Shown here: piece by piece, positions 1 to 64,000 of the stretch
Layout of the letters: the number at the start of each line of letters is the position of its first letter
How positions within the stretch are numbered: the stretch's first letter is position 1
Assembly: GCA_015272325.1 (NCBI GenBank)
Contig: JACYLU010000014.1
Coordinates: 62,001 to 126,000, forward strand
Length of the DNA stretch: 64,000 bases
Direction of reading: 5' to 3'
Source: Synechococcales cyanobacterium C42_A2020_086
GTDB lineage: Bacteria > Cyanobacteriota > Cyanobacteriia > Elainellales > Elainellaceae
The notes under the pieces: model-generated
Seen by the model: the letters and a program-made list of their open reading frames with translations, nothing else
What the model was told of the DNA's origin: nothing
Database searches by the model: none
Made by a program: the position numbers and the translations under genes

Positions 1-285
1 CTTCTACAACCATCAAAGCAGCTAACTGCACCCTGCTCAGACTGAAAGCTCACCTGAACAAAGTAGAGAACAAAGTAGAAAACCAGTTATCGACCTCATG
101 TCTTTTCGAAATAAAATCAATAAAAGTAAATAAATAAGGGATTTTTAGCAACAAAAATTAAATTTATTCCATGAATATACTTCAGCAGCTAGCACTCTCG
201 GGTTGAGAAGCTATTAACAAAAGAAAATTCCCGTAAGAAAAATTCTTATTTTCTTAAGCAGAGTCTGAAGCAGAGTTGGCTCAAA

Positions 286-1176
286 CTAAACCTGCAAGCC
301 CTCTTGCAGAAGTCCAATCACTACAGCAGGAACTTCCAGGTGCGGTAAGACGCCAGCCTCAGGAATAGTCCACAACCGAACGGCTTTAGGGTTGAGTGCT
401 GCCAGCCGCCGCCCAACCGACGGACTGCCAAAGCGAGAGCATTCGCCCCAAATAAACCCGGTGGGTACGGTGAGCCGGCTCATATAAGCCGACAAATCAA
501 AGCACAAATCGCCGCGCAAAGACGCTAAGGCTGCATACTCAGCATTGACCTGTTGCGCTGAGGCAAGGTAGGCACTGACCATCTCCGCGGTGACGCGGGC
601 ACGGTTGGCAAACAGAAATTGCTCTAGAAAATTGCGCACGGCAAATTCGTTGGCGGCACCGAGCGTGTAGATCACCCGATCCACTCCCGGAATTCCGGCA
701 ATGCGGGCAGCCAAGTTACGACCGTAATCGGCTTCGAAATCAGCATAGCCAGCAGGAGACACTAGCAGCAGGCGTTGAAACAGCTCAGGACGCTGAATCG
801 CTAGGCGAATCGTTAGTCCGGCAGTTAGCGATGAGGCAATAACGGGCACAGGAGGCCCGATATGCTCGATCAGCTCGGTCAGCATTGTGAAGTAATCAGT
901 AACACTGTAATCTCGGACCGGATGGGTAGACTGCCCCCAGCCGATCAGATCCGGCGCAATCACCCGATACTCGGCGGCAAAGGCAGGATAGACCTTCGAC
1001 CATTCGTAGGCAGACGAGCCGCCCCCTAGGCTGTGCAGAAACACGAGAGGCGGCAGCTCTGGCTCTGGCTGCAACGGCACTCGCCAAGGGGCATCCACTG
1101 GAGTGTAGTACACCATGACGCCAAGCGAGGTAGAAACAACGCGCTGTCCAAAGCCAGGGGGTTGGAATTGCAGCAT
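286..1176 (-). CDS. alpha/beta fold hydrolase with atypical nucleophile elbow
   Basis: A 296-residue protein of the alpha/beta hydrolase fold. The oxyanion-loop segment FLHSLGGG lies near residues 46-53, the strand-4 segment VIAPDLIGWG near 72-81, and a C-terminal His279 sits where the catalytic His is expected. The elbow reads A-S-S-L-T (residues 114-118) instead of G-X-S-X-G, and the usual acid after the WG strand (WGECSRFG, about 243-250) is not obvious. Catalysis may therefore be altered, or the protein may have a non-enzymatic role. It begins 12 nt after the stop of the upstream gene on the same strand, so the two are probably co-transcribed. Substrate unknown. The family is clear and the activity is not. 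Confidence 0.8.
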   Translation of the reverse strand: MLQFQPPGFGQRVVSTSLGVMVYYTPVDAPWRVPLQPEPELPPLVFLHSLGGGSSAYEWSKVYPAFAAEYRVIAPDLIGWGQSTHPVRDYSVTDYFTMLTELIEHIGPPVPVIASSLTAGLTIRLAIQRPELFQRLLLVSPAGYADFEADYGRNLAARIAGIPGVDRVIYTLGAANEFAVRNFLEQFLFANRARVTAEMVSAYLASAQQVNAEYAALASLRGDLCFDLSAYMSRLTVPTGFIWGECSRFGSPSVGRRLAALNPKAVRLWTIPEAGVLPHLEVPAVVIGLLQEGLQV

Positions 1177-1188
1177 AGATTGGCGCCC

Positions 1189-1986
1189 TCACTCCAGCAT
1201 CCATTCCAAAACCACAGCTACGCGGCTATCTTTGCGAGCTGGGGCATTTTGCTTTTCTAGGTCCGTCGCCAGCCGCAGATTGGGCGTCACCGCATAGCCA
1301 ACTGAAAGCGTGCTGATGCCGACTTCTTCAGGGGTACCGGGTGCAACCCAACTCTGAGTGAAGGTAATATCGGCAGCTCCTGTACGGGACGGAACAACGC
1401 GCAGCCGCACTCCGATATTGACGCCATCGGTGGTGTAGCAATCGGTCTCGATCACCCGATAACCAACGACAGGGGCAACATTTACGCGATAGCCGAGCGG
1501 CAGCATATAGTACTGCACATCTACACCATAGACTTCTCGCTCGCCATTCAATGTGGCTTGATAACCGCCACTGACGGTAACTCCGGTGCGTCCGACAAAC
1601 AAATCTTCAACGCCAATATTGAAGCCCGCTGCCTGCTCGTTAGCTGGAAATTGGGAATAGCCCAGCCTCAGACGGGTACGAAAGCTGGGATCTTGCCGAA
1701 TATCGCGCAGCACATCCGGCGGTCCCTCAAGCCAGCGCTGCAAGACCGGGCTGCTTTCAAGCAGGTCCGGATCCAGATCCACCGGTTCAGCCTCTGCCGG
1801 TTCAGCATCCAAAGGTTCCGGTGCGGCGGCTGGCGAAGGGGTGAGCTGGGCTGTCGGCTGATCAGTTGGAGAATCCATTGATTGAGACAACAATTGAGCC
1901 GGGGAAGACGCGCCTGCTGGTACGCCTATCATCCCCACCATCGCAATGCTGTAGCCCAACCCCCAGTTTCGTATCATCCGTCTCAT
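1189..1986 (-). CDS. secreted beta-rich hypothetical protein
   Basis: A 265-residue protein I do not recognise by name. It has a basic N terminus and a hydrophobic signal peptide (about residues 5-27, ending in an Ala/Gly-rich stretch), then a Pro/Ala/Glu-rich linker to about residue 75. From there on it alternates hydrophobic and polar residues with many Gly and aromatic positions, as in periplasmic or outer-membrane beta structures. The export signal is well supported. The placement in the outer membrane is inference. It is the first gene of a likely two-gene unit with the alpha/beta hydrolase downstream (12 nt gap). The ATG at 1986 opens the reading frame. Confidence 0.65.
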   Translation of the reverse strand: MRRMIRNWGLGYSIAMVGMIGVPAGASSPAQLLSQSMDSPTDQPTAQLTPSPAAAPEPLDAEPAEAEPVDLDPDLLESSPVLQRWLEGPPDVLRDIRQDPSFRTRLRLGYSQFPANEQAAGFNIGVEDLFVGRTGVTVSGGYQATLNGEREVYGVDVQYYMLPLGYRVNVAPVVGYRVIETDCYTTDGVNIGVRLRVVPSRTGAADITFTQSWVAPGTPEEVGISTLSVGYAVTPNLRLATDLEKQNAPARKDSRVAVVLEWMLE

Positions 1987-2099
1987 CCCATGTCTTGAAA
2001 CCTGATCCCTTGATCTGGACTGAATCGGGTCCTTGATGCAGGGTTTTCAGCAATCCTCTGCAACGGTAGCATCATCTATAGGATCGCCCAAGGGGTGTC

Positions 2100-2882
2100 T
2101 CACATCGCCTCCGCCAGAAATACATTCGTGCGATAGACGAGGGCAATCGTAGAAGCGTGCAGGCTCCACTCGTCACATAAACATTGCAGGTCTGCTCGCA
2201 GTTGTTCGCAGGCAGTCCCCGATTTAGGAACATAGGAGGCACTCAGGGCCAGCCCTAGTAAGCCAACTGGCGTTAATGTTTGGGAATGGGTAAAAGAGAA
2301 CTGCCGGTAGCCGGTAAACAAGGGACTGTCCCCTAGGGGATGGGCTGACTTACGGTCATCGTGGTCGAGGACGCTGCGATCGGATGCTGCTTCGACTAGG
2401 GTGGAATAGCGCCGCGTGAACTCGTCATCGAGATCGCGGTTGTTCCACATCACTGCCACCCGTCCCCCCGGTTTCAGAATGCGGTGAAACTCGGGCAACG
2501 CCAGCAGCGGATTAAACCAGTGAAACGACTGGCAGCAAATCACCAGATCCATTGAGCCTTCTGCCAGCCCGGTTTGCTCAGCTGTTCCCGGCAGAAACTC
2601 GATCTGAGGATGGGGCAAGGCTGCTGCTCGCATGGCGGCGTTCGGCTCAATCGCCCGAACCGTTACCCCCCGTTCTGCCAAGAGCCGACTGGAAATGCCG
2701 GTGCCAGCCCCAATATCCGCCGCGATTAAAGTTTCGGGTGGTGCCAATCCTTCTAATACGCAATCAACGGCTGCCGGCGGATAGCTCGGGCGATATTTTG
2801 CATAGTCATCCGCTCGATCCGAGAATCGCCCCAAGGGGTTCTGGGTGTGCAGCGGCGGTGGTGGAATGTTGGTGTCGCTCAT
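2100..2882 (-). CDS. class I SAM-dependent methyltransferase
   Basis: About 260 residues with the class I methyltransferase fold. SAM motif I is ADIGAGTGISS, the acidic motif II follows (IEPNAAM), and the post-motif region MDLVICCQSFHWF and the motif KPGGRVAVMW come next. The overall pattern resembles the UbiE/COQ5-like Methyltransf_11 group. The substrate cannot be read from sequence. The frame extends to a TTG at 2897, but the ATG at 2882 is the more likely start. It is divergent from mtnA, with about 100 nt between the two starts, so the promoters of both genes probably lie in that spacer. Confidence 0.8.
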   Translation of the reverse strand: MSDTNIPPPPLHTQNPLGRFSDRADDYAKYRPSYPPAAVDCVLEGLAPPETLIAADIGAGTGISSRLLAERGVTVRAIEPNAAMRAAALPHPQIEFLPGTAEQTGLAEGSMDLVICCQSFHWFNPLLALPEFHRILKPGGRVAVMWNNRDLDDEFTRRYSTLVEAASDRSVLDHDDRKSAHPLGDSPLFTGYRQFSFTHSQTLTPVGLLGLALSASYVPKSGTACEQLRADLQCLCDEWSLHASTIALVYRTNVFLAEAM

Positions 2883-2984
2883 GCTCCGGTGTGACAACCC
2901 GTTCTAAGCCAGAATATAGTGTAGACTAACCGCAACCTGCTTCGTGTTGTCTAATGTCCACTCGTCTTCTTCGTCGGGAGCGTC

Positions 2985-4043
2985 ATGTCTTTTTCCTCTC
3001 AAGTCTTTCCGGTCTTCTGGTACGAAGATCATGTTCGGTTGATCAATCAAAATCAATTGCCGACGGTGTACGAAATTGTTGAGATTAGTCGCTGCGACGA
3101 TATGGCGTTGGCCATCAAGACAATGATTGTCCGCGGCGCTCCAGCGATTGGTGTGGCTGCCGCCTACGGCATGTATCTCGGTGCCCGCGAGATTGAAAGC
3201 GACGATCGCGAGCAGTTCCTAAACCAGCTCAGCGAGGTAGCCCAAAAGCTGCGGGAAACCCGACCCACAGCGGTGAATCTTTTCTGGGCAATCGAGCGGA
3301 TGATGAAAACTGCCCGCCAAACAATGGGTCCGGTAGATCACATCAAGCAGGTTTTGCTGAAAACGGCGCAAGCGATCAACGCTGAGGATCTAGATACCTG
3401 TCAAGCGATTGGCAATCACGGGCTGCAAGCATTACCTACCTCGCCCGAGAAACTGACGCTGTTGACCCACTGCAATGCGGGTGCCTTGGCGACCGCCGGC
3501 TATGGTACTTCTCTGGGTGTTGTCCGCTCGGCTTGGCAGGCAGGGCGATTAGAGCGTCTCTATGCTGACGAAACTCGCCCCCGATTGCAGGGTGCAAAGC
3601 TGACGGCTTGGGAGTGCGTGCAGGAAGGCATCCCAGTGACGCTGATTACTGACAGCATGGCCGCTCACTGCATGAAGCAGGGGCGGATCGATGCCGTGGT
3701 AGTGGGGGCAGACCGAATTGCCGCCAACGGGGATACTGCCAACAAAATTGGTACCTACAGCTTGGCGCTGGTGGCTCATGCCCATGCGGTGCCATTCTAT
3801 GTTGCCGCTCCCCTCTCCACAATTGACTTCAGCCTCAGCGACGGCAGCCAGATTCCCATTGAAGAGCGCGATCCGGTCGAGATTTACCAGATTGGGCAAA
3901 CGCGAATTTGTCCGCCGGGTGCCGAATTCTACAATCCCGCCTTTGATGTGACCCCAGCTGACCTGATTACGGGTATCATCACCGAGCATGGCACGATGAA
4001 GCCGTCTGAGCTGATTCAGCTACGCATGAAGCAGGTGGTTTGA
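2985..4043 (+). CDS. mtnA: S-methyl-5-thioribose-1-phosphate isomerase
   Basis: MtnA converts 5-methylthioribose-1-phosphate to 5-methylthioribulose-1-phosphate in the methionine salvage pathway, in the cytoplasm. The 352-residue length is usual for the family. The phosphate-binding segment RGAPA is at residues 50-54, the catalytic Cys is Cys163 in [15 protein letters not shown], and the catalytic Asp is Asp243 in [19 protein letters not shown]. All key residues of the family are present, so the enzyme should be active. No other salvage gene is next to it, so it appears to be a single-gene unit followed closely by a membrane protein gene. Confidence 0.95.
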
Positions 4044-4086
4044 GGTATACTCAGCCCGACTGGGATTCTTTCGCGCGTAGCACGGC

Positions 4087-4566
4087 ATGGATTTTGGACC
4101 TGGGTTTCTGCCCACCTTTCTCTACTATTTCACTAGCACCGCAGTTGTTTGCGCCTTCGTGGTGTCGCGGGCGTTGAGCGTAGGCCTCGACAGCAGCATT
4201 CCTCAGGAAATCGGAGCTGCAGGCGGAGTCGTAGCTGGGTTGTTGGGGGCTTATTTCAATCGCACCGTCACCTATACTGTTTCCGTGCCAAGCCAGAAGA
4301 AATTTCTCAACTATCTGGAAACCCTGCTAGAGCAAATGGGCTATCGGCGTGCTGTAGCGGAATCCGATGAAACAGAGTCCGAGTCTGCGACCACTGCTGA
4401 GAGTACTGATCTGCGCGTCTACGAGCGGTCGTCCTTCAGCAAGTGGTTTTCAGGCAAAATTTACGTGCAGCTCGACGCCAAAAGCGTTACGATCGCCAGC
4501 CGTGCCGTTACAATTCGTCAGCTTCGGCGGCAACTGGCAGCCTCGAACGAGCGCAAGTCACCCTAG
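4087..4566 (+). CDS. conserved membrane-anchored hypothetical protein
   Basis: A 159-residue protein with two hydrophobic segments (about residues 8-30 and 41-58), then a cytoplasmic domain. The middle (about 90-110) is rich in Glu, Ser and Thr and looks disordered. The C-terminal part (about 112-150) is a compact, mixed-charge domain with the pattern FSGKIYVQLDAKSVTIASR. It lies 43 nt downstream of mtnA on the same strand and may share its transcript. I recognise the type as a small conserved cyanobacterial membrane protein but can assign no function. Confidence 0.65.
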   Translation: MDFGPGFLPTFLYYFTSTAVVCAFVVSRALSVGLDSSIPQEIGAAGGVVAGLLGAYFNRTVTYTVSVPSQKKFLNYLETLLEQMGYRRAVAESDETESESATTAESTDLRVYERSSFSKWFSGKIYVQLDAKSVTIASRAVTIRQLRRQLAASNERKSP

Positions 4567-4613
4567 CGGCAGACGAACCCAAGGTTGAACCATCACTGCG
4601 GGCAATCACAGAA

Positions 4614-5060
4614 CTATCGCTGAGCGTTGGCTTGTAGCGCATACTCGCGGAATCGCTGCAAATTGGCATTCAGAGTCGATTCCACGACGCGCCCCAGAAA
4701 CAAATTATCCATAAGCTTGCCCAGCACACCGGGAATTGCATAGGCCACCGACAGCTTGACGATGCTGTGATCGCCCCGGTCATAGAAGCGGATAGCACCC
4801 CGATTCGGCAGCCCGTCCACCGATTCCCACTGGATAATCTGGTGCTTCACGAGTCGGGAGATCCGCGATAGCCAGCTAAATTCAAAGGCACCCGAAACGA
4901 GTTTCCAGCGCGACAGATCGGGATTATCCTCCAGCACGGTTACAGAATCGATCCATTTCATCCACTTGGGCATTTGCTCCAGATCCGACCACAAGTCCCA
5001 GACGACTTCGATGGGCGTTTCCACTTCAATCTGAACAGTGTGTTCCAGCCAGTCAGTCAT
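4614..5060 (-). CDS. SRPBCC (START-like) cyclase/dehydrase family protein
   Basis: A 148-residue single-domain protein of the SRPBCC/polyketide-cyclase fold, which forms a hydrophobic pocket for lipids or other apolar ligands. The typical opening pattern is visible: EVETPIEVVWDLWSDLEQMPKWM near residues 12-35. It lies directly downstream of zds on the same strand (85 nt). As I recall, the same gene order is found in Synechocystis (slr0940/slr0941), so a role linked to carotenoid desaturation, or to binding a carotenoid-related lipid, is a reasonable inference. It has not been shown here. ATG at 5060. Confidence 0.85.
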   Translation of the reverse strand: MTDWLEHTVQIEVETPIEVVWDLWSDLEQMPKWMKWIDSVTVLEDNPDLSRWKLVSGAFEFSWLSRISRLVKHQIIQWESVDGLPNRGAIRFYDRGDHSIVKLSVAYAIPGVLGKLMDNLFLGRVVESTLNANLQRFREYALQANAQR

Positions 5061-5145
5061 AAATTAAACAAAGAAGATCGCAGGACAGTAGGGGAAGGGA
5101 GCAAGATACAGCGATCCTAACGGATTTAAACCGATCTCAACGGAT

Positions 5146-6612
5146 CTAGTAGCGAAACAGCCCGGTTCCCTGGACCTTGTAGCCCGTCGGTTCCAGAATT
5201 GCCTGCGCTGCCTGCATTCCCGAAATCGTAGCGCCTTCCATGCTGTCGATATAGTCTTGCTGGGTGTAGCTGCCCGCCAAGAAGAAATTGGGCACGGGGG
5301 TTTTCTGCGGCGGCCGGTAAACATCCATGCCAGGGTTCTCGCGATAGAGCGACTGCGCCAGCTTCACGACGTTAAACCAGGTCATGTTCAGCTCGCGAGA
5401 CGAGGGAAACAGCTCGTGGAGTTGATTCAGGGCATGTTGAGCAATGTCTTCGTTGCTCATTTTGATAAACGGATCGCCGGGCGTCAGCACCACCTGCATC
5501 AGCGACCCCTGCCCTTCGCGGTAGTAATCCTTGGGGCTGGTGAGGGCGAGGTCGGCAAAACAGGAAAAGTCGGCGTCGGCGCTGTAGAGCAGATTATCAA
5601 TGCCAGCGGCGTGGTTGAGCTGGCGGCGATGGGCGTCCTGCATTTCCGTGACCCAGCCATCAAAGCGGAGTTGTACCGTTACTACCGGCACCGCTTCCAG
5701 CTTATAGATGTTGTCGAACTCGGGCCACTTGCGCCACTCCTGCGGCAGTAGTCGCTGGATACCTGGCACATCGCAGGCGGCGAGATAGGCATCGGCCGTC
5801 ACCCATTCTTCGCTGTCGCCGTCAGCAATCAGCAGCCCGGTGACTCGCGTCTCTCCATTCTGCTCAGCAAACTGAATCTGGCGGGTTTGGCGGCGGGTAT
5901 GTACCTTGGCCCCACGTGCCTGAATGTAGTTGAGAATCGGCTGGTGAATGTAAGTATCCGGCGAGCCGGCCAGCAGATTCAGCCGCGAGGCTTGGGTTTT
6001 GGCGGCAAACATCATAAAAATGGTCAGCATGCAGCGAGCCGAAATTTGCTCGGTGTCGATGAAGCCTAGCGCCAGCGCAATCGGGTCCCACATCCGCTCT
6101 AGACTATGCTGCGAACCACCGTGGCTGCGAAACCAGTCGGCAAAGCTGATCCGGTCGAGGTTGCGAATCCATCTCATGGCGAAATCGTAGTTGATCAACC
6201 CCGGCACAATTGGGCTGGTTCCCAAGGCAATCGCGTTTTGCAGCTTGTCGAGCACGGTGAGCTGCTCGGTCGTGAAGAAGGCTTTCAGCCCGTGAAAGGG
6301 AGCACCCAACGGGAACCGGAAGTCGAGCTTGCCGATGGAGCCACCGCGGTTGATGAAGGTATGCACATGGTCTTTGGGCAGCAAGGCTTCAAAGGCACCC
6401 ACTTTCTTCAGCAGAGCGAACAGATTGTAGTAATTGTTGAAAAACACATGCAGCCCCATCTCGATGTGGTTGCCGTCGGCATCGACCCAGCTTCCCACCT
6501 TGCCGCCCACAAACGACCGCGCCTCAAACAGCTCTACCTCGTGACCAGCGTCAGCTAGCTCTACCGCAGCAGCCAACCCAGCCAACCCAGCCCCAACAAT
6601 CGCAACGCGCAT
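5146..6612 (-). CDS. zds: 9,9'-di-cis-zeta-carotene desaturase
   Basis: An FAD-dependent desaturase of 488 residues that converts zeta-carotene through neurosporene to lycopene in the plant/cyanobacterial poly-cis carotenoid pathway, at the membrane. The N-terminal dinucleotide-binding motif GAGLAG is at residues 7-12, followed by the amine-oxidase signature ([16 protein letters not shown]). A C-terminal FAD contact region is seen at [18 protein letters not shown]. It looks like the plant-type ZDS rather than bacterial CrtI: the family is close to phytoene desaturase (Pds), but the ending and the SRPBCC neighbour favour ZDS. ATG at 6612. Confidence 0.92.
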
Positions 6613-6743
6613 ATCCCGCTTTCCTTAGAGAATTGCTTCACATATTTTAATGGAATTGGGCGGCAGAAATGCCAGAGGCATTGCCGAATAGACGGCCGAG
6701 TAGACGTCTGAGTCGTCCGCTAGCGATGCTTGGAATCCAACAA

Positions 6744-7547
6744 TCAGCGAATCCGGATTCGTAGAAAGGGCAGGCGAAGGTTCAAGGAGCGGCGCGGACG
6801 GGGGCGAGACCGATACTCTGCAGGGTCACTGGCTCGCTCTGGATTCAAAGCAGCAACAGTGGCGGTTTCTGGATCGCGTTCCTCGCCCAGCCATAGCACC
6901 GCATAGGGTCCGTAGATACCCACGCCCATGGCTCGCCAGCGGTTGTTCTGCCAGTTATCGAGATTAAGGATCAGCGCCCGGTGGGTCGGACTCCTCTGCC
7001 AACCCCGCAATGCAGACTGAGCCGTAGCTCCTCCAGCATTGAAGTGGGCATTTTCGTAGGCTCTACCCGGATAGCGAGTGCCCAGCCACTGAGGCGCAAA
7101 GGCACTGCAATGGTAGGTTCGTGGATCGGCAGCATCATAGGGACAATGACTCCAGCTATGGGACAACCGCCCAACGTTGTGAGCCATATCCAGCACATGC
7201 CGATTTGCCAGCAAATCTAAGGACGGTGAACGCGGTATCGGCGGCAATCCCTGCTCCGCTCGATAGGTATTAATAAGCTGATGCAGGCGTTCTTCTTCCG
7301 GCTCCAAACCATCACCAGGACAGTGGATTGCTTCCAAGACCTCTGAGCCGGTACAGCTTTCTAAAGGTGGATCAGTGGTTCCAGCTCGATTAGAGTCCAC
7401 AACTGAGACTGATGCAGCCGTTGCTCCCCACCATCCCAGCCACAGCACAGTTCCCGCTGCTGTTCCCATAATCTTCGTGATCCTTGTCCGCTTCACGGTT
7501 GCTGCTCCTTCAGAGAGAGGCTTGCTTGAATGCTCGCTGGATTGCAC
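6744..7547 (-). CDS. CAP/SCP domain protein, membrane-anchored or secreted
   Basis: A 267-residue protein. The hydrophobic segment at about residues 28-46 is a signal peptide or anchor. The CAP (SCP/PR1) domain covers about 85-225, with the family patterns LINTYRAEQGLPP, the RLSHSW His, ENAHF and a final WQRSPTHRALILN. These domains are common in exported bacterial proteins and their biochemical role is mostly unsettled. The C-terminal tail is Arg/Pro-rich. The annotated start is a GTG at 7547. An ATG at codon 27 (7469) would put the hydrophobic stretch directly at the N terminus and is a fair alternative. Confidence 0.8.
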   Translation of the reverse strand: MQSSEHSSKPLSEGAATVKRTRITKIMGTAAGTVLWLGWWGATAASVSVVDSNRAGTTDPPLESCTGSEVLEAIHCPGDGLEPEEERLHQLINTYRAEQGLPPIPRSPSLDLLANRHVLDMAHNVGRLSHSWSHCPYDAADPRTYHCSAFAPQWLGTRYPGRAYENAHFNAGGATAQSALRGWQRSPTHRALILNLDNWQNNRWRAMGVGIYGPYAVLWLGEERDPETATVAALNPERASDPAEYRSRPRPRRSLNLRLPFLRIRIR

Positions 7548-7693
7548 TGAATCAATTTACTGAATCATTTGCAGTTTGTCTGCTTGCCAATGCCAGGAGT
7601 GCGGGTTGACACGTTCATTTGCTTAACCAAAATGCTAGGCTAGACAGGGACAACGTAACAACTACTACATCATTTCTGCGCAACTTGCTCTCT

Positions 7694-8593
7694 ATGATTT
7701 CCCCCCGGACTGGATGGCAACATCACTTCATTGCAACAAACAATATTCGCTTACATTGCGTTACTCAAGGGGAAGGAGAGCTGGTCATTCTGCTGCATGG
7801 CTTTCCAGAATTCTGGTACTCTTGGCGGCACCAGATCCCGGCATTGGCGCGTCATTTTAAGGTGGTCGTCCCCGATCTGCGCGGCTACAACGACTCCGAC
7901 AAACCCGAGGGCGGTTACGACCTCGATACCTTGAGCGCCGATATTCGCGGCCTGATTGAATCCCTCGGGTATCGCCGTGCTCATGTGGTTGGCCATGACT
8001 GGGGTGGAACCATTGCGTGGCATCTGGCTCACCGATTTCCAGATTTTCTGGATCGGTTGGCCATTTTGAATGCGCCCCATCCGCAGCAGTTCATGCAGGA
8101 GATGGTGAGCAATTTTGATCAGTTGCGCCGGAGTTGGCATCTGCTGGCGTTTCAAATTCCGGGCTTACCCGAATGGCTGATTCGGCAGAACTTGGGCAGC
8201 ATTATCAAGAACCTGTTTCAGGAGCAGGCGGTGCGCAAAGGTGCATTCACTACTAAAGACACCGAAATCTATCGGGCTGCCCTAGAGAAACCCGGAGCAC
8301 TGACGGCGGCATTAAATCACTACCGACAGTTGCTGTCTCCTCAGGCGTGGCTGGGCAACTGGGGGCAATCGCCCAACTCAATCACGGTGCCAACCCTGGT
8401 CCTGTGGGGCGAGGAAGATGTGTTTTTTAGCCGTAACCTGTCTCAAGGCATCGAGCGGTTTGTGAAAGCGCCCTTTAAGTTAAAGCTATTGCGTCAATGT
8501 GGTCACTGGATTCAGCAAGAGGTGCCTCAGACCGTCAATCGAGAGCTGATTGACTTTTTGCGAGGCGAGCGGCTGCGCCCCCAGATGTCGTAG
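7694..8593 (+). CDS. alpha/beta hydrolase, epoxide-hydrolase-like
   Basis: An alpha/beta hydrolase of the epoxide hydrolase / haloalkane dehalogenase branch. The HGFPEFWYSW oxyanion-loop pattern, the strand VVVPDLRGYNDSDKP and the elbow VGHDWGG are all visible. The elbow carries Asp instead of Ser as nucleophile, as expected for that branch. The catalytic acid segment (LWGEEDVFFS) and the His (CGHWIQQEVP) are present. About 299 residues from the ATG at 7694. The open frame extends upstream to a TTG at 7619, but I see no ribosome-binding site there. Natural substrate unknown. It stands alone, divergent from the CAP gene. Confidence 0.82.
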   Translation: MISPRTGWQHHFIATNNIRLHCVTQGEGELVILLHGFPEFWYSWRHQIPALARHFKVVVPDLRGYNDSDKPEGGYDLDTLSADIRGLIESLGYRRAHVVGHDWGGTIAWHLAHRFPDFLDRLAILNAPHPQQFMQEMVSNFDQLRRSWHLLAFQIPGLPEWLIRQNLGSIIKNLFQEQAVRKGAFTTKDTEIYRAALEKPGALTAALNHYRQLLSPQAWLGNWGQSPNSITVPTLVLWGEEDVFFSRNLSQGIERFVKAPFKLKLLRQCGHWIQQEVPQTVNRELIDFLRGERLRPQMS

Positions 8594-9173
8594 TTTCGCG
8601 GTTTTTGTTCCAAGCACACACTTCCTACAATCAACCTAGAGACAGATGCAACCAGAACCGACGGGTCATGCTCATCTCGAGACTGCCTGAGCGTTCCAGA
8701 TGGTTTCTCTCTATGGTTACATCTCAAAATCAGGGCGCCTACCGTTTCTATATTGTTTCTAGGTTATTTCTCAGGTCGTCGCTTAGTCTTTTGAGTGATC
8801 TCTTGAGTGATCTCTGTAGGTATTTGGGCGAGTGATCTCAGGGACTGTTGCAAGACTGCAGCTCCATTGAGGCAGCCAGCTAGTTTGGTAACATAAATTC
8901 GCGTTTCCGTGATTTCCCGGTTGTGTAGCTGACCTATTTTTAGCTCCAATCGGATTCAGGTCTCAGTAGTCTTACCGGGCTGGGCCGATTGTTTATGAAC
9001 CTTCTGTTAACCCTGGCCGAGATCCATGCTTCGTTTGAGACTGAGGGGAATTCTACTGGCAGACTCAGCTAGACTTGCCCTAACGCTTGTTGAAGTGCTG
9101 GGCAAAAGGTGACAAATGGCAGGAGTCTTGGCTCAACATCGGGCATCACATCATCTGAGGACTGCACCAAGCA
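8594..9173. other. 580-nt gene-free spacer with a thrice-repeated decamer
   Basis: No convincing gene, tRNA or known RNA was seen here. The decamer GAGTGATCTC occurs three times (8793-8802, 8805-8814, 8830-8839). The promoter of the FHA gene presumably lies in the right half. Confidence 0.5.
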
Positions 9174-9854
9174 ATGAGAAATTGGGATGAACTGATTGCT
9201 TACTCTGCTACATCCGCTGAATCAGAGGATTTGCAGGAGCGACTGCGGCTATACAATGTGTTTCTGAAGCTCTACGAGCACCATCGCGGCTTGCTCGACG
9301 AGATCCTGGACCTGGAAAACTCAGTGAGTCAAACCTTGGCTAAGGTATCGCTGCCCTATGTACAAGGAGTAATGGTGGGACGGCAGGTATACCTGCTGAC
9401 GAACCTTTTGCAAGGCGAGACCCAAGCCCTAACTCAGCCGCAACAAACCTGGATTATCGGTCGCGATCCGCGTTGGTCTCTGATTGCAATACAGGATATT
9501 CGCTTGTCTCGCTGCCATGCGGCGATTCGATACGTTGAAGGGCAAGGCTTTTGTTTAGTCGATCTCGGCAGCAGCAATGGCTCGTATGTCAATGGTGAAC
9601 CTGTGCGGCAGGCAGTACTCAAGGATGGCGATCAGGTGCGGTTAGGCAGTGTTGCTTTCACTTTCTTCTTGTGCCGTTCGGCTCGTAGTCTAAATTCCCT
9701 TTCGGACGAAATGGTCGAGCGGTTGAATCAGGTGGTGATCGCGACCGCATCCCAGAATCTGTCTGAACAGGCAATAGATCCGCTGCCGCCTTCCGAAACG
9801 AGCGAGATCCCCACACTCAAGCTATATGATGCCACATCGGGATTTATGTGCTGA
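9174..9854 (+). CDS. FHA-domain protein
   Basis: A 226-residue protein with a forkhead-associated (FHA) domain at about residues 93-166. These domains bind phosphothreonine peptides. The core motifs are all there: GRDP (96-99), the SRCHAAI strand with Ser112/Arg113/His115, SSNG (133-136) and the loop ending NGEPV. The N-terminal 60 residues are acidic and helical. The C-terminal 55 residues look unstructured. It probably reads the output of a Ser/Thr kinase, but no kinase gene is in this window. ATG at 9174. Confidence 0.88.
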   Translation: MRNWDELIAYSATSAESEDLQERLRLYNVFLKLYEHHRGLLDEILDLENSVSQTLAKVSLPYVQGVMVGRQVYLLTNLLQGETQALTQPQQTWIIGRDPRWSLIAIQDIRLSRCHAAIRYVEGQGFCLVDLGSSNGSYVNGEPVRQAVLKDGDQVRLGSVAFTFFLCRSARSLNSLSDEMVERLNQVVIATASQNLSEQAIDPLPPSETSEIPTLKLYDATSGFMC

Positions 9855-9963
9855 TTAGATAGCAACGTGTCGCTGCCCAAGCTGCCAACGCTAAAGGCGT
9901 ATCGCTCGTTGCTGACACCTGCTAAAATAGCGGGGTCGTTCGTTAAGCGCCGTTTTTTCTTCT

Positions 9964-10467
9964 TTGAGTCAATCTGTAGATCTACCGAGAGTTGATGAAT
10001 TTCTGCAGGAGCTTGCCGCAATCCAGCAAACCGGATCGAAGCGGATCGCCTTGCTAGGGTCTCGCCATGTCCCCATCACCCATCAGCATCTGATTGAACT
10101 GCTCAGCTATGCTCTGGTGCTGTCAGGCAATCATCTTTTGACTTCTGGAGCAACCGGGACCAACTCTGCTGCCATTCGAGGTGCAATGAAGGCAGACCCC
10201 AATCTATTAACCGTGATTTTGCCGCAGAGCCTCGACCGCCAGCCTCGAGAGTCTCGTGAGCAGCTAGAGCAGGTCATTCACCTAGTGGAAAATCCGGAAA
10301 ACGATCAGCTGTCGCTAGCTGAGGCAAGCGCCATTTGCAACCAGGAGATTATTTCTCGCTGCCAGCAATTGATTTGCTTTGCCTTTCACGACAGCCAGAC
10401 GCTGCTGAAAACCTGTAGCGATGCAGAAGAGCAGCGCAAGGTCGTTACTCTGTTCTACTTTGACTAG
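9964..10467 (+). CDS. DprA-like (Rossmann-fold) protein, cyanobacterial short form
   Basis: A 167-residue protein with the pattern of a short DprA/LOG-like Rossmann fold: RIALLGSRHVP near residues 28-38, LLTSGATGTNSAAIRGAM near 58-75, and a C-terminal ICFAFHDS segment. Similar cyanobacterial proteins are annotated as DNA recombination-mediator protein A, although they lack the length of true DprA. A role in DNA uptake or recombination is inference. The frame opens with TTG at 9964 and I see no upstream ATG. The next gene begins 23 nt after the stop on the same strand. Confidence 0.7.
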   Translation: MSQSVDLPRVDEFLQELAAIQQTGSKRIALLGSRHVPITHQHLIELLSYALVLSGNHLLTSGATGTNSAAIRGAMKADPNLLTVILPQSLDRQPRESREQLEQVIHLVENPENDQLSLAEASAICNQEIISRCQQLICFAFHDSQTLLKTCSDAEEQRKVVTLFYFD

Positions 10468-10490
10468 TCTTTTCGACTAGATATGACTAG

Positions 10491-10913
10491 ATGAGTTTTC
10501 CTATGTCGTCTTCGGTTTCAGCGACACTTCTGTACTGCATTACCGCCGCCGCCGTCCTAGTGTATGTTCCCTTTTTCGTCGTGATCTATGGGCGAATACA
10601 GGTGGGCTATGACATTGCTGCCCCCCGAGCCCTGTTCGATAAACTGCCCGCCTATGCTCAACGAGCAACTTGGGCCCACCAGAATTCTTTTGAAGCGTTC
10701 ATGCTGTTTGCTGCCGCTGCATTAATGGCCTATGTCACTGGAGTCGAAGGTTCCTTAGCGACGACAGCCGCTTTTGCCCATGTGACTGCCCGCCTATTCT
10801 ACTCGCTGTTCTACATTTTAAATATTCCGATTCTGCGCTCGCTGATGTTTGGTGTTGGCTCAGCAGGGACGGCAACACTGTTTATCTTGAGTTTGTTGCA
10901 AGTTTCGTCCTAA
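10491..10913 (+). CDS. MAPEG family membrane protein
   Basis: A 140-residue integral membrane protein with four hydrophobic segments (about residues 10-30, 60-78, 85-105 and 115-138). It matches the MAPEG family (membrane-associated proteins in eicosanoid and glutathione metabolism). The segment GRIQVGYDIAAPRALFDKLP and the following RATWAHQNSFEAF helix are the recognisable family features. Bacterial members may act as glutathione-dependent transferases or peroxidases. No substrate can be given. It may be co-transcribed with the DprA-like gene 23 nt upstream. Confidence 0.8.
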   Translation: MSFPMSSSVSATLLYCITAAAVLVYVPFFVVIYGRIQVGYDIAAPRALFDKLPAYAQRATWAHQNSFEAFMLFAAAALMAYVTGVEGSLATTAAFAHVTARLFYSLFYILNIPILRSLMFGVGSAGTATLFILSLLQVSS

Positions 10914-11032
10914 CGAACCACTAACTACGGCTGCCCTGCCTTTCTCTGCTGTCCCTCTTGTGATTCTGCCAAGGCGTCTCTATTGCTCGAGTCTGCCATT
11001 CAGTTTGCCGTCTTACAGGAACAGAATTCATC

Positions 11033-11524
11033 ATGGCTTCTACGTACTCGTTTGATGTGGTTAGTGATTTCGACCGCCAGGAGCTAGTCAATGCTCTCGA
11101 TCAGGTAACGCGGGAAATTAATACCCGCTATGACTTGAAGGACACTAAAACGACGCTTGAATTGGGTGATGATCGGATTACGGTCAATACCGACAGTGAG
11201 TTCACCCTTGATGCCGTACACACGATTTTGCAGACGAAAGCGGCTAAACGCAATTTGTCCCTAAAAATTTTTGATTACGGCAAAATCGAATCTGCTAGTG
11301 GTGGTCGAGTGCGTCAGGAGATCAAGCTGCGCAAAGGCATTAGTGCCGAGATTGCTAAGCAAATCACTAAGCTGATTCGCGACGAGTATAAGAAAGTGCA
11401 AGCCTCGATTCAGGGAGACGCGGTGCGAGTCACGGCTAAATCCAAAGATGAGTTGCAGGCAGTGATTCAACGACTGAAACAAGAAGATTATCCGGTGGCG
11501 CTACAGTTCACCAACTACCGCTAG
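11033..11524 (+). CDS. YajQ family nucleotide-binding protein
   Basis: A 163-residue cytoplasmic protein of the YajQ (UPF0234) family, which consists of two ferredoxin-like domains. The hallmark opening [19 protein letters not shown] is present, as are [11 protein letters not shown] and the C-terminal [15 protein letters not shown]. Some members of this family (XC_3703 of Xanthomonas) bind cyclic di-GMP. Whether this one does is unknown, but the window also encodes a diguanylate cyclase at 60.9 kb. It is a single gene, with the start supported by full alignment from Met1. Confidence 0.92.
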
Positions 11525-11840
11525 CAGGAATCTCCTCGATCGGATTTTGGCGTCTAGCTTGGGAAAGAGTCCATTCAGTGGCATGATATTGAATGAGAAA
11601 ACTCAATTCCAATCAGCCAACCCATCGTCACTTCGGGGTTTGCCGATCTAATTGCTGCTGTTGCTCTATCTTGAATTGAGCGGCTTGGCCTAGGTCATCC
11701 CCAGCTAAATTCAGAAGCAGACTGCCTTCTGAGTGAGTTTTTGATGGTGACTATCTGGGAAAGGAAGTTAAGGCATTGAGCCTCGCTGTGTTGTAGCCAT
11801 GTAAATCTTCCGATAACTGAGGACGCTTTCAAGGAGAACC
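11525..11840. other. 316-nt spacer upstream of psbV
   Basis: No gene was seen. It should hold the psbV promoter and leader. An AAGGAG ribosome-binding site stands just before the psbV ATG (11831-11836). Confidence 0.5.
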
Positions 11841-12332
11841 ATGTTTAAGAAATGCATCTGGGTTGTTGCCATTATGGTATGCCTCGCTTTTCAGATGTTT
11901 GCGGGAGGCGCAATGGCAGCTGAGCTAGACAAGGCAACCCGTACTGTACCTCTGAATGACAAAGGAGACACTGTGGTCCTCAGTCTGGAGCAGGTCTCTG
12001 AAGGGAAACGTCTATTTAACTATGCCTGTGGGCAGTGCCATGTGGGTGGTATCACCAAGACGGACCCCAACGTTGGGCTTGATCCCGAAACGCTAGCGCT
12101 AGCCACACCGCGTCGAGACAATCTGGAGGCGCTGGTAGACTATATGCACAATCCCACAACCTACGATGGTCTCGAGAATATTTCGGAACTGCACCCAAGC
12201 ACCCAAAGCACCGATATCTTTCCGAAGATGCGCAATCTGACTGAGGATGATCTCGTAGCGATTGCTGGTCACATCCTGCTCCAGCCCAAGGTCGTGGGTC
12301 CGAAGTGGGGCGGTGGCAAGATCTATTACTAA
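11841..12332 (+). CDS. psbV: photosystem II cytochrome c-550
   Basis: PsbV is the lumenal c-type cytochrome that stabilises the oxygen-evolving complex of photosystem II in cyanobacteria. The 163-residue precursor has a signal peptide of about 26 residues ending AMA, so mature PsbV should begin AELDKA. The haem attachment motif CGQCH covers Cys63, Cys66 and His67. The distal axial ligand is expected to be His118 in SELHPS. The C terminus (GGGKIYY) is typical. AAGGAG lies 4-9 nt before the ATG. It is followed by a strong hairpin and then by the psbV2 copy. Confidence 0.96.
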   Translation: MFKKCIWVVAIMVCLAFQMFAGGAMAAELDKATRTVPLNDKGDTVVLSLEQVSEGKRLFNYACGQCHVGGITKTDPNVGLDPETLALATPRRDNLEALVDYMHNPTTYDGLENISELHPSTQSTDIFPKMRNLTEDDLVAIAGHILLQPKVVGPKWGGGKIYY

Positions 12333-12387
12333 GCCAGTACTAAGCTAGGACGCATCGGTTCTGTCCACGTGTTATGAGAATTGGCTG

Positions 12388-12427
12388 GGAAGCACAGGGT
12401 CTTGAGTAACTTAGGATCTGTGCTTCC
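12388..12427 (+). terminator. hairpin between psbV and psbV2
   Basis: A perfect 10-bp inverted repeat (GGAAGCACAG at 12388-12397, CTGTGCTTCC at 12418-12427) with a 20-nt loop, 56 nt after the psbV stop. It lacks a clear T-run. It could end the psbV transcript, protect its 3' end, or set the level of read-through into psbV2. Confidence 0.55.
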
Positions 12428-12492
12428 TGATCACGAGCTACTGCCTCTTGATCCACTATCTTGAGTAGGGTTTACTGCTGCGGGTTGAACGA

Positions 12493-12987
12493 GTGGGTTT
12501 TACTTCACTGGCCAGGAAAGGAAGTTTGCTGATCGTCTGCGGATTGAGCTGGCTGCTGCTGAGTTTGCCGGCCCAAGCCAAAGCTGTTGATGCCTATGTG
12601 CAGCGATATCTAGGCGTTAGAGAAGCCGTACCGCTCGTAATGAATCGTCAGGGCGAAACAAAACTATTCTCTCCGGCCGCTCTATCCAATGGAAAACGTT
12701 TCTTTGAGGACAACTGCAAGAATTGCCATGTCGGCGGCACCACACTGCCCGATCCGACAGTTCCGCTATCGCTGGATGCTCTCAAAGGGGCTACTCCGCC
12801 CCGCGATACCGTTGAGGGGTTAGTGGCGTTCCTGCGACAACCGATGGTGTATGACGGCAGCGAGGAAACCTATGCCTGTCGGGCGGTGCCAGAACACTGG
12901 CTGGATTCAGAAGAAATCGAAAATTTAGCGGCGTTCATTTTGCGATCGGCTGAAAAAGCGCCCGGTTGGGGAAGTACTACCTTTTGA
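12493..12987 (+). CDS. psbV2: cytochrome c-550-like protein PsbV2
   Basis: A paralogue of PsbV, 164 residues, directly downstream as in Thermosynechococcus. It has a signal peptide ending AQA (about residues 1-29) and the haem site CKNCH (Cys75, Cys78, His79). The PsbV pattern is kept: SNGKRFF, HVGGTT, TPPRD and the YDG segment (120-122). Where PsbV has its distal His, this protein has Cys129 (YACRAV), so the haem is probably His/Cys-ligated. The start is GTG at 12493 with no strong ribosome-binding site. Its function in the lumen is not settled in any species I know of. Confidence 0.88.
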   Translation: MGFTSLARKGSLLIVCGLSWLLLSLPAQAKAVDAYVQRYLGVREAVPLVMNRQGETKLFSPAALSNGKRFFEDNCKNCHVGGTTLPDPTVPLSLDALKGATPPRDTVEGLVAFLRQPMVYDGSEETYACRAVPEHWLDSEEIENLAAFILRSAEKAPGWGSTTF

Positions 12988-13061
12988 GTGGGCCGGAAAC
13001 GATTCCATTCGAGATAAAATTTTCATTGAGAATGAATTCAACTTAATCTCCGAGGTTTTTC

Positions 13062-13442
13062 ATGAAGCGAATTTCTTCCGTCGCGCGGAGTTTAGGTCTC
13101 GCCCTGTGTGCGGTGGCATTGGTGATTGGCAGCTTTTTCATGGCAGTGTCTCCTGCTGCTGCTGACACTGTTACCGTGAAAATGGGCGCTGACAACGGAA
13201 TGCTGGCGTTCGAACCATCTACGGTGACAATCAAAGCCGGCGATACCGTCAAGTGGGTGAACAACAAACTTCCTCCCCACAACATTGTGTTTGAAGGCGA
13301 TGCTGCCAATAAGTCTCATGACCAGCTAATGTTTGCACCGGGTGAGGCTTATGAGGTCACCTTCGACACGCCGGGCACCTACAGCTACTATTGCTCTCCG
13401 CACCGGGGCGCAGGCATGGCTGGCAAGGTGGTGGTTCAGTAG
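13062..13442 (+). CDS. petE: plastocyanin
   Basis: A small blue copper protein that carries electrons in the thylakoid lumen from cytochrome b6f to photosystem I. The 126-residue precursor has a signal peptide of about 34 residues ending in AAA, and a mature cupredoxin domain. All four copper ligands are visible: His73 (PPHNIVF), Cys111, His114 and Met119 in [10 protein letters not shown]. The ATG at 13062 begins a proper twin-charged, hydrophobic leader. Location next to psbV and psbV2 makes a lumenal electron-carrier cluster. In many cyanobacteria petE responds to copper. I see no recognisable regulator site. Confidence 0.95.
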
Positions 13443-13472
13443 TCGAATTAAGCGCTGCTTAGTTTCAAATCG

Positions 13473-13542
13473 AATAGGGCAAGGCTGAGATTGAGTGGGT
13501 AAGGGATCTACCTTACCGAAAGCAATTTGGCTTTGCCCTATT
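13473..13542. terminator. long two-stem hairpin downstream of petE
   Basis: The outer arms AATAGGGCAA (13473-13482) and TTGCCCTATT (13533-13542) pair over 10 bp. The inner arms GGTAAGG (13498-13504) and CCTTACC (13511-13517) pair over 7 bp around a 6-nt loop, with partial pairing between the two stems. It starts 30 nt after the petE stop, so termination or 3'-end protection is likely. A small mobile inverted-repeat element is the alternative. Confidence 0.55.
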
Positions 13543-13877
13543 GTGCTTTCTCGGGCTTTTGCCAACGGTTGGCTAGAACGTAACGAGTATGGGGCGTCCT
13601 ACCGTGGCAGATTTAGCCAGCAGATCTAGCAGCTTTGTTGTCCCGGATGGGGTGGGTGCAGACGATGGGTATGCCCGTGATGCCCGTGATGTCCGCGCAG
13701 TGGGCAGAAACTGGTGTAGATAGGAAGCCACCGTTCATAGAATCAATTTATAGAAGCAACGTGCATAGAATCAACGTGCTAACCGCAAAATACTCAATTT
13801 GCGCAAAGACCGGGATGATTTCCTTTTGATAGATAACGAGGTAGGCATGAATAGTAGGCACAGCGCAATGAATAAAA

Positions 13878-13920
13878 GTGAATAGAAAGAGTGAATAGAA
13901 AGAGTGAATAGAAAGGGTGA
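13878..13920. repeat. 13-nt tandem repeat, 3.3 copies
   Basis: GTGAATAGAAAGA repeated at 13878, 13891 and 13904 (the last copy ends in G), followed by a partial copy. It lies 22 nt past the end of the amidohydrolase gene. Confidence 0.9.
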
Positions 13921-13941
13921 AGGCTCATGGAGCGTCAGGCT

Positions 13942-15357
13942 CTAGCTCCTCAGCATGACTTGCCGATAGTGAGCCTCGACTAGATGATGGTGGGTTTGGG
14001 CTGCCTCAGAATTCGCAGGATGCTGACGCAACGCCCGATGCAAGGTGTGAGTATCCACTGTTAGTACCCGTCCTTGGTCCACAATTTGCCGCCCCCGGAT
14101 CCAAACCGCTTCGACTACCTCAGTGGGTCGTCCTAGCACCAAAAGTTGGAGCGGGTTGGTGCGCGGCAGCAGCGACGGATGGTTGAGGTTGTAGAGCACT
14201 AGATCCGCTTCCATGCCGGCAGTAATCGCGCCGGTGCGATCGCTTAAATTCACGCCCTTGGCTCCGCCGATGGTGGCCATGACGATCGCCTGTTCAGGGG
14301 TGAGCCAGTGCTCATAGTCGCTGTCGGTCACCGTATGCAAAATCGTGCCCAGCTTGATCGCTTCCAACAGATTTTGGGCATCGTTGCTAGCTGCCCCGTC
14401 GCAGCCAAAGGACACGTTCAGACCCGCTTGCACACACTGGAGAATCGGAGCTAAACCACTGCCCAAACGCAAGTTGCTGACTGGATTATGCACCAGAGTT
14501 GTGCTGCAAGTCGCCAGCAGATCAATATCCTGATTATTGATCCAGACGCCGTGGGCCAGAGACGTACGCGAACCCAGACAGCCCAAATTGTGGAGGTGCT
14601 GCACGGCACTGATACCATAGCGCTCCTGAGCTAGACGCTGCTGAGCGCGGGTTTCCAGGAGATGCATGTGATAGCAAAGCTGGTACTGCTGGCTCAGGTC
14701 GGCGCAGCCCTGCAATAGCTGATCGGAACAGCGGTGGAAGCCGGTGGGTCCTAACCCGATATAAATGCTCTGGTCCGGGTCGTGGAATTCGGCAATGATG
14801 GTTTCCATCAATGCCAGTAGTTGAGCTGCAGATCTGGGCGATGCTGCTTGGGATAACAGACACCCCGCCGGAAAGCCAGAGGCAAAGGGCAAATCCTGAA
14901 TCAGCGGCGCAATCACTGCTCGAATCCCCACCGCTTTGTAACCCCGGACGAGCGCATCTATGGTTTCCAGCTCTTGACCCGGAATCAGATAGGCGTGATC
15001 CAGCAAGCAGGTGCCGCCGGACAGCAGTGTATCCACCGCCGTACTCACCGCTCCCCAATAGAACTGCTCCAATTGGCGCGGAGTGGACTCAAAAACGTTA
15101 GCCAGCCAGAGTTCTAGGGGCAATTGGGGAATCAAGCCTCGCTGCCAGACCTGAGAAGAGTGAGTATGCCCGTTGACGAACCCCGGCAGCAGCAGTTTGT
15201 CTTGTCCCGATATGGCCTGGATTGTCTGGCAATCGGGGCTTGCAGACAGGGTGCCAGCCGGAGCAACGGTGTGGATATACTGCCCGTCTAGAAGCACATC
15301 GAGCGACTGAAGGTGACCGTTCTGAAGGGCAAGAACAGATTGGATCAGCGTTTGCAT
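13942..15357 (-). CDS. TRZ/ATZ-type amidohydrolase (aminohydrolase/deaminase)
   Basis: A 471-residue metal-dependent hydrolase of the amidohydrolase superfamily, in the branch of 8-oxoguanine deaminase, MTA/SAH deaminase and atrazine-type aminohydrolases. Metal ligands are visible: His64 and His66 in VNGHTHS, a His in YHMHLLET, a His in LAHGVWI and the Asp in FGCDGAASND. Such enzymes remove amino groups from heterocycles. It is the last gene of a six-gene minus-strand operon with two Rieske oxygenases and an ABC importer, so its substrate is probably what the importer carries or what the oxygenases make. Its exact substrate is unknown. Confidence 0.85.
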   Translation of the reverse strand: MQTLIQSVLALQNGHLQSLDVLLDGQYIHTVAPAGTLSASPDCQTIQAISGQDKLLLPGFVNGHTHSSQVWQRGLIPQLPLELWLANVFESTPRQLEQFYWGAVSTAVDTLLSGGTCLLDHAYLIPGQELETIDALVRGYKAVGIRAVIAPLIQDLPFASGFPAGCLLSQAASPRSAAQLLALMETIIAEFHDPDQSIYIGLGPTGFHRCSDQLLQGCADLSQQYQLCYHMHLLETRAQQRLAQERYGISAVQHLHNLGCLGSRTSLAHGVWINNQDIDLLATCSTTLVHNPVSNLRLGSGLAPILQCVQAGLNVSFGCDGAASNDAQNLLEAIKLGTILHTVTDSDYEHWLTPEQAIVMATIGGAKGVNLSDRTGAITAGMEADLVLYNLNHPSLLPRTNPLQLLVLGRPTEVVEAVWIRGRQIVDQGRVLTVDTHTLHRALRQHPANSEAAQTHHHLVEAHYRQVMLRS

Positions 15358-15418
15358 GGGCGAACTCGGGAGTGGGTAATCGAGTGAATGAACAGAGAAC
15401 AGGATGGTTGACTGTCAC

Positions 15419-16450
15419 TCAGACTCGGTTTAGAGAGCGCCCATTCTCCTGAACTTGAGCATGGGATTTAATCAAAGCTGCCAACTGGCGACGCATCAGG
15501 ATACCGGGCTGGTCTGAAGACATGTGCTGCTCAACGCTGAGATCCAGTGGCGTGTCATAGTCGGTAGACTCCAGCACGATTTTGTCTTCCTCCACGACTT
15601 GACGATCGAAGGCAACAATCGACTCGGCGCTGGCCTCGGCTTCGCTGTCATTGCGAATGCAAAACTGCACAATTTGCGAGGCAGAATCACTGATCGGTGT
15701 TGCCGCTGTAAAAATCATGTGCAGCAAGCCGTTAGGGTAGGTGATCTTGAGCGTGCGGATGAAGGGAGGATACCAGGTCGATTCAATGTGGCGTACCGTC
15801 AGGCTGTCCGGAATGTTGAGGTTCTGCTGCTGAGCCGGCGGATTCACCACGGGAATCGTTGAATAGACCTTAAGACCCAATTCTTGGGGGACTAGTTCAG
15901 AGCGGGCGGGTTTGGGCTGTTCCTCCATGCCAAACGAGGCAGCGTGAACAAAGCTCAGGTGAGCATTGTCGAAGGAATTCTCCATCAGCCGCAGTCCGCT
16001 ACAGTTCCACACTTCATAGAACTGAGGAATCAGCCGATGCCCTTCTATGGTTGCTTCTGGAATTTCGGGCAGCGGCAGCAGCGGCTCATCTTCCAGGCAA
16101 ACCCAAACATAGCCATACCGCTCTTGACAGTGGTAGGACGGGACACGGTAGGTTTTGGGAATGGCGGTACCAGGGTCGAGCTGAGGCACACGGGTACAGG
16201 TTCCTGCGCCATCAAACTCCCAGCCGTGGTAAGGGCAGCGCACACAGCCGTTTTGAACAATGCCTAGGGAGAGCTTGGCAGAGCGGTGGCAGCAGCGATC
16301 GGCAAGGGCAACGGGTTCACCGTCAGCATTCAGCCACAGCACCAGCGGTTGCCCCAGCAGGGTGAAGGACTGCGGTCCATTCAGCAAGTGCTCGATCGGA
16401 ATCACAGGGTACCAGAAGCGGCGCAGTACGGGCTCTTGAGTTGCTAGCAT
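15419..16450 (-). CDS. Rieske-type aromatic ring-hydroxylating oxygenase, copy A
   Basis: About 343 residues. The N-terminal Rieske [2Fe-2S] domain has the C-X-H-X16-C-X2-H pattern (CCHRS ... CPYHGW). A catalytic mononuclear-iron domain follows, with the facial-triad segment ENSFDNAHLSFVH. Such oxygenase alpha subunits hydroxylate or demethylate small organic molecules using a separate reductase, which is not encoded nearby. The first roughly 95 codons are identical in DNA to copy B upstream, while the rest has diverged widely. The start is the ATG at 16450, since the preceding in-frame codon is TTG. It lies 61 nt before the amidohydrolase and 100 nt after copy B. Confidence 0.88.
   Translation of the reverse strand: MLATQEPVLRRFWYPVIPIEHLLNGPQSFTLLGQPLVLWLNADGEPVALADRCCHRSAKLSLGIVQNGCVRCPYHGWEFDGAGTCTRVPQLDPGTAIPKTYRVPSYHCQERYGYVWVCLEDEPLLPLPEIPEATIEGHRLIPQFYEVWNCSGLRLMENSFDNAHLSFVHAASFGMEEQPKPARSELVPQELGLKVYSTIPVVNPPAQQQNLNIPDSLTVRHIESTWYPPFIRTLKITYPNGLLHMIFTAATPISDSASQIVQFCIRNDSEAEASAESIVAFDRQVVEEDKIVLESTDYDTPLDLSVEQHMSSDQPGILMRRQLAALIKSHAQVQENGRSLNRV
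16161..16434 (-). repeat. 274-bp direct repeat encoding the Rieske domain, copy A
   Basis: Every base I compared in 16161-16434 equals 17335-17608 (offset 1174). It covers codons for the Rieske domain and ends abruptly at both sides in diverged sequence. Confidence 0.93.
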
Positions 16451-16553
16451 CAATGTTCTCCACTATCTCCAATAAGTTTCGGGAAGATGATTCAGGGGTT
16501 GTTGAAGGTGTTGCAAGGGATCGCAGTTGAGGTCGCAGAGCGGATGCCGATGC

Positions 16554-17624
16554 TCAGGAAAGAGTGGGCTGTTCTAGCCGGACAACAGGCCGCTTTTGGG
16601 ACCGATCCGATCGCCGCTGTTCTGTTTCGCCATGGTCGCGCAGCAGTTTAGACAGTCGATGCCGCATGATGATGCCAGGGCGATCAGATGCCATGTGCTG
16701 CTCTTCGGCAAGACTGAGGGGTGCATCGTAGTCGGTGCCTTCTATGATGATCCGGTCTTCTAAAGTCACCTGGCGATCGAAGGCAATGATGTCGGCAGCA
16801 GGTGCGTCAGCTTCGGTGTCGTTGCGCAGGCAGAACTGAATCACCTGCGAGTGCTGGTCGTCGATGGGCGTATAGGCAGTGAAAATCAGATGCTCTAGCC
16901 CGTTGGGATACTGGATTCTCAGGGTGCGGGCAAAGGGCATGTACCAGATGCGCTCGTTGGTGCGGATGGTTTTTTCGGTAGCAATGCCCAAGTTTTTCTT
17001 CTGCAAATCGGGGTTGAGTACTTCCAGCCAGTGCCTCATCACAAAGCCAAAATCGGTTTCGGTCACTTCATCAATCGGCGGCGGTGCCGGATTCGACTGA
17101 TCGCCCCAAGAGCTAGCATGAACAAAATGTCCGTGGGCGCTATCAAAGGAGTTCTCGATTGCCCGCAAACCGCCAACCTGCCACGGCTCATAAAACTCGG
17201 GAATGAACCGAAACCTCGGATCGGCAAACTGAGGAATCTCGGGAATCGGCTGCAATGGATTCTCATCCAAGCAGACCCAGACATAGCCATAGCGCTGGGT
17301 ACAGAGAAAAGCCGGCACGCGGTAGGTTTTGGGGATGGCGGTACCAGGGTCGAGCTGAGGCACACGGGTACAGGTTCCTGCGCCATCAAACTCCCAGCCG
17401 TGGTAAGGGCAGCGCACACAGCCGTTTTGAACAATGCCTAGGGAGAGCTTGGCAGAGCGGTGGCAGCAGCGATCGGCAAGGGCAACGGGTTCACCGTCAG
17501 CATTCAGCCACAGCACCAGCGGTTGCCCCAGCAGGGTGAAGGACTGCGGTCCATTCAGCAAGTGCTCGATCGGAATCACAGGGTACCAGAAGCGGCGCAG
17601 TACGGGCTGTTTCGTTGGCAGCAT
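16554..17624 (-). CDS. Rieske-type aromatic ring-hydroxylating oxygenase, copy B
   Basis: A 356-residue paralogue of copy A. Rieske ligands are Cys53, His55, Cys72 and His75. The catalytic domain has ENSFDSAHGHFVH with the expected Asp/His iron ligands. Outside the shared 274-bp module the two proteins resemble each other only moderately, so they probably act on different or successive substrates. The C-terminal tail is basic and differs from copy A. AGGAGA stands about nine bases before the ATG. It follows the permease gene by 36 nt. No ferredoxin or reductase gene is linked, so electrons presumably come from general ferredoxin. Confidence 0.88.
   Translation of the reverse strand: MLPTKQPVLRRFWYPVIPIEHLLNGPQSFTLLGQPLVLWLNADGEPVALADRCCHRSAKLSLGIVQNGCVRCPYHGWEFDGAGTCTRVPQLDPGTAIPKTYRVPAFLCTQRYGYVWVCLDENPLQPIPEIPQFADPRFRFIPEFYEPWQVGGLRAIENSFDSAHGHFVHASSWGDQSNPAPPPIDEVTETDFGFVMRHWLEVLNPDLQKKNLGIATEKTIRTNERIWYMPFARTLRIQYPNGLEHLIFTAYTPIDDQHSQVIQFCLRNDTEADAPAADIIAFDRQVTLEDRIIIEGTDYDAPLSLAEEQHMASDRPGIIMRHRLSKLLRDHGETEQRRSDRSQKRPVVRLEQPTLS
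17335..17608 (-). repeat. 274-bp direct repeat encoding the Rieske domain, copy B
   Basis: The partner of 16161-16434, identical over its whole length as read by eye. Identity at silent positions indicates recent gene conversion or a recent partial duplication. Confidence 0.93.
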
Positions 17625-17660
17625 GGAACATTCTCCTGAAGTAAAGTAGGGATAGGGGCG

Positions 17661-18497
17661 TTAATTTTCGTGGCGGACAGCGCTGGCATGCCAGTTTTTG
17701 AGTAGCGCATGAGAGAGGGCAGAGAGGGCAGCGAAAATGCCGATCCCGGAGATGGTGATTAACACCAACGCGGCAAACATGCGGGGAATTTGCAGGTTAT
17801 AGCCCGCCATCAAAATTTGGTACGCCAACCCCGACTGTGTGCCGCCGGTGCCCGCCACAAATTCCGCGACCACAGCTCCAATCAAGGCCAGACCGCCGCT
17901 AATCCGCAGTCCTGCCAGGAAGTAGGGTAGCCCTGCCGGCAGCCGTAGGTATCTTAAGGTTTGCCAGCGATTGGCTCGGTTCAGCTTAAACAGATTCACT
18001 AGCGAGGGATCGGTGCTGTTGAGTCCCAATACGGTATTGGAGACGATCGGAAAAAAGGCAACAATCCAGGCGCAAACCACCAGCGCAGCAAAGGTGTTGT
18101 TCTTCAGCCAGATAATAATCAGCGGCGCAACCGCGACAATCGGCGTTGTTTGCAGCAGCACCGCATAGGGAAAGAAACTGCGCTCGATCCACTTGCTTTG
18201 GGAAAACAGAATCGCAACCAATAGCCCTGAGACCGTGGCGCATCCGAGAGCCGTGAAGGCAATCTTCAGCGTGATCAGCCAGGAGGAAAAAAGCTGCGGC
18301 CAATCCTTCACCAGGGTTTGCAGAATCAGCATCGGACCGGGCAGCAAATAGGGAGGCGTGTGGGTCAGTCGAACGCCCAGTTCCCAGGCTATTAGGATCA
18401 GCAGTCCAACGATGACCGGAGCCAGCACATCCGGGGAAAACAGCGACTGCACCCATTGGGGCTGTGTTTTAGGGGGTTTAAGCGCGGGAGAGATCAT
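17661..18497 (-). CDS. ABC transporter permease (SsuC/ThiX/TauC type)
   Basis: A 278-residue inner-membrane permease with about six transmembrane segments and the cytoplasmic EAA-like loop (KLNRANRWQTLRYLRLPAGLPYFLAGLR) that contacts the ATPase. The type belongs to the nitrate/sulfonate/taurine/pyrimidine-precursor group of importers. It lies between the ATPase gene (22 nt upstream) and Rieske copy B (36 nt downstream). AGGTGA stands just before its ATG. With the binding protein and ATPase it makes a complete importer of a small organic compound. Confidence 0.9.
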   Translation of the reverse strand: MISPALKPPKTQPQWVQSLFSPDVLAPVIVGLLILIAWELGVRLTHTPPYLLPGPMLILQTLVKDWPQLFSSWLITLKIAFTALGCATVSGLLVAILFSQSKWIERSFFPYAVLLQTTPIVAVAPLIIIWLKNNTFAALVVCAWIVAFFPIVSNTVLGLNSTDPSLVNLFKLNRANRWQTLRYLRLPAGLPYFLAGLRISGGLALIGAVVAEFVAGTGGTQSGLAYQILMAGYNLQIPRMFAALVLITISGIGIFAALSALSHALLKNWHASAVRHEN

Positions 18498-18519
18498 AAT
18501 TCACCTTCCTCAAGGCGTG

Positions 18520-19326
18520 TTAAAGGGCCAGCGCGAGGGATTCCCCCATCGCGGCAGACAAACAGTGGGACACCTCGCGACAGTAGCGGTTGAACTGGGC
18601 CGACGTACGATAGTCCGGATCGCGCGGATGGGGACTGTCGATTGCAATATCTGCCACAACCCGCCCCGGCTGCGACGCCATCACGACGACGCGATGGGCC
18701 AGATACACAGCTTCGTAGATGCTGTGGGTGACGAACAAAATGGTGAGCTGCTGCTGATGCTGGAGGGTGAGCAAATCTTGATTCAGCTTGCCGCGGGTCA
18801 TCTCATCGAGTGCTCCAAAGGGTTCGTCCATTAGCAGAATCGTGGGATGAGTCACCAGTGCCCGAGCAATGGAAACCCGCATCCGCATCCCGCCGGACAG
18901 CTCACGGGGATAGACGCGCTCGAAGCCCTCAAGTCCCACCTGAGCAATCGCCTCCGAGACACGCTCTAGTGCCTGTCGCTTGGGCACTCCCGACAATTTC
19001 AGCGGCAGCCGCACATTGTCGATCACCGTTGCCCAGGGCATCAGCGCCGCCTCCTGGAAGACGTAGGCTAACCGATGCAGGGGCTGATTGTCCTGCCAGA
19101 TCAGGCGTCCGGTACTGAGATGGCCTAGACCCGAAATAATTCGCAGCACGGTACTCTTGCCGCAGCCCGACGGTCCGACCAGACTGGTAATCGTTCCCGG
19201 TTGCACCGTCAGGTTAAAGTCGTGCAGCGCGACCGTGCCATTGGCGTAGGTCTTACCGACATGCTCCAGAGTCAGCATTGGGTGGCGCTCCCTTGTAATT
19301 GGATTGAGTAGAGTGGAAACAGTCAT
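18520..19326 (-). CDS. ABC transporter ATP-binding protein (SsuB/ThiZ type)
   Basis: A 268-residue nucleotide-binding subunit. Walker A is GPSGCGKST, the signature is LSGGMRMRVSIARAL, and Walker B is ILLMDEPFGALDE, followed by the H-loop (FVTHSIYEAV). It powers the adjacent permease. The ATG at 19326 opens the frame, but an internal ATG at codon 17 (19278, MLTLEHVGKTY) matches the usual family start and may be the true one. It lies 102 nt after the binding-protein gene. Confidence 0.92.
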   Translation of the reverse strand: MTVSTLLNPITRERHPMLTLEHVGKTYANGTVALHDFNLTVQPGTITSLVGPSGCGKSTVLRIISGLGHLSTGRLIWQDNQPLHRLAYVFQEAALMPWATVIDNVRLPLKLSGVPKRQALERVSEAIAQVGLEGFERVYPRELSGGMRMRVSIARALVTHPTILLMDEPFGALDEMTRGKLNQDLLTLQHQQQLTILFVTHSIYEAVYLAHRVVVMASQPGRVVADIAIDSPHPRDPDYRTSAQFNRYCREVSHCLSAAMGESLALAL

Positions 19327-19428
19327 GCAGCACTATCCTGCTTAATGATCGTGATCAGAGATTAGAGGCAACGGAGAGCCAAGTCTTCGTTCGCACAACT
19401 GGTTGAGCACCTTTTGGCTCTGGGTGCG

Positions 19429-20505
19429 TTAGCTCTGGTAAGCCTGGACCCCTTTGTTTGTGAAATTCAGAACATAGGCTTGCTTGTAGTCCACCGAGTC
19501 GGAAAACACGCCCAGTTTAGACAGAGTGGTAAAAATCTCCTGCCAGCGCTGATCGGTCATCGCTCCAATTCCTAGGGTTTCGGCGTCACCGCTGGTGATA
19601 ATGCCGTATTCCTTCAGCTTGGTGACCCCAAAGGCGAGCTGCTCATCGGTCATTTCGGGGTTGTCGCGCTTGATCAGCTCGTTGCCGGGAGCTGGATTTT
19701 CCAGATAGCTGTACCAGCCTTTAATCGAGGCATCAACAAACCGCTGCACCAAATCCGGATTAGTTTCAACAATTTCTCGCCGTGTTTCAATGGTGGCGGA
19801 ATAATTGGGATAGCCGTGATCTGCCATTAGCAAAATCACCGGATCAAAGCCACCCTCGGTTCGGATGGCGTGTGGCTCGGAGGTAATGTAGCCCTGTTGC
19901 ACGAGAGTTTTATCGGCCACAAAGGGTCCAACGTTGAAGGTATACACGCCGATCTGGTCGTCGGTGAAGCCATACTTCGCCTTCAGGAAGGGCCAGAACG
20001 TCGTGTGGGCCATGGTTGAGAGCAGGATCTTTTTGCCCTTGAGGTCTTCAAAGGAATCAATGCCAACGCCGGGATGCGCCATCAGCCCCTGCGGATCTTT
20101 CTGAAAGATAGCTGCCACCGTGACCTTGGGCAAACCTTCCTGAATCGCGTTGATTGCATCAATGGCATAGCCCATCTTGAAATCGGTAGTTCCGGCCATC
20201 AAGAGCTGGTTGCCATTCACTTGCGGACCGCCCATACGGATTGTCACATCTAGTCCGTGAGCTTGGTAGATGCCCGTAGCAACTGCTTGGTAGAAGCCGC
20301 CGTGCTCAGCCTGAGCAAACCAGCTCGTGCCAAAGGTCACGGCATCCAATCCGCTGGATGTTCCAGTCTGCGCGGCAGGGGTTTCGGTGCGAGTGGTATT
20401 GGTGCAGGCAGCCAGAACGCTCGTCCCGACCGCCAGAGAGCTGTATCGCAGAAAACGCCGCCGCGTCAACGAAGCAGACGAGATAATGGAATTACGAGAA
20501 GTCAT
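19429..20505 (-). CDS. ABC substrate-binding protein, NMT1/THI5-like, Tat lipoprotein
   Basis: A 358-residue periplasmic binding protein. The N terminus carries a twin-arginine motif (TRRRFLR, residues 14-20) and a lipobox ending at Cys34 (LAAC), so it is likely exported folded and lipid-anchored. The mature part follows the NMT1/THI5-like fold: GTSWFAQAEHGGFYQAVATG near the start, then GGPQVNGNQLLMAGTTDF. Relatives bind pyrimidine precursors of thiamine, taurine, riboflavin or other small molecules. The Rieske and amidohydrolase partners favour a nitrogen heterocycle or similar compound. First gene of the operon. Confidence 0.88.
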   Translation of the reverse strand: MTSRNSIISSASLTRRRFLRYSSLAVGTSVLAACTNTTRTETPAAQTGTSSGLDAVTFGTSWFAQAEHGGFYQAVATGIYQAHGLDVTIRMGGPQVNGNQLLMAGTTDFKMGYAIDAINAIQEGLPKVTVAAIFQKDPQGLMAHPGVGIDSFEDLKGKKILLSTMAHTTFWPFLKAKYGFTDDQIGVYTFNVGPFVADKTLVQQGYITSEPHAIRTEGGFDPVILLMADHGYPNYSATIETRREIVETNPDLVQRFVDASIKGWYSYLENPAPGNELIKRDNPEMTDEQLAFGVTKLKEYGIITSGDAETLGIGAMTDQRWQEIFTTLSKLGVFSDSVDYKQAYVLNFTNKGVQAYQS

Positions 20506-21016
20506 AGGTGCAAATCACGAGGTAGAAACAACAGGATCGGCTGACCTGGACACTCGCCAGGCTTTTAGCAATCAAAGCTGCGAGAGTTCAGGGGCGCTAT
20601 CACGCCAGTATCCCTCTCACCGTGACCATGATGCTTATTGATGCTTTCGCATTAGGCATCCTTGGCGTGTTCATTCAGATGCGTTCAGATTTATTCAAAG
20701 TTATTCTCCAATCTGGCAACATCAATCGCAGGAATCGTGGACACCATGAATAGCTCCCTTACACAAAACTGGTCCGTAGGCGGTAGGGGCACTGGGGAGC
20801 GTCGGCAAAACGAGCGGCTGCACCAGGGTCCACCGTCGAAGTCGTCATTGAAATTTCTGTGTGTTCAGAATCCTTGACTATGCGATACTAGAAGAAGGTT
20901 GAATACCCTCTTGAGTTCAATCTTGTATACAAGAGAAGTTAAGGGCTTTACCAAGCTGTTTCTGTATCCTCAGCTACCCTTACCCTCTTTTTGTTGAAAT
21001 CCTCTGGAGTTTTCCC
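20506..21016. other. 511-nt divergent regulatory spacer
   Basis: It separates the oxygenase/importer operon from its probable GntR regulator. No gene was seen. On the operon side there is an imperfect nested hairpin (GAGAG 20582-20586 with CTCTC 20614-20618, and GGCG 20593-20596 with CGCC 20603-20606). On the regulator side lies a perfect palindrome at 20922-20933. I compared the leader with TPP and guanidine riboswitch cores and found no match. Confidence 0.5.
20922..20933. promoter_or_regulatory. perfect palindrome, candidate GntR operator
   Basis: CTTGTATACAAG is a perfect 12-bp palindrome, 83 nt before the GntR start codon. The core TTGTATACAA is of the kind bound by GntR/FadR and HutC-type regulators. 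Autoregulation and control of the divergent operon are inferred. Confidence 0.55.
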
Positions 21017-21721
21017 GTGGTTAAAGCAAGCTCTCAGGCATCTAAGGGCGATCCCAAAAAATCGAGCAGCAGCGTCGATCGTATCTATGAGCAGCTCAAG
21101 CAGATGGCGATGAACTATAAGTTTCGCCCCGGTGAGCCGCTCAACGAGGTAGAACTGGCCGCCTCATTTCAGGTGAGCCGAACGCCGCTGCGAGAAGTAC
21201 TCAACCGTTTGGTGGCAGAAGGGCTACTCGACTTTGTGCCGCGCAAGGGCTTTTCCTGCAAACCACTCGACACCAAGCGGGTGTTTGATCTCTACGAAGT
21301 CCGCTGTGGTCTCGAAATGATGAGTGCCCGACTAGCGACCGAACGAGCCACCGACGAAGAGTTGCAGGAACTGCTGCAAGTTTGGCAGAACGCGGCACAG
21401 TCCTTTTGCACACTCACGCCGATCGAGTGCGCTCGCTGTGATGAGCAATTTCACGAGCGTCTGGCTCAACTATCGCGCAACAGTGAACTGCTGCATATGC
21501 TGCAAAATATCAACGCCCGCGCCCACTATCTGCGGCTGATCTCGATGGAAGAGGAGCATTACCGCCGCACGACCTGCGCCGAACATCGGGTGATTCTACA
21601 GGCAATCTGCGAGCGCAACCCAGAGGCGGCAGCAAACTGCATGTCAGCTCATGTGATGCTGCGACAAGAACAACTCGTTGAGGTGATCAAAGAGGGAATT
21701 GCGCGGCTGTATCTCACGTGA
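21017..21721 (+). CDS. GntR family transcriptional regulator (FadR/FCD subfamily)
   Basis: A 234-residue regulator. The N-terminal winged helix (about residues 20-90) has the GntR pattern RPGEPLNEVELAASFQVSRTPLREVLNRL. The all-helical C-terminal FCD ligand domain (about 95-225) has the family's Asp/His positions (CARCDEQFHERL, CAEHRVIL, AHVMLRQ) that usually hold a metal and an organic acid ligand. The start is GTG at 21017 with GGAG seven bases upstream. It is divergent from the six-gene transport/oxygenase operon and most likely represses or activates it in response to a substrate or product. Confidence 0.9.
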   Translation: MVKASSQASKGDPKKSSSSVDRIYEQLKQMAMNYKFRPGEPLNEVELAASFQVSRTPLREVLNRLVAEGLLDFVPRKGFSCKPLDTKRVFDLYEVRCGLEMMSARLATERATDEELQELLQVWQNAAQSFCTLTPIECARCDEQFHERLAQLSRNSELLHMLQNINARAHYLRLISMEEEHYRRTTCAEHRVILQAICERNPEAAANCMSAHVMLRQEQLVEVIKEGIARLYLT

Positions 21722-22379
21722 TGATCTTGATGCTTTGATGCATACAACCACAACATCGGCAAAACATTGATCGATTGCGTTGCTAGTCCACTGTCTCAGC
21801 CTTTGCTGATGAAATCTGTTGGGCTGATCAGACTGAACTTAACCCCAATCAGTATCACAATAGGCTTGTTCTGAAATTCAATAATTGCTCCTTCAAGCTG
21901 ATTATTACCATCAGTCCTCACCATCAGCTTATTTTCACTTTCACCAAACAGTTTTTCTATCCCAACCTTGCTATAGGGTTGATCATTTTCTTGCCGATTC
22001 AAGAGGATGCCATTCTCACTGCCACTACAAAGTTTATTTTTGCCTTTGCATCTATTTTCTCTATCATTTCCTATACAATCACAAAACATTTATTTATCAT
22101 TATTACTACTCGGCAGATCATTGTATCGTTGCCGCACAGGATGTCGTTGCCATTTTTGCCTTGGCGATGGAAACAACATCCTTCTGGCTCATTGATTCGT
22201 TCAAATTGTTTGTTAGGAAGATGAGAGGTTAACCTGCTCGATTCAATCTCTCAATTCAATCTAAGGTAGCTACACACGAGTTGAAAAGACTCGCATTCTA
22301 TCTCTTGGTAGATTAATTCCTAGTGAGGTCCTGCTAAAAGGGAGACAGTCACTCCGTCGTTTTGACTGGGACCTTCCCT
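21722..22379. other. A+T-rich spacer with only doubtful open frames
   Basis: This 658-nt stretch is visibly richer in A+T than its neighbours, especially 21850-22110. The only candidate worth recording is the minus-strand frame at 21796-22089, listed separately. A plus-strand frame over the same bases is an unlikely His/Tyr-rich sequence. Confidence 0.4.
21796..22089 (-). CDS. possible small or decayed gene, unknown
   Basis: A 97-codon frame in A+T-rich DNA. Its C-terminal half (about residues 55-90) reads like real protein, with alternating hydrophobic and charged residues (GAIIEFQNKPIVILIGVKF). The N-terminal half is Cys/Asn/Lys-rich and unusual. No ribosome-binding site precedes the ATG. 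It may be a remnant of a transferred gene, or chance. Confidence 0.25.
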   Translation of the reverse strand: MFCDCIGNDRENRCKGKNKLCSGSENGILLNRQENDQPYSKVGIEKLFGESENKLMVRTDGNNQLEGAIIEFQNKPIVILIGVKFSLISPTDFISKG

Positions 22380-22667
22380 ATGGCAGCTACACTCGCCACC
22401 CGCATGGCTCTCACCGCTGTGGGCACCTATCAAACTCACCTCTCGCCTCACAAAGGGTTCTCTTGTCCTTACCGCCTGCTACATGGCGGTGAATCATGCT
22501 CGGAGTATGTCAAGCAGGTTTTAATGAATCAGGACTTGATGACGGCAATCAAACTGGCTCCACAGCGGTTTCGGGACTGTAAAGCAGCAGCACAAATGCT
22601 GCAACAGACACTTCGATCCAATGCTCAGGGGGGCTGTATTGTGATTCCCTGCTGCATTCCCATTTAG
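22380..22667 (+). CDS. yidD: membrane protein insertion efficiency factor, YidD family
   Basis: A 95-residue protein with the YidD pattern: the tyrosine/glutamine segment AVGTYQTHLSPHKGFSCPYR, then a second Cys motif (GGESCSEYVKQVL), and a C-terminal pair of Cys (CCIPI). YidD helps YidC insert proteins at the inner membrane. The spacing between the two Cys motifs is a little longer than in E. coli YidD, so this is a divergent or cyanobacterial variant. The frame also extends to a TTG at 22362. I prefer the ATG at 22380, though neither has a good ribosome-binding site. The stop codon lies in the first unit of a 10-nt tandem duplication (22661-22680). Confidence 0.75.
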   Translation: MAATLATRMALTAVGTYQTHLSPHKGFSCPYRLLHGGESCSEYVKQVLMNQDLMTAIKLAPQRFRDCKAAAQMLQQTLRSNAQGGCIVIPCCIPI

Positions 22668-22763
22668 GCACATTTAGGCAATAGTTCCGAGACAAGAGCC
22701 ACTGCCTTCCTCAAGAAGCAGAGCGATAGAATGGGGGGTGTTGCTGCCCAGGATTGAACAACC

Positions 22764-23462
22764 ATGGCTACCCACCCCGTAGGCTCTCGAATCAGAAACC
22801 AGAATATTCAGATACAAGTGCTGGCTGGAGAGCTGTTGCGCTTTCTATTGACCATCCTGGTTGTTTTGATGTGCAGTGGGTTCTGTGGAGGGGGACTACC
22901 AGCTCAAGCCGATCCGGTGGCGGGCAGTGTTGGAGAGATTCCTGCAACTGCAAACCCCTTCGTGCAGCTCCAAGACTTGCCTTCCGGCTTCGCTCCTGCC
23001 TCTGAAACTGAAGTGGCAAGCTGCTCGATGGCAGGCGAGGTTTCGGCATTTGTGCTCAAGCAAGGAGAACATCTAAGTGAGTTAGTTTGTGTCTCGTCCT
23101 TTTCGATTGCGGCAGCCTCCGAGAACCCAGCCCAGGTGGAGATGATTCGCCAGATCTATGATGCGATTCTCAAGAACCCGCAGGCACTGGTAGAGCAGGC
23201 TAAAACAATGGGCGCTGAAGACATTACGATTCTTCAAGATCTGAACGGCATTGGCGAGCTAGCAACAGGCTTTAGCAAAATCGAGGATGGCATTGGGCAA
23301 ACCGAGGTGATGCTATTCCGGCGGGGCAATGTGATCAATTCCGCTTTGATACGATACGAGGTCGGGCAGACGCCGGTTTTGTCTCTTCAGCATCTGGCTC
23401 GCATGTTGGATCAGCATGTCAGCGAGGTTGTGCATGAGTCTGCGGGAAACACCCCTGGCTGA
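22764..23462 (+). CDS. exported hypothetical protein
   Basis: A 232-residue protein I do not recognise. A hydrophobic stretch at about residues 27-47, followed by AQA, looks like a signal peptide with a long N-region, so export to the periplasm is probable. The mature part is acidic and helical, with no motif I can name. It contains segments such as MIRQIYDAILKNPQALVEQ and LARMLDQHVSEV. Two Cys (about residues 80 and 102) might form a disulfide. It is a single gene. ATG at 22764. Confidence 0.6.
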   Translation: MATHPVGSRIRNQNIQIQVLAGELLRFLLTILVVLMCSGFCGGGLPAQADPVAGSVGEIPATANPFVQLQDLPSGFAPASETEVASCSMAGEVSAFVLKQGEHLSELVCVSSFSIAAASENPAQVEMIRQIYDAILKNPQALVEQAKTMGAEDITILQDLNGIGELATGFSKIEDGIGQTEVMLFRRGNVINSALIRYEVGQTPVLSLQHLARMLDQHVSEVVHESAGNTPG

Positions 23463-23680
23463 GGTGATCATTGTTGGAGATTGGAGCAGGTCCCACGGGC
23501 ATAAGGCATTAACCTAGCGCTGCAGGACAGCATCGTGGTTGCCAATCATTTGCTGGCGCTGCTGCACTCTGAGGCTACATCCGAGAGGCTAGATGCCGCC
23601 CCCGCTGCAATGCAGTCCGAACGTGAGCCAGAAATCCGCCGTTGTCAGTCGCTGCAGCCGGCCGAGCAAGCCCAATGCGA

Positions 23681-24439
23681 TCATTGCCGACTCCAGTATC
23701 TTGTCGCCAATGCAATTAGTATAACTCCGTGAATCGCTCCAACAACGGCACCCGTAATCGCAATACAAACCGCCATGACTATAACTCCTCCCACGATAGA
23801 CCCCTGTGTTTGAGCAAGGTCAATTCCGGCAAAAAGAAGCGGCATTCCCGCTGCCCACGCCACTGCATTAGCGGGCAACCACCACCACGCTTTTGCAACA
23901 TACCTGCGGAGAACCAGCCACTGTGCTGCACTCAAGATTAACCCCGCGACCAGCCCTAAGCCAGCCGCTAATAGCAGCCCAATCGCTTGCGGAGGTTCCT
24001 CAATCGCCCTCGATGAATCCCCGTTAGAGAAGCTAATCAGCAACATCGGGAGCGAACCGAGAAACCAGGCTATCACCGCCCCGACCACCGTTGCCATCAC
24101 CCAGGCGCGGCGGGAGATACCTGCAATCGCTCGGCGCAGCACAGACCCTTGTGCCCAACCCACGATTGTGCCTTCAATCACGCCTGTTGCGGTCATCACA
24201 CCAGCACTCAGTAGCGCCGATTGCTCCTCAGAGACAGCCGAGAAAAAAGCGGCACCGATGGCAAACGTGGCACCCAAACCGAGTAATTCTCCCAGCGAAT
24301 TAGCCATGATCCAGCTTATCCAGAGCGACCGAGTTCTAGCATTCTCCAAGATCAGAGACACAGAGGGCTTATATTGATTCCAGATTTTGGATTGGCTAAA
24401 GTATTTGAGGAATATTTGAAAGGCTTTCAGCGACTGCAT
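23681..24439 (-). CDS. polytopic membrane protein, conserved cyanobacterial type
   Basis: A 252-residue protein with five or six hydrophobic segments from about residue 45 on. It has the pattern WISWIMANSLGELLGLG near the first segment and AQWLVLRRYVAKAWWWLPANAV near residue 165. I recognise this pattern from a large family of cyanobacterial membrane proteins with no known function. Ala/Gly-rich helices dominate. The family usually begins a little before the WIMAN segment, which supports the ATG at 24439 over the internal one at 24307. No neighbour suggests a role. Confidence 0.7.
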   Translation of the reverse strand: MQSLKAFQIFLKYFSQSKIWNQYKPSVSLILENARTRSLWISWIMANSLGELLGLGATFAIGAAFFSAVSEEQSALLSAGVMTATGVIEGTIVGWAQGSVLRRAIAGISRRAWVMATVVGAVIAWFLGSLPMLLISFSNGDSSRAIEEPPQAIGLLLAAGLGLVAGLILSAAQWLVLRRYVAKAWWWLPANAVAWAAGMPLLFAGIDLAQTQGSIVGGVIVMAVCIAITGAVVGAIHGVILIALATRYWSRQ

Positions 24440-24498
24440 GGCTTGCTAGAATTTGGAGAATTAATCCTACTCTGTGTTCTCCGTGACTCTGTGGTCCC

Positions 24499-25125
24499 CT
24501 ACAGCAATGTTTTTCTAATGAGCGCCAAAATTCCATCGATCACATACTGCACCGCTAGCGCCGCAAGTAAAATTCCCAACACTCTAGAAATGACGTTAAC
24601 GCCTGTCCGTCCCAGCCACCGGGTTAGGGTCTGGGCGATTGCCAAAGACATATAAAGCAGCAGCAGGACAAACGTAGTTATTCCCAAAACAAGGGCCGTC
24701 CCAAAGGGATAGACAGCCGCCTCCCCCTGCAAGACCAGAATACTGGCTAAAGCACCCGGTCCGGCTATCAACGGAGTCCCCAAGGGAAAGACACTGATAT
24801 CGGTTCGGGTTTGGGCTTCCGATTCTTCTGCTTTCGTTTCTCGCTGGTGCTGGGCAAACACCATGTCGATGGCAATTTTCAGCAACAAAATTCCGGCAGC
24901 GACCTGAAAGGCTTCCACGCTGATTCCTAGATAGCGCAACACATTATTACCAAACAAGGCAAAGACAAATAAAATTCCCCCTGCAACCAAAACAGCCTGG
25001 CGAATGATGCGCATTTGCACTTTAGCAGGATACTCACCTGCCAGGGTCATAAAAATGGGTACTAACCCAATTGGATCGAGAACGACAAAGAGGGTGAAGA
25101 ATACCCGAAGAATAAAAGATGTCAT
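24499..25125 (-). CDS. MarC family integral membrane protein
   Basis: A 208-residue membrane protein with six predicted transmembrane segments. It is a member of the MarC (UPF0056) family, recognised by the opening LFVVLDPIGLVPIFMTL and the central FPLGTPLIAGPGALASIL. The transport role long assumed for MarC in antibiotic resistance has not held up, and its substrate is unknown. It follows lon by 19 nt and is likely the last gene of an hsp20-lon-marC operon. Confidence 0.9.
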   Translation of the reverse strand: MTSFILRVFFTLFVVLDPIGLVPIFMTLAGEYPAKVQMRIIRQAVLVAGGILFVFALFGNNVLRYLGISVEAFQVAAGILLLKIAIDMVFAQHQRETKAEESEAQTRTDISVFPLGTPLIAGPGALASILVLQGEAAVYPFGTALVLGITTFVLLLLYMSLAIAQTLTRWLGRTGVNVISRVLGILLAALAVQYVIDGILALIRKTLL

Positions 25126-25144
25126 GGGTAAGGATCATTAAGCA

Positions 25145-27631
25145 TCAAGAGTTGGCCGGTGTCAGTACCGTTGCCAGAACGTCCTCCGCTGCACTGACTG
25201 GAACAAACTGAAGCTGATTACGAACCTCTTCGGGTACATCTTCTAGATCGGGTTCGTTGCGCTGAGGAAGAATCACTGTTTTAATGCCTGCCCGGTAGGC
25301 GGCCAACACCTTTTCCCGAATTCCACCCACTGGCAGCACTTTGCCCCGCAGCGTAATTTCTCCGGTCATGGCCACATCATTGCGGACCAAGCGACCCGAG
25401 GCAAGGGAGGCGATCGCCGTCATCATGGTGACTCCAGCAGAAGGGCCGTCCTTGGGCGTAGCACCAGCTGGCACATGCACATGCACCACTTTGCCCACAA
25501 ACACTTTGGGATCAATGCCTAATTTTTCTGCATTAGATCGCACATAGGACAGGGCTGCTTGGGCAGACTCCCGCATCACATCCCCCAGCATGCCGGTTAA
25601 TACCAACTGTTCGGCACGTCCGGGCATCATGGTGGCTTCCACAAACAACACATCGCCGCCAGCAGGCGTCCAGGCTAAACCTGTGGCAATGCCGGGGCGA
25701 TCGATCCGTTCCACCGCTTCATCGAGAAAGCGCGGGCGACGCAGGTAATCGGGAATTTGCTCAGCTTCAACAGTCGTGGCGGTCAGTTTTCCTTCCGCAA
25801 CTTGGCGGGCGACTTTGCGCACCACCGCACCAATTTCTCGCTCTAGGCTGCGAACCCCCGCTTCACGGGTATATTCCCGAATAATTCGCTGCAGCGCCGT
25901 ATCGGTAATGGTGAGTTCTTCTGGCTTGAGTCCGTTGGCGCGGAGCTGTTTAGGCAGCAGATAGCGACGAGCAATATGTAACTTCTCCAGTTCGGTATAG
26001 CCGGAGAGACTCAAGATTTCCATGCGATCCAATAAGGGAGAAGGAATGGTTTCGACGGTATTGGCGGTGCAGATAAACAAGACCCTCGATAAATCAAAAG
26101 GTACGCCCAGATACGTGTCTACAAAGGTATGATTTTGGGCTGGATCGAGGACTTCCAGAAGAGCTGCTGCCGGATCGCCTTGAAAACTTCTCCCCAGCTT
26201 ATCCACTTCATCCAGCATAAAGACCGGATCGGCTGTTTCTGCCCGCCGCAGAGCTTGAATTAAGCGTCCCGGTAACGCCCCAATGTAGGTGCGACGATGA
26301 CCGCGAATCTCGGCTTCATCGCTCACTCCACCCAAACTAATCCGCACAAACTTGCGTCCCATGGCTCGGGCGATTGACTGTCCCAGAGAGGTTTTACCCA
26401 CACCCGGTGGTCCGATAAAGCACAAAATCGGTTCGCGGCGAATCTCTTCTAGCAGGGGTTCTGGAGGCTTTTGGGAGGCAGGTGTCTCTTCCGGGGCACT
26501 CTCCTGAGACGACTGGGCAGAGGATTGTTCTCCCAGAACGGCAGTACGTTCACTCTTGAGTTTTTTAACCGCCAGATATTCCAGAATCCGATCTTTGATC
26601 TTCTCCAGATCGTAATGATCTTCATCCAACACCTGACGGGCATATCCCAGGTCGATCGCCTCCCCCGTGGTTGCATTCCAGGGCAGACTCACCATCCAGT
26701 CCAGATAGGTGCGAATCATGCCGTATTCCGGCGAAATGGCCGGTAACCGTTCCAGGCGCGACAATTCGCGGAAGGCCTCTTTACGGGCTTCTTCGGGGAG
26801 CTGAGCGGCTTCCAGTTGATTGCGTAATTCTTGAATTTCTGCCTGTTCTGCGTCTTCTTCGCCCAGTTCGCGCTGAATCGATTTTAATTGTTCACGGAGG
26901 ATGTATTCCCGCTGCGTTTTAGAGATTTTCTCCTGAGCATCAGAGGCAATTTGCTGCTGCAATTCCCGCACAGCTAGTTCTTGTTGGACAATCTCAATTA
27001 GCCGCTGGAGTTTATTGTCCACGGCATCCATCTCCAGGATTTCTTGCCGCACAGGGGTTTCCATTGGAGTCATCGCCGCCACTAGGTAGGCAAACATGCG
27101 GGGGTCGCCAATGTTTTCACCAGCGGCAGCCAATTCATTGGGAATGTCTTCGGTGAGGGGCACTAGTTTGCGAAACAATTCACCTAATGTGCGGCGCAAA
27201 GCTTCCAGTTCCGTGCTGACTGTCGTCTGCTCCGGAGCTGTTGCAATTCGCGCTACCAGGAAGGGTTCGATTTGCAGAAAGTCAAAGATACGAATGCGCT
27301 CCAGTCCTTGAACCACGAGTTGGAGGGTGCCATCCGGCAAACGCAACAGTCGGTGAATAATAGCGGCTGTACCCACGCGGTAGATGTCATCTGGTCCGGC
27401 GGGCCGTGCCTCTGGATGACGCTGCGCCACCAGCGCCAATAGCCGATTGGTGCGCATGACTTCGTCTACCAGCTTGACCGATCGTTCTTGCCCTACCACA
27501 ATGGGAGCCACTGCCATCGGAACAATTACCGTGTTGATTAGAGGCAAAACAGGCAGGGCATCCGGGATTTGTGGAATATTTTGAACATCCATTTCGGGAC
27601 TCTGGTTTCCACTGAGGGGAGTGTTGGTCAT
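25145..27631 (-). CDS. lon: ATP-dependent protease Lon
   Basis: A LonA-type AAA+ protease of about 828 residues that degrades misfolded and regulatory proteins in the cytoplasm. The N-terminal LAN domain covers about 20-215, a coiled-coil linker follows, then the AAA module with GPPGVGKTS and the Walker [10 protein letters not shown]. The C-terminal Ser-Lys protease domain has [10 protein letters not shown]. Between the linker and the AAA module there is a Ser/Glu/Pro-rich insertion (about residues 375-400). The ATG at 27631 is 3 nt after the hsp20 stop, and a GTG at 27637 would overlap it, so translation is probably coupled. LonA is not known from the model strain Synechocystis, which makes its place here notable. 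Confidence 0.95.
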
Positions 27632-27633
27632 AA

Positions 27634-28041
27634 TCACACCTCCACTTTGGGTAGGATGACATACAGGAAACCCCGGTCGTAACGAGCTTGGATGCGGTCG
27701 CGCTCAATCGGCTGCTGAAGGGGTACTTCTAGGCGAAAGGCACCATAGTGAATGTTAACGGCGTGGTATAGTCCGTCACCTTCAAAACTCTCCCAAGGGC
27801 GTACCCCCTGAATCACCAAGGCGTTTTCATAGAGAGAAATCTCAAAATCCTCTTCTGTCATGCCAGCGACTTCAACTTTCACAATTAGGGCGGTGGAAGT
27901 TTCATAGAGATCGGCAGCGGGTTGCCATTGCGGATAGGCAAAGCTGGACTGAAGCTGACCTTCCCAAAAGTTGGATTGAGAAGGAGCACCTATGCCAGAA
28001 AAAACACCCGTGTAACGGTAACTAAATCGACGGTAGCGCAT
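27634..28041 (-). CDS. Hsp20/alpha-crystallin family small heat-shock protein
   Basis: An ATP-independent chaperone that holds unfolding proteins. About 135 residues from the ATG at 28041. The frame can be read from a TTG at 28086, but with no ribosome-binding site. The alpha-crystallin domain runs from about 45 to the end: PAADLYETSTALIVKVEVAGM, then the GVRP strand and AFRLEVPLQQPIERDRI and RYDRGFLYVILPKVEV. The C-terminal tail lacks the usual I-X-I/V extension, so oligomer assembly may differ. First gene of the hsp20-lon-marC unit, joining a holdase with a protease. Confidence 0.9.
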   Translation of the reverse strand: MRYRRFSYRYTGVFSGIGAPSQSNFWEGQLQSSFAYPQWQPAADLYETSTALIVKVEVAGMTEEDFEISLYENALVIQGVRPWESFEGDGLYHAVNIHYGAFRLEVPLQQPIERDRIQARYDRGFLYVILPKVEV

Positions 28042-28312
28042 AAATTTTGAAGGTTGTCTTTTGATAATTGTCTCTTCCCTAGGCAATGATAAGGGATATG
28101 ACTAAAGCTTCAACAGAAGTATTTTAGGCGTGCAATGCTTGGCTGGCTGCTCATAAATCCTGGTTGCTGCCGTATTTAGTTTCTGGATTGGCATCAGTCA
28201 CCAGAGATCGGAAATTTGCCTAGATCAGGATTTCTCTCTAACTGTATTTCCCAGGAGACGCTCGTAGGGTTACATTTCGCTCGTTAGTCCGATTAATCCA
28301 AGTTTCATAACG

Positions 28313-28810
28313 TTAGACTTTCCACAGAATCGGCAAGATTCCTCCTGCTGTTGCGCTGAGCGTACAGACAATCGCTAGAAGCCAAAAGATCTGTGAGTGA
28401 CGCCATCCGGTTTGGCGTAGACGGTTAATCAGATGAGATAGGCTAACATCGAGCAAAAAAACACCCATCCAACTGAGGGCGATCGCCACCGCCCACCCAT
28501 AGATGCCACTCTCCGTTAGGGCACCAACCAGAATCCATGTAGCGCTAAACGTAAGCGATAATAAACCCGTCCAAACTAACAACCCTGCGAGCCAACAGTA
28601 GTGTACCCCTACCGTAACTAGAATCAGCAAAACTGTACCAAGGGGAGAATGCTGTGGCAATGCCAGCCAGCCCAAACCACCAAAGATAAGTGCCAGCAAA
28701 CCCAATGCTAGAAATTCACTCAACCACGAATGTAATGAAGAAGACGAGGATGCAATCGAACGATGATTAGTTGAATTAGTTTGTAAAGAATCTGAGATTT
28801 TGCTAATCAT
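28313..28810 (-). CDS. small polytopic membrane protein, unknown
   Basis: A 165-residue protein with a Ser-rich hydrophilic N terminus (about 1-28) followed by four or five hydrophobic segments. I recognise no family. It is 44 nt after the CBS-domain gene on the same strand, so it is likely co-transcribed with it. That pairing suggests a stress-linked membrane role, but no motif supports a specific one. ATG at 28810. Confidence 0.6.
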   Translation of the reverse strand: MISKISDSLQTNSTNHRSIASSSSSLHSWLSEFLALGLLALIFGGLGWLALPQHSPLGTVLLILVTVGVHYCWLAGLLVWTGLLSLTFSATWILVGALTESGIYGWAVAIALSWMGVFLLDVSLSHLINRLRQTGWRHSQIFWLLAIVCTLSATAGGILPILWKV

Positions 28811-28854
28811 AATTTTGCATCTCCTTGCGAACTTCTATGGGGAAGTAAACGCAA

Positions 28855-29325
28855 TCAAGTTGATTTTAATGCATGTAGCAAATCGTCCCGTGTAATGATT
28901 CCAACTAGGACACCTGCTTCATCCACCACAGGCAAACGATTCACTCGCTTTTCCAACATCAAATCAGCCGCCTGGGAGATGGGAGCATCTGGGGCAATCG
29001 TGACCGGGTTAGGTGTCATTACATCTTGTACCAGAACTCCTAAACTTTTCTTCAACTGCTGTACAAAGTGATCGAGCGGTTCGAGATAAATAATTCCGCC
29101 TAAAAACGAGAGATACAAAGGTAGGCGAATGGGACGCTCTTTAAATAGCAAGTCTGCTTCTGAAACGACACCGACCACCTTCCCTGTTTCATCAACCACA
29201 GGAAGCCCGCTGATGTGTTTTTCTTCAAGACATTGCAGAACGGTTTCCACTGAATCGGTGGGTTTGACAGTCACCGGGTCAGTCGTCATAAAATCCTTGA
29301 CTTGGCGCGTTTCAGTCAGCATCAT
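28855..29325 (-). CDS. two-CBS-domain protein
   Basis: A 156-residue protein built almost wholly of two CBS domains (about residues 8-62 and 98-155). CBS pairs bind adenosine nucleotides and act as energy sensors. The repeats show DFMTTDPVTVKPTDSVETVL with GLPVVDETGKVVGVVSEADLL, and DVMTPNPVTIAPDAPI with RLPVVDEAGVLVGIITRDDLL. The linker between them (about 63-97) is hydrophobic. A similar stand-alone CBS protein (Hrp1) belongs to the mycobacterial dormancy regulon. Flanked by the HPF-sigma gene (101 nt upstream) and a membrane protein gene. Confidence 0.92.
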   Translation of the reverse strand: MMLTETRQVKDFMTTDPVTVKPTDSVETVLQCLEEKHISGLPVVDETGKVVGVVSEADLLFKERPIRLPLYLSFLGGIIYLEPLDHFVQQLKKSLGVLVQDVMTPNPVTIAPDAPISQAADLMLEKRVNRLPVVDEAGVLVGIITRDDLLHALKST

Positions 29326-29426
29326 TGCAATTCATCCATACCGAGCTAATCCAGATTAAGCCAGAAATGTGAGGAAAATCTGAGGTCAGTGAGTCTTGTT
29401 TTGTTTGTTACTGAATGAGTGACTAG

Positions 29427-30449
29427 CTAGGTTTGACGTTGATAGACCTGTTGCCACAGCTGATCTTTGAGGAAAGTCTGTGCAGTTTCAATATCTGCAC
29501 GCACCTCTGTTGAGCTTCGTTGTTGCAGCATGGCAATTTCCTCAACCTCCCATCCTTCCAAGAGGTAGAGCATCAAAGCGCGACGTTGCAGTTTGGGCAG
29601 CTTCGATAATTGGGCAAACAACCATCGCTCCTTTTCTTCAAGGCTATAGGCATCCCAAGGCTCTTCAACTTCGTGTTGGGGGAGGATGTCTTCTAAGGTC
29701 AACGAGTCTAAGTCGCCCCAAAACGGCTCATTGTCGAGAATCCAGCCGCTTGCTACACGAAAACGCGGATCGTCTTCTGGGATTTCAGTCTCTAGAGAAA
29801 TGGCAGGAATTGCCTTAGCCTCTCGCTCATCGATAATTTCATGCATCAGCCCCCCGATCCACTGATCGAGGGGTTGCTGAGGGGGACGTTGCTGGAAACG
29901 TTCCCAAGCCCGGAGAATCGCTTCATCCAGCAGATCGGATACCGTCATTTCGTCAGAGGAAAAATTGCCTTCTAGCTGAGCAAAAATTAATTCCCGCCGG
30001 GCATGATTTCGTAAGTTACGTAGTATAGGACGCAATAAATCAAAGAAGAATTCTCGGCGCTGTTGGCGAATATCTTGTTCTAGCAATTCCAGGGCAGTTG
30101 CAACATCTGTTTGCTGTTGTTGTTTCTTCCGGTAGGTGCGTTCGCGCCGCAGTTGTCCTTTGTGACGACGAATGTCTTCTGCCAGGATATCGATGACTTC
30201 GTCAATCGCGGCTTGATACGTCTCCTGCCGAGTTTTGGATTGAGCCACAAGAACCTGAGTTGGCAGCACCAGTACCACCCTTACCTGATAGCCATCAGGA
30301 TTGTGATCAACCATCAATCTTAAATGCTGTTGCTCGTCTGGGAAAGGTTTCAAAAGACGGGCAATTCGAGACTGTTTTTGCGCCCAATAGTCGCGAATTC
30401 TATCTTTGACGACATCAGGACAATTGTGAAAGATGAGGTGTTGTGGCAT
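29427..30449 (-). CDS. HPF/RaiA-like domain fused to sigma-70-like domain
   Basis: A 340-residue protein that appears to join two functions. Residues 1-105 follow the ribosome-hibernation fold (HPF/RaiA): an amphipathic helix, alternating strands (HLRLMVDHN, YQVRVVLVLP, VLVAQ), then the helix YQAAIDEVIDILAEDIRRHKGQ. After a Gln-rich hinge (106-130), residues about 135-210 resemble sigma region 2 (LLDEAILRAWERF ... QWIGGLMHEI). Residues 270-330 resemble the region 4 helix-turn-helix (LPKLQRRALMLYLLEGWEVEEIAML). An AGGAGG ribosome-binding site lies before the ATG. This suggests a link between ribosome silencing and transcription. I see both parts only by pattern. Whether it drives RNA polymerase is unknown. 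Confidence 0.7.
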   Translation of the reverse strand: MPQHLIFHNCPDVVKDRIRDYWAQKQSRIARLLKPFPDEQQHLRLMVDHNPDGYQVRVVLVLPTQVLVAQSKTRQETYQAAIDEVIDILAEDIRRHKGQLRRERTYRKKQQQQTDVATALELLEQDIRQQRREFFFDLLRPILRNLRNHARRELIFAQLEGNFSSDEMTVSDLLDEAILRAWERFQQRPPQQPLDQWIGGLMHEIIDEREAKAIPAISLETEIPEDDPRFRVASGWILDNEPFWGDLDSLTLEDILPQHEVEEPWDAYSLEEKERWLFAQLSKLPKLQRRALMLYLLEGWEVEEIAMLQQRSSTEVRADIETAQTFLKDQLWQQVYQRQT

Positions 30450-30627
30450 CGATTCCTCCTATGTATCTATCACCGTCTGGCAGCAGCAACAGGTTTGTCT
30501 TTTAGATTGAAAACCTAAAACTTTCTTGCAGCTGGCGTTCTATGACTTCAAAACCGCTATTGCTAGCATTGCAACTTTTAGCAGGGAAAACTGTGGAAAA
30601 AATGAGAAGTTTGCAAGTTCTGCAAAT

Positions 30628-32538
30628 TCAGTTCGACGCTTTGACGGTTGTAGATTCCTGCGGAGAAATCATTGCTAGTGCAGCTTGTGTCATCACTAGG
30701 TTACCCGCTAATTCCACTTGGTGGCGTTCGATGACTCCCACCACGGTACGGGGGTTATCCTTATCAACTACTGGTAGGAGGTATAGCCCTCTAGCCCCCA
30801 TACGCTCTAGGGCTGCCGCAACGGATTCATCCTCATAGGTATAGAGGACTTCTGTGGTGCAGATTTCTTCGAGCGTTTGCTGAAAGGGGATTGACTCTTT
30901 TGCTTGAGGTACTTTATCAACAGACTGGGATGATTCAGTCACAATTTGGGTGATTTTTCGGCGAATATCGGCGAGGGTGACCACTCCCACCAACTGTCCT
31001 GTATTGTTGAGAACTAAAGCCGTGTGGCATTTGTTTTGTAGCATAGTTTGTCCTGCATGAACTAATGGCATCGATGCAGGTAAGGCAAAATAATCTCGAC
31101 TCATAAGGGTAGAAACGGCAACACCTCGTAAAATTTCCATCTCGTCTTGATTTTGCAGATTCACTCCCATCTGGGGCAAATTCAATTCTCGAGTTGAGGA
31201 ATTGGACTGCATTAAATCAACAACCCAAACGCTGATCCCCACTGCTGCCATCAACGGCAAAATAATCAAGTAATTACGCGTCATCTCAAACAGCAGCAGA
31301 ATTGCAGTCAGCGGTGCTTTCACGCTTCCGGCTAAAACAGCAGCCATTCCCACTAAGGCATAGGCTGGAGGTGGTGCGATTTCAGCATGGGGCCAAAGCG
31401 TAAGCAGGAAATCGCCGTATGCACCCCCCAAGCAGGCTCCCAAAAACATGGCGGGTGCAAAAATACCCCCGACTAAACCACTACCTAAGCTAATTGCAGT
31501 GGCGATTAACTTGACGACTAGCAAGACACAGAGGAACTGTAGGGAAAATTGCTCTCCCCGAAGAATTACCTCCAACACACCATAGCCGACACCAAGAATT
31601 TGCGGCAGCTTGAGTGCCAAGAGTCCGACAATCATTCCTCCTAGCAGTGGTTGTATGATTTTGGGCAGTTTACCTAACCCGATCCAGCTGATCAGTTGAC
31701 CTTGAAAACAAGCTTGAGCGAGTCGAATAGAGCGAGTGTAGGCGATGGAAACTAAACTTGCCAGTATGCCTAAGCCAAAATAATTAAAACACTCACTCGG
31801 ACTCAGTAGTTGATAGGTGGGTAAATCAAAGGCGGGATGTGCTCCTAGAAAACTTTGGGCAATTAAGGCAGAAATGACTGCCGACAGCAGAATTAAGCTA
31901 GCCGCTGGAGTAGCAAAGCGAGTTCCCAAAATGACCTCGATTGCAAAGAAGACTCCGGCAATCGGCGCATTAAATCCGGCAGCAAATCCAGCAGCAGCAC
32001 CCGCCCCTAGTAATAAACGATAGCGTTCTCGCGAAACTTGAAAGGTTTGTCCTAGTAATCCACCCACACTCGAGCCAATTTCCACACTAGGTCCTTCTGG
32101 TCCCAAGGATGCTCCTGTTCCTAGGGATACAGCAGCAGCTAGCATTTTCACGAGGGGACGCAACGGAGAAAACGGTTGAACTCTGGTATTACTCAGCAAT
32201 GCTGCCAAGTCTTGCCCTAGTAAGGTTGGAAACCACCAACGCAAGATACCAATCAGCAAGCCGCCCAAGGTGGGGATAGTAGCGAGCGTCCAAGCTCCCC
32301 ATGTTGACAAGTAACTGAGTACCTGCGCAAATGCCAAGGTTTGCACCCAGGAAATTAAGTTTTGAAATAGAACAATTGCTAAGCCTGCCCCTCCACCAAT
32401 AATCAATGCAGAGAAGATCACCAAAACTTCTGGCGAGGGCTGCAAGCGATTCAGCAGGCTAGTGAGGCGATCGCTCAGAGAAGGGATTTTTGCTCCTAAG
32501 GATGGCAGTATTTTGGGTTGGGGAGTTGTCGCAGTCAT
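30628..32538 (-). CDS. ClC-type chloride transporter with C-terminal CBS pair
   Basis: A 636-residue membrane protein. The ClC core (about residues 40-445) has the anion-binding motifs GPEGP (146-150, gating Glu148), AGVFFAIEVIL with the internal proton Glu201, and GGIFAPAMFLGA. Both glutamates needed for H+/Cl- exchange are present, so an antiporter is more likely than a channel. The C-terminal part (about 485-625) is a CBS pair, typical of regulated ClC proteins. It lies in the stress island between the P-type ATPase and HPF-sigma genes, 178 nt before the latter. It probably helps adjust pH or membrane potential. Confidence 0.9.
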   Translation of the reverse strand: MTATTPQPKILPSLGAKIPSLSDRLTSLLNRLQPSPEVLVIFSALIIGGGAGLAIVLFQNLISWVQTLAFAQVLSYLSTWGAWTLATIPTLGGLLIGILRWWFPTLLGQDLAALLSNTRVQPFSPLRPLVKMLAAAVSLGTGASLGPEGPSVEIGSSVGGLLGQTFQVSRERYRLLLGAGAAAGFAAGFNAPIAGVFFAIEVILGTRFATPAASLILLSAVISALIAQSFLGAHPAFDLPTYQLLSPSECFNYFGLGILASLVSIAYTRSIRLAQACFQGQLISWIGLGKLPKIIQPLLGGMIVGLLALKLPQILGVGYGVLEVILRGEQFSLQFLCVLLVVKLIATAISLGSGLVGGIFAPAMFLGACLGGAYGDFLLTLWPHAEIAPPPAYALVGMAAVLAGSVKAPLTAILLLFEMTRNYLIILPLMAAVGISVWVVDLMQSNSSTRELNLPQMGVNLQNQDEMEILRGVAVSTLMSRDYFALPASMPLVHAGQTMLQNKCHTALVLNNTGQLVGVVTLADIRRKITQIVTESSQSVDKVPQAKESIPFQQTLEEICTTEVLYTYEDESVAAALERMGARGLYLLPVVDKDNPRTVVGVIERHQVELAGNLVMTQAALAMISPQESTTVKASN

Positions 32539-32851
32539 TGAGTGCGGCTTGGATAAGGATTGCTATCCTTGAGGCTGTTTCTCTTGCTTTTGCAGATGCG
32601 GTATCAATTTACAGCTCAATCCGATCGCCCGTCAATCGCTCAAGGTGCGTGTGTTCTAGCTTGGTGCTTTGCTGTTCACTCTGGCCTAGGGTACCGCTAT
32701 TTTTCTGCTAGATCAAGAATTGAATACTCGCTTCAATCTGTGGCAAGCGATTGTACAAACTCGGGCGATCGTTTACTGGATTATTTCAAACCTGGTGCTT
32801 AGCAAAAACTCAAGACAGCTTAGCTTCTACCCTAGCTGTTTGCAATTCTGT
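32539..32851. other. 313-nt spacer between ClC and P-type ATPase genes
   Basis: I see no gene, RNA or clear hairpin here. The ClC promoter presumably lies in it. Confidence 0.5.
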
Positions 32852-35668
32852 TTACAATCGGTTTACAACTTGCTTGCGCCATTCCTCAGCTCCCAGTAAA
32901 ACAATCGGACAAAAAATCAACAAGGCCCATTGCCAGCCTGCCAAGGGAGCGAGCATAAAGATCTGATTCAACGGGAAGACATAGACCAACAACAAGACAA
33001 ACAAAATCTCGCTGCTAATTCCTACCCAAATCCAGGGATTACTCAACCAGCCGAGGCGCAAGCTAGAAACCGATTCCGAACGACAGGCGAACACATTGCC
33101 CATCTGACATGCAACAATGGCAGCCAGGGTTGCTGTAGTCGCTTGATGATAAATTCTCGTCACGTTGGGATCAGCTGTGTGATTAATTAGTTGGGACGAC
33201 ACTTGCTGGATGTCAGCGAGGGTATATCCGTGGCTCCACCAGACGATGAAAAAGGCGGACATACCCGCGATCGCTTCTATCACCCCGAGGAATAAATACG
33301 CACGTGCCAGTAGGTTGCGATCAAGTAAGAGTTTGTGTTTGGGACGAGGTGGTTGCTGCATGATACCCGTTTCTGGTGCTTCAGCTCCCAAAGCTAAGGC
33401 TGGGACTAAATCCGTCCCTAAGTCAATTGCCAGAATTTGTAGAACAGTGAGTGCTGTAGGAATTCGCAAAAACACCATTGCCAGAAAAGGCACAATTTCT
33501 GGAATATTAGATGCCAGAATATAGGTCATAAACTTGCGAATATTCTGATAAATGGCACGTCCCTGTTCAATTGCGGTAACAATAGTGGCAAAGTTATCAT
33601 CTAACAAGACAATATCAGCTGCTTCCCGCGCTACATCGGTTCCATTCAAACCCATAGCCACACCAATATTTGCCGCTCTTAGTGCCGGAGCATCATTGAC
33701 TCCATCCCCTGTTACAGCCACCACGTGACCCAAATCCTTATAGGCCTGCACCAAGCGGAGTTTCTGTTCGGGCAGCGCACGAGCAAAAATTAAATTCTTA
33801 GGTTGATGCAGAATTTGTCGCAACTGAGCATCCGACAGGTGCCCCATATCTTCGCCGGTCATGACCGTCACTTTGCCATCTGCTAAGCCAATTTGCTGTG
33901 CAATTGCTTCGGCGGTTAAGCCGTAGTCTCCGGTCACCATCGTTACTGTAATCCCTGCTTCTAAACAGCGAGCAATTGCTGCTTTCACCTCTGGACGGGG
34001 TGGATCGATCATGGCAGCTAGTCCCAAAAAGGTGAGATGCTGTTCCAAATCGGATGCAGTCGCCGTCAACAATTCCTGTCCTCCTGGACGAACCGCCACC
34101 CCAATTACCCGAAATCCCTCTCGCGCTAGGCAATCGTTTGCCTCGGCAATTGCTGTTCGTTTTGCCTCGGTAAGGGCAACCACGCCCTGCTCATCCAAGT
34201 AATCTTGACAGCGCCGCAGGACTTCTAGAGGGGCGCCCTTGGTAAAGCTGAGATAGGGAGCTTGCGATGGCCAGAGTTCAACGAGTTGCCAATCGACCAC
34301 TACTGTCATCATCCGTCGTCGCGAGTCAAAGGGCAGTTCTCGCAGTCGAGGTGATTGCTGGTGTAGTTCCTCTAGATTCAATCCACTCTTAATTGCCGCC
34401 ACCAACAGAGCCGCTTCGGTGGGATCGCCAATTTCTTGCCACTGACTGGAACCGGGTGGATGCACCAAATGAGCATTGGAACAGAGCGCCGACCCTGCTA
34501 GTAGATAGCGGACATAGGAGCTTAGGGCTAGAAAGGCATCCGTAGGCAGTTGCACCATACCATCGGGAACATAGCCAACACCCGTCACCGCAATTTCTCT
34601 TCCCGCTATCCACAAGCGGCGCACCGTCATTTCATTTTTGGTCAGCGTGCCCGTTTTATCGGTGCAAATGACTGTTGTGGCACTCAAGGTTTCTACCGAC
34701 GACAACCGCCGCACCAGCGCATTTTGTCGCGCCATCCGCCGCACTCCCACCGCCAGCGCCAGGGTGACTGTAGGCAGCAATCCTTCCGGGACATTGGCCA
34801 CAATGATGCCGATGCTAAAAATAAAACTTTCCCGCGCTTCCATGCCAATTAGCCAGTAGCTGAGCAAAAACACGGAAATTCCCATACCGATTGCTAGCAC
34901 AGTAATCACTCGCACAATACGAGCAATTTGCAGTTCCAGGGTACTGGGTTCCCGCACGACGCGCGTTGTCAGCTGAGCAACGTGACCAAATTCTGTACGG
35001 CTACCTGTGGCATAGACCACTCCCAAGCCTCGACCGGAAACCACCGTAGACCCGGCAAAGACTAAATTTCCTACTTCCGTGGGGCGCAATCGCCCGGTCT
35101 GATGGTGATTGGCCGGTAACGCCACTGGATCGGCATGGCGGGCAATGGGCAAAGACTCCCCGGTCAAAACTGAAACATCGACATAGAGTGATTCTGCCTC
35201 GATTAACCGAGCATCTGCCGAAATCCGATCGCCTTCTTCTAGCTGAACCACATCCCCCACAACCAACTCGCGCACGGGTAATGTTACCAAGCGTCCATCC
35301 CGGTAAACTTTTGCCTGAATCGGCAACACCTTTTTCAGTTCAGCTAGTGCCCGTTCTGCTTGAAACTCCTGCCAGAAGCTGAAGATGGCATTAATCCAAA
35401 TCACTGCCCAAATTGCCCAACCCAGTTCAGGGGTATGGGAGATAAAAGCTAAAATTCCAGCCACCCACAACAGCAGCGCCATGAAGTGAGTTAGCTGGTC
35501 GAGAAAACGCAAAATAATGGGACGGCGAGGCGGTTCAGGAAGCTCATTGTAGCCATCTCGCTGTAACCGCAATACCGCTTCGGCTTCTGCAAGCCCTTGG
35601 TGATGAGTATCCAGAATCTTGAGAACTTCATCAGCAGCCAGTGACCAAATAGGGTGATGTTGACTCAT
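32852..35668 (-). CDS. P-type cation ATPase, Na,K-ATPase-like (P2C-type signatures)
   Basis: A 938-residue P2-type ATPase. The N-terminal cation-ATPase domain, TGES (169-172), the phosphorylated Asp337 in CTDKTGTLT and the hinge GDGVNDAP are present. The membrane motifs are the class-defining part: VANVPEGLLPTVTLAL in segment 4 and NIPEIVPFLA with LAIDLGTDLVPALALGAE in segments 5-6 match Na,K/H,K-ATPases rather than the SERCA-type pattern. It probably moves Na+ or K+ without a beta subunit. The frame extends to a TTG at 35680, and the ATG at 35668 is better. In mycobacteria a P-type ATPase (CtpF) is part of the dormancy regulon. Confidence 0.9.
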   Translation of the reverse strand: MSQHHPIWSLAADEVLKILDTHHQGLAEAEAVLRLQRDGYNELPEPPRRPIILRFLDQLTHFMALLLWVAGILAFISHTPELGWAIWAVIWINAIFSFWQEFQAERALAELKKVLPIQAKVYRDGRLVTLPVRELVVGDVVQLEEGDRISADARLIEAESLYVDVSVLTGESLPIARHADPVALPANHHQTGRLRPTEVGNLVFAGSTVVSGRGLGVVYATGSRTEFGHVAQLTTRVVREPSTLELQIARIVRVITVLAIGMGISVFLLSYWLIGMEARESFIFSIGIIVANVPEGLLPTVTLALAVGVRRMARQNALVRRLSSVETLSATTVICTDKTGTLTKNEMTVRRLWIAGREIAVTGVGYVPDGMVQLPTDAFLALSSYVRYLLAGSALCSNAHLVHPPGSSQWQEIGDPTEAALLVAAIKSGLNLEELHQQSPRLRELPFDSRRRMMTVVVDWQLVELWPSQAPYLSFTKGAPLEVLRRCQDYLDEQGVVALTEAKRTAIAEANDCLAREGFRVIGVAVRPGGQELLTATASDLEQHLTFLGLAAMIDPPRPEVKAAIARCLEAGITVTMVTGDYGLTAEAIAQQIGLADGKVTVMTGEDMGHLSDAQLRQILHQPKNLIFARALPEQKLRLVQAYKDLGHVVAVTGDGVNDAPALRAANIGVAMGLNGTDVAREAADIVLLDDNFATIVTAIEQGRAIYQNIRKFMTYILASNIPEIVPFLAMVFLRIPTALTVLQILAIDLGTDLVPALALGAEAPETGIMQQPPRPKHKLLLDRNLLARAYLFLGVIEAIAGMSAFFIVWWSHGYTLADIQQVSSQLINHTADPNVTRIYHQATTATLAAIVACQMGNVFACRSESVSSLRLGWLSNPWIWVGISSEILFVLLLVYVFPLNQIFMLAPLAGWQWALLIFCPIVLLGAEEWRKQVVNRL

Positions 35669-35810
35669 CGGGTAGAGCAAAGAAGGCAGAATAGGAATCT
35701 AGATTCGTACAGAGATCTAGATTTGACGCTGAATCGTAATACGAGCCTCAGCCTGAGACTAAAGTCGTTACTACAAACGCTGTTACTACAAATGCTGCGA
35801 AATTGGTAAA

Positions 35811-36341
35811 CTATTGCGGTTGAGCTGCCGCCTCTTGTGAAGTATCCATAGTAACACCTTGCGGAACTTTGCCCTGAACAATGAACACTGAACAGGGCGC
35901 ATGACGAATCACATAATTGCTCACACTATCTGATAACCATTCTTCCAAACCAGTGAGACCGCGACGGCCCATCACAATGAGATCAGCCTCCCATGTTTCA
36001 GCAATCTTGCAGATCGTTCGACCTGAATCACCAAAGTTTTGCGTAAATTCAGTTGGAACATCTGCTGCGGCTGCTTTTTCTGCATAGGAGCGCAAGAGTT
36101 CCAGACTCTTTTTCTCGTATGCTTCCCATTGTTTGCGGTGGGCCTCTGCCAGCTCGCTCACGACCAGCGAAGCATAGGGAATTCCCATTGAGAGGAGATC
36201 GAATCCACCGGTTTCATCGGAAGATAAGACATGCAACAACATCAATTTTGCACCTGTGGCTTTGGCTAGCTCTAGAGCTTCCTTAAAAACTTGTTCACTA
36301 CCAGTGGAATGATTAATCGCAACCAGGATCCGTTGGTGCAT
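35811..36341 (-). CDS. universal stress protein (UspA family)
   Basis: A 176-residue UspA-fold protein. The opening RILVAINHSTGSEQVF, the LMLLHVL strand and the C-terminal region DLIVMGRRGLTGLEEWLSDSVSNYVIRHAPCSVFIV are typical. The ATP-binding motif G-X2-G-X9-G-S/T is present except that the last Gly is Asp (DS in LSDSVS), so ATP binding may be weaker. Between about residues 45 and 85 it has the longer loop typical of cyanobacterial forms. It is 142 nt upstream of the P-type ATPase on the same strand and fits the stress character of the island. Confidence 0.92.
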   Translation of the reverse strand: MHQRILVAINHSTGSEQVFKEALELAKATGAKLMLLHVLSSDETGGFDLLSMGIPYASLVVSELAEAHRKQWEAYEKKSLELLRSYAEKAAAADVPTEFTQNFGDSGRTICKIAETWEADLIVMGRRGLTGLEEWLSDSVSNYVIRHAPCSVFIVQGKVPQGVTMDTSQEAAAQPQ

Positions 36342-36401
36342 TGGAGTACTCCTTCAGTAAAGGATATTAGGAAGAAAAAACGATAAATATTTTAAAACCC
36401 T

Positions 36402-36689
36402 CTACAGCACCAATCCGAGCCGCAGTGCTTGTACCGCAAGTTGAGTTCGGCTATTGGCTGCCATTTTGTTCATCAGATTGCGAACATGACTTTTGACTGT
36501 ACCTACGGAAATCATGAGATGCTTTGCAATATCAAGGTTGCTGTATCCAGCCACAATGAGTTCCAAGACCTCTTTTTCCCGTGCCGTAAGAGGCTCTAAA
36601 TAGCTGGAGGTTCTTGCTGAACAAACGGAGTGATTGTGTCTAGATTTAATGTACTGAGAAGTCATAGGTATATCATTGGTCAGAACCAT
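36402..36689 (-). CDS. stand-alone LuxR-type DNA-binding protein
   Basis: A 95-residue protein that consists almost only of a LuxR/GerE helix-turn-helix domain (about residues 30-95): LTAREKEVLELIVAGYSNLDIAKHL followed by the recognition helix segment SVGTVKSHVRNLMNK. It has no receiver or ligand domain, so its activity must be set by its amount or by a partner. The ATG at 36689 has GGAGGG at a good distance. The longer frame from a TTG at 36704 is less likely. It lies 60 nt upstream of the universal stress gene and could control the island. Confidence 0.85.
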   Translation of the reverse strand: MVLTNDIPMTSQYIKSRHNHSVCSARTSSYLEPLTAREKEVLELIVAGYSNLDIAKHLMISVGTVKSHVRNLMNKMAANSRTQLAVQALRLGLVL

Positions 36690-36781
36690 CGCAGAACCCT
36701 CCAATGTAAACTACTCTATAAACGAAGGATGGGCGTTTTGATCTAGACCCAATTTTTTTAATATTCATTCAACAGCTTTCT

Positions 36782-36955
36782 CTAAACCTGAGAGCGCAAG
36801 ATATCCCCTCCATCAGGCATAAAATCTTCTCGCCATTGATTGTCAGCGTAGTAGTTGCAAGGAAATTCCTGCCAGCAGGTGCGACAAAACCAAAACTGAC
36901 GCCGATTGCGTACACAATGAAGCAGCCGATCGGCACAGCACAGACAGTTCTGCAT
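36782..36955 (-). CDS. 57-residue zinc-ribbon-like protein
   Basis: A small gene found by translating the spacer. It starts with ATG at 36955 and encodes MQNCLCCADRLL followed by HCVRNRRQFWFCRTCWQEF. Two CXXC pairs (Cys4/Cys7 and Cys24/Cys27), about 20 residues apart, form a likely zinc site. The N-terminal 32 residues resemble short CXXC proteins that I recall as common next to regulator genes in cyanobacteria. It is 92 nt upstream of the LuxR-type gene on the same strand. It may act as an accessory DNA- or protein-binding partner. Confidence 0.65.
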   Translation of the reverse strand: MQNCLCCADRLLHCVRNRRQFWFCRTCWQEFPCNYYADNQWREDFMPDGGDILRSQV

Positions 36956-37129
36956 GAAGACTCCTTAACTAAAGAAAATTATTCCCCGCAGCAGACTCTA
37001 ATCGCCAATCTATAGCTGCAAATTGAGTCTCAGAAACCCCCCACACTACCCTTTCCATCAAAGCTTAAAGCCTATCGACCTAAGTTAATCAGGAAATCTA
37101 AGGACTTTCTGAGGATGGGATTGCTAGCT

Positions 37130-38548
37130 TCAAGACGCAGATTCAGAGACTAGCAACGGCACCGTGACTTGCGGCTTCAGCGAATGGTGCAAGGTCTCGT
37201 GCTTCTGTTTGAAATCGCTGAAATTTGCAGCTACCGTAGGTTGGGGCAGCAGGATCGAGAAGGGCTTTTGACTCCGCCAGAGGGGAATTTGACTGATGGT
37301 TTGTGCCAATAATCGTCGGTAAATTTCACTCAGATGAGCTGCCGCGAACGCCCAGCCTAGCGTCGGATGCCAGTGACCGAAGGCGTGCTGTTGTAATCGT
37401 TGCACCCATGGCTCGCCTTGCAATATTCGGGCGATTGCCTCAGCCCAGGCTGCTGGAGTGTTGTGAGTCACTCGTATTCCGGTTTCTTCGGGAATCACAG
37501 CAAATCTTGCACCACTGAATTGAGAGGCAACGATGGGGCAACCATGCACAATTGCCTCCAGTGCTTTGTCTGCAAAGGGTTCGTTCGGATTGGCAAGCAC
37601 GCAGACATTCGCTGCCCGATAGTAAAGTTCAAAACCTTTGGACAAACAGGGCACAGACCAATAAATATCCTTATGTAAATTCAGCTGTGAAATTCTTTGT
37701 TGAATGACTGAGTATATTGAAGCGAAGGCATCCGCCGAATTCAGAGTACCGGGTATAAAAACCCACTGATGTTTTCGGAAGAGAGGGAGTTTGGTTGTAA
37801 AGAGTTGATTCAGTTGTGTCGCAACTTCAAGCCAACGCTCAACCTGTTGAATTCCCCGATCCGTAGATTGGGAAAAGGGGGCAAACCATAAAATAACTGC
37901 ATCAGAGGCAGAATATCCTAACGTGCGCTTAGCTTCTATGTTGGATAAATGACAGGATTTTTCTGGCAGAGCTTTGAAATAGGAAGAAGTCAATTCAGCA
38001 TCTGAGGTGAATACAACGATTTCATCTGCATGGCGCCAGATTTCCCAGGCTACGTAAGCTGAAGGATAACCACTGGTTTGCAAGGCAATTTCAAGCCCGT
38101 CTTGACTCCACACATTATCACATTGCCAATGGGAATGAATCCACTGAATGTTTTCTGACTGTTTAAGCTGTAATCCTACTTGACCTGCTAAACCGTTCCA
38201 GGTGTGAATCAGCGGATAGTTTCGCCCCTCTTGAATAGCAAATTTGCGAAATTCCTGAACAAATTGAACAACATCTGTTGCATCGAGATAAATCTTGCAG
38301 TGATTCGGTGCATGCTGGACGGTCATCCAGTGATTTGCTAACTGATTACCATCAGCGTTGCCAATTTTTCCAACAAACTGGTCAACCTGCCATCCTGCTT
38401 TAGCTAAAGCTGACGCCACTTGAGTCATTTGTTGGTGAATTTGTTGCGTATAGTTTTGATTGGTCAAGTCATGAATCGATCCATTTGAACGCTGTTGGTT
38501 TGGCTCAACTATCAGTAAGGCAATCGCTTGCTGAGAGGGATGCACCAT
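37130..38548 (-). CDS. glycosyltransferase (GT-B type), divergent
   Basis: About 472 residues. It looks like a GT-B glycosyltransferase: the C-terminal half has the GT4-type pattern YRAANVCVLANPNEPFADKALEAIVHGCPIVASQFSGARFAV, including the Glu of the E-X7-E region. The N-terminal half is less conserved. GGAGGTGA stands five bases before the ATG at 38548, so this start is better than the earlier one at 38563. It follows a second glycosyltransferase by 30 nt and is likely co-transcribed with it. Possible role in making a polysaccharide, glycolipid or compatible solute such as sucrose. Not shown. Confidence 0.75.
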   Translation of the reverse strand: MVHPSQQAIALLIVEPNQQRSNGSIHDLTNQNYTQQIHQQMTQVASALAKAGWQVDQFVGKIGNADGNQLANHWMTVQHAPNHCKIYLDATDVVQFVQEFRKFAIQEGRNYPLIHTWNGLAGQVGLQLKQSENIQWIHSHWQCDNVWSQDGLEIALQTSGYPSAYVAWEIWRHADEIVVFTSDAELTSSYFKALPEKSCHLSNIEAKRTLGYSASDAVILWFAPFSQSTDRGIQQVERWLEVATQLNQLFTTKLPLFRKHQWVFIPGTLNSADAFASIYSVIQQRISQLNLHKDIYWSVPCLSKGFELYYRAANVCVLANPNEPFADKALEAIVHGCPIVASQFSGARFAVIPEETGIRVTHNTPAAWAEAIARILQGEPWVQRLQQHAFGHWHPTLGWAFAAAHLSEIYRRLLAQTISQIPLWRSQKPFSILLPQPTVAANFSDFKQKHETLHHSLKPQVTVPLLVSESAS

Positions 38549-38578
38549 ACTTGTCACCTCCATTAGTTGTCAATCGCT

Positions 38579-39655
38579 CTAGGCGGCAATCATAGGAGCT
38601 GTTTGCCGACCATTGCGCTGATAACTTGCCGCCAACACATCCCAATAAACTGCTTCATAGCCATCCACCATCGACTGAACACTAAAATGCTGCTCGACAT
38701 GCCGACGGCACACTCGACGGTCAATTTCAGCTACTCGATCGATTGCTGCTATGCACTCATCAAGAGTTTGACAGAGAAAGCCAGTTTTACCGTGGACAAT
38801 TACTTCTGGAGCCGATCCCATTGCCATTGCAATGACTGGAGTGCCACAGGCCATCGATTCGGTCATAACTAGGCCAAACGGTTCCCGCCAGGTAATTGGA
38901 AACAGGGTCGCCACAGCTCCCCCCATGATGTCACTTTTCTGAGCATGATTCGCTTCACCCAGAAACTCAATTTGCTTGCCGTCAATCAGCGGAGCTACTT
39001 GCTGTTCAAAAAACTCTCGATCGGCGCGATCAACCTTTCCTGCCATTTTCAAATGCCATCCCGTGCGCTTAGCAATTTCGATTGCCAAGTGGGGACCTTT
39101 TTCAGGAGACATGCGCCCCAGAAATGCCAGGTAGGGCGGGTTGTCTGGCTGAGGATGGAAAACGTAGCTATTTGGATCAATACCGTTATAGACCGTAGCA
39201 ATATAATTTAAACCCAGATCATTCCGACGTTGCGAATTGGAAATACTGATGAAATTCTGGTGTTTATTCTTAATGTAAATTGGTTCAACCCAAGGCGGAA
39301 TAATACCATGAGTGGTATGTACCGTTGGCGTTTTCACCAAATTGGCATAAGTAAGAGCTGGAAAATCTACATGAGAATGAATAATATCAAAGTCGTTAGC
39401 GTGTTCGTATACCTTACTTAATTGCAAGGTGTCATAAACTTGTGCTTCTTGCAGCGTTGCCCCCATGCGACGTAACGGTTCGAGCGCTCCAGGTTCTAGC
39501 TTGGCGAGGGTGATTGAATCAGCCGTTGCAAATAGCGTTACTTCATGTCCACGTCGAATTAGTTCATCCGTCAACAAACTAACGACTAATTCTGTACCGC
39601 CGTAGGCTGGAGGGGGAACTCGCTCCCACAACGGAGCAATTTGTGCAATTCGCAT
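38579..39655 (-). CDS. glycosyltransferase family 4 protein
   Basis: A 358-residue GT4 enzyme. The opening MRIAQIAPLWERVPPPAYGGTE has the donor/acceptor loop of the family. The C-terminal half has LGRMSPEKGPHLAIEIAKR and the nucleotide-sugar site PITWREPFGLVMTESMACGTPVIAM. The ATG at 39655 is preceded by GGAGAG at a good distance. The longer frame to 39706 is unlikely. The gene begins the minus-strand run that ends with marC. Sugar and acceptor are not predictable from sequence. Confidence 0.88.
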   Translation of the reverse strand: MRIAQIAPLWERVPPPAYGGTELVVSLLTDELIRRGHEVTLFATADSITLAKLEPGALEPLRRMGATLQEAQVYDTLQLSKVYEHANDFDIIHSHVDFPALTYANLVKTPTVHTTHGIIPPWVEPIYIKNKHQNFISISNSQRRNDLGLNYIATVYNGIDPNSYVFHPQPDNPPYLAFLGRMSPEKGPHLAIEIAKRTGWHLKMAGKVDRADREFFEQQVAPLIDGKQIEFLGEANHAQKSDIMGGAVATLFPITWREPFGLVMTESMACGTPVIAMAMGSAPEVIVHGKTGFLCQTLDECIAAIDRVAEIDRRVCRRHVEQHFSVQSMVDGYEAVYWDVLAASYQRNGRQTAPMIAA

Positions 39656-40595
39656 AGTATGCTCTCCTATTTTTGATAGAGTGAAGCGCAATCGATCAAA
39701 GTTCAAAATTAGATTAGTTCAGTTAGGCAAATAGATTAGGCCAAGCCAAACTAGCTTCTAGTGCAACACAAGCGCAACACAGAGATACTTTTCACCACAA
39801 AAGACTCTTAGTACACTTTGTGTCTTTATGGTTCACACTTAAATTGATAGACTGCTTTCGTTTCGACAACCTACGTATGGACAATCCATGTAACTTAATA
39901 TCATCTACCCGATTTGAAAAATAGGATGAGATTGAGTGTAGTGTCATTGGGGCGATCGCCCATTCAGGAGTCGCAATGACCGAACTGCAAGGCTGATAGT
40001 GATGACTTGAGTACCTTGAGTACACAGAGTCAGGGACTTGGCACTGGTCTTCTAGTTGGTGACGGTTTAATAGGAGAGCAGCAAGAACACCAAACAATGG
40101 GTGTGGCTAGTCCTGGAGGGGGATAGTCTTTGACGGTTGTCCACCGCCACGTCTCGGCACGCAGATTGGCAACGAAAACTCGAATATCTCAGGCTTTGGC
40201 AAAAGTTGTGCACCTAGCCTGGAATGGAACTGGTTTCGAGCACAATTTGGTCGGGTTTGGTTGAGAAGCAGCTCGAATGCCCAACGCTGGGTGACAATCG
40301 TCTCGAACTTGCTCTGGTTTGGGGCGGTGTCGAATAAGCATTAGGACGCTGTGCCTGAATATTTCCAGATGTGTCTAAATCGGCTCTGACGCAGATCAGA
40401 CTACTAGAATGGGAAACACAGACAAGAGGGCGGCGTGAGCCAGTGTGTCAATAGTAGCTCGCTAGCCGTCGCCCTAGGCCGCTGTGTGGCGTTTCCGGCG
40501 CATGGAGTCTAGTCGCTCCTGCAATCCTCAATCTTTACAGACCTGCTTCGGCAGAAACGCGGTTCGCCAGCGGTGTTCAGTAGGGAGACATAGCA
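39656..40595. other. 940-nt gene-poor spacer at the island edge
   Basis: No convincing gene. A 101-codon minus-strand frame (39792-40097) is unlikely to be coding. At 39797-39834 lies a sequence of the degenerate type CTTTGTGTCTTTATGGTT, similar to CTCTGTGACTCTGTGGT at 24472-24495. This sequence type recurs between cyanobacterial genes. It marks the change from the A+T-richer island to the G+C-richer flank. Confidence 0.45.
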
Positions 40596-41987
40596 ATGGC
40601 AATTGCGACCATTAATCCGGCAACGGGAGAAACGGTAAAGACCTTTGAGCCATTATCGAATGAAGAAATCAGCTTGCGGATCGAGATGGCAGAGCAGGCG
40701 TTTACGGCCTATCGTCACACCTCGTTTGCACAGCGCTCTGAGTGGCTGCATGCCGCCGCCAAACTCTTGGTAGACGAGCGCGAGCACTTCGGCAAACTGA
40801 TGACCCTAGAAATGGGGAAACCGATTGCGGCAGCCATCGCCGAGGTGGAGAAGTCGGCTTGGGTCTGTCGCTACTACGCCGACCACGCGGCAGAATTTCT
40901 GGCGGATAGGGAGATTGGGACTGACGCTAGCCGCAGCTTTGTCCGCTATCAGCCGTTGGGTGTGGTGTTGGCGGTCATGCCGTGGAACTTTCCCTTCTGG
41001 CAGGTGTTTCGTTTCGCGGCTCCAGCTTTGATGGCGGGCAATGTTGGGCTGCTGAAACATGCCTCGAATGTGCCCCAGTCGGCGCTAGCAATCGAGGACA
41101 TTCTGATGCGGGCCGGCTTTCCCAAAGGCAGCTTCCAAACGCTGCTGATCGGTGCCAATCAAGTGGAGCACATCATCAACGACGATCGAGTCAAAGCCGC
41201 TACCTTGACGGGCAGCGAAGCCGCAGGAGCCAGTTTGGCTAGCGCCGCGGGCAAGCAGATCAAAAAAACGGTGCTGGAGCTAGGCGGCAGCGATCCGTTC
41301 ATTGTTTTGGAAAGCGCCGATCTGGAGGCGGCTGTGGCTACCGCCGTCACCGCTCGCATGATCAACAACGGGCAGTCCTGCATTGCCGCCAAGCGGTTTA
41401 TTGTTCAGGAATCGATTGCCGACACCTTTAGCCAAAAGCTCGTCGAGAAGTACCAGGCACTGAAGGTGGGCGATCCGCTGAATCCAGAAACCGACATTGG
41501 ACCATTAGCTACGCCGACCATTCTCCACGATCTCGATGCCCAGGTGCAAACCGGGCTGCGCGAAGGCGGCAAGCTGCTGATTGGTGGCGATCCGCAGGCA
41601 GTACCCACCAAGTCAATCGTGGCGCTGCAGCACGGCAACTTCTATCCGCCGACGATTCTGGCAGACCTGCCGCCAGAGAGCGCTATTGCCCAAGAGGAAT
41701 TCTTCGGTCCCGTGGCGCTGCTGTTTCGCGTGCCGGATATCGAGGCGGCGATTCAGCTTGCCAACCGTACACCCTTCGGGCTGGGAGCTAGTGCCTGGTC
41801 GCAAGTGCCCGAGGAAATTGAGCGGCTGATCGACAGCATCGAAGCCGGATCGGTGTTTATTAATGGCATGGTGAAGTCCGATCCTCGTCTGCCCTTTGGC
41901 GGCATCAAACGCTCGGGCTACGGACGAGAGTTAGGCGTAGAGGGCATCCGCGAGTTTGTCAACATCAAAACCGTATGGATGAAGTAA
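40596..41987 (+). CDS. gabD: succinate-semialdehyde dehydrogenase
   Basis: A 463-residue aldehyde dehydrogenase that oxidises succinic semialdehyde to succinate. The catalytic residues are Glu228 ([14 protein letters not shown]) and Cys262 ([12 protein letters not shown]), with the cofactor loop PWNFPFWQ at 129-136. In cyanobacteria this enzyme, with 2-oxoglutarate decarboxylase, replaces 2-oxoglutarate dehydrogenase. The decarboxylase gene follows 73 nt downstream, so the function is well supported by context. GGGAG lies before the ATG. Whether it prefers NAD or NADP cannot be said with confidence. Confidence 0.92.
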
Positions 41988-42060
41988 GGCGTAGATCACC
42001 CTGTAGAGCTGCAAAAGAAAGCTACAAAAGAACAATTTAGGGACCACTTCTGGAGGAAGC

Positions 42061-43716
42061 ATGACCGAAATTAATACGGCGCAGTTACTCGTTCAATGTT
42101 TAGAGAACGAAGGCGTCGAATATGTGTTTGGTTTGCCGGGTGAGGAGAATCTGCATGTGCTGCACGCCTTAAAGGACTCCTCCATTCAGTTCATTACCAC
42201 TCGCCACGAGCAGGGCGCTGCCTTCATGGCAGATGTGTACGGTCGCTTAACCGGCAAGGCAGGGGTTTGCCTCTCGACGCTGGGACCGGGGGCCACCAAC
42301 CTGATGACTGGTGTGGCTGATGCCAATCTGGATCGAGCGCCTCTCGTCGCAATTACGGGGCAAGTGGGCACTGACCGGATGCACATCGAGTCGCACCAGT
42401 ATCTTGATCTGGTCGCCATGTTTGCGCCTGTCACCAAGTGGAATACGCAAATTGTCCGCCCTAGCAACACTGCCGAAGTCGTCCGTCGCGCCTTCAAGAT
42501 CGCCCAGACTGAGAAGCCGGGTGCCGTTCACATCGATTTACCCGAGAACATTGCCGCCATGCCGGTGGTGGGGGGGCCGGTGCAGCCGCTAAAAACCGAC
42601 GCTCGCGAGAAAGTCTACGCTTCGTTTCAAAGCATTGAACGCGCTGCCAAAGCCATCTCCGAGGCAGAAAATCCGATCATCCTGGTTGGCAATGGCGCGA
42701 TTCGGGCCCATGCCAGCTCGGCGCTGACGGCCTTTGCTACCCAGCTCAACATCCCGGTGGCTAATACCTTCATGGGCAAAGGCGTAATTCCCTACACCCA
42801 TCCCTTGGCCCTCTGGTCGGTGGGCTTGCAGCAGCGGGACCACATTAGCTGCGGCTTTGACCACACGGATTTGGTGATTGCCGTGGGTTATGATCTGATT
42901 GAGTATTCGCCGAAGCGCTGGAATCCAGATGGCGAGACGCCAATTATCCACATTGGGCAAACCCCAGCCGAGGTAGACAGCAGCTATATCCCCTTCGCTG
43001 AAGTTGTAGGCGATATCTCGGACTCACTCTACGAAATCCTGAAGCGGACCGATCGCACAGGCATGGCTGATCCCTATGCGGTGCATTTGCGGGCCGAGAT
43101 TCAAGCCGATTACGAGCAGTACACCCAGGACAACAGCTTCCCGATCAAGCCGCAGAAGCTGATTTATGACTTGCGGCAGGTCATGGGACCGGAAGATATC
43201 GTGATTTCCGATGTCGGTGCTCACAAAATGTGGATGGCGCGGCACTACCACTGCGATCGCCCCAATACCTGCATTATTTCCAATGGGTTCGCGGCGATGG
43301 GCATTGCCATTCCCGGTGCCATTGCTGCCAAGCTGGTTGCTCCCGATCGTAAGATCGTGGCCGTGACGGGCGATGGTGGCTTTATGATGAACTGCCAAGA
43401 GCTAGAGACCGCCCTGCGGGTGGGTACGCCCTTTGTCACCATTATCTTTAACGACGGTGGCTATGGCTTGATCGAGTGGAAGCAGCTCAACTATTTCGGC
43501 GAATCAAACTTTGTGCATTTTAGCAACCCCGACTTTGTGAAGTTGGCGGAAAGCATGGGATTGAAGGGGTACCGCGTCGAGTCGAGCCTGGACTTTGTAC
43601 CGATGTTGAAAGATGCTCTGATGCAAGATGTGCCTGCCGTCATTGATTGTCCGGTGGACTACCGGGAAAACCTGCGGTTTAGCCAAAAAGCCGGCGATCT
43701 GAGCTGCGCCATTTAA
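42061..43716 (+). CDS. 2-oxoglutarate decarboxylase (acetolactate-synthase-like)
   Basis: A 551-residue thiamine-diphosphate enzyme that converts 2-oxoglutarate to succinic semialdehyde and CO2, the first step of the cyanobacterial TCA bypass (described for Synechococcus 7002 A2770). The catalytic Glu50 lies in TTRHEQGAAFMADVYGR. The ThDP/Mg site is GDGGFMMNCQELETAL with the downstream FNDGGYG. By sequence alone it could be called an acetolactate synthase large subunit, since it is of that fold. The pairing with succinate-semialdehyde dehydrogenase decides the call. GGAGG precedes the ATG. Confidence 0.9.
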   Translation: MTEINTAQLLVQCLENEGVEYVFGLPGEENLHVLHALKDSSIQFITTRHEQGAAFMADVYGRLTGKAGVCLSTLGPGATNLMTGVADANLDRAPLVAITGQVGTDRMHIESHQYLDLVAMFAPVTKWNTQIVRPSNTAEVVRRAFKIAQTEKPGAVHIDLPENIAAMPVVGGPVQPLKTDAREKVYASFQSIERAAKAISEAENPIILVGNGAIRAHASSALTAFATQLNIPVANTFMGKGVIPYTHPLALWSVGLQQRDHISCGFDHTDLVIAVGYDLIEYSPKRWNPDGETPIIHIGQTPAEVDSSYIPFAEVVGDISDSLYEILKRTDRTGMADPYAVHLRAEIQADYEQYTQDNSFPIKPQKLIYDLRQVMGPEDIVISDVGAHKMWMARHYHCDRPNTCIISNGFAAMGIAIPGAIAAKLVAPDRKIVAVTGDGGFMMNCQELETALRVGTPFVTIIFNDGGYGLIEWKQLNYFGESNFVHFSNPDFVKLAESMGLKGYRVESSLDFVPMLKDALMQDVPAVIDCPVDYRENLRFSQKAGDLSCAI

Positions 43717-43768
43717 TCGCAATTGAATTCTGGTTCATTCTGGTTCCCGTTTTCCTCTACTCCATCTT

Positions 43769-44947
43769 CTACTCCACTCGCAGCACCAGTCCCTTCAAAT
43801 ACAGCCCTTCGGGGTGGTAAAGGCTAACGGGATGGTCAGCGGGCTGCGTCAGGTGATGCAACACCCGCACTGGCCGTCCCACCTCGATGGCTGCGGCGGT
43901 CACGGCTCCTCGAAAATAGTCGGGCACTACCACCTGCGAGCAGGAAAAGGTGAATAGCACGCCGCCCGGTCGTAGTTTCGTCAGCGCCAGTTTATTCAGC
44001 CGCTTGTAGGCCATGACTGCCTGATGGCGTGCTGATAAGGATTTGGCAAAGGCGGGCGGATCGAGCACAATCACGTCGTAATCGGCGTCGCAGTCCTTGA
44101 GGAAGGTGAATACGTCGTCTGTGAAGGCCTCGTGGCTGCCACTTGCCGGATTCAGCGCTACGTTGTCTTTTGTCCAGGCGATCGCTCTAGCGGAACTATC
44201 CACCGAATGCACAATCGACGCTCCGGCTGCCAAGGCATAGACCGAGAAGCCGCCAGAATAGCAGAAGGTATTCAGCACCTTTTTGCCCGCCGCATAGGCA
44301 CTCAGCAAATGGCGATGCTCGCGCTGATCCAGGAAGAAGCCGGTTTTCTGCCCGGTTTCCCAATCCACATGAAAGCGATGCCCGTATTCGCGCACCTCGC
44401 CTGTGCCAGAACGGCCAAACAGGTATTCTCCTGCCGGGTTTGATTTGAATAGCACCGCAGCGCTCTTGTCATAAACAGTATGCAGTGCCGAGCCGTAGAT
44501 CTGCTGCAATGCCTCCACCAGCACCATGCGCTGCTCATACATGCCGAGGGAGTGGGCTTGCAGTACAGCGGTGCCGTTATACCAGTCAATAATTAGCCCC
44601 GGAAAGCCATCACCTTCCGCATTCACAAGCCGATAGCCGGTGGTTTCTGCTTGGTCCACTAGTCCAAGCTGCCGCCGCAGGTCAAACGCTTGTCGCAGTT
44701 GAGATCGCCACAGCTCCGCCACATCCGCCACCGGATGAAAGGCAAATACTTTCACGGCAATGCTGCCCGTTCCGTAGTGCCCGGTTGCCAGAAACTCGCC
44801 GGCCTCGCTGTAGACTTCAACGATTGCTCCGTCGCGCAACTCGCCCTCGCAGCGCTTGATAGCACCGGAAAACACCCAAGGGTGAAACCGTTTAACGGCG
44901 TCTACTTTGGACTGCCGCAGGATGATGCGCGGAAACGGAGAAGACAT
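43769..44947 (-). CDS. class I SAM-dependent rRNA methyltransferase (RlmI family)
   Basis: A 392-residue protein with an N-terminal PUA RNA-binding domain (about residues 1-75), a mid-part EEHD-type domain, and a C-terminal methyltransferase domain with KVLNTFCYSGGFSVYALAAGA as motif I and DVIVLDPPAFAKS as motif IV. Its E. coli relative RlmI makes m5C1962 in 23S rRNA. The same target is plausible. The Cys before the Gly-rich loop and one in the FSCSQ motif fit an m5C-type enzyme. Last gene of the second minus-strand run. Confidence 0.9.
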   Translation of the reverse strand: MSSPFPRIILRQSKVDAVKRFHPWVFSGAIKRCEGELRDGAIVEVYSEAGEFLATGHYGTGSIAVKVFAFHPVADVAELWRSQLRQAFDLRRQLGLVDQAETTGYRLVNAEGDGFPGLIIDWYNGTAVLQAHSLGMYEQRMVLVEALQQIYGSALHTVYDKSAAVLFKSNPAGEYLFGRSGTGEVREYGHRFHVDWETGQKTGFFLDQREHRHLLSAYAAGKKVLNTFCYSGGFSVYALAAGASIVHSVDSSARAIAWTKDNVALNPASGSHEAFTDDVFTFLKDCDADYDVIVLDPPAFAKSLSARHQAVMAYKRLNKLALTKLRPGGVLFTFSCSQVVVPDYFRGAVTAAAIEVGRPVRVLHHLTQPADHPVSLYHPEGLYLKGLVLRVE

Positions 44948-45074
44948 GGCCCAAGCCCCAGAACAAAGTTTTATTCTAGGCGTTTCTGGGCTAGGTTAAC
45001 GGATGGTGAGCGCTCCAAGATAACTCAAGATAAGATGCTTTGATTAAATCCTTGGTAGAGGACTGCTTACCTGC

Positions 45075-45716
45075 CTAAACGCTATTGCGATTGCGGCGCT
45101 TTTTCTGATGGCGAATCAGCCACGCCCCAAAGGCAACTAGCAGGATTCCCAAGACGATTTTGGAGACAGGGCCCAAGTACTCCTCGACTAGATGGTAATT
45201 ACTGCCCAAAATGTAGCCTGCATAAGTAAGCAGCAACGTCCAGGCCAGGGTGCCCAAGGTGGAATAGATCAAAAACTGGGGAAACCGCATCTCGCTGAAG
45301 CCGGCTGGCAGCGAAATCAAGGTGCGAATCCCGGGCACCAGCCGCCCAAAAAACACCGCTTTGGTCCCGTGGCGGTAGAACCAGCGCTGCGACTTATCAA
45401 CCTCTTCACCGGAAATGCCTAGCCACTTGCCGTAGCGATTCAGCCAATTTTTCAGGTGATCTTCCCCCAGGTAGCGACCTAGGTAATACCACGGCAGTGC
45501 TCCCAGCATGGTGCCAACCACGCCGGCGGCAACCGCTGGAACAAACTGCATACAAGGTACCGGCAAATTACCATCTTTGCATTGATGCACCGTAAAGCCC
45601 GCCAGCGGCATAATCAGCTCCGACGGGATGGGCGGAAACAGATTTTCGAGAAACATCAGCAGCCCAATACCGAAGTAGCCCAGCGAACTCATGATATTGG
45701 CAATCCATTCTGCCAT
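45075..45716 (-). CDS. DedA family membrane protein
   Basis: A 213-residue membrane protein with four to six hydrophobic segments. The DedA/VTT pattern is clear: LGYFGIGLLMFLENLFPPIPSELIMPLAG near residue 12, then GTMLGALPWYYLGRYLG and FFGRLVPGIRTLISLPAG. DedA proteins are thought to help move lipids such as undecaprenyl phosphate across the membrane and to keep the proton gradient. It is separated from ahcY by about 150 nt and is probably transcribed on its own. Confidence 0.92.
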   Translation of the reverse strand: MAEWIANIMSSLGYFGIGLLMFLENLFPPIPSELIMPLAGFTVHQCKDGNLPVPCMQFVPAVAAGVVGTMLGALPWYYLGRYLGEDHLKNWLNRYGKWLGISGEEVDKSQRWFYRHGTKAVFFGRLVPGIRTLISLPAGFSEMRFPQFLIYSTLGTLAWTLLLTYAGYILGSNYHLVEEYLGPVSKIVLGILLVAFGAWLIRHQKKRRNRNSV

Positions 45717-45864
45717 GACGGTGACTCCTAGGTGCAGTGAACATCAGGTAAAGCGGGCGCAAAAAACTGGGCAGAGCAAGCAAGGGATAGACGATCAGCT
45801 ACCCATCTATCCCTCAACTTCCACCCTGTCTAGTAGACCTACATAGACGACGTGATGCAGCCCC

Positions 45865-47196
<1,332 letters not shown>

Positions 47197-47265
47197 TTAC
47201 CCGCACAGTCTGGAACTAGGCGGAAACTCAGACTGAGTAAGGCTTTCAGTAAATTTACGGAAAAG

Positions 47266-48534
47266 TTAGGAGGTCAGCGGCTGCCATTTCATCTGCGGCG
47301 TTTCCGTTGAGGCAATCAGGTTACCTCGAGAAATTACATAGCGAACAGTAGCGCGGCGGCGCAGGGCATCGTAGCGATTGCAGGCATCCAGCACAATCAA
47401 ATTGGCTGGTTTACCGACCTCAATGCCATAGGTTTCGCCTAAGTGTAGAGTCTTCGCGCCATTCCAGGTGATCATGTCGTAGCAAGCGTTCATTTCGCTC
47501 ATGCCGGTCATCTGAGCTACATGAATCAGCATAAAAGCGACATCCAGCATATTGCCCGTGCCCAAAGAATACCAGGGGTCCTGCACGCAGTCATGCCCGA
47601 GGCTGACGTTCATCCCCTGCTGCCACAGTTCTTTGACGCGGGTTAGCCCCCGCCGCTTGGGGTAGGTATCGGTGCGCCCTTGCAGCGTGATGTTGATCAG
47701 GGGATTAGCAATGAAATTAATCTGGGTGCGGCGCAGGAAGCCTAGCAGCTTCAGGGCATAGGCGTTGTTGTAGGAACCGAAGGCTGTCGTGTGGCTAGCC
47801 GAGACCCGGGGACCCATGCCGGTGCGAATGGCGCAGGCGGCCACGACTTCTAGAAAACGAGACTGGTCATCGTCGATTTCATCACAGTGGATGTCGATCA
47901 AGCGGTCGTACTGCTGTGCTAGCTCAAAAATGCGCTGCACCGACCTCACGCCGTCCTCGCGGGTCAGTTCGTAGTGGGGAATGCCGCCCACACCGTCGGC
48001 TCCTAGCTTTAGGGCTTCCTCTAGCAGCTCCTCGTTCTGGGGACCGCCGTAAATGCCATCTTGGGGAAAGGCAATCACTTGTAGCGTGATCCAGTCTTTG
48101 ACCGCCTCGCGCACCTCTAGCAGCCCTTGCAGCGCCATTAGGTTTGCCTCGCTGACATCGGCATGGCTACGCACATAGAGCACACCCTGCATCGCCTGCT
48201 GCTTTAGGGTTTCCAGGGCCCGCCGCTTCACGTCGTCTAGCGACAGATCTTGCTTGCGCTCCCGCCAGATCTCGATGCCTTCAAACAGGGTACCGCTCTC
48301 GTTCCAGCGCGGTTCGCCGGCGGTGAGAGCCGAGTCGAGGTGAATATGGGATTCCACGAACGGCGGACTAATGAGCTGTCCCTCAACCTCCAATTCCAGC
48401 GGGGCAGAGGCGTCGAGATGGGGCGCAATGGCAGCAATTGTGCCGGCGGTGATGCCAATGTCTACCGTGTTAAGGTCTCCGTTTGGTCGCAGCAGCCGTC
48501 CTTGGCGCAGTAAGAGGTCGTAGGAAGAGGGCAT
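47266..48534 (-). CDS. CodA-like deaminase, probably 5-methylcytosine type
   Basis: A 422-residue amidohydrolase strongly similar to E. coli cytosine deaminase CodA throughout. Metal ligands and catalytic residues are seen: His63 and His65 (SHIHLD), His216 and Glu219 (IHCDEIDDDQSRF), His248 (SASHTTA) and Asp315 (LGHDCVQDPWY). The residue after the metal Asp, which is Asp314 in CodA and contacts the ring, is Cys316 here. Enzymes lacking Asp314 have been shown to deaminate 5-methylcytosine to thymine. Cytosine or another pyrimidine remains possible. It lies 34 nt downstream of the TPR gene and 126 nt before ahcY. Confidence 0.85.
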   Translation of the reverse strand: MPSSYDLLLRQGRLLRPNGDLNTVDIGITAGTIAAIAPHLDASAPLELEVEGQLISPPFVESHIHLDSALTAGEPRWNESGTLFEGIEIWRERKQDLSLDDVKRRALETLKQQAMQGVLYVRSHADVSEANLMALQGLLEVREAVKDWITLQVIAFPQDGIYGGPQNEELLEEALKLGADGVGGIPHYELTREDGVRSVQRIFELAQQYDRLIDIHCDEIDDDQSRFLEVVAACAIRTGMGPRVSASHTTAFGSYNNAYALKLLGFLRRTQINFIANPLINITLQGRTDTYPKRRGLTRVKELWQQGMNVSLGHDCVQDPWYSLGTGNMLDVAFMLIHVAQMTGMSEMNACYDMITWNGAKTLHLGETYGIEVGKPANLIVLDACNRYDALRRRATVRYVISRGNLIASTETPQMKWQPLTS

Positions 48535-48568
48535 GGGGAATACTCAAACTAGGAAGAGCGAAAGGTGA

Positions 48569-49033
48569 CTAGCTCGGTTTAACTGCTGTTCCGGTGGTCT
48601 CGCCGGTCCGAGTCGCCCGCAGCATTTCCAAATCTTGCTTCACCTGAGCATAGCCTAGGGTATCGTTTTGCTGCAGGTACAGTTCGCCTGCCTGCAAGAA
48701 ATCTGCCGTGGCCTCGTTGAGTCGCCGTAGATTTGCGACCGCACGGCCCCGATTGTGATAAGCGACGGCGAGTTCCCTATCGAGCTGGGCAGCGCGGCTG
48801 AAGCAGCTCACGGCTTTTCGATAGTGCCCCGACCGCAATGCTTCCGATCCTTGCTCGACCTGAATAGCTGCCTCTGGATTTAGGGTTGGTACTGGCTGAC
48901 CCTCCATTGCGACCGGCTCAGGAAATACTACCGCAACGCTGCCCTGCCCAAAGTACGCCCGCAGCATCGACCCTAGCCCAACGCCAGCCACCAACGCTAC
49001 AAACAGAAACCAGATCCAAAAACTCGCGTTCAT
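48569..49033 (-). CDS. membrane-anchored TPR protein
   Basis: About 154 residues. One N-terminal transmembrane segment (about residues 5-25) is followed by about two to three tetratricopeptide repeats (residues about 60-135; ALRSGHYRKAVSCFSRAAQLDRELAVAYHNRGRA). TPR repeats bind other proteins. The ATG at 49033 is chosen over the frame opening at 49150 because AAGGAG lies at the right distance and the membrane segment then starts near residue 3. It is in the middle of a dense minus-strand run and is likely co-transcribed with the LapA-like gene 52 nt upstream. Confidence 0.8.
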   Translation of the reverse strand: MNASFWIWFLFVALVAGVGLGSMLRAYFGQGSVAVVFPEPVAMEGQPVPTLNPEAAIQVEQGSEALRSGHYRKAVSCFSRAAQLDRELAVAYHNRGRAVANLRRLNEATADFLQAGELYLQQNDTLGYAQVKQDLEMLRATRTGETTGTAVKPS

Positions 49034-49046
49034 GCCGTCACTCCTT

Positions 49047-49080
49047 TTTCTGTTGTCCAGATGTTTCTGTTGTTCAGATG
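49047..49080. repeat. 17-nt tandem duplication
   Basis: TTTCTGTTGTCCAGATG at 49047-49063 is followed by the same unit with one change at 49064-49080. It sits between the TPR start and the LapA-like stop. Confidence 0.9.
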
Positions 49081-49085
49081 CGGCC

Positions 49086-50081
49086 CTACCGCGGTGAAGG
49101 ATTGCCGGGCGGCAGTTCATCGTCTTCATCGAGACCCCAGTCTTCGTCATCGTCGGGCGACTCTAGATCTTCTAGATTTTCTAGATTTTCTAGATCTTCA
49201 ATGTCAATTTCTGGAGCAGGCGGTGGATCGGCAGAAAAAGGTGGAATGATTACTCGATACTCAGCGTCATAGACGTTGCCCTGCACCGGATCGCGACGAG
49301 GAGCAGCAGTATCACGGACAGGCTCACGCGAGGGTTGAACAGAGTCAGACGCTTTCTCATAGAGCGATTCCGAGGTCGGTTCCTGAAACGGATTTGGCGG
49401 TTGAACGTCAGTTTGCGGTTCTGGCTTGCGGTAGCTGTAGGAGTAGATTGAGCCGGTTTGCGAGCGGGAGGTCGGCTCCTGCTTGACCTCAAAGTCAGTG
49501 CGGCGGGGGATGACAGGTTCCGCAGGCTGCGGTCGTGGAGCATCAGCGGCAGTCTCCTGAACATCCTCGTAGCCTTCCCAGTTGGCCCAGTCGTCGTCAG
49601 CGGTATCGCGGATGGTGGCAGCAGTCTTGGCCGTTGCTTCAGCCGAGGGTGCAGCCGGACGCCGACTCGCAGGTTGAGCAACCTCCCAGTCATCCCATTC
49701 GTCACTGCGATGGGTGTCCCAGTCATCCTCACTGCGCCGCGACGTCGAAGCCACATCAGCCGCCGAGCGCCGTGGCGGATCATTCCCGACTTGAGAGGGA
49801 GATCGCTGCGCCCAGCCAGCACTCCAGTCGCTGCGCTCAGACCCAACAGCAAAATCAGCCCGGGCTGTCTCGCGGCGAGCCGCCGGACGACTTCCTCCTG
49901 CCAAGGCTGCAATCAGCACTGTGGTTAGGGCACCGGCTGCCATTGCCCCCAAAATCCAGACCGAGAGCGGCAGCGCCAACGTGGGAGCACCCAAAACGAC
50001 GAGGGTAATGGGCGATAGATTTTGCACTGCGAACAGTACAAGTCCTGCAGCAAGCAGCAGGAGCAGCACACCTTTAACCAT
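49086..50081 (-). CDS. LapA-domain membrane protein with long acidic tail
   Basis: A 331-residue protein. Two hydrophobic segments (about residues 3-20 and 38-60) make a LapA-like (DUF1049) module, recognised by LVLFAVQNLSPITLVVLG. The remaining 270 residues are hydrophilic, rich in Arg, Ser, Pro and Asp, and look disordered. The end carries a short in-frame repeat (EDLENLENLEDLE) coded by tandem TCTAGAT-type units and a very acidic stretch. LapA relatives are involved in envelope lipid assembly in enterobacteria. The role in cyanobacteria is not known. Confidence 0.75.
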   Translation of the reverse strand: MVKGVLLLLLAAGLVLFAVQNLSPITLVVLGAPTLALPLSVWILGAMAAGALTTVLIAALAGGSRPAARRETARADFAVGSERSDWSAGWAQRSPSQVGNDPPRRSAADVASTSRRSEDDWDTHRSDEWDDWEVAQPASRRPAAPSAEATAKTAATIRDTADDDWANWEGYEDVQETAADAPRPQPAEPVIPRRTDFEVKQEPTSRSQTGSIYSYSYRKPEPQTDVQPPNPFQEPTSESLYEKASDSVQPSREPVRDTAAPRRDPVQGNVYDAEYRVIIPPFSADPPPAPEIDIEDLENLENLEDLESPDDDEDWGLDEDDELPPGNPSPR

Positions 50082-50180
50082 GACGCTTCCTCCCTATGGA
50101 TTCCCCATGGATGCATGAACCGTAACCTGGGAACGTTGCTCTAGGGTCTGCCCATCTCGATGTCAATCCCCAATCTCCTT

Positions 50181-50870
50181 CTATTCTGCCTGTTCTCGTG
50201 ATGCTTCTGCTGTTAAGTGCCCTTGCCATCGCTTTAAGGGGACACAGGTGATGTCAAACTGATCGAGCGCTCGAGCCACGACAAAATCAACCAAATCTTC
50301 AATGGTTTGGGGATGATGGTACCATGCTGGAATCGCCGGTACGATACGCGCTCCGGCTTCAGCGAGGGTTGTGAGGTTGCGCAGGTGAATCAGGCTAAAC
50401 GGCGTTTCTCGGGGCACAATTACCAGCTTGCGCCCTTCCTTGAGCTGCACATCCGCGGCTCGCTCAAGCAGATCAGAACTGAGACCGGCGGCGAGTTTGC
50501 CCACGGTGCTCATACTGCAGGGCATAATCAACATCCCCCGCGTGCGAAAGGAACCGCTGGCAATGGTAGCGCCGACATCTCCCCACGGATGACAGTGCAG
50601 CTTGCCGCCGCTAGGCATCTCGGCTTGTTGCCGCCAGAATTGCTCTTGCTGCATGGCTTCCAGCGGCATACGGATGTTTTCTTCCGCCTGCCACACCAGA
50701 TAGGTCGATTTAGACGCCACCAGCTCGATGGTGTAGTCTGCTGCCAGTAGAAACTTGAGGGCCCGAACCGCGTAGATCAGCCCCGATGCTCCAGTCACGC
50801 CTAGAATCAGCGGTAGGGATGCCGCAGCAGTGGAGGCAGGAGACCCGTCAACAGATACAGAATCAACCAT
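50181..50870 (-). CDS. ubiX: flavin prenyltransferase UbiX
   Basis: UbiX makes prenylated FMN, the cofactor of UbiD-type decarboxylases. A 229-residue flavoprotein-fold protein: LILGVTGASGLIYAVRAL at the start (about 22-39), the central SGSFRTRGMLIMPCSMSTVGKLAAG and KLVIVPRETPFSLIHLRNL near the dimer interface. All core motifs of the family are seen. It follows rnr by 24 nt and may share its transcript. ATG at 50870. Confidence 0.92.
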   Translation of the reverse strand: MVDSVSVDGSPASTAAASLPLILGVTGASGLIYAVRALKFLLAADYTIELVASKSTYLVWQAEENIRMPLEAMQQEQFWRQQAEMPSGGKLHCHPWGDVGATIASGSFRTRGMLIMPCSMSTVGKLAAGLSSDLLERAADVQLKEGRKLVIVPRETPFSLIHLRNLTTLAEAGARIVPAIPAWYHHPQTIEDLVDFVVARALDQFDITCVPLKRWQGHLTAEASREQAE

Positions 50871-50894
50871 GAAGGATATAAAGCGTAATCCTTC

Positions 50895-53300
50895 TTAATC
50901 ATACGTCTCAGCTTCGTCCTGCTGGTTTCCGTCGTCTAGTTCTTCGATGGGGGTTTCTTCAGGTTCCTCTTCATCGGGGGCTTCGCTGCCGCCGCCTACG
51001 GCCACCAGATCGATCTGCTGGCGGTAGTAGTCAACGCTCTTCACCTGCACCTCTACCCGGTCACCGAGCTTGTACTGCTTGCGGTTTTTGCGCCCCACCA
51101 GCTTTTGCTGCCGTGAGCGGTACTCATACCAGTCGTCCTTCAATGAGCTGACATGCACCAGCCCCTCGACGAGCAATTCTTCGATTTCGACAAAGAACCC
51201 GTAAGACTGCACACCCGTAATCAAACCGTGGAAGACTTTGCCGGTGTGCTGCTGCATAAACTCGGCTTTCTTCAGCCCTTCCAGATCCGATTCAGCTTCT
51301 TGAGCCAGCTTCTCTTGCTCGGTGAGGTGAACCACAATGGCGGCGAAATCGTCGTAGAGTTCGTTGTGAATGTCGGTTGGCAGCACATTCCAGTTGATCT
51401 GCCCATGACAGGAACTGTGCCGCAGATCAACCCGGTCTTTCGAGCGGGTGGTGCGGCGGTCACGACCATACTCAAACACAGCATGCAGCACCCGATGCAC
51501 CAGCAAATCCGGGTAACGCCGCAGAGGCGAGGTGAAATGAGTGTAGCCCTGCTCCAGCGCCAAGCCAAAATGCTGCCCCGGTGACGTGCTGTATACTGCC
51601 GGCTTAAAGGTAGACAGCAGCAGATAGGTCAGCACTTTCTCAGCCTTGGATTCAGCAAACTGCTCCACAAGCCGTTGGTAGTCGCGCGGATGTACCACAT
51701 CTTCCTGTTCCAGATGGGATTCAATGCCCATATTGCTGACTAGCTTCAGCAGTTCTTGAACATCACTCGGGTCGGGTGCTCGATGCACGCGGTAGATCGC
51801 CGGAACCTGCAGCGCTAGCAAGTGATCGGCAACTAACTGATTCGCTAGCAGCATTAGCTCAGTCACGATCGAGCGAGCCGGCAGAAACGCCGACACCACC
51901 ATGGCCCCAATGGCCCCTTCATCATCGTACTGAAACTTCGTAGACAGGAATTGGCTCAGCTCTGGATTAGCTTCATTGGGGAAGATCTTCTCGGGCAGGT
52001 TGAGATCAAAGGCGCCTCGCTGCAAGCGCTGTGCCCGCACCGCCTGGCTGAGGCGGAAGAGCTGATCGAGCATCTCGAACACGGGCTGGTAGACCTGCAG
52101 CTGATCGAGTGACGGCAGCGGGTAAGCCGGGGGAATGGCAGCCGCCGCTTCAGCCGAATCGTGACGCTGCACAATCACCTGCGCTTGCTGGTAATCGAGC
52201 CGATGATCGACGCGGATCACCGTTGGCTGAATTTCGTACTCAACGACTTCGCCCTCCTCGGTAAGGGTAATCAGCACCGAAACGGCAAGCCGGTCTTGAT
52301 CTTCTGCCAAGGAGCAACACTGATGCACCTGCTCGGGCAGCATCCGCAACACGCTTTCGCCCAGATAAATTGAGGTGCCGCGACGGCGCGCCTCTGCATC
52401 GAGGGCCGATCCGGGTGTAACGTAGAAGGATACATCCGCGATATGAATTCCTAAACGCCAGTGACCATTCTTGAGCGATTCCAGCGTTAGAGCATCGTCA
52501 ATAGCAGGTCCGGTAGCGTTGGGGGGACCATCGATGGTAATAGTCGGCAATTTCCGCAGATCTACTCGCCCCTTCAGGTCGCCTTTGCGCAGCTTTAGCG
52601 GCAGCCCCTTGGCTTCCTCGAGCACCTCCTCGGGAAACTGACGCGGCAGGTCGTGCTTGCAGCAGACAATATCAAACTCTGAGGCGGCTTCGGCATCGCT
52701 GCCTAAAATTCGAGCGACCCGTCCTAAGGGCGGATAAGGTCCCAGCGGATAGCGCAGAATTTCTACATGGGCTAGCTGATCCACCGCTTCATTCAGATCC
52801 ACACCATTGGCTTTTAGCTCCACATCAAACAACAGCCGATCATCAAGGGGAGTGGCCCGATAGCTATTGTCAACCTGCTTAACGCGGGCTAATACCGAAG
52901 AATTGGCACGGTCAAGAATTAGCCGCACTTCGCCCTCTGGACTGCGGCGGCGCGTGCCTTCCTTGGTTACCTTCACTAATACCCGGTCGCCGTTCCAAGC
53001 TGTATTCAGGTGGCTTTCCCGGATATAGATGTCTTCTGAGCCTTCGATGTCTTGAATGGCAAAACAAAAGCCTTTGCTCGAACAGCGCAGCTTGCCTTCC
53101 ACAACATCTTCTTCAAAAATGCGGCGGTATTTACCTCGTTCCTTGGCAAGAATCCCGATCCGCTCCAGGGCATCTAGCGCAATTTGCAGCTTACGCAGAC
53201 TTTCGTCATCCCTGCAATTGAGCTTCTTCTCCAGCGCCTTGGGAGCAATTAGTTTGTCATCCGTGAAGTTTGCGAGTAGTTCCGCGATCGAAAATTCCAT
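50895..53300 (-). CDS. rnr: ribonuclease R/II family 3'-5' exoribonuclease
   Basis: An 801-residue exoribonuclease of the RNB family that degrades RNA from its 3' end. A helix-turn-helix-like N terminus and cold-shock (OB) domains (about 70-230) are followed by the RNB catalytic domain (about 255-600) and a C-terminal S1 domain (about 690-770). The RNB active-site loop reads TIDGPPNATGPAIDDALTLE: compared with the usual D-X5-D-X-D-D-A, it has an extra three residues and lacks the middle Asp. Later motifs such as HFTSPLRRYPDLLVHR are intact. In cyanobacteria this family includes the Zam protein. Confidence 0.88.
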   Translation of the reverse strand: MEFSIAELLANFTDDKLIAPKALEKKLNCRDDESLRKLQIALDALERIGILAKERGKYRRIFEEDVVEGKLRCSSKGFCFAIQDIEGSEDIYIRESHLNTAWNGDRVLVKVTKEGTRRRSPEGEVRLILDRANSSVLARVKQVDNSYRATPLDDRLLFDVELKANGVDLNEAVDQLAHVEILRYPLGPYPPLGRVARILGSDAEAASEFDIVCCKHDLPRQFPEEVLEEAKGLPLKLRKGDLKGRVDLRKLPTITIDGPPNATGPAIDDALTLESLKNGHWRLGIHIADVSFYVTPGSALDAEARRRGTSIYLGESVLRMLPEQVHQCCSLAEDQDRLAVSVLITLTEEGEVVEYEIQPTVIRVDHRLDYQQAQVIVQRHDSAEAAAAIPPAYPLPSLDQLQVYQPVFEMLDQLFRLSQAVRAQRLQRGAFDLNLPEKIFPNEANPELSQFLSTKFQYDDEGAIGAMVVSAFLPARSIVTELMLLANQLVADHLLALQVPAIYRVHRAPDPSDVQELLKLVSNMGIESHLEQEDVVHPRDYQRLVEQFAESKAEKVLTYLLLSTFKPAVYSTSPGQHFGLALEQGYTHFTSPLRRYPDLLVHRVLHAVFEYGRDRRTTRSKDRVDLRHSSCHGQINWNVLPTDIHNELYDDFAAIVVHLTEQEKLAQEAESDLEGLKKAEFMQQHTGKVFHGLITGVQSYGFFVEIEELLVEGLVHVSSLKDDWYEYRSRQQKLVGRKNRKQYKLGDRVEVQVKSVDYYRQQIDLVAVGGGSEAPDEEEPEETPIEELDDGNQQDEAETYD

Positions 53301-54013
53301 GTAGCGACTGATCCTTAAAACTGGTTAAGCTCCATCTCGTCCGTAGCAATGCCCCCTCTCAGTCCTTCGCAAGTTGCTTCAGAGGGGTGCCCTGCGGGGG
53401 TATGCTTGCTGACCTCTGGCAGAACAGATAGGAAAACACAGTGCATTCGCGTCAGCGGGTCCGGGAACGCAATGTGATGTACCCTGGTAAGGTGTCCGCC
53501 GCTGCATTTGGACCATACAGCCTGCGCTAGCCAACTCGTCAAACCAGATGTTTGGTTAGCACCAACCTAGAGAAGAAACGAGCGGGGTCCAGCGCGCATT
53601 TACCTTGTGCAGCACTGATGTCTCCTAGACAACGCCCCCAAAGATCCGTCCTGATGATCAATGAGCTGTCTACTGTTGCTACAGCCCCAACCCATCAATC
53701 GTGAGGAGACTCGCCGAAGCCAAAGGGCATACCCAGGAAGCAGGGTCGACAAACACCGACTTGAGTAAACGATGTCTGAAGAGAGTGCTAAAATTTTACC
53801 TATTTTTTGCACTTTCTTTATTTTATTAATACTGTTGCCGAAAATATGCGGAGATAGCATAAATTTTTCGTGGGCAAGCAACGCCTTGCAGGTTAAACCA
53901 TTGGCATTCTTCGGTCGATAGTCGATGCTTATTTAATTTATTTAATGTTTCTTTGACCGACTGCTTGCCTAGGGCGAGTTTGGATGAGGCGATATCTCAC
54001 CTCCAGTTGGCAA
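53301..54013. other. 713-nt gene-free spacer between rnr and phoU
   Basis: I see no gene. Frames of 75 codons (53315-53542) and 93 codons (53600-53881) lack ribosome-binding sites and protein-like composition. A 7-bp hairpin (CCCCTCT 53353-53359 with AGAGGGG 53381-53387) lies in the likely leader of rnr. I checked for SRP RNA, tmRNA and RNase P RNA cores and saw none. Confidence 0.5.
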
Positions 54014-54667
54014 TTACCGCTGCCCGGTCACGATATACGCGACTCGTTTACCGATATTTGTGGCGTGATCGGCCATGCGTTCCAGATAGCGAATGACCAA
54101 TACAAGCAACACAATCGGCTCAATAGACCCGCGGATCTCCGTTTGGTGAACGAGCAAGTTGTAGAGCGTTTCGTAATCGGAATCGACCGCATCGTCTTTG
54201 AACCTAATGTCTAACCCAGACTCCGCATCCAAATCAGATAGGGCCGCCAACCCCATCGCCAGCATCGCCCGACAGCGATCTAACATTAGCTGAATGCGCT
54301 CCATTGCATCTAGTGCTGGGTAAGGAAATAACTTAATAGCAATCTCGCCAATGTCTTCAGCGTAGTCGCCAATGCGCTCTAGGTCGCGCACGAGCTGCAT
54401 TAGGGCGCTGAGTAGCCGCAAATCTTGCGTGACGGGAGCCTGCAAAGCCATTAGGTTAACGCAGTCTAGCTCAATTTGGCGATAGAGCTGATCAATTTGT
54501 TTGTCTTGAAAGGTGATTTGTTGAGCTGCTTCCAAATCTCGCTCAAACAGGGCTTCACGAGCCAGCCAGCAGGAATGTTCGACTAACGCTCCCATCCGCA
54601 AAACATCGCGTTGGACACGCCTGAGTTGGCGTTCAAACTGAATGCGAGTGGGTCTCGATTCATCCAA
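54014..54667 (-). CDS. phoU: phosphate-signalling protein PhoU
   Basis: An all-helical protein of about 217 residues that restrains phosphate-starvation signalling by the Pst/PhoR system. The two metal-binding repeats are seen: VRDLERIGDYAEDIGEIA and IRYLERMADHATNIGKRVAY, with the N-terminal FERQLRRVQRDVLRMGALVE. I start it at a TTG (54667) that has GGAG seven bases before it and gives the usual length. The open frame reaches another TTG at 54721. No pst genes are adjacent. It is divergent from psaM. Confidence 0.9.
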   Translation of the reverse strand: MDESRPTRIQFERQLRRVQRDVLRMGALVEHSCWLAREALFERDLEAAQQITFQDKQIDQLYRQIELDCVNLMALQAPVTQDLRLLSALMQLVRDLERIGDYAEDIGEIAIKLFPYPALDAMERIQLMLDRCRAMLAMGLAALSDLDAESGLDIRFKDDAVDSDYETLYNLLVHQTEIRGSIEPIVLLVLVIRYLERMADHATNIGKRVAYIVTGQR

Positions 54668-54811
54668 AGCCGTTCTCCGTAGGTGAGCCTTTAGATTAAC
54701 GGTAGCGCTCAAAAGATGCAAATGAATAAGCTAGCTTGCTCGTCTTTAGATAGACATCCTCCTCAGGGGTTAAAGGGCAGATGAGATAGCACAGCCGTGT
54801 ACACATGTTCT

Positions 54812-54830
54812 TTGTTACATCATGTGACAA
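54812..54830. promoter_or_regulatory. 19-nt near-perfect palindrome between phoU and psaM
   Basis: The arms TTGT-ACAT and ATGT-ACAA around a central C pair at 8 of 9 positions. It is in the shared upstream region of phoU and psaM and is shaped like a dimeric-regulator operator. The protein that would bind is unknown. Confidence 0.35.
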
Positions 54831-54956
54831 AAGGTTCCAGAGTGCCAGGATATATCTGACATTAATGAACGTTGGCAACCGTTTGTTTCCGGACTGGAAG
54901 CAGGCGCTGCCGTTGGCAAATCACCTAGAGATCCATGAATTAGGAGTTTTGTAACT

Positions 54957-55052
54957 ATGTCTTTATCAGATGCCCAAGTCTATGTTGCCCTGGTTATAGC
55001 TCTCATTCCGGCTGTCTTGGCGTTCCGCCTGTCCACAGAGCTTTATAAATAA
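54957..55052 (+). CDS. psaM: photosystem I reaction centre subunit XII (PsaM)
   Basis: A very short gene of 31 codons, below the usual size limit of gene finders. Its product begins MSLSDAQVYVALVIALIPA and ends LSTELYK, the well-known pattern of PsaM, a single-helix subunit at the periphery of the photosystem I trimer. One transmembrane helix covers about residues 7-25. AGGAG lies about ten bases before the ATG. It stands alone and a hairpin follows 20 nt after the stop. Confidence 0.96.
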   Translation: MSLSDAQVYVALVIALIPAVLAFRLSTELYK

Positions 55053-55072
55053 GCCCTACACTAGCTACGCTT

Positions 55073-55119
55073 CAAGGGAGCCATCAGAGTTACCCACTCC
55101 GTGACTCTCAACTCCCTTG
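55073..55119 (+). terminator. hairpin downstream of psaM
   Basis: CAAGGGAG (55073-55080) pairs perfectly with CTCCCTTG (55112-55119), and inside it AGAGT (55086-55090) pairs with ACTCT (55104-55108). It is 20 nt after the psaM stop. No T-run follows, which is common for cyanobacterial 3' ends. Confidence 0.6.
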
Positions 55120-55465
55120 CCAGTTAAGATAATTGCCGTTTGATGCTCGGAACAACTCGGGACTACACACGTGAGCAAGGACAAATTAGAGGTTTGAATC
55201 GCTGATCAAGCAAGGCTCATAGGCCAAACGACTGCGCTCCTCAAAAATTAGTCGTTCATAGGTCGTTCAGAGCTGCTTATCTCTGCTAAAGTAGCTGACA
55301 CGTTTGTCCAGACTGCGTGCAAGCTAAAACAAATGTTCTCGCAAATCACCCAACAAAAATCCCAACAAAAATCAATCTGAGTCATACTGACTTGACACTG
55401 GCTCGACACTGGCTCAACGTTGCCTCAATAACGTTGCCTCAATGATGAGAGCTTTAACGATGGGA

Positions 55466-55498
55466 CAGTATGAGATCAGTATGAGATCAGTATGAGAT
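55466..55498. repeat. 11-nt tandem repeat, 3 perfect copies
   Basis: CAGTATGAGAT repeated three times without change at 55466, 55477 and 55488. Confidence 0.95.
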
Positions 55499-55586
55499 AG
55501 GGTTGGGCAGTTGAAAAAACTATTTACCTAGGATTAGATAAAAATCCTGGAACTGTGCTAGTAATAGGCTAGCCAGAGGGCATGGC

Positions 55587-55618
55587 GGTTGTTCTTTACA
55601 GTGGTTGTTCTTTACAGT
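55587..55618. repeat. 16-nt perfect tandem duplication
   Basis: GGTTGTTCTTTACAGT occurs at 55587-55602 and again at 55603-55618. Confidence 0.95.
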
Positions 55619-55862
55619 GGGTTCTTAGGTCTGCACGGTAGTGCCCAAAGTAATGGTGTTACCCTAGGCTTGACCAGCAATAGCCTCAATCAACAGATCT
55701 TGTGAGGGGCATTTTGCAGCTCCGATCCGGTTTGGAGGAGGACGACTCTGTAGAGTAGAGCAGCCAAGCGAGCGAGGAAAAGTAGCCATAACCGGCGTCC
55801 TAACGGGTCGCTTGCCAGTTGGATTGACCATTTTGAGATGACTATCGCTAGAGCAGGGTTTG

Positions 55863-56387
55863 ATGACCATGAGTGCACTTCCGTCCTATTCTGATCCCCT
55901 TCCACCAAACCCTTCTCGTCCGCGGCGGGTGCGTCCTCGCAAATCCCAAAAGCCGCATCAGGCTCTAGCCATTGAGACAGCGGCAAAGCTCAGTGTGAAT
56001 ATTGTGCTGATTTTGACGGCCGTTTCAACCCTGGCCAAGCTCGTGCCCTATAACCTCGACCAGCGGGCTAAATTGCAGGTGCTCGAAGCTGAGGTCCTGT
56101 CGCTAGCGGGTCAGGTCGATGCTCTGAAAACCGACTTCGACCGCAACTTTGATCCACGGCAGACGATCAATGTGATGCAGCAGGAAAATATCCGGTTCAA
56201 CCCGAAACAGCGGCAGGTGGTGTGGCTCAAGGATAAAACCGAGCAAACCGCAACAACGGGCCAGCACCCAGCACCTAGTGCCGATCTCAGCGCGGCTGAT
56301 CAGGCTCTCGAAGCGGCTCCAGCTCATCTTGACCCAGCTCATCTTGACCTAGATGCAGCAGCAACCTTCCCCCCGACGCAGGACTGA
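55863..56387 (+). CDS. small membrane protein with coiled coil, cyanobacterial hypothetical
   Basis: A protein of about 174 residues. A Pro/Arg-rich N terminus (to about residue 33) is followed by one transmembrane segment (about 38-62) and then a helical stretch likely to form a coiled coil (about 68-100, LQVLEAEVLSLAGQVDALKTDF). The rest is Gln/Ala/Asp-rich and disordered. An in-frame 15-nt duplication near the end codes PAHLD twice. I recognise it as a type of conserved cyanobacterial protein without known function. ATG at 55863, with a second ATG at 55869. Confidence 0.65.
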   Translation: MTMSALPSYSDPLPPNPSRPRRVRPRKSQKPHQALAIETAAKLSVNIVLILTAVSTLAKLVPYNLDQRAKLQVLEAEVLSLAGQVDALKTDFDRNFDPRQTINVMQQENIRFNPKQRQVVWLKDKTEQTATTGQHPAPSADLSAADQALEAAPAHLDPAHLDLDAAATFPPTQD

Positions 56388-56445
56388 ATCGGCAGGGGGG
56401 TAGGGCGCACCGAATGAGTATCGAATGAGTCAAGCCAAAGTTGAG

Positions 56446-56484
56446 CCAAACTAATAGCCCAAACTAATAGCCCAAACTAATATC
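56446..56484. repeat. 13-nt tandem repeat, 3 copies, reaching into a stop codon
   Basis: CCAAACTAATAGC at 56446 and 56459, and a third copy ending TATC at 56472. The stop codon of the permease gene (56477-56479) is inside the third copy. Confidence 0.95.
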
Positions 56485-57502
56485 GAATTCGCGGATCCAC
56501 ATAGGCATTGAGAATATCAATCAGAATGCTGGTGAGGGCCACAATGACGGAAAAGAACACCATGATACCCTGCACGACTGGGTAGTCGCGGAGAGAAATC
56601 GCTTCATAGAGGCGATTGGCCAGCCCCGGCCAAGAGAAGGTCACTTCGGTCAGAATGGCGCCCCCAAGCAGCGAGGCAAAGGTCAGCCCCAGCACTGTAA
56701 TGACTGGGATCAGCGCATTTTTTAAGGCATGAGACCAGACAATTTGTCGCTCGGGAATGCCTCGGGCCCGGGCTGCCTCTACATAGTCGGATTTGAGCGT
56801 CTGCTTCAGGTTTACCCGCACCATCCGCTCAAAGATGCCGCTAAGCAGAATGCCTAACGTGAGACTAGGCAGCGTTAGGTAATACAGGCTAGTGAAACAC
56901 TGGCTGAGATTGCCGCTCAACAGGCTGTCTACTACATACAGCCCGGTGGGTCCTTGAGGCGGTGTTTGGCTGAGGGGAAAGCGCGTCCCGATCGGGAACC
57001 AGTTTAGCTGCACGGCAAACACGAGCTGCAAGATCATGCCGAACCAATACATCGGCACGGCATAAGTAATAATGCCAAACAGTCGCCCACCCACATCAAA
57101 GGGAGTATTTGGCTTCGAGGCTGCCAAGGCACCCACGCCGATGCCCACCACCACTGACACGGCCATGCTGAAGATTGTCAGCTCCACTGTTGCTGGAAAA
57201 TGCTGCTGAATGATCGTCCAGACCGACTGTCCTTGACTGGTCAGCGAGGTCCCCAAATCGAGCCGCAGCAGGCTGCCTAGGTAGCGAATGTACTGCATCC
57301 ACAGCGGCGCGTCCAATCCTAGGCTCTCGCGCAACTCTTGCTTAGCGCTTTCGGGAGCACGGGGACCAAGCAGCGAATCCACTGGGTCGCCTGGTGAGGC
57401 TCGCAGCAGCAGGAAGATCAACGTGGTGATGGTCCAGATCATCAGCGGTGCCAGCAGCAACCGCGACAGGACATAATATTGCAGCGCTTTTGAGCGAGAC
57501 AT
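56477..57502 (-). CDS. ABC transporter permease, DppB/OppB type
   Basis: A 341-residue inner-membrane permease with six transmembrane segments. The typical N-terminal pattern of the dipeptide/nickel class is present (TLIFLLLRASPGDPVDSLLG), as is the EAA loop (DYVEAARARGIPERQIVWSHALKNALIPV). Located 6 nt after its binding-protein gene. The second permease (DppC) and the ATPases are not in the window, so they must be encoded elsewhere. Substrate could be a peptide, another oligomer or a sugar derivative. Confidence 0.92.
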   Translation of the reverse strand: MSRSKALQYYVLSRLLLAPLMIWTITTLIFLLLRASPGDPVDSLLGPRAPESAKQELRESLGLDAPLWMQYIRYLGSLLRLDLGTSLTSQGQSVWTIIQQHFPATVELTIFSMAVSVVVGIGVGALAASKPNTPFDVGGRLFGIITYAVPMYWFGMILQLVFAVQLNWFPIGTRFPLSQTPPQGPTGLYVVDSLLSGNLSQCFTSLYYLTLPSLTLGILLSGIFERMVRVNLKQTLKSDYVEAARARGIPERQIVWSHALKNALIPVITVLGLTFASLLGGAILTEVTFSWPGLANRLYEAISLRDYPVVQGIMVFFSVIVALTSILIDILNAYVDPRIRY

Positions 57503-57508
57503 AGCTAG

Positions 57509-59140
57509 TTACTTCTGGATTTGCCACAGCAGAAACTGCTGAGTAGGCTGAATGGCAACGCCCTGAACGGTGTTCCGCACAAACACATAGTCTTTGTTCT
57601 GCCAGAGCGGAATGTAGGGTACATCAGCCGCTAGCAGATCTTGCAATTCGCTGAACTGCTGTTTGCGTACCGCTTGATCCGGCTCCGCTCGCTGCTTTTG
57701 AATCAGCTCATTGGCACGGGGGCTGTAGTAGAAAGAGCCGCCGGCTTGGCTTTGCCCTGCCTCACATCCAGTTTCCACCGATCCCTTATCGCAGGACATA
57801 AACGGCTCGATGAATGTATCGGGATCGTAGAAATCGGGGTACCAGTCTAGCAAGGTTGTGGGGTAAATGCCCTTGTCGAGATTGTCAAAGAGGGTGGCTG
57901 CCTCCACGCTATTCGGCTCAATCTTGACCAGTCCAGGTAGCGCCCTTTCAACCGACGCCTTGAGAGTCGTCGCCACCAAATTCCGCACCGTGGATCCCGA
58001 CGAGTACCAGACTTCCAGCGTTAGAGGGTTTGACTCTGAAAAGCCGGCGGATTGCAAAAGCTGCTTTGCCTTTTCCATATTGGCATCCCCGTAGACCTCC
58101 TGAAAGACCGGACGATAGGCAGGAGAGCTGGTTGGCAGCAGGCTATAGAGCGGCTCTGCTTGCCCCTGGAAGACCCGCTCGTTGAGGAGCTTGCGATCGA
58201 TCATGGCGGCAATGGCCTGCCGTACTCTGACATCATCGAGAGGTTTGGCTCTGAGGTTGAGCACCATAAAGTTCGTAACGTTGGTGCCGGCTTCAATCAC
58301 TTGCCAGCCGCCCTGCTCTTGGCTCTCAATCAGTTGACGGATTTGATCCGGGTCCAGCGTTTGGTAGGCAATATCTAAACCGCCGGTGCGAAAGGTGTTG
58401 TACAAATTGGCTGGACTGCTGATGATCTGAATATCAATGCCTTCATTAGCTGGCTTCTCGCCCCAATAGTCGGGGTTGGGATCGAGACGAATGGCATCAG
58501 GAGCAAATTGCCCTAGCTTGTAGGGACCCGTACCCACAAAGGTATTGGGCTGAAACTGACCCGCACCTACCTGATAGGCTTTTGGTGAAACCGGCGTGAC
58601 GCCAGAAAAGGCGAGTAGAGCTGGAAAGGCGGCAAAGGGCTGCTTGAGGGTAATTGTCAGCTCATACGTGTCGGTTGCCTCGACGGAGGCGATCCGGTCA
58701 GCTAGCAGAAAAGCCGGTCGTCCGCCATTTTCCATGAAGCGCTGGATCGAGAAAGCCATGGCCTCGGCATTGAAGGGTTCGCCGTCGTGGAACGTGACGC
58801 CTTCCCGCAGCGGGATGCGGTAGGTCAGACCGTCGCTGCTCACTTCCGGTAGGGCGGTGGCGAGTTGCGGTTCCAGTTCCGTTGTACCGGGCTTATAGGT
58901 ATAGAGCCGGTCACCCATGTTGTAGAGCAAAATCCCAGGGAATAGCTCATAGGCATCTGCCGGATCAAGCGTGCGGGCAGACAGGGTGGTGCCTATCGTC
59001 ACTCGACCGTTCTCGGATGTCGGCGATCCTGGTGCAGTAGAGGTCTGCGACCCACCGCCACAGCCAACCGTTAGCAGCAGACACAGGCTAAACAGCCCCA
59101 GAAAGCGCCACACCCTCCGTGGCACCTGAGTCCACCGCAT
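57509..59140 (-). CDS. ABC substrate-binding lipoprotein, family 5 (DppA/OppA type)
   Basis: A solute-binding protein of about 543 residues. From the ATG at 59140 it has a basic N terminus, a hydrophobic stretch and a lipobox-like TVGC ending at Cys27, as in a lipoprotein. The frame begins further upstream at a TTG (59236). The SBP family 5 pattern covers the mature part: TLDPADAYELF, RIPLREGVTFHDGEPFNAEAM, and TGPYKLGQF. It binds peptides or similar oligomers. Six nt separate it from the permease gene, so both are translated from one message. Confidence 0.9.
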   Translation of the reverse strand: MRWTQVPRRVWRFLGLFSLCLLLTVGCGGGSQTSTAPGSPTSENGRVTIGTTLSARTLDPADAYELFPGILLYNMGDRLYTYKPGTTELEPQLATALPEVSSDGLTYRIPLREGVTFHDGEPFNAEAMAFSIQRFMENGGRPAFLLADRIASVEATDTYELTITLKQPFAAFPALLAFSGVTPVSPKAYQVGAGQFQPNTFVGTGPYKLGQFAPDAIRLDPNPDYWGEKPANEGIDIQIISSPANLYNTFRTGGLDIAYQTLDPDQIRQLIESQEQGGWQVIEAGTNVTNFMVLNLRAKPLDDVRVRQAIAAMIDRKLLNERVFQGQAEPLYSLLPTSSPAYRPVFQEVYGDANMEKAKQLLQSAGFSESNPLTLEVWYSSGSTVRNLVATTLKASVERALPGLVKIEPNSVEAATLFDNLDKGIYPTTLLDWYPDFYDPDTFIEPFMSCDKGSVETGCEAGQSQAGGSFYYSPRANELIQKQRAEPDQAVRKQQFSELQDLLAADVPYIPLWQNKDYVFVRNTVQGVAIQPTQQFLLWQIQK

Positions 59141-59441
59141 CCCTGGCACAACCCAATCCCGAAACCATGTTTCCATAAATGCTTTCATAGACCCTGTTGC
59201 CCATTGACCCATTGGTGTATTGCCTAGCTCTAACAAACGCCCGAATCGATTTAAATCGATCTCAATTCAGACTACAGAATTCAGACTGTAGATTCTGCTG
59301 ATAGATACTGGCGGAAACTTTATGAACGTTATACCACCCTGCGTTCCTTGGCAAGAAAACGATGGAGGTGGCAACGAGAAGTCTGCCGACCGACGTTGAG
59401 GTTGATATGATGCTTTTCATCCCATCCGAGTTCAACCCGCT

Positions 59442-59945
59442 ATGTCCGATCTCTACGTTTCCTGGACCGAATACTACGAAAAAATTGAGCAGCTTGCCGC
59501 CAAGATTTACTACTCTCAGTGGGAGTTTAACCAAATTGTTTGCCTTGCACGGGGAGGGCTGCGGGTCGGCGATGTGCTATCGCGCATTTTTGATCTGCCG
59601 ATGGCGATTCTGGCTACGTCGTCCTATCGGGGCACAGGGAAACAGGCGAGAAGCTCTTTGACGTTTGCTCGCGATCTCACCATGACGACGCCTAATCTAG
59701 GCAGCCATGTGTTGCTGGTGGATGACCTTGTAGATTCCGGAGAGAGCCTGAAGCGCACGCTAATTTGGCTAGATCGGCATTACGGATTCTACATCGATGA
59801 AATCCGCAGCGCTGTGATTTGGTATAAGGCATGTTCCGCAATTGTCCCAGACTATTATGTGGATTATTTGAGCGATAATCCTTGGATTCATCAGCCCTTC
59901 GAGCTGTACGAGGAGATGAAGCCTAGCGACCTCAAACTGCCTTAA
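59442..59945 (+). CDS. phosphoribosyltransferase family protein
   Basis: A 167-residue type I phosphoribosyltransferase fold. The PRPP-binding loop is visible as VLLVDDLVDSGESLKRT (about residues 91-107), with the N-terminal YSQWEFNQIVCLARGGLRVGDVL. It resembles xanthine/hypoxanthine phosphoribosyltransferases, but the base specificity cannot be told from sequence. It could salvage a purine. Single gene between a divergent ABC unit and the response-regulator pair. Confidence 0.85.
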   Translation: MSDLYVSWTEYYEKIEQLAAKIYYSQWEFNQIVCLARGGLRVGDVLSRIFDLPMAILATSSYRGTGKQARSSLTFARDLTMTTPNLGSHVLLVDDLVDSGESLKRTLIWLDRHYGFYIDEIRSAVIWYKACSAIVPDYYVDYLSDNPWIHQPFELYEEMKPSDLKLP

Positions 59946-59969
59946 ACAGCCGTTCGGCAAGGGTGGACC

Positions 59970-59999
59970 TTAATCAGGGGTATTTTAATCAGGGGTAAG
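59970..59999. repeat. 15-nt tandem duplication upstream of the REC-HPt gene
   Basis: TTAATCAGGGGTATT (59970-59984) is followed by TTAATCAGGGGTAAG (59985-59999). The second copy ends 3 nt before the REC-HPt ATG and its AGGGG/AAG part may serve as the ribosome-binding site. Confidence 0.9.
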
Positions 60000-60002
60000 C
60001 GT

Positions 60003-60887
60003 ATGCTGCAAGCGACAACCGCTGCCGGTCCGCCATCATCACTGCGCATTCTGTTAGCAGAAGATAATCTCGTCAGCCAGAAAGTTGCTTTGCTGATGCT
60101 GCAGCGAATCGGGTATCGGGCACAGGTGGTCACCAGTGGTCTAGATGTATTAAACGCTCTGCACCAGCAACCCTACGACGTGATCTTGCTGGATGTGCAA
60201 ATGCCCAAAATGGACGGACTAGAGACCGCCCGACAGATTAAGCAGCAGTGGCCTCCCGAGCAATGCCCGCGGATGATTGCTATGACTGCCAGTTTGCTGG
60301 TGGAGGATTGCGCCACCTACCAGGACGCTGGAATAGATGGGTATCTGTCTAAACCCGTTCAGCTCGAAAAGTTGGCTGCACTGTTGCGGAACTGCCGCCC
60401 CACCACGTCGTTGCCCTCAGATGCGACGAATCCGAGTCATTCTGACTACGCCAGCGACCCTTCAGTCGAACTGCCGGCGTCCGAACAGTCTTCCGCCCTG
60501 ACGGAATCAGCAGCAGTGACGGCGTCTCTCGATCTAACCCTGCTACACACCTTGAACAGCGATATAGGCAATCAGTCGTCGCTGCCGCTGTTGATTGATT
60601 GCTACCTGGCTGAAGCGCCCAATTTGCTGTACCTGATCCATCAGTCCGCGACCCAAACCGATGCCCATACCCTGCGGCGAGCGGTTCACACCCTCAAGTC
60701 GAGCAGCCGATCCCTAGGAGCAACGGCATTATTTCATCTCTGCGAAGAGCTAGAAGAGCTGGCGCGTGGGGGAATGATAGATGCAGTGATCCCCCAGCTA
60801 TCGCACCTCGAAGACGAGTTTAAGCGCTTTACCGCAGCCTTGCAGGTTGCGATCCCAGGGGTGGCATTACAACAGGAGCGTCATTAG
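60003..60887 (+). CDS. response regulator with C-terminal HPt domain
   Basis: A 294-residue signalling protein. The receiver domain (about residues 14-130) has its phosphoacceptor Asp64 in DVILLDVQMP and the conserved Lys in LSKPVQ. A Ser/Thr-rich linker (about 132-175) leads to a histidine phosphotransfer domain (about 185-285) with the active His229 in RRAVHTLKSSSRSLGA. The layout is that of the tail of a hybrid histidine kinase, split off from any kinase. It is 3 nt from the next gene and should act with it. ATG at 60003. Confidence 0.92.
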   Translation: MLQATTAAGPPSSLRILLAEDNLVSQKVALLMLQRIGYRAQVVTSGLDVLNALHQQPYDVILLDVQMPKMDGLETARQIKQQWPPEQCPRMIAMTASLLVEDCATYQDAGIDGYLSKPVQLEKLAALLRNCRPTTSLPSDATNPSHSDYASDPSVELPASEQSSALTESAAVTASLDLTLLHTLNSDIGNQSSLPLLIDCYLAEAPNLLYLIHQSATQTDAHTLRRAVHTLKSSSRSLGATALFHLCEELEELARGGMIDAVIPQLSHLEDEFKRFTAALQVAIPGVALQQERH

Positions 60888-60890
60888 CCG

Positions 60891-61922
60891 ATGGCAACCC
60901 CCTCGGATCGAATTAGCCCTCTGATTTTGGTTGTCGATGATGATCCCGTGGCACGGATGCAGTTGCGTCTTTGCCTGGAAAATGAAGGCTATGAGATTGC
61001 TGAAGCCCCCGATGGCACCACTGGATTAGCAATATACGGGCACCTCCAGCCAGACATCGTGCTTCTCGATGCCCTGATGCCAGGCCTCGATGGATTTGAG
61101 TGCTGCGTCCGTCTGCAGTCGCTGCCACGAGGACGACACATCCCCATCTTGATAATTACCGGCTTAAATGATCAAGATTCCGTCGATCGGGCGTTTGCAG
61201 TGGGTGCCGCCGATTATGTCACTAAACCGGTACATTGGGCGGTGCTGCGGCAGCGGGTCCGTCGGCTGATCCAACAGTCGCAGTTGCAGCAGCAACTTGA
61301 AGCAGCCAATCGCGAGTTACGCCGCCTAGCCTCAGTTGATGGACTCACCCAGGTGGCGAATCGTCGTCAGTTTGACGAACTGCTGAACCAGGAATGGTTG
61401 CGCTGTCAGCAGCAGCAGCAGCAGCTAGCCCTGCTATTATGCGACATTGACTGCTTCAAACCTTACAACGACACCTATGGGCATCAAGCGGGCGACCGCT
61501 GCCTGCAACAGGTTGCTCAAGCGCTGAAAGCAACAGCCCATCGTCCTGGTGATCTCGTCGCTCGATATGGAGGCGAAGAGTTTGCAGTGTTGTTGCCCAA
61601 CACCGATGGAAAAGGGGCCTTGTGTGTCGCAGAACGCATGAATGCTCAAATCAAGGCTCTCAACATCCCGCATCACAGTTCCAGCGTCGGGGCTTGTGTT
61701 ACTGTGAGCGCAGGGGGCGCTAGCATGATACCCGAGCTAGAACTCGAAGCAGACATCCTGATCGCAGCCGCTGATCAGGCGCTCTATCACGCTAAGCATA
61801 CTGGACGAGATCGCTGTTGCCTCTACACCGGCGAGCCGATCTCTCTGGTCTCGTCTGCTTCTAGGCCGCTGTCTGTCTCGATTGCAGCGGCATTCAACCC
61901 CGATTCACACTCCCCCTGCTAA
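60891..61922 (+). CDS. response regulator-diguanylate cyclase (REC-GGDEF)
   Basis: A 343-residue protein with a receiver domain (about residues 10-125, Asp60 in DIVLLDALMPG, Lys in TKPVHW), a short coiled coil with a Gln run, and a GGDEF domain (about 145-310). The active site is GGEEF (227-231), so it should make cyclic di-GMP. The inhibitory I-site R-X2-D (Arg218, Asp221) lies five residues before it, which suggests product feedback. The ATG follows the stop of the REC-HPt gene by 3 nt, so the two are a translationally linked pair. Confidence 0.94.
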   Translation: MATPSDRISPLILVVDDDPVARMQLRLCLENEGYEIAEAPDGTTGLAIYGHLQPDIVLLDALMPGLDGFECCVRLQSLPRGRHIPILIITGLNDQDSVDRAFAVGAADYVTKPVHWAVLRQRVRRLIQQSQLQQQLEAANRELRRLASVDGLTQVANRRQFDELLNQEWLRCQQQQQQLALLLCDIDCFKPYNDTYGHQAGDRCLQQVAQALKATAHRPGDLVARYGGEEFAVLLPNTDGKGALCVAERMNAQIKALNIPHHSSSVGACVTVSAGGASMIPELELEADILIAAADQALYHAKHTGRDRCCLYTGEPISLVSSASRPLSVSIAAAFNPDSHSPC

Positions 61923-62032
61923 TCCTAAGGAATGCTTAAGGTCAGGGCTACTGTAATGTCCAACACGGATCCTTGCCGTTGGCGGGTGTAGTGTGCATTA
62001 GTTTAGGTGGACTATCAACCAAGTGTGAGCTT

Positions 62033-64000
62033 ATGAGCAGCCAGCCTATTGATGTTCATGTGCATGTAGAGGATGATCGCACAGGAACCGCCGTCTCTAC
62101 TCTGAAACGGGCTATTGCCGACAACCTCTACTACCTTCAGGGCAAGGACGAGCACTTCGCTAATCTTTACGATTACTATATGGCTTTGGCCTACACTGTG
62201 CGCGATCGTATGGTGTATCGTCGCATCAAAACTGCCCAGACGTATTACGAGAAAGATAGCAAAGTCGTCTACTACCTCTCAGCAGAATTTTTGATTGGGC
62301 GTCTGCTGCTGAATAATTTGATCAATCTTGGCATCTACGAGCCAGTTCGCCAAGCTCTCGAGGAAGCCGGGCTGAACTTAGATGATTTGATCGAGCGGGA
62401 AGAAGAACCGGGTCTGGGCAACGGTGGCTTGGGGCGGCTAGCGGCCTGTTTTATGGACTCCCTCTCGACGTTGGAAATTCCGGCGGTTGGCTATGGCATC
62501 CGCTACGAGTTCGGTATTTTTGATCAGCTCATCTGCGATGGGTGGCAAGTTGAACACCCTGACAACTGGCTGCGCTTCGGCAACCCCTGGGAGATTCCTC
62601 GCCCTGACTACATGGTAGAGGTCAAATTCGGCGGTCACACCGAAGCCTATACCGACGCTAGCGGTCAAGCTCGGGTGCGCTGGTTGCCCCGCGTCACTGT
62701 CTTTGGCACCCCCTACGATACGCCAGTACCAGGCTACGGCAACAACACGGTCAATACCCTGAGGCTGTGGTCAGCCCGCGCTGGGGAAGATTTTGACTTC
62801 CACGTGTTCAACGCCGGCGATTACACTCAAGCCGTTGCCGCCAAGACCTTCTCGGAGAACATCTCTAAGGTGCTCTATCCGAACGACAACACGCCCCAGG
62901 GCAAGGAACTGCGGCTACAGCAGCAGTATTTCTTCGTGTCTTGCTCGCTGCAGGACATCATCCGCCTATATCTGCGGCAGCACGACAGCTTTGATGCCTT
63001 CCCCGACAAGGTGGCGATTCAGCTCAACGACACCCATCCAGCGGTGGGCGTAGCGGAACTGATGCGGCTGTTCATCGACGACTATCAGCTCGATTGGGAC
63101 AAAGCCTGGGATCTCACTCGCCGCACCTTCGCCTACACCAACCACACTCTGCTGGCAGAAGCCCTAGAGCGCTGGCCGGTGAGTTTGTTTGGGCGGCTGC
63201 TGCCTCGCCATCTGGAAATCATCTACGAAATCAACTTCAACTTTTTGAACGAAGTCCGTGAGCGTTATCCTGGCAACACGGCTAAGCTGGCGCGCATGTC
63301 GCTGATTGAAGAAGGACAGGAAAAACAAATCCGCATGGCTCATCTAGCCTGCGTTGGCAGCCACACCGTGAACGGCGTCGCCGCTTTGCACACCGAGCTG
63401 ATCAAGCAAGATCTGATGCGGGATTTCTATGAGCTGTGGCCGCACAAGTTTCAGAACAAAACCAACGGCATCACTCCCCGTCGCTGGCTGCTGATGAGCA
63501 ATCCTGCCCTATCTAACCTGATTACCGAGAAAATTGGCGACGGCTGGATCAAAAACCTCGATGAGCTGCGTCGGATTGAAGCCTTCGTGGACGACCCACA
63601 ATTCCGGGCGCAATGGCGACAGATCAAGCACAATAACAAGCGCACTCTAGCTGACTACATCCTGCGTCATAACGAGATTGAGGTTGATGTCAACTCGCTG
63701 TTCGATGTCCAAATCAAGCGGATTCACGAGTACAAGCGGCAGTTGCTCTGTGTGATGCACATCATCACCCTCTATAACCGCCTGAAAGCTAATCCCTATA
63801 TGGAGATGCTGCCCCGCACCTTTATCTTTGGCGGCAAGGCAGCTCCCGGCTACTTCATGGCCAAAATGGTGGTGAAGCTGATTAACTCGGTCGCGGAGGT
63901 GGTGAATAACGACCCTGACGTGGACGGCCGTCTGAAGGTGGTGTTTCTGGCAAACTATTCGGTGTCGCTGGGGCAATTTGCCTACCCGGCGGCAGACTTG
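62033..64000 (+). CDS. glgP: glycogen phosphorylase, N-terminal part (cut by window end)
   Basis: The gene starts with ATG at 62033 (MSSQPIDVHVHVEDD) and stays open for 656 codons to the last base. The product releases glucose-1-phosphate from glycogen. Family features are seen: VYYLSAEFLIGRLLLNNL, GLGNGGLGRLAACFMDS, IQLNDTHPAV, NKTNGITPRRWL and KRIHEYKRQLL. The PLP-lysine region lies beyond the window, so it cannot be judged. There is no regulatory N-terminal extension like that of the muscle enzyme. It is the only glycogen gene present. Confidence 0.95.
   Translation, partial: MSSQPIDVHVHVEDDRTGTAVSTLKRAIADNLYYLQGKDEHFANLYDYYMALAYTVRDRMVYRRIKTAQTYYEKDSKVVYYLSAEFLIGRLLLNNLINLGIYEPVRQALEEAGLNLDDLIEREEEPGLGNGGLGRLAACFMDSLSTLEIPAVGYGIRYEFGIFDQLICDGWQVEHPDNWLRFGNPWEIPRPDYMVEVKFGGHTEAYTDASGQARVRWLPRVTVFGTPYDTPVPGYGNNTVNTLRLWSARAGEDFDFHVFNAGDYTQAVAAKTFSENISKVLYPNDNTPQGKELRLQQQYFFVSCSLQDIIRLYLRQHDSFDAFPDKVAIQLNDTHPAVGVAELMRLFIDDYQLDWDKAWDLTRRTFAYTNHTLLAEALERWPVSLFGRLLPRHLEIIYEINFNFLNEVRERYPGNTAKLARMSLIEEGQEKQIRMAHLACVGSHTVNGVAALHTELIKQDLMRDFYELWPHKFQNKTNGITPRRWLLMSNPALSNLITEKIGDGWIKNLDELRRIEAFVDDPQFRAQWRQIKHNNKRTLADYILRHNEIEVDVNSLFDVQIKRIHEYKRQLLCVMHIITLYNRLKANPYMEMLPRTFIFGGKAAPGYFMAKMVVKLINSVAEVVNNDPDVDGRLKVVFLANYSVSLGQFAYPAADL

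Follow-up and report, generated by a model that had tools for sequence, protein, structure and literature searches.

A gene in the window, by which we mean the whole 64,000-nucleotide stretch of cyanobacterial DNA analysed here, encodes a real fusion of an HPF/RaiA ribosome-hibernation domain (residues 1-108) with a sigma2-sigma4 unit (residues 127-338), as confirmed by profile searches, predicted structure and purifying selection. The architecture, the family and the link to resistance islands are all firm, and homology firmly points to the fusion being orf11, the hypothetical gene located between hdeD and trx in the transmissible heat-resistance locus (tLST/LHR) known from E. coli, Klebsiella and other bacteria. 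The analysis thus offers a testable identity for orf11, a core gene, so far without explanation, of a mobile locus that matters in the clinic and in food. As for function, the explanation that we favor, with a probability of about 0.4, is that of an HPF-type hibernation protein equipped with a sigma mimic for docking on the transcription machinery, and not that of a promoter-reading sigma factor.

The open reading frame singled out by the first-pass annotation is present and lies on the minus strand, a detail which that annotation lacked, and the strong AGGAGG ribosome-binding site that it described is found at the expected place. The gene and its parts are as follows:

29427..30449, minus strand: HPF-sigma-like fusion gene, 340 aa (open reading frame with ribosome-binding site, Pfam and NCBIfam matches, 88% identical Fischerella orthologs)
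30126..30449, minus strand: HPF/RaiA domain, residues 1-108 (Pfam, AlphaFold model, fold search, charge count)
29814..30071, minus strand: sigma region 2-like helices, residues 127-212 (NCBIfam, fold search, charge count)
29655..29813, minus strand: linker, residues 213-265 (conserved family motif ending in LxLED; lowest dN/dS, 0.02)
29436..29654, minus strand: sigma region 4-like helix-turn-helix, residues 266-338 (recognition helix net negative)
30455..30460, minus strand: AGGAGG ribosome-binding site (Shine-Dalgarno), 5 nt upstream of the ATG

No RNA element or repeat was found near the gene, and a promoter and terminator scan around it yielded scores no better than those of shuffled sequences.

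Both halves of the protein are recognized by sequence profiles. Pfam Ribosomal_S30AE matches residues 14-101 (E=8.3e-8, 33.3 bits, curated cut-off 23.7) and Sigma70_r4_2 matches residues 277-318 (E=1.8e-6, 27.9 bits, cut-off 25.7), but sigma region 2 is missed by Pfam alone. This region is nonetheless supported by the NCBIfam sigma70-ECF profile, since its match on residues 147-331 spans both sigma regions (E=1.5e-10). In the hmmscan of the window protein this match falls just under the cut-off (41.0 bits against 42.9), which is exceeded in the genome search (46.1 bits), in the ortholog of cyanobacterium G381 (43.3) and in a Shinella relative (51.0). Moreover, a profile built from 11 family members matches both PDB sigma factors (E=1.2e-12) and HPF (E=4.4e-8). 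The structural evidence agrees with this picture. In an AlphaFold2 model of moderate confidence (4-sequence alignment, mean pLDDT 69), with folds ranked by VIA-align, residues 1-108 adopt the HPF fold (Vibrio HPF 4hei, Z 12.0, rmsd 2.1, 92 aligned) and residues 127-338 the sigma2-sigma4 fold, located at 129-335 in the model (RpoE 5uxx, Z 14.1, rmsd 3.2, 157 aligned; ECF sigma 7qh5, Z 12.0, rmsd 3.9, 165 aligned). The model of an alpha-type relative from an IMG/VR contig (L025; pLDDT 56) gives the same assignments for its HPF part (4hei, Z 13.9, rmsd 1.6, 92 aligned) and its sigma part (5uxx, Z 15.4, rmsd 3.0, 159 aligned). The HPF pattern proposed for residues 1-105 and the sigma region 2 and 4 patterns proposed downstream of it are thereby borne out, and the recommended structure prediction and fold search place both halves in the expected folds.

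The label of sigma-70-like domain, on the other hand, holds for the fold but is doubtful if taken to mean a sigma factor. We compared 16 family members with three ECF factors from the same genome and, although the few reference sigma factors available limit the comparison, the 21-residue sigma4.2 recognition helix has a mean net charge of -2.0 in the family (n=16) versus +5 in the three ECF factors; six other sigma factors of the genome range from +2 to +6, the true ECF CnrH has +4 and the sigma-like domains of PhyR have -5 and -4. Region 2.3-2.4 follows suit, with a family mean of -2.1 against +2 to +3 in the own-genome ECF factors and an exception (+3) in the orf11-type copy of cyanobacterium G443. 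The window protein itself, with a net charge of -2 in the recognition helix and -3 in the acidic regions 2.3-2.4, lacks the basic faces of a sigma factor. The promoter-contact faces of sigma2 and sigma4 are hence charge-reversed, as in PhyR, and this is what renders the name doubtful. Conversely, the C-terminal tail of HPF helix 2 is basic in all 16 members (+3 to +8, compared to +2 to +8 in canonical HPFs), reaching +8 in the window protein. Judged from these residues, the presumed ribosome-facing charge is kept and the promoter-facing charge is lost.

The resemblance to PhyR suggests a partner switch in which the sigma mimic would titrate an anti-sigma factor and free a stress sigma factor, the signal being occupancy of the ribosome by the HPF domain. 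The two proteins share the sigma2-sigma4 fold and an acidic recognition helix, weak Pfam matches to PhyR sigma-like domains are obtained, and the top structural match is an RpoE structure in complex with the anti-sigma NepR, with PhyR-NepR complexes scoring at Z ~10-11. PhyR, however, possesses a receiver domain and binds NepR, whereas the fusion has an HPF domain and, by Pfam scan, no receiver, and in the annotated islands inspected no neighboring gene bears an anti-sigma annotation. In addition, the NepR-PhyR-EcfG system is described for alphaproteobacteria (PMC8103513), and the fusion occurs also in cyanobacteria and Enterobacteriaceae. We consider this switch unlikely.

Equally improbable, in our estimate, is a working ECF-type sigma factor with the HPF domain as a fused sensor, comparable to the C-terminal extensions of ECF41/ECF42; the factor would be set free for the transcription of stress genes once ribosomes fall idle. 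The sigma2-sigma4 unit is complete, several members exceed the curated sigma70-ECF cut-off, and among PDB sigma sequences the nearest is that of SigG1, a factor which bears an additional domain and whose linker is similar to, and aligns with, that of the fusion. ECF41/ECF42 and SigG1-type factors likewise combine sigma2-sigma4 and an additional domain in one chain, but their extensions are C-terminal and they read promoters, whereas the fusion carries an N-terminal ribosome-binding fold and no basic DNA faces. Nearly all 16 members have acidic or neutral residues in place of the basic ones of a typical -35 helix and region 2.3-2.4, and the region-2.4 motif Asn found in an ECF factor of the same genome (L048) is kept in none of them.

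Less probable still is a plain hibernation factor whose sigma-like half is a mere scaffold, be it spacer or dimerizer, with no transcription partner: long HPFs are known to have a dimerization domain in that position, and, as the archaeal HibA illustrates, an HPF domain can have unrelated partners, which perhaps just fill vacant ribosomal sites (PMC13324472), but sigma4 and the linker are the slowest-evolving parts of the gene and a sigma2.2 residue is invariant, which suggests a specific partner. The dN/dS ratio is 0.10 for the whole gene, 0.18 for HPF, 0.05 for sigma4 and 0.02 for the linker; the stronger purifying selection on sigma4 and linker than on HPF indicates that the sigma half is in use, and not decaying.

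The favored hibernation protein with a docking sigma mimic would operate as follows. Long HPFs carry a C-terminal dimerization domain, the place of which would here be taken by a sigma2-sigma4 module that functions as a sigma mimic. In cells stressed by heat, oxidants or starvation, the HPF domain would bind idle ribosomes at the mRNA/decoding site of the 30S subunit, and the sigma-like half would attach to the transcription machinery; its most likely target would be core RNA polymerase, contacted by means of the sigma2.2-like helix (motif DLLDE at residues 172-176 of the window protein, with the D of the sigma2.2 motif invariant in 16/16 members). Polymerase might then be held or diverted at silenced ribosomes, or the state of the ribosome might be reported to polymerase; the outcome would be a joint quieting of translation and transcription. 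Ribosome contact, RNA polymerase as partner and the direction of the effect are all part of what we infer. Core RNA polymerase seems the better candidate for the docking partner and an anti-sigma a possible one, since the broad phylum range and the lack of an adjacent annotated anti-sigma gene favor a universal partner. Some findings count against this explanation. The Q-to-D change in sigma2.2 could weaken core binding, as in PhyR, of which both the promoter and core-RNAP regions have been described as degenerate (PMC8103513). The seven tLST genes required for heat or chlorine resistance do not include orf11, and its deletion in E. coli MG1655 lacZ::LHR (K-12) did not lower either resistance (PMC8407380); orf11 is disrupted in LHR2 (PMC5383660), and the gene survives only as a remnant in an otherwise retained cyanobacterial island (G002, see below). 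The HPF-sigma gene is therefore dispensable under the conditions tested. More generally, we would lay even odds on the wider proposal of a mobile, cross-phylum family, borne as orf11 in heat-resistance islands, in which sigma mimicry would tie ribosome hibernation to the control of transcription, with the HPF half on the ribosome and the sigma-like half capturing RNA polymerase or an anti-sigma factor. Such a family would suggest that ribosome hibernation and the transcription machinery are linked directly by a protein; their coordination has so far been known mainly at the level of gene regulation, as with Rsd and RMF (according to the available text of PMC6904343).

The identification with orf11 stems from a chain of homologs. 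In E. coli O18ac:H14 the homolog is flanked by hdeD-GI and trx-GI and so occupies the orf11 position. The window protein and E. coli orf11 have an identity of only 10% in the N-terminal half and 23% in the C-terminal half, and a direct similarity of the orf11 N-terminus to HPF is undetectable by either profile comparison or Pfam. Each of the two proteins is, however, matched over most of its length by Shinella and other alpha- and beta-type members, and full-length homology to the tLST orf11 family is established through these. When N-terminal domains alone are compared with hhalign, the orf11 group is joined to the beta group (96.0%, E=3.8e-9), which provides its only connection to HPF, the beta group to the cyanobacterial group (95.1%, E=3.2e-8) and the latter to canonical cyanobacterial HPFs (96.2%, E=2.5e-9), against at most 0.4% in swapped-half controls. 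Profile comparison likewise confirms the relation of the C-terminal half to orf11, and alpha-group members exceed the Pfam S30AE cut-off on their own or fall just short of it (24.0 for Shinella, cut-off 23.7). Matches to E. coli orf11, full-length relatives of the fusion, occur in 301 plasmid records and in 152 of 5426 complete E. coli genomes (2.8%) and, among the matches listed, are nearly always annotated as hypothetical protein, as is the matching ORF of a P. aeruginosa island (PMC7685784). A related island is said in one review to contain a "sigma 24 like" gene, so the sigma resemblance had already been noticed in part.

The first-pass annotation had stated that no characterized HPF-sigma protein was known. 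Indeed, a search outside subscription journals and supplements found no paper describing the fusion, but the fusion is widespread and coincides with orf11 of known heat-resistance islands. The available text of the Balon paper (PMC10901736) makes no mention of a single-chain RaiA/HPF-sigma fusion; S30AE is not named in the available main text of PMC11119718, and its Table S3, with 29 accessory domains on cyanobacterial sigma factors, may list it. Fusions involving HPF are in themselves nothing new, given the existence of archaeal HPF-CBS fusions (HibA, PMC13324472). HibA also joins HPF/RaiA to another module, but its HPF domain is C-terminal, archaeal and fused to CBS, whereas that of the window protein is N-terminal, bacterial and paired with a sigma-like partner, the CBS protein being encoded by a neighboring gene. 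The N-terminal domain is also the same as that of long HPF/LrtA, the cyanobacterial hibernation factor, but the C-terminal domain of long HPFs is absent from the fusion in a Pfam scan to E=1, and sigma2-sigma4 stands in its place.

The gene does sit in a stress-gene island, as had been claimed, surrounded by MarC, Lon, Hsp20, CBS, ClC, P-type ATPase and Usp genes. A ClC channel, the P-type ATPase and Usp lie upstream; a CBS protein, a small membrane protein, Hsp20 and Lon follow downstream. The closest neighbors are:

30628..32538, minus strand: ClC chloride channel with CBS domains, upstream neighbor
28855..29325, minus strand: CBS-domain protein, next gene downstream (neighbor also in Fischerella and G381)
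28313..28810, minus strand: small membrane protein without a Pfam family (kept in Fischerella)
27634..28086, minus strand: Hsp20 small heat-shock protein (Pfam; related islands)
25145..27637, minus strand: Lon-type protease, overlapping the Hsp20 gene (named from sequence; 83-93% identical in related islands)

In contrast to that of E. coli, this island is not a tLST: in place of the ClpK/ClpG, FtsH, YfdX, HdeD, Trx and KefB set, its scanned ORFs encode Lon, Hsp20, CBS, ClC, P-ATPase and Usp. The Lon-Hsp20-CBS-HPF-sigma arrangement is kept in G381. In the Fischerella island, apparent 6-phosphogluconate dehydrogenase, glucose-6-phosphate dehydrogenase and alpha-amylase-like genes lie between the small membrane protein and Hsp20 (L003:8146-12382). 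A different context is seen in the 2.2-Mb genome of G443, where an M48 (HtpX-like) peptidase, the orf11-type HPF-sigma gene and a Balon-type (baeRF10) factor form a tight co-directional row (L040:8318-11508). The HPF-sigma gene lies 48 bp upstream of the Balon-family hibernation factor gene, in an apparent operon; the product of the latter matches baeRF family 10, with the MSMEG_1130 ribosome hibernation factor family below cut-off. According to the available text of PMC10901736, Balon genes usually neighbor Hsp20, HdeD, RaiA and alternative sigma70 factors. A link between HPF-sigma and Balon is thus suggested through guilt by association at one locus.

The family extends over cyanobacteria and alpha-, beta- and gamma-proteobacteria. 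Orthologs occur in Fischerella (F. muscicola and F. thermalis, both 88% identical to the window protein) and in two further cyanobacterial lineages, represented by G381, from another family (71% identity), and G443. Chance, mis-assembly and a single-genome oddity are ruled out as origins of the fusion by intact homologs in many independently sequenced genomes and plasmids, together with the dN/dS of the gene. Across 35 genomes of the window's own family the only other trace is the broken remnant in G002, where the island is whole at 74-94% identity (L029:4935-19830) and the HPF-sigma gene shows stops and a large internal deletion. This patchy spread fits horizontal island transfer with occasional loss of the gene. 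The host also encodes an ordinary HPF elsewhere in its genome (G000:C4:176717-177004, L001; a 221-aa open frame), and hence the fusion comes on top of it and does not replace it.

On plasmids, a tblastn search with the window protein returned 24 records, mostly aligned along most of its length. The homologs inspected reside mainly in islands of two kinds, one with Hsp20, FtsH, ClpG-type AAA, HdeD, Trx and cation:proton antiporters, the other with Hsp20, GroEL and DnaK. The copy on Roseomonas mucosa p3 (L012:9950-11065) is devoid of the first part of the sigma4 helix-turn-helix, through an internal deletion relative to the Caulobacter copy. A phage origin was discarded, as phage records gave no match and IMG/VR a single contig. 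That contig (L025), classed as viral, carries a tLST-like island adjoining apparent phage genes and is possibly a provirus with heat-resistance genes; named from sequence, the genes of its island are Hsp20, MarR, FtsH, ClpG-type, HPF-sigma, rhomboid, ClpP-like, Trx and an antiporter.

Follow-up and report, generated by a model that had tools for sequence, protein, structure and literature searches.

The gene under study lies on the minus strand of the window, by which we mean the whole analysed stretch of 64,000 nucleotides, and encodes a CodA-family base deaminase. The features of the locus are as follows:

45865 to 47178, minus strand: AhcY, S-adenosylhomocysteine hydrolase, downstream of codA
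47266 to 48534, minus strand: CodA-family base deaminase of the Cys type, 422 amino acids, ATG start
47572 to 47595, minus strand: motif HDCVQDPW, residues 314–321 (metal Asp315, Cys316, Trp321)
47587 to 47589, minus strand: TGC codon of Cys316, equivalent to the Asp314 position of CodA
48569 to 49150, minus strand: TPR-motif ORF, upstream of codA with a gap of 34 bases

The TPR-motif ORF and codA may be on a common transcript. Given its overlap of 65 bases with the ORF upstream of it (49086–50081, minus strand), the TPR-motif ORF may start later than at its first ATG. A promoter scan returned one site versus 1.0 expected, and no terminator; no RNA family was found between positions 44000 and 54000 of the window. 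For the wider gene neighbourhood, the flanks of 80 loci were searched with eight neighbours from the window, and all flanking ORFs were clustered. A conserved codA operon was rejected on this basis, as the flanks showed no common theme and no consistent nucleobase-gene neighbour. The TPR-motif neighbour was near codA in a single locus. Because AhcY was found near codA in just three of the 80 loci, this neighbour carries no functional signal and is not evidence for a role in methylation. Two other genes recurred just upstream of codA. A CpeT/CpcT-family gene was present in 13 of the 80 cyanobacterial loci (L071:5364–5972 and 12 others), with a median gap of 6 bases between its end and the codA match, and a ureidoglycolate-lyase-like gene was present in six (L086:5234–5788 and five others), mostly from Microcoleus and its relatives.

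The protein scored above the curated thresholds of two cytosine deaminase models in NCBIfam, with 560 bits for NF006685 (threshold 483) and 508.7 bits for NF005748 (threshold 438). It was 52–59% identical to E. coli and Levilactobacillus proteins that carry the annotation cytosine deaminase. During the PDB search, the best solved relative by sequence was E. coli CodA 1k6w with 474.7 bits, while Klebsiella 4r7w reached 417.8 bits. A predicted model based on a 25-row alignment (mean pLDDT 82.4) likewise had 1k6w as its best structural match, with a Z of 48.4 and an rmsd of 2.9 over 403 residues, and the Klebsiella 5-methylcytosine deaminase 4r7w_E gave a Z of 46.8 with an rmsd of 2.6 over 395 residues. 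The model was used for the fold alone, because the pLDDT fell below 50 in the loops 75–77, 81–86, 281–296, and 317–326, the last being the predicted pocket loop. A viral origin of the gene was rejected, since the viral_contigs collection held no relative and all nine matching records of the phage collection were less than 60% identical to the window protein.

The active site was compared by means of a residue table of 37 positions, picked from the CodA active site and including the neighbours of these residues. The claim of the earlier note that the metal and catalytic residues of CodA are kept was confirmed for all listed residues (His63, His65, Gln158, His216, Glu219, His248, Asp315, and Trp321), which match E. 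coli CodA. The Cys it had described in place of CodA Asp314 was also found, as Cys316 directly after the metal-ligand Asp315, in an ORF whose minus strand the earlier note had not given. In the phmmer alignment, Cys316 stands opposite the second Asp of the wild-type motif HDDVFDPW (CodA 1k6w), and three mutant PDB entries, titled D314A, D314S, and D314G, show Ala, Ser, or Gly at this place. The E. coli-type Asp following the metal Asp is absent from the window protein, and the loss of the residue equivalent to CodA Asp314, as known from Kpn00632, is present. Alignment with the Klebsiella enzyme, which had been proposed as a check, gave the motif QDSIQDPW for 4r7w, i.e., a Ser opposite Cys316, so that the Asp is lost there too. 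Nine of the 37 tabulated positions differed from E. coli CodA, with Cys316 and Gln318 as the main departures, and ten differed from L152, the Ser-type gene on the Klebsiella chromosome; the metal and catalytic positions were identical in both comparisons. At the tabulated positions 250, 277, 281, and 314, the window protein has the E. coli residue and not the Klebsiella one.

With regards to the spread of the gene, a search across the phylum found a strong family match in 21 of 386 genomes. Within the window genome's own family, an orthologue was found in 33 of 36 genomes, in some of them as a fragment, and the three genomes lacking one are 68–78% complete. In total, 167 loci were collected, from which 11 were set aside as other genes or paralogues; the remaining 156 gave 132 distinct sequences, comprising 107 cyanobacterial ones, among them that of the window, and 25 taken from plasmid records. 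The Cys was present in 106 of the 107 cyanobacterial sequences. Two of these, L141 and L142, group with the proteobacterial Cys-type clade, and leaving them out gives 104 of 105. The codon at this position was TGC in 68, TGT in 38, and GAT in one of the 107 sequences; the use of both Cys codons implies that the Cys was retained while synonymous changes passed. The neighbouring positions 317, 318, and 320 vary within this alignment. Cys316 is no chance quirk of the window genome but is conserved across the cyanobacterial lineage. The 25 plasmid-borne outgroup sequences carried Ser (11), Asp (8), or Cys (6).

The only cyanobacterial orthologue with Asp, L027 from genome G006 (wider context L173), has the motif HDDIRDPW and accounts for the GAT codon, while its sister L024 carries the Cys (HDCICDPW). 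The two form a natural pair that makes the question of specificity testable. Four CodA-like paralogues from cyanobacteria (L168, L169, L170, and L172), at approximately 30% identity, carry Asn-Asn at the position of the metal Asp and the one next to it, and Phe where the Trp would stand; their usual metal centre looks altered or lost.

Two quick trees, both flagged for long branches, were calculated. The tree of 89 rows united the cyanobacterial clade, the proteobacterial Cys clade, and a haloarchaeal Ser pair (99% SH-aLRT), separate from the E. coli-, Klebsiella-, and Lactobacillus-type sequences. In a tree of 52 rows rooted on five distant paralogues, however, the cyanobacteria joined an Asp/Ser clade (95%) and the proteobacterial Cys clade fell outside, so that the two trees conflict over the placement of the latter. 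Both placed the window protein within the cyanobacterial clade, apart from a Klebsiella Ser-type clade of nine rows. Reading the states off the rooted tree, the fewest changes are needed from Cys, which suggests that Cys is old and the E. coli Asp derived. We go no further than a suggestion here, because the outgroup is remote, the branches are long, and the metal Asp itself is missing in four of the five outgroup rows. The wider proposal that Cys is the ancestral CodA state of broad specificity (cytosine and 5-substituted cytosines), with the E. coli Asp arising later and narrowing it, and with L027 regaining Asp independently, is tentative and, in our judgement, rather doubtful.

The genomic context bears on the origin of a possible 5-methylcytosine (5mC) substrate. 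The earlier note had assumed that cyanobacterial DNA contains methylated cytosine and had considered a role in 5mC salvage plausible. As far as Pfam shows, the first assumption fails for the window genome, which is 99.99% complete and had no match to PF00145 (C5-cytosine DNA methyltransferases); home-made DNA 5mC is therefore not expected there. Of the control genomes, 10 of 14 matched this family. PF00145 was absent in seven of 21 codA-positive versus one of 20 codA-negative genomes, the latter being the first 20 listed from the 386-genome search and not a random draw. Within the window genome's own family, 27 of the 36 genomes were searched, with nine less complete or fragmentary ones omitted, and PF00145 was absent in nine of the 27, the window genome included. 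Of these nine codA-bearing members, eight have the Cys and one (G006) the Asp, which indicates that retention of the Cys does not depend on cytosine methylation of the DNA. Thymidine kinase was found in none of 41 genomes, including the window genome, and in 8 of 14 control genomes. For pyrimidine-nucleoside phosphorylase, none of 21 genomes exceeded the cut-off, with weaker matches below it in 13 and no match whatever in the window genome. Lacking both enzymes, thymine would be without a standard salvage route, while uracil is usable, as uracil phosphoribosyltransferase (UPRTase) was present in all 41 genomes, again including the window genome. Two matches over the cut-off in the window genome to PF01189, an rRNA m5C methyltransferase family, imply that some RNA-derived 5mC is possible. 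The window genome has one PF02133 permease, located on another contig.

For the chemistry, the earlier note had stated that CodA homologues without Asp314 were reported to deaminate 5mC. For the window enzyme this is supported by analogy, since the Klebsiella 5mC deaminase has Ser for the CodA Asp (Asp315 in that paper's numbering) and an Asp-to-Ala change at the same position gave CodA activity on 5mC (PMC6186785, citing Hitchcock 2014). By analogy with Ser and Ala, we consider it fairly likely that the window enzyme can deaminate 5mC. Our literature search found no measured activity of a cyanobacterial CodA. Hitchcock 2014 reportedly also tested Rsp0341 and NCgl0075.

We favour, with moderate confidence, a CodA-type base deaminase that salvages cytosine by way of uracil to UMP and has a relaxed pocket around C5. 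Such an enzyme would be a metal-dependent CodA-family amidohydrolase deaminating free pyrimidine bases. Judging from the CodA mechanism and the conserved residues, a metal-bound hydroxide would attack C4, with His63, His65, His216, and Asp315 as ligands, Glu219 and His248 as proton relay, and Gln158 holding O2. The small, uncharged Cys316, replacing the Asp near C5, would then let the pocket take 5-substituted cytosines including 5mC, in addition to cytosine. Its main cellular use would most likely be the conversion of cytosine to uracil, which UPRTase would turn into UMP, with release of ammonia. Turnover of 5mC would then be either a tolerated side reaction or directed at bases that are imported or freed from RNA.

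A dedicated 5mC deaminase whose role is to recover 5mC from methylated DNA of the cell itself would fit the loss of the Asp as in the Klebsiella enzyme, as well as Gln318, which Klebsiella 4r7w shares and which is Phe in E. coli. The distribution of PF00145 nevertheless speaks against it at all three levels described above, i.e., in the window genome, between codA-positive and codA-negative genomes, and among the own-family members that keep the Cys, and so do the missing thymidine kinase and pyrimidine-nucleoside phosphorylase. A role in such recycling of the cell's methylated DNA is unlikely, and this explanation as a whole is the most improbable of those considered. If the enzyme were instead a plain cytosine deaminase, with Cys as a harmless alternative to Asp and no turnover of 5mC, the E. 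coli residues at positions 250, 277, 281, and 314 and the Asp of the close relative L027 would be readily understood. However, the strictness of the Cys amid variable neighbours would not, and Ala and Ser at this position are described as opening the pocket (PMC6186785); we regard this explanation as unlikely, though not negligible.

It is also conceivable that another base, such as isocytosine, isoguanine, or a related ring, is the substrate. According to a 2025 study, the enzymes of the CodA cluster differ in substrate scope, and one annotated cytosine deaminase converted a single compound among those tested, which makes annotation alone a weak guide to function (PMC12828455). Against this stand the identity to annotated cytosine deaminases and the retention of every listed CodA catalytic residue, and we give this possibility only a slim chance. 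The cytosine-salvaging deaminase with a relaxed pocket is our preferred explanation: the window protein is probably, by analogy with the characterized enzymes, an ordinary member of the cyanobacterial cytosine deaminase family, whose Cys lets 5mC in as well. The Asp said to bar 5mC from CodA is missing in nearly all cyanobacterial members sampled, and 'cytosine deaminase' labels in cyanobacteria may conceal broader enzymes. Strains with such a gene may already respond to 5-fluorocytosine, which would spoil counter-selection with codA.

Among the closest known systems, AtzC (2qt3, 4cqb), solved as N-isopropylammelide isopropylaminohydrolase, has the same fold as the window model (Z 47.1, 388 aligned residues, rmsd 2.4) at 28% identity. 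Alpha- and betaproteobacterial homologues of the Cys type (Rhizobium, Sinorhizobium, Cupriavidus, Azospirillum, and Pseudorhodobacter) carry Cys at the same position and are 45–49% identical to the window protein, but have Leu in place of Phe84 and Thr249; in annotated records, their genes adjoin ABC transporter permeases. E. coli CodA (1k6w, 3o7u) is the best solved match in both sequence and fold, with identical metal and catalytic residues, and differs in having Asp314 where the window protein has Cys and Phe316 where it has Gln. In an E. coli plasmid record, codB adjoins codA, whereas the window has no codB neighbour.

The Klebsiella gene sits in a codB-PucR-codA arrangement. This cassette, with a Ser-type deaminase, was also observed near insertion sequences on Enterobacter and Acinetobacter plasmids (L114, L159), and in the chromosome-sized Klebsiella record of L152 it lies beside a second gene of the Asp type (L153). 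The Klebsiella Ser-type enzymes have Cys, Ser, and Gln where the window protein and E. coli CodA have Asn277, Asn281, and His314, respectively. Klebsiella pneumoniae Kpn00632 (4r7w, 4r85, 4r88) has lost the Asp at the same place as the window protein and shares the Gln two residues further on, with Ser in Klebsiella versus Cys in the window.
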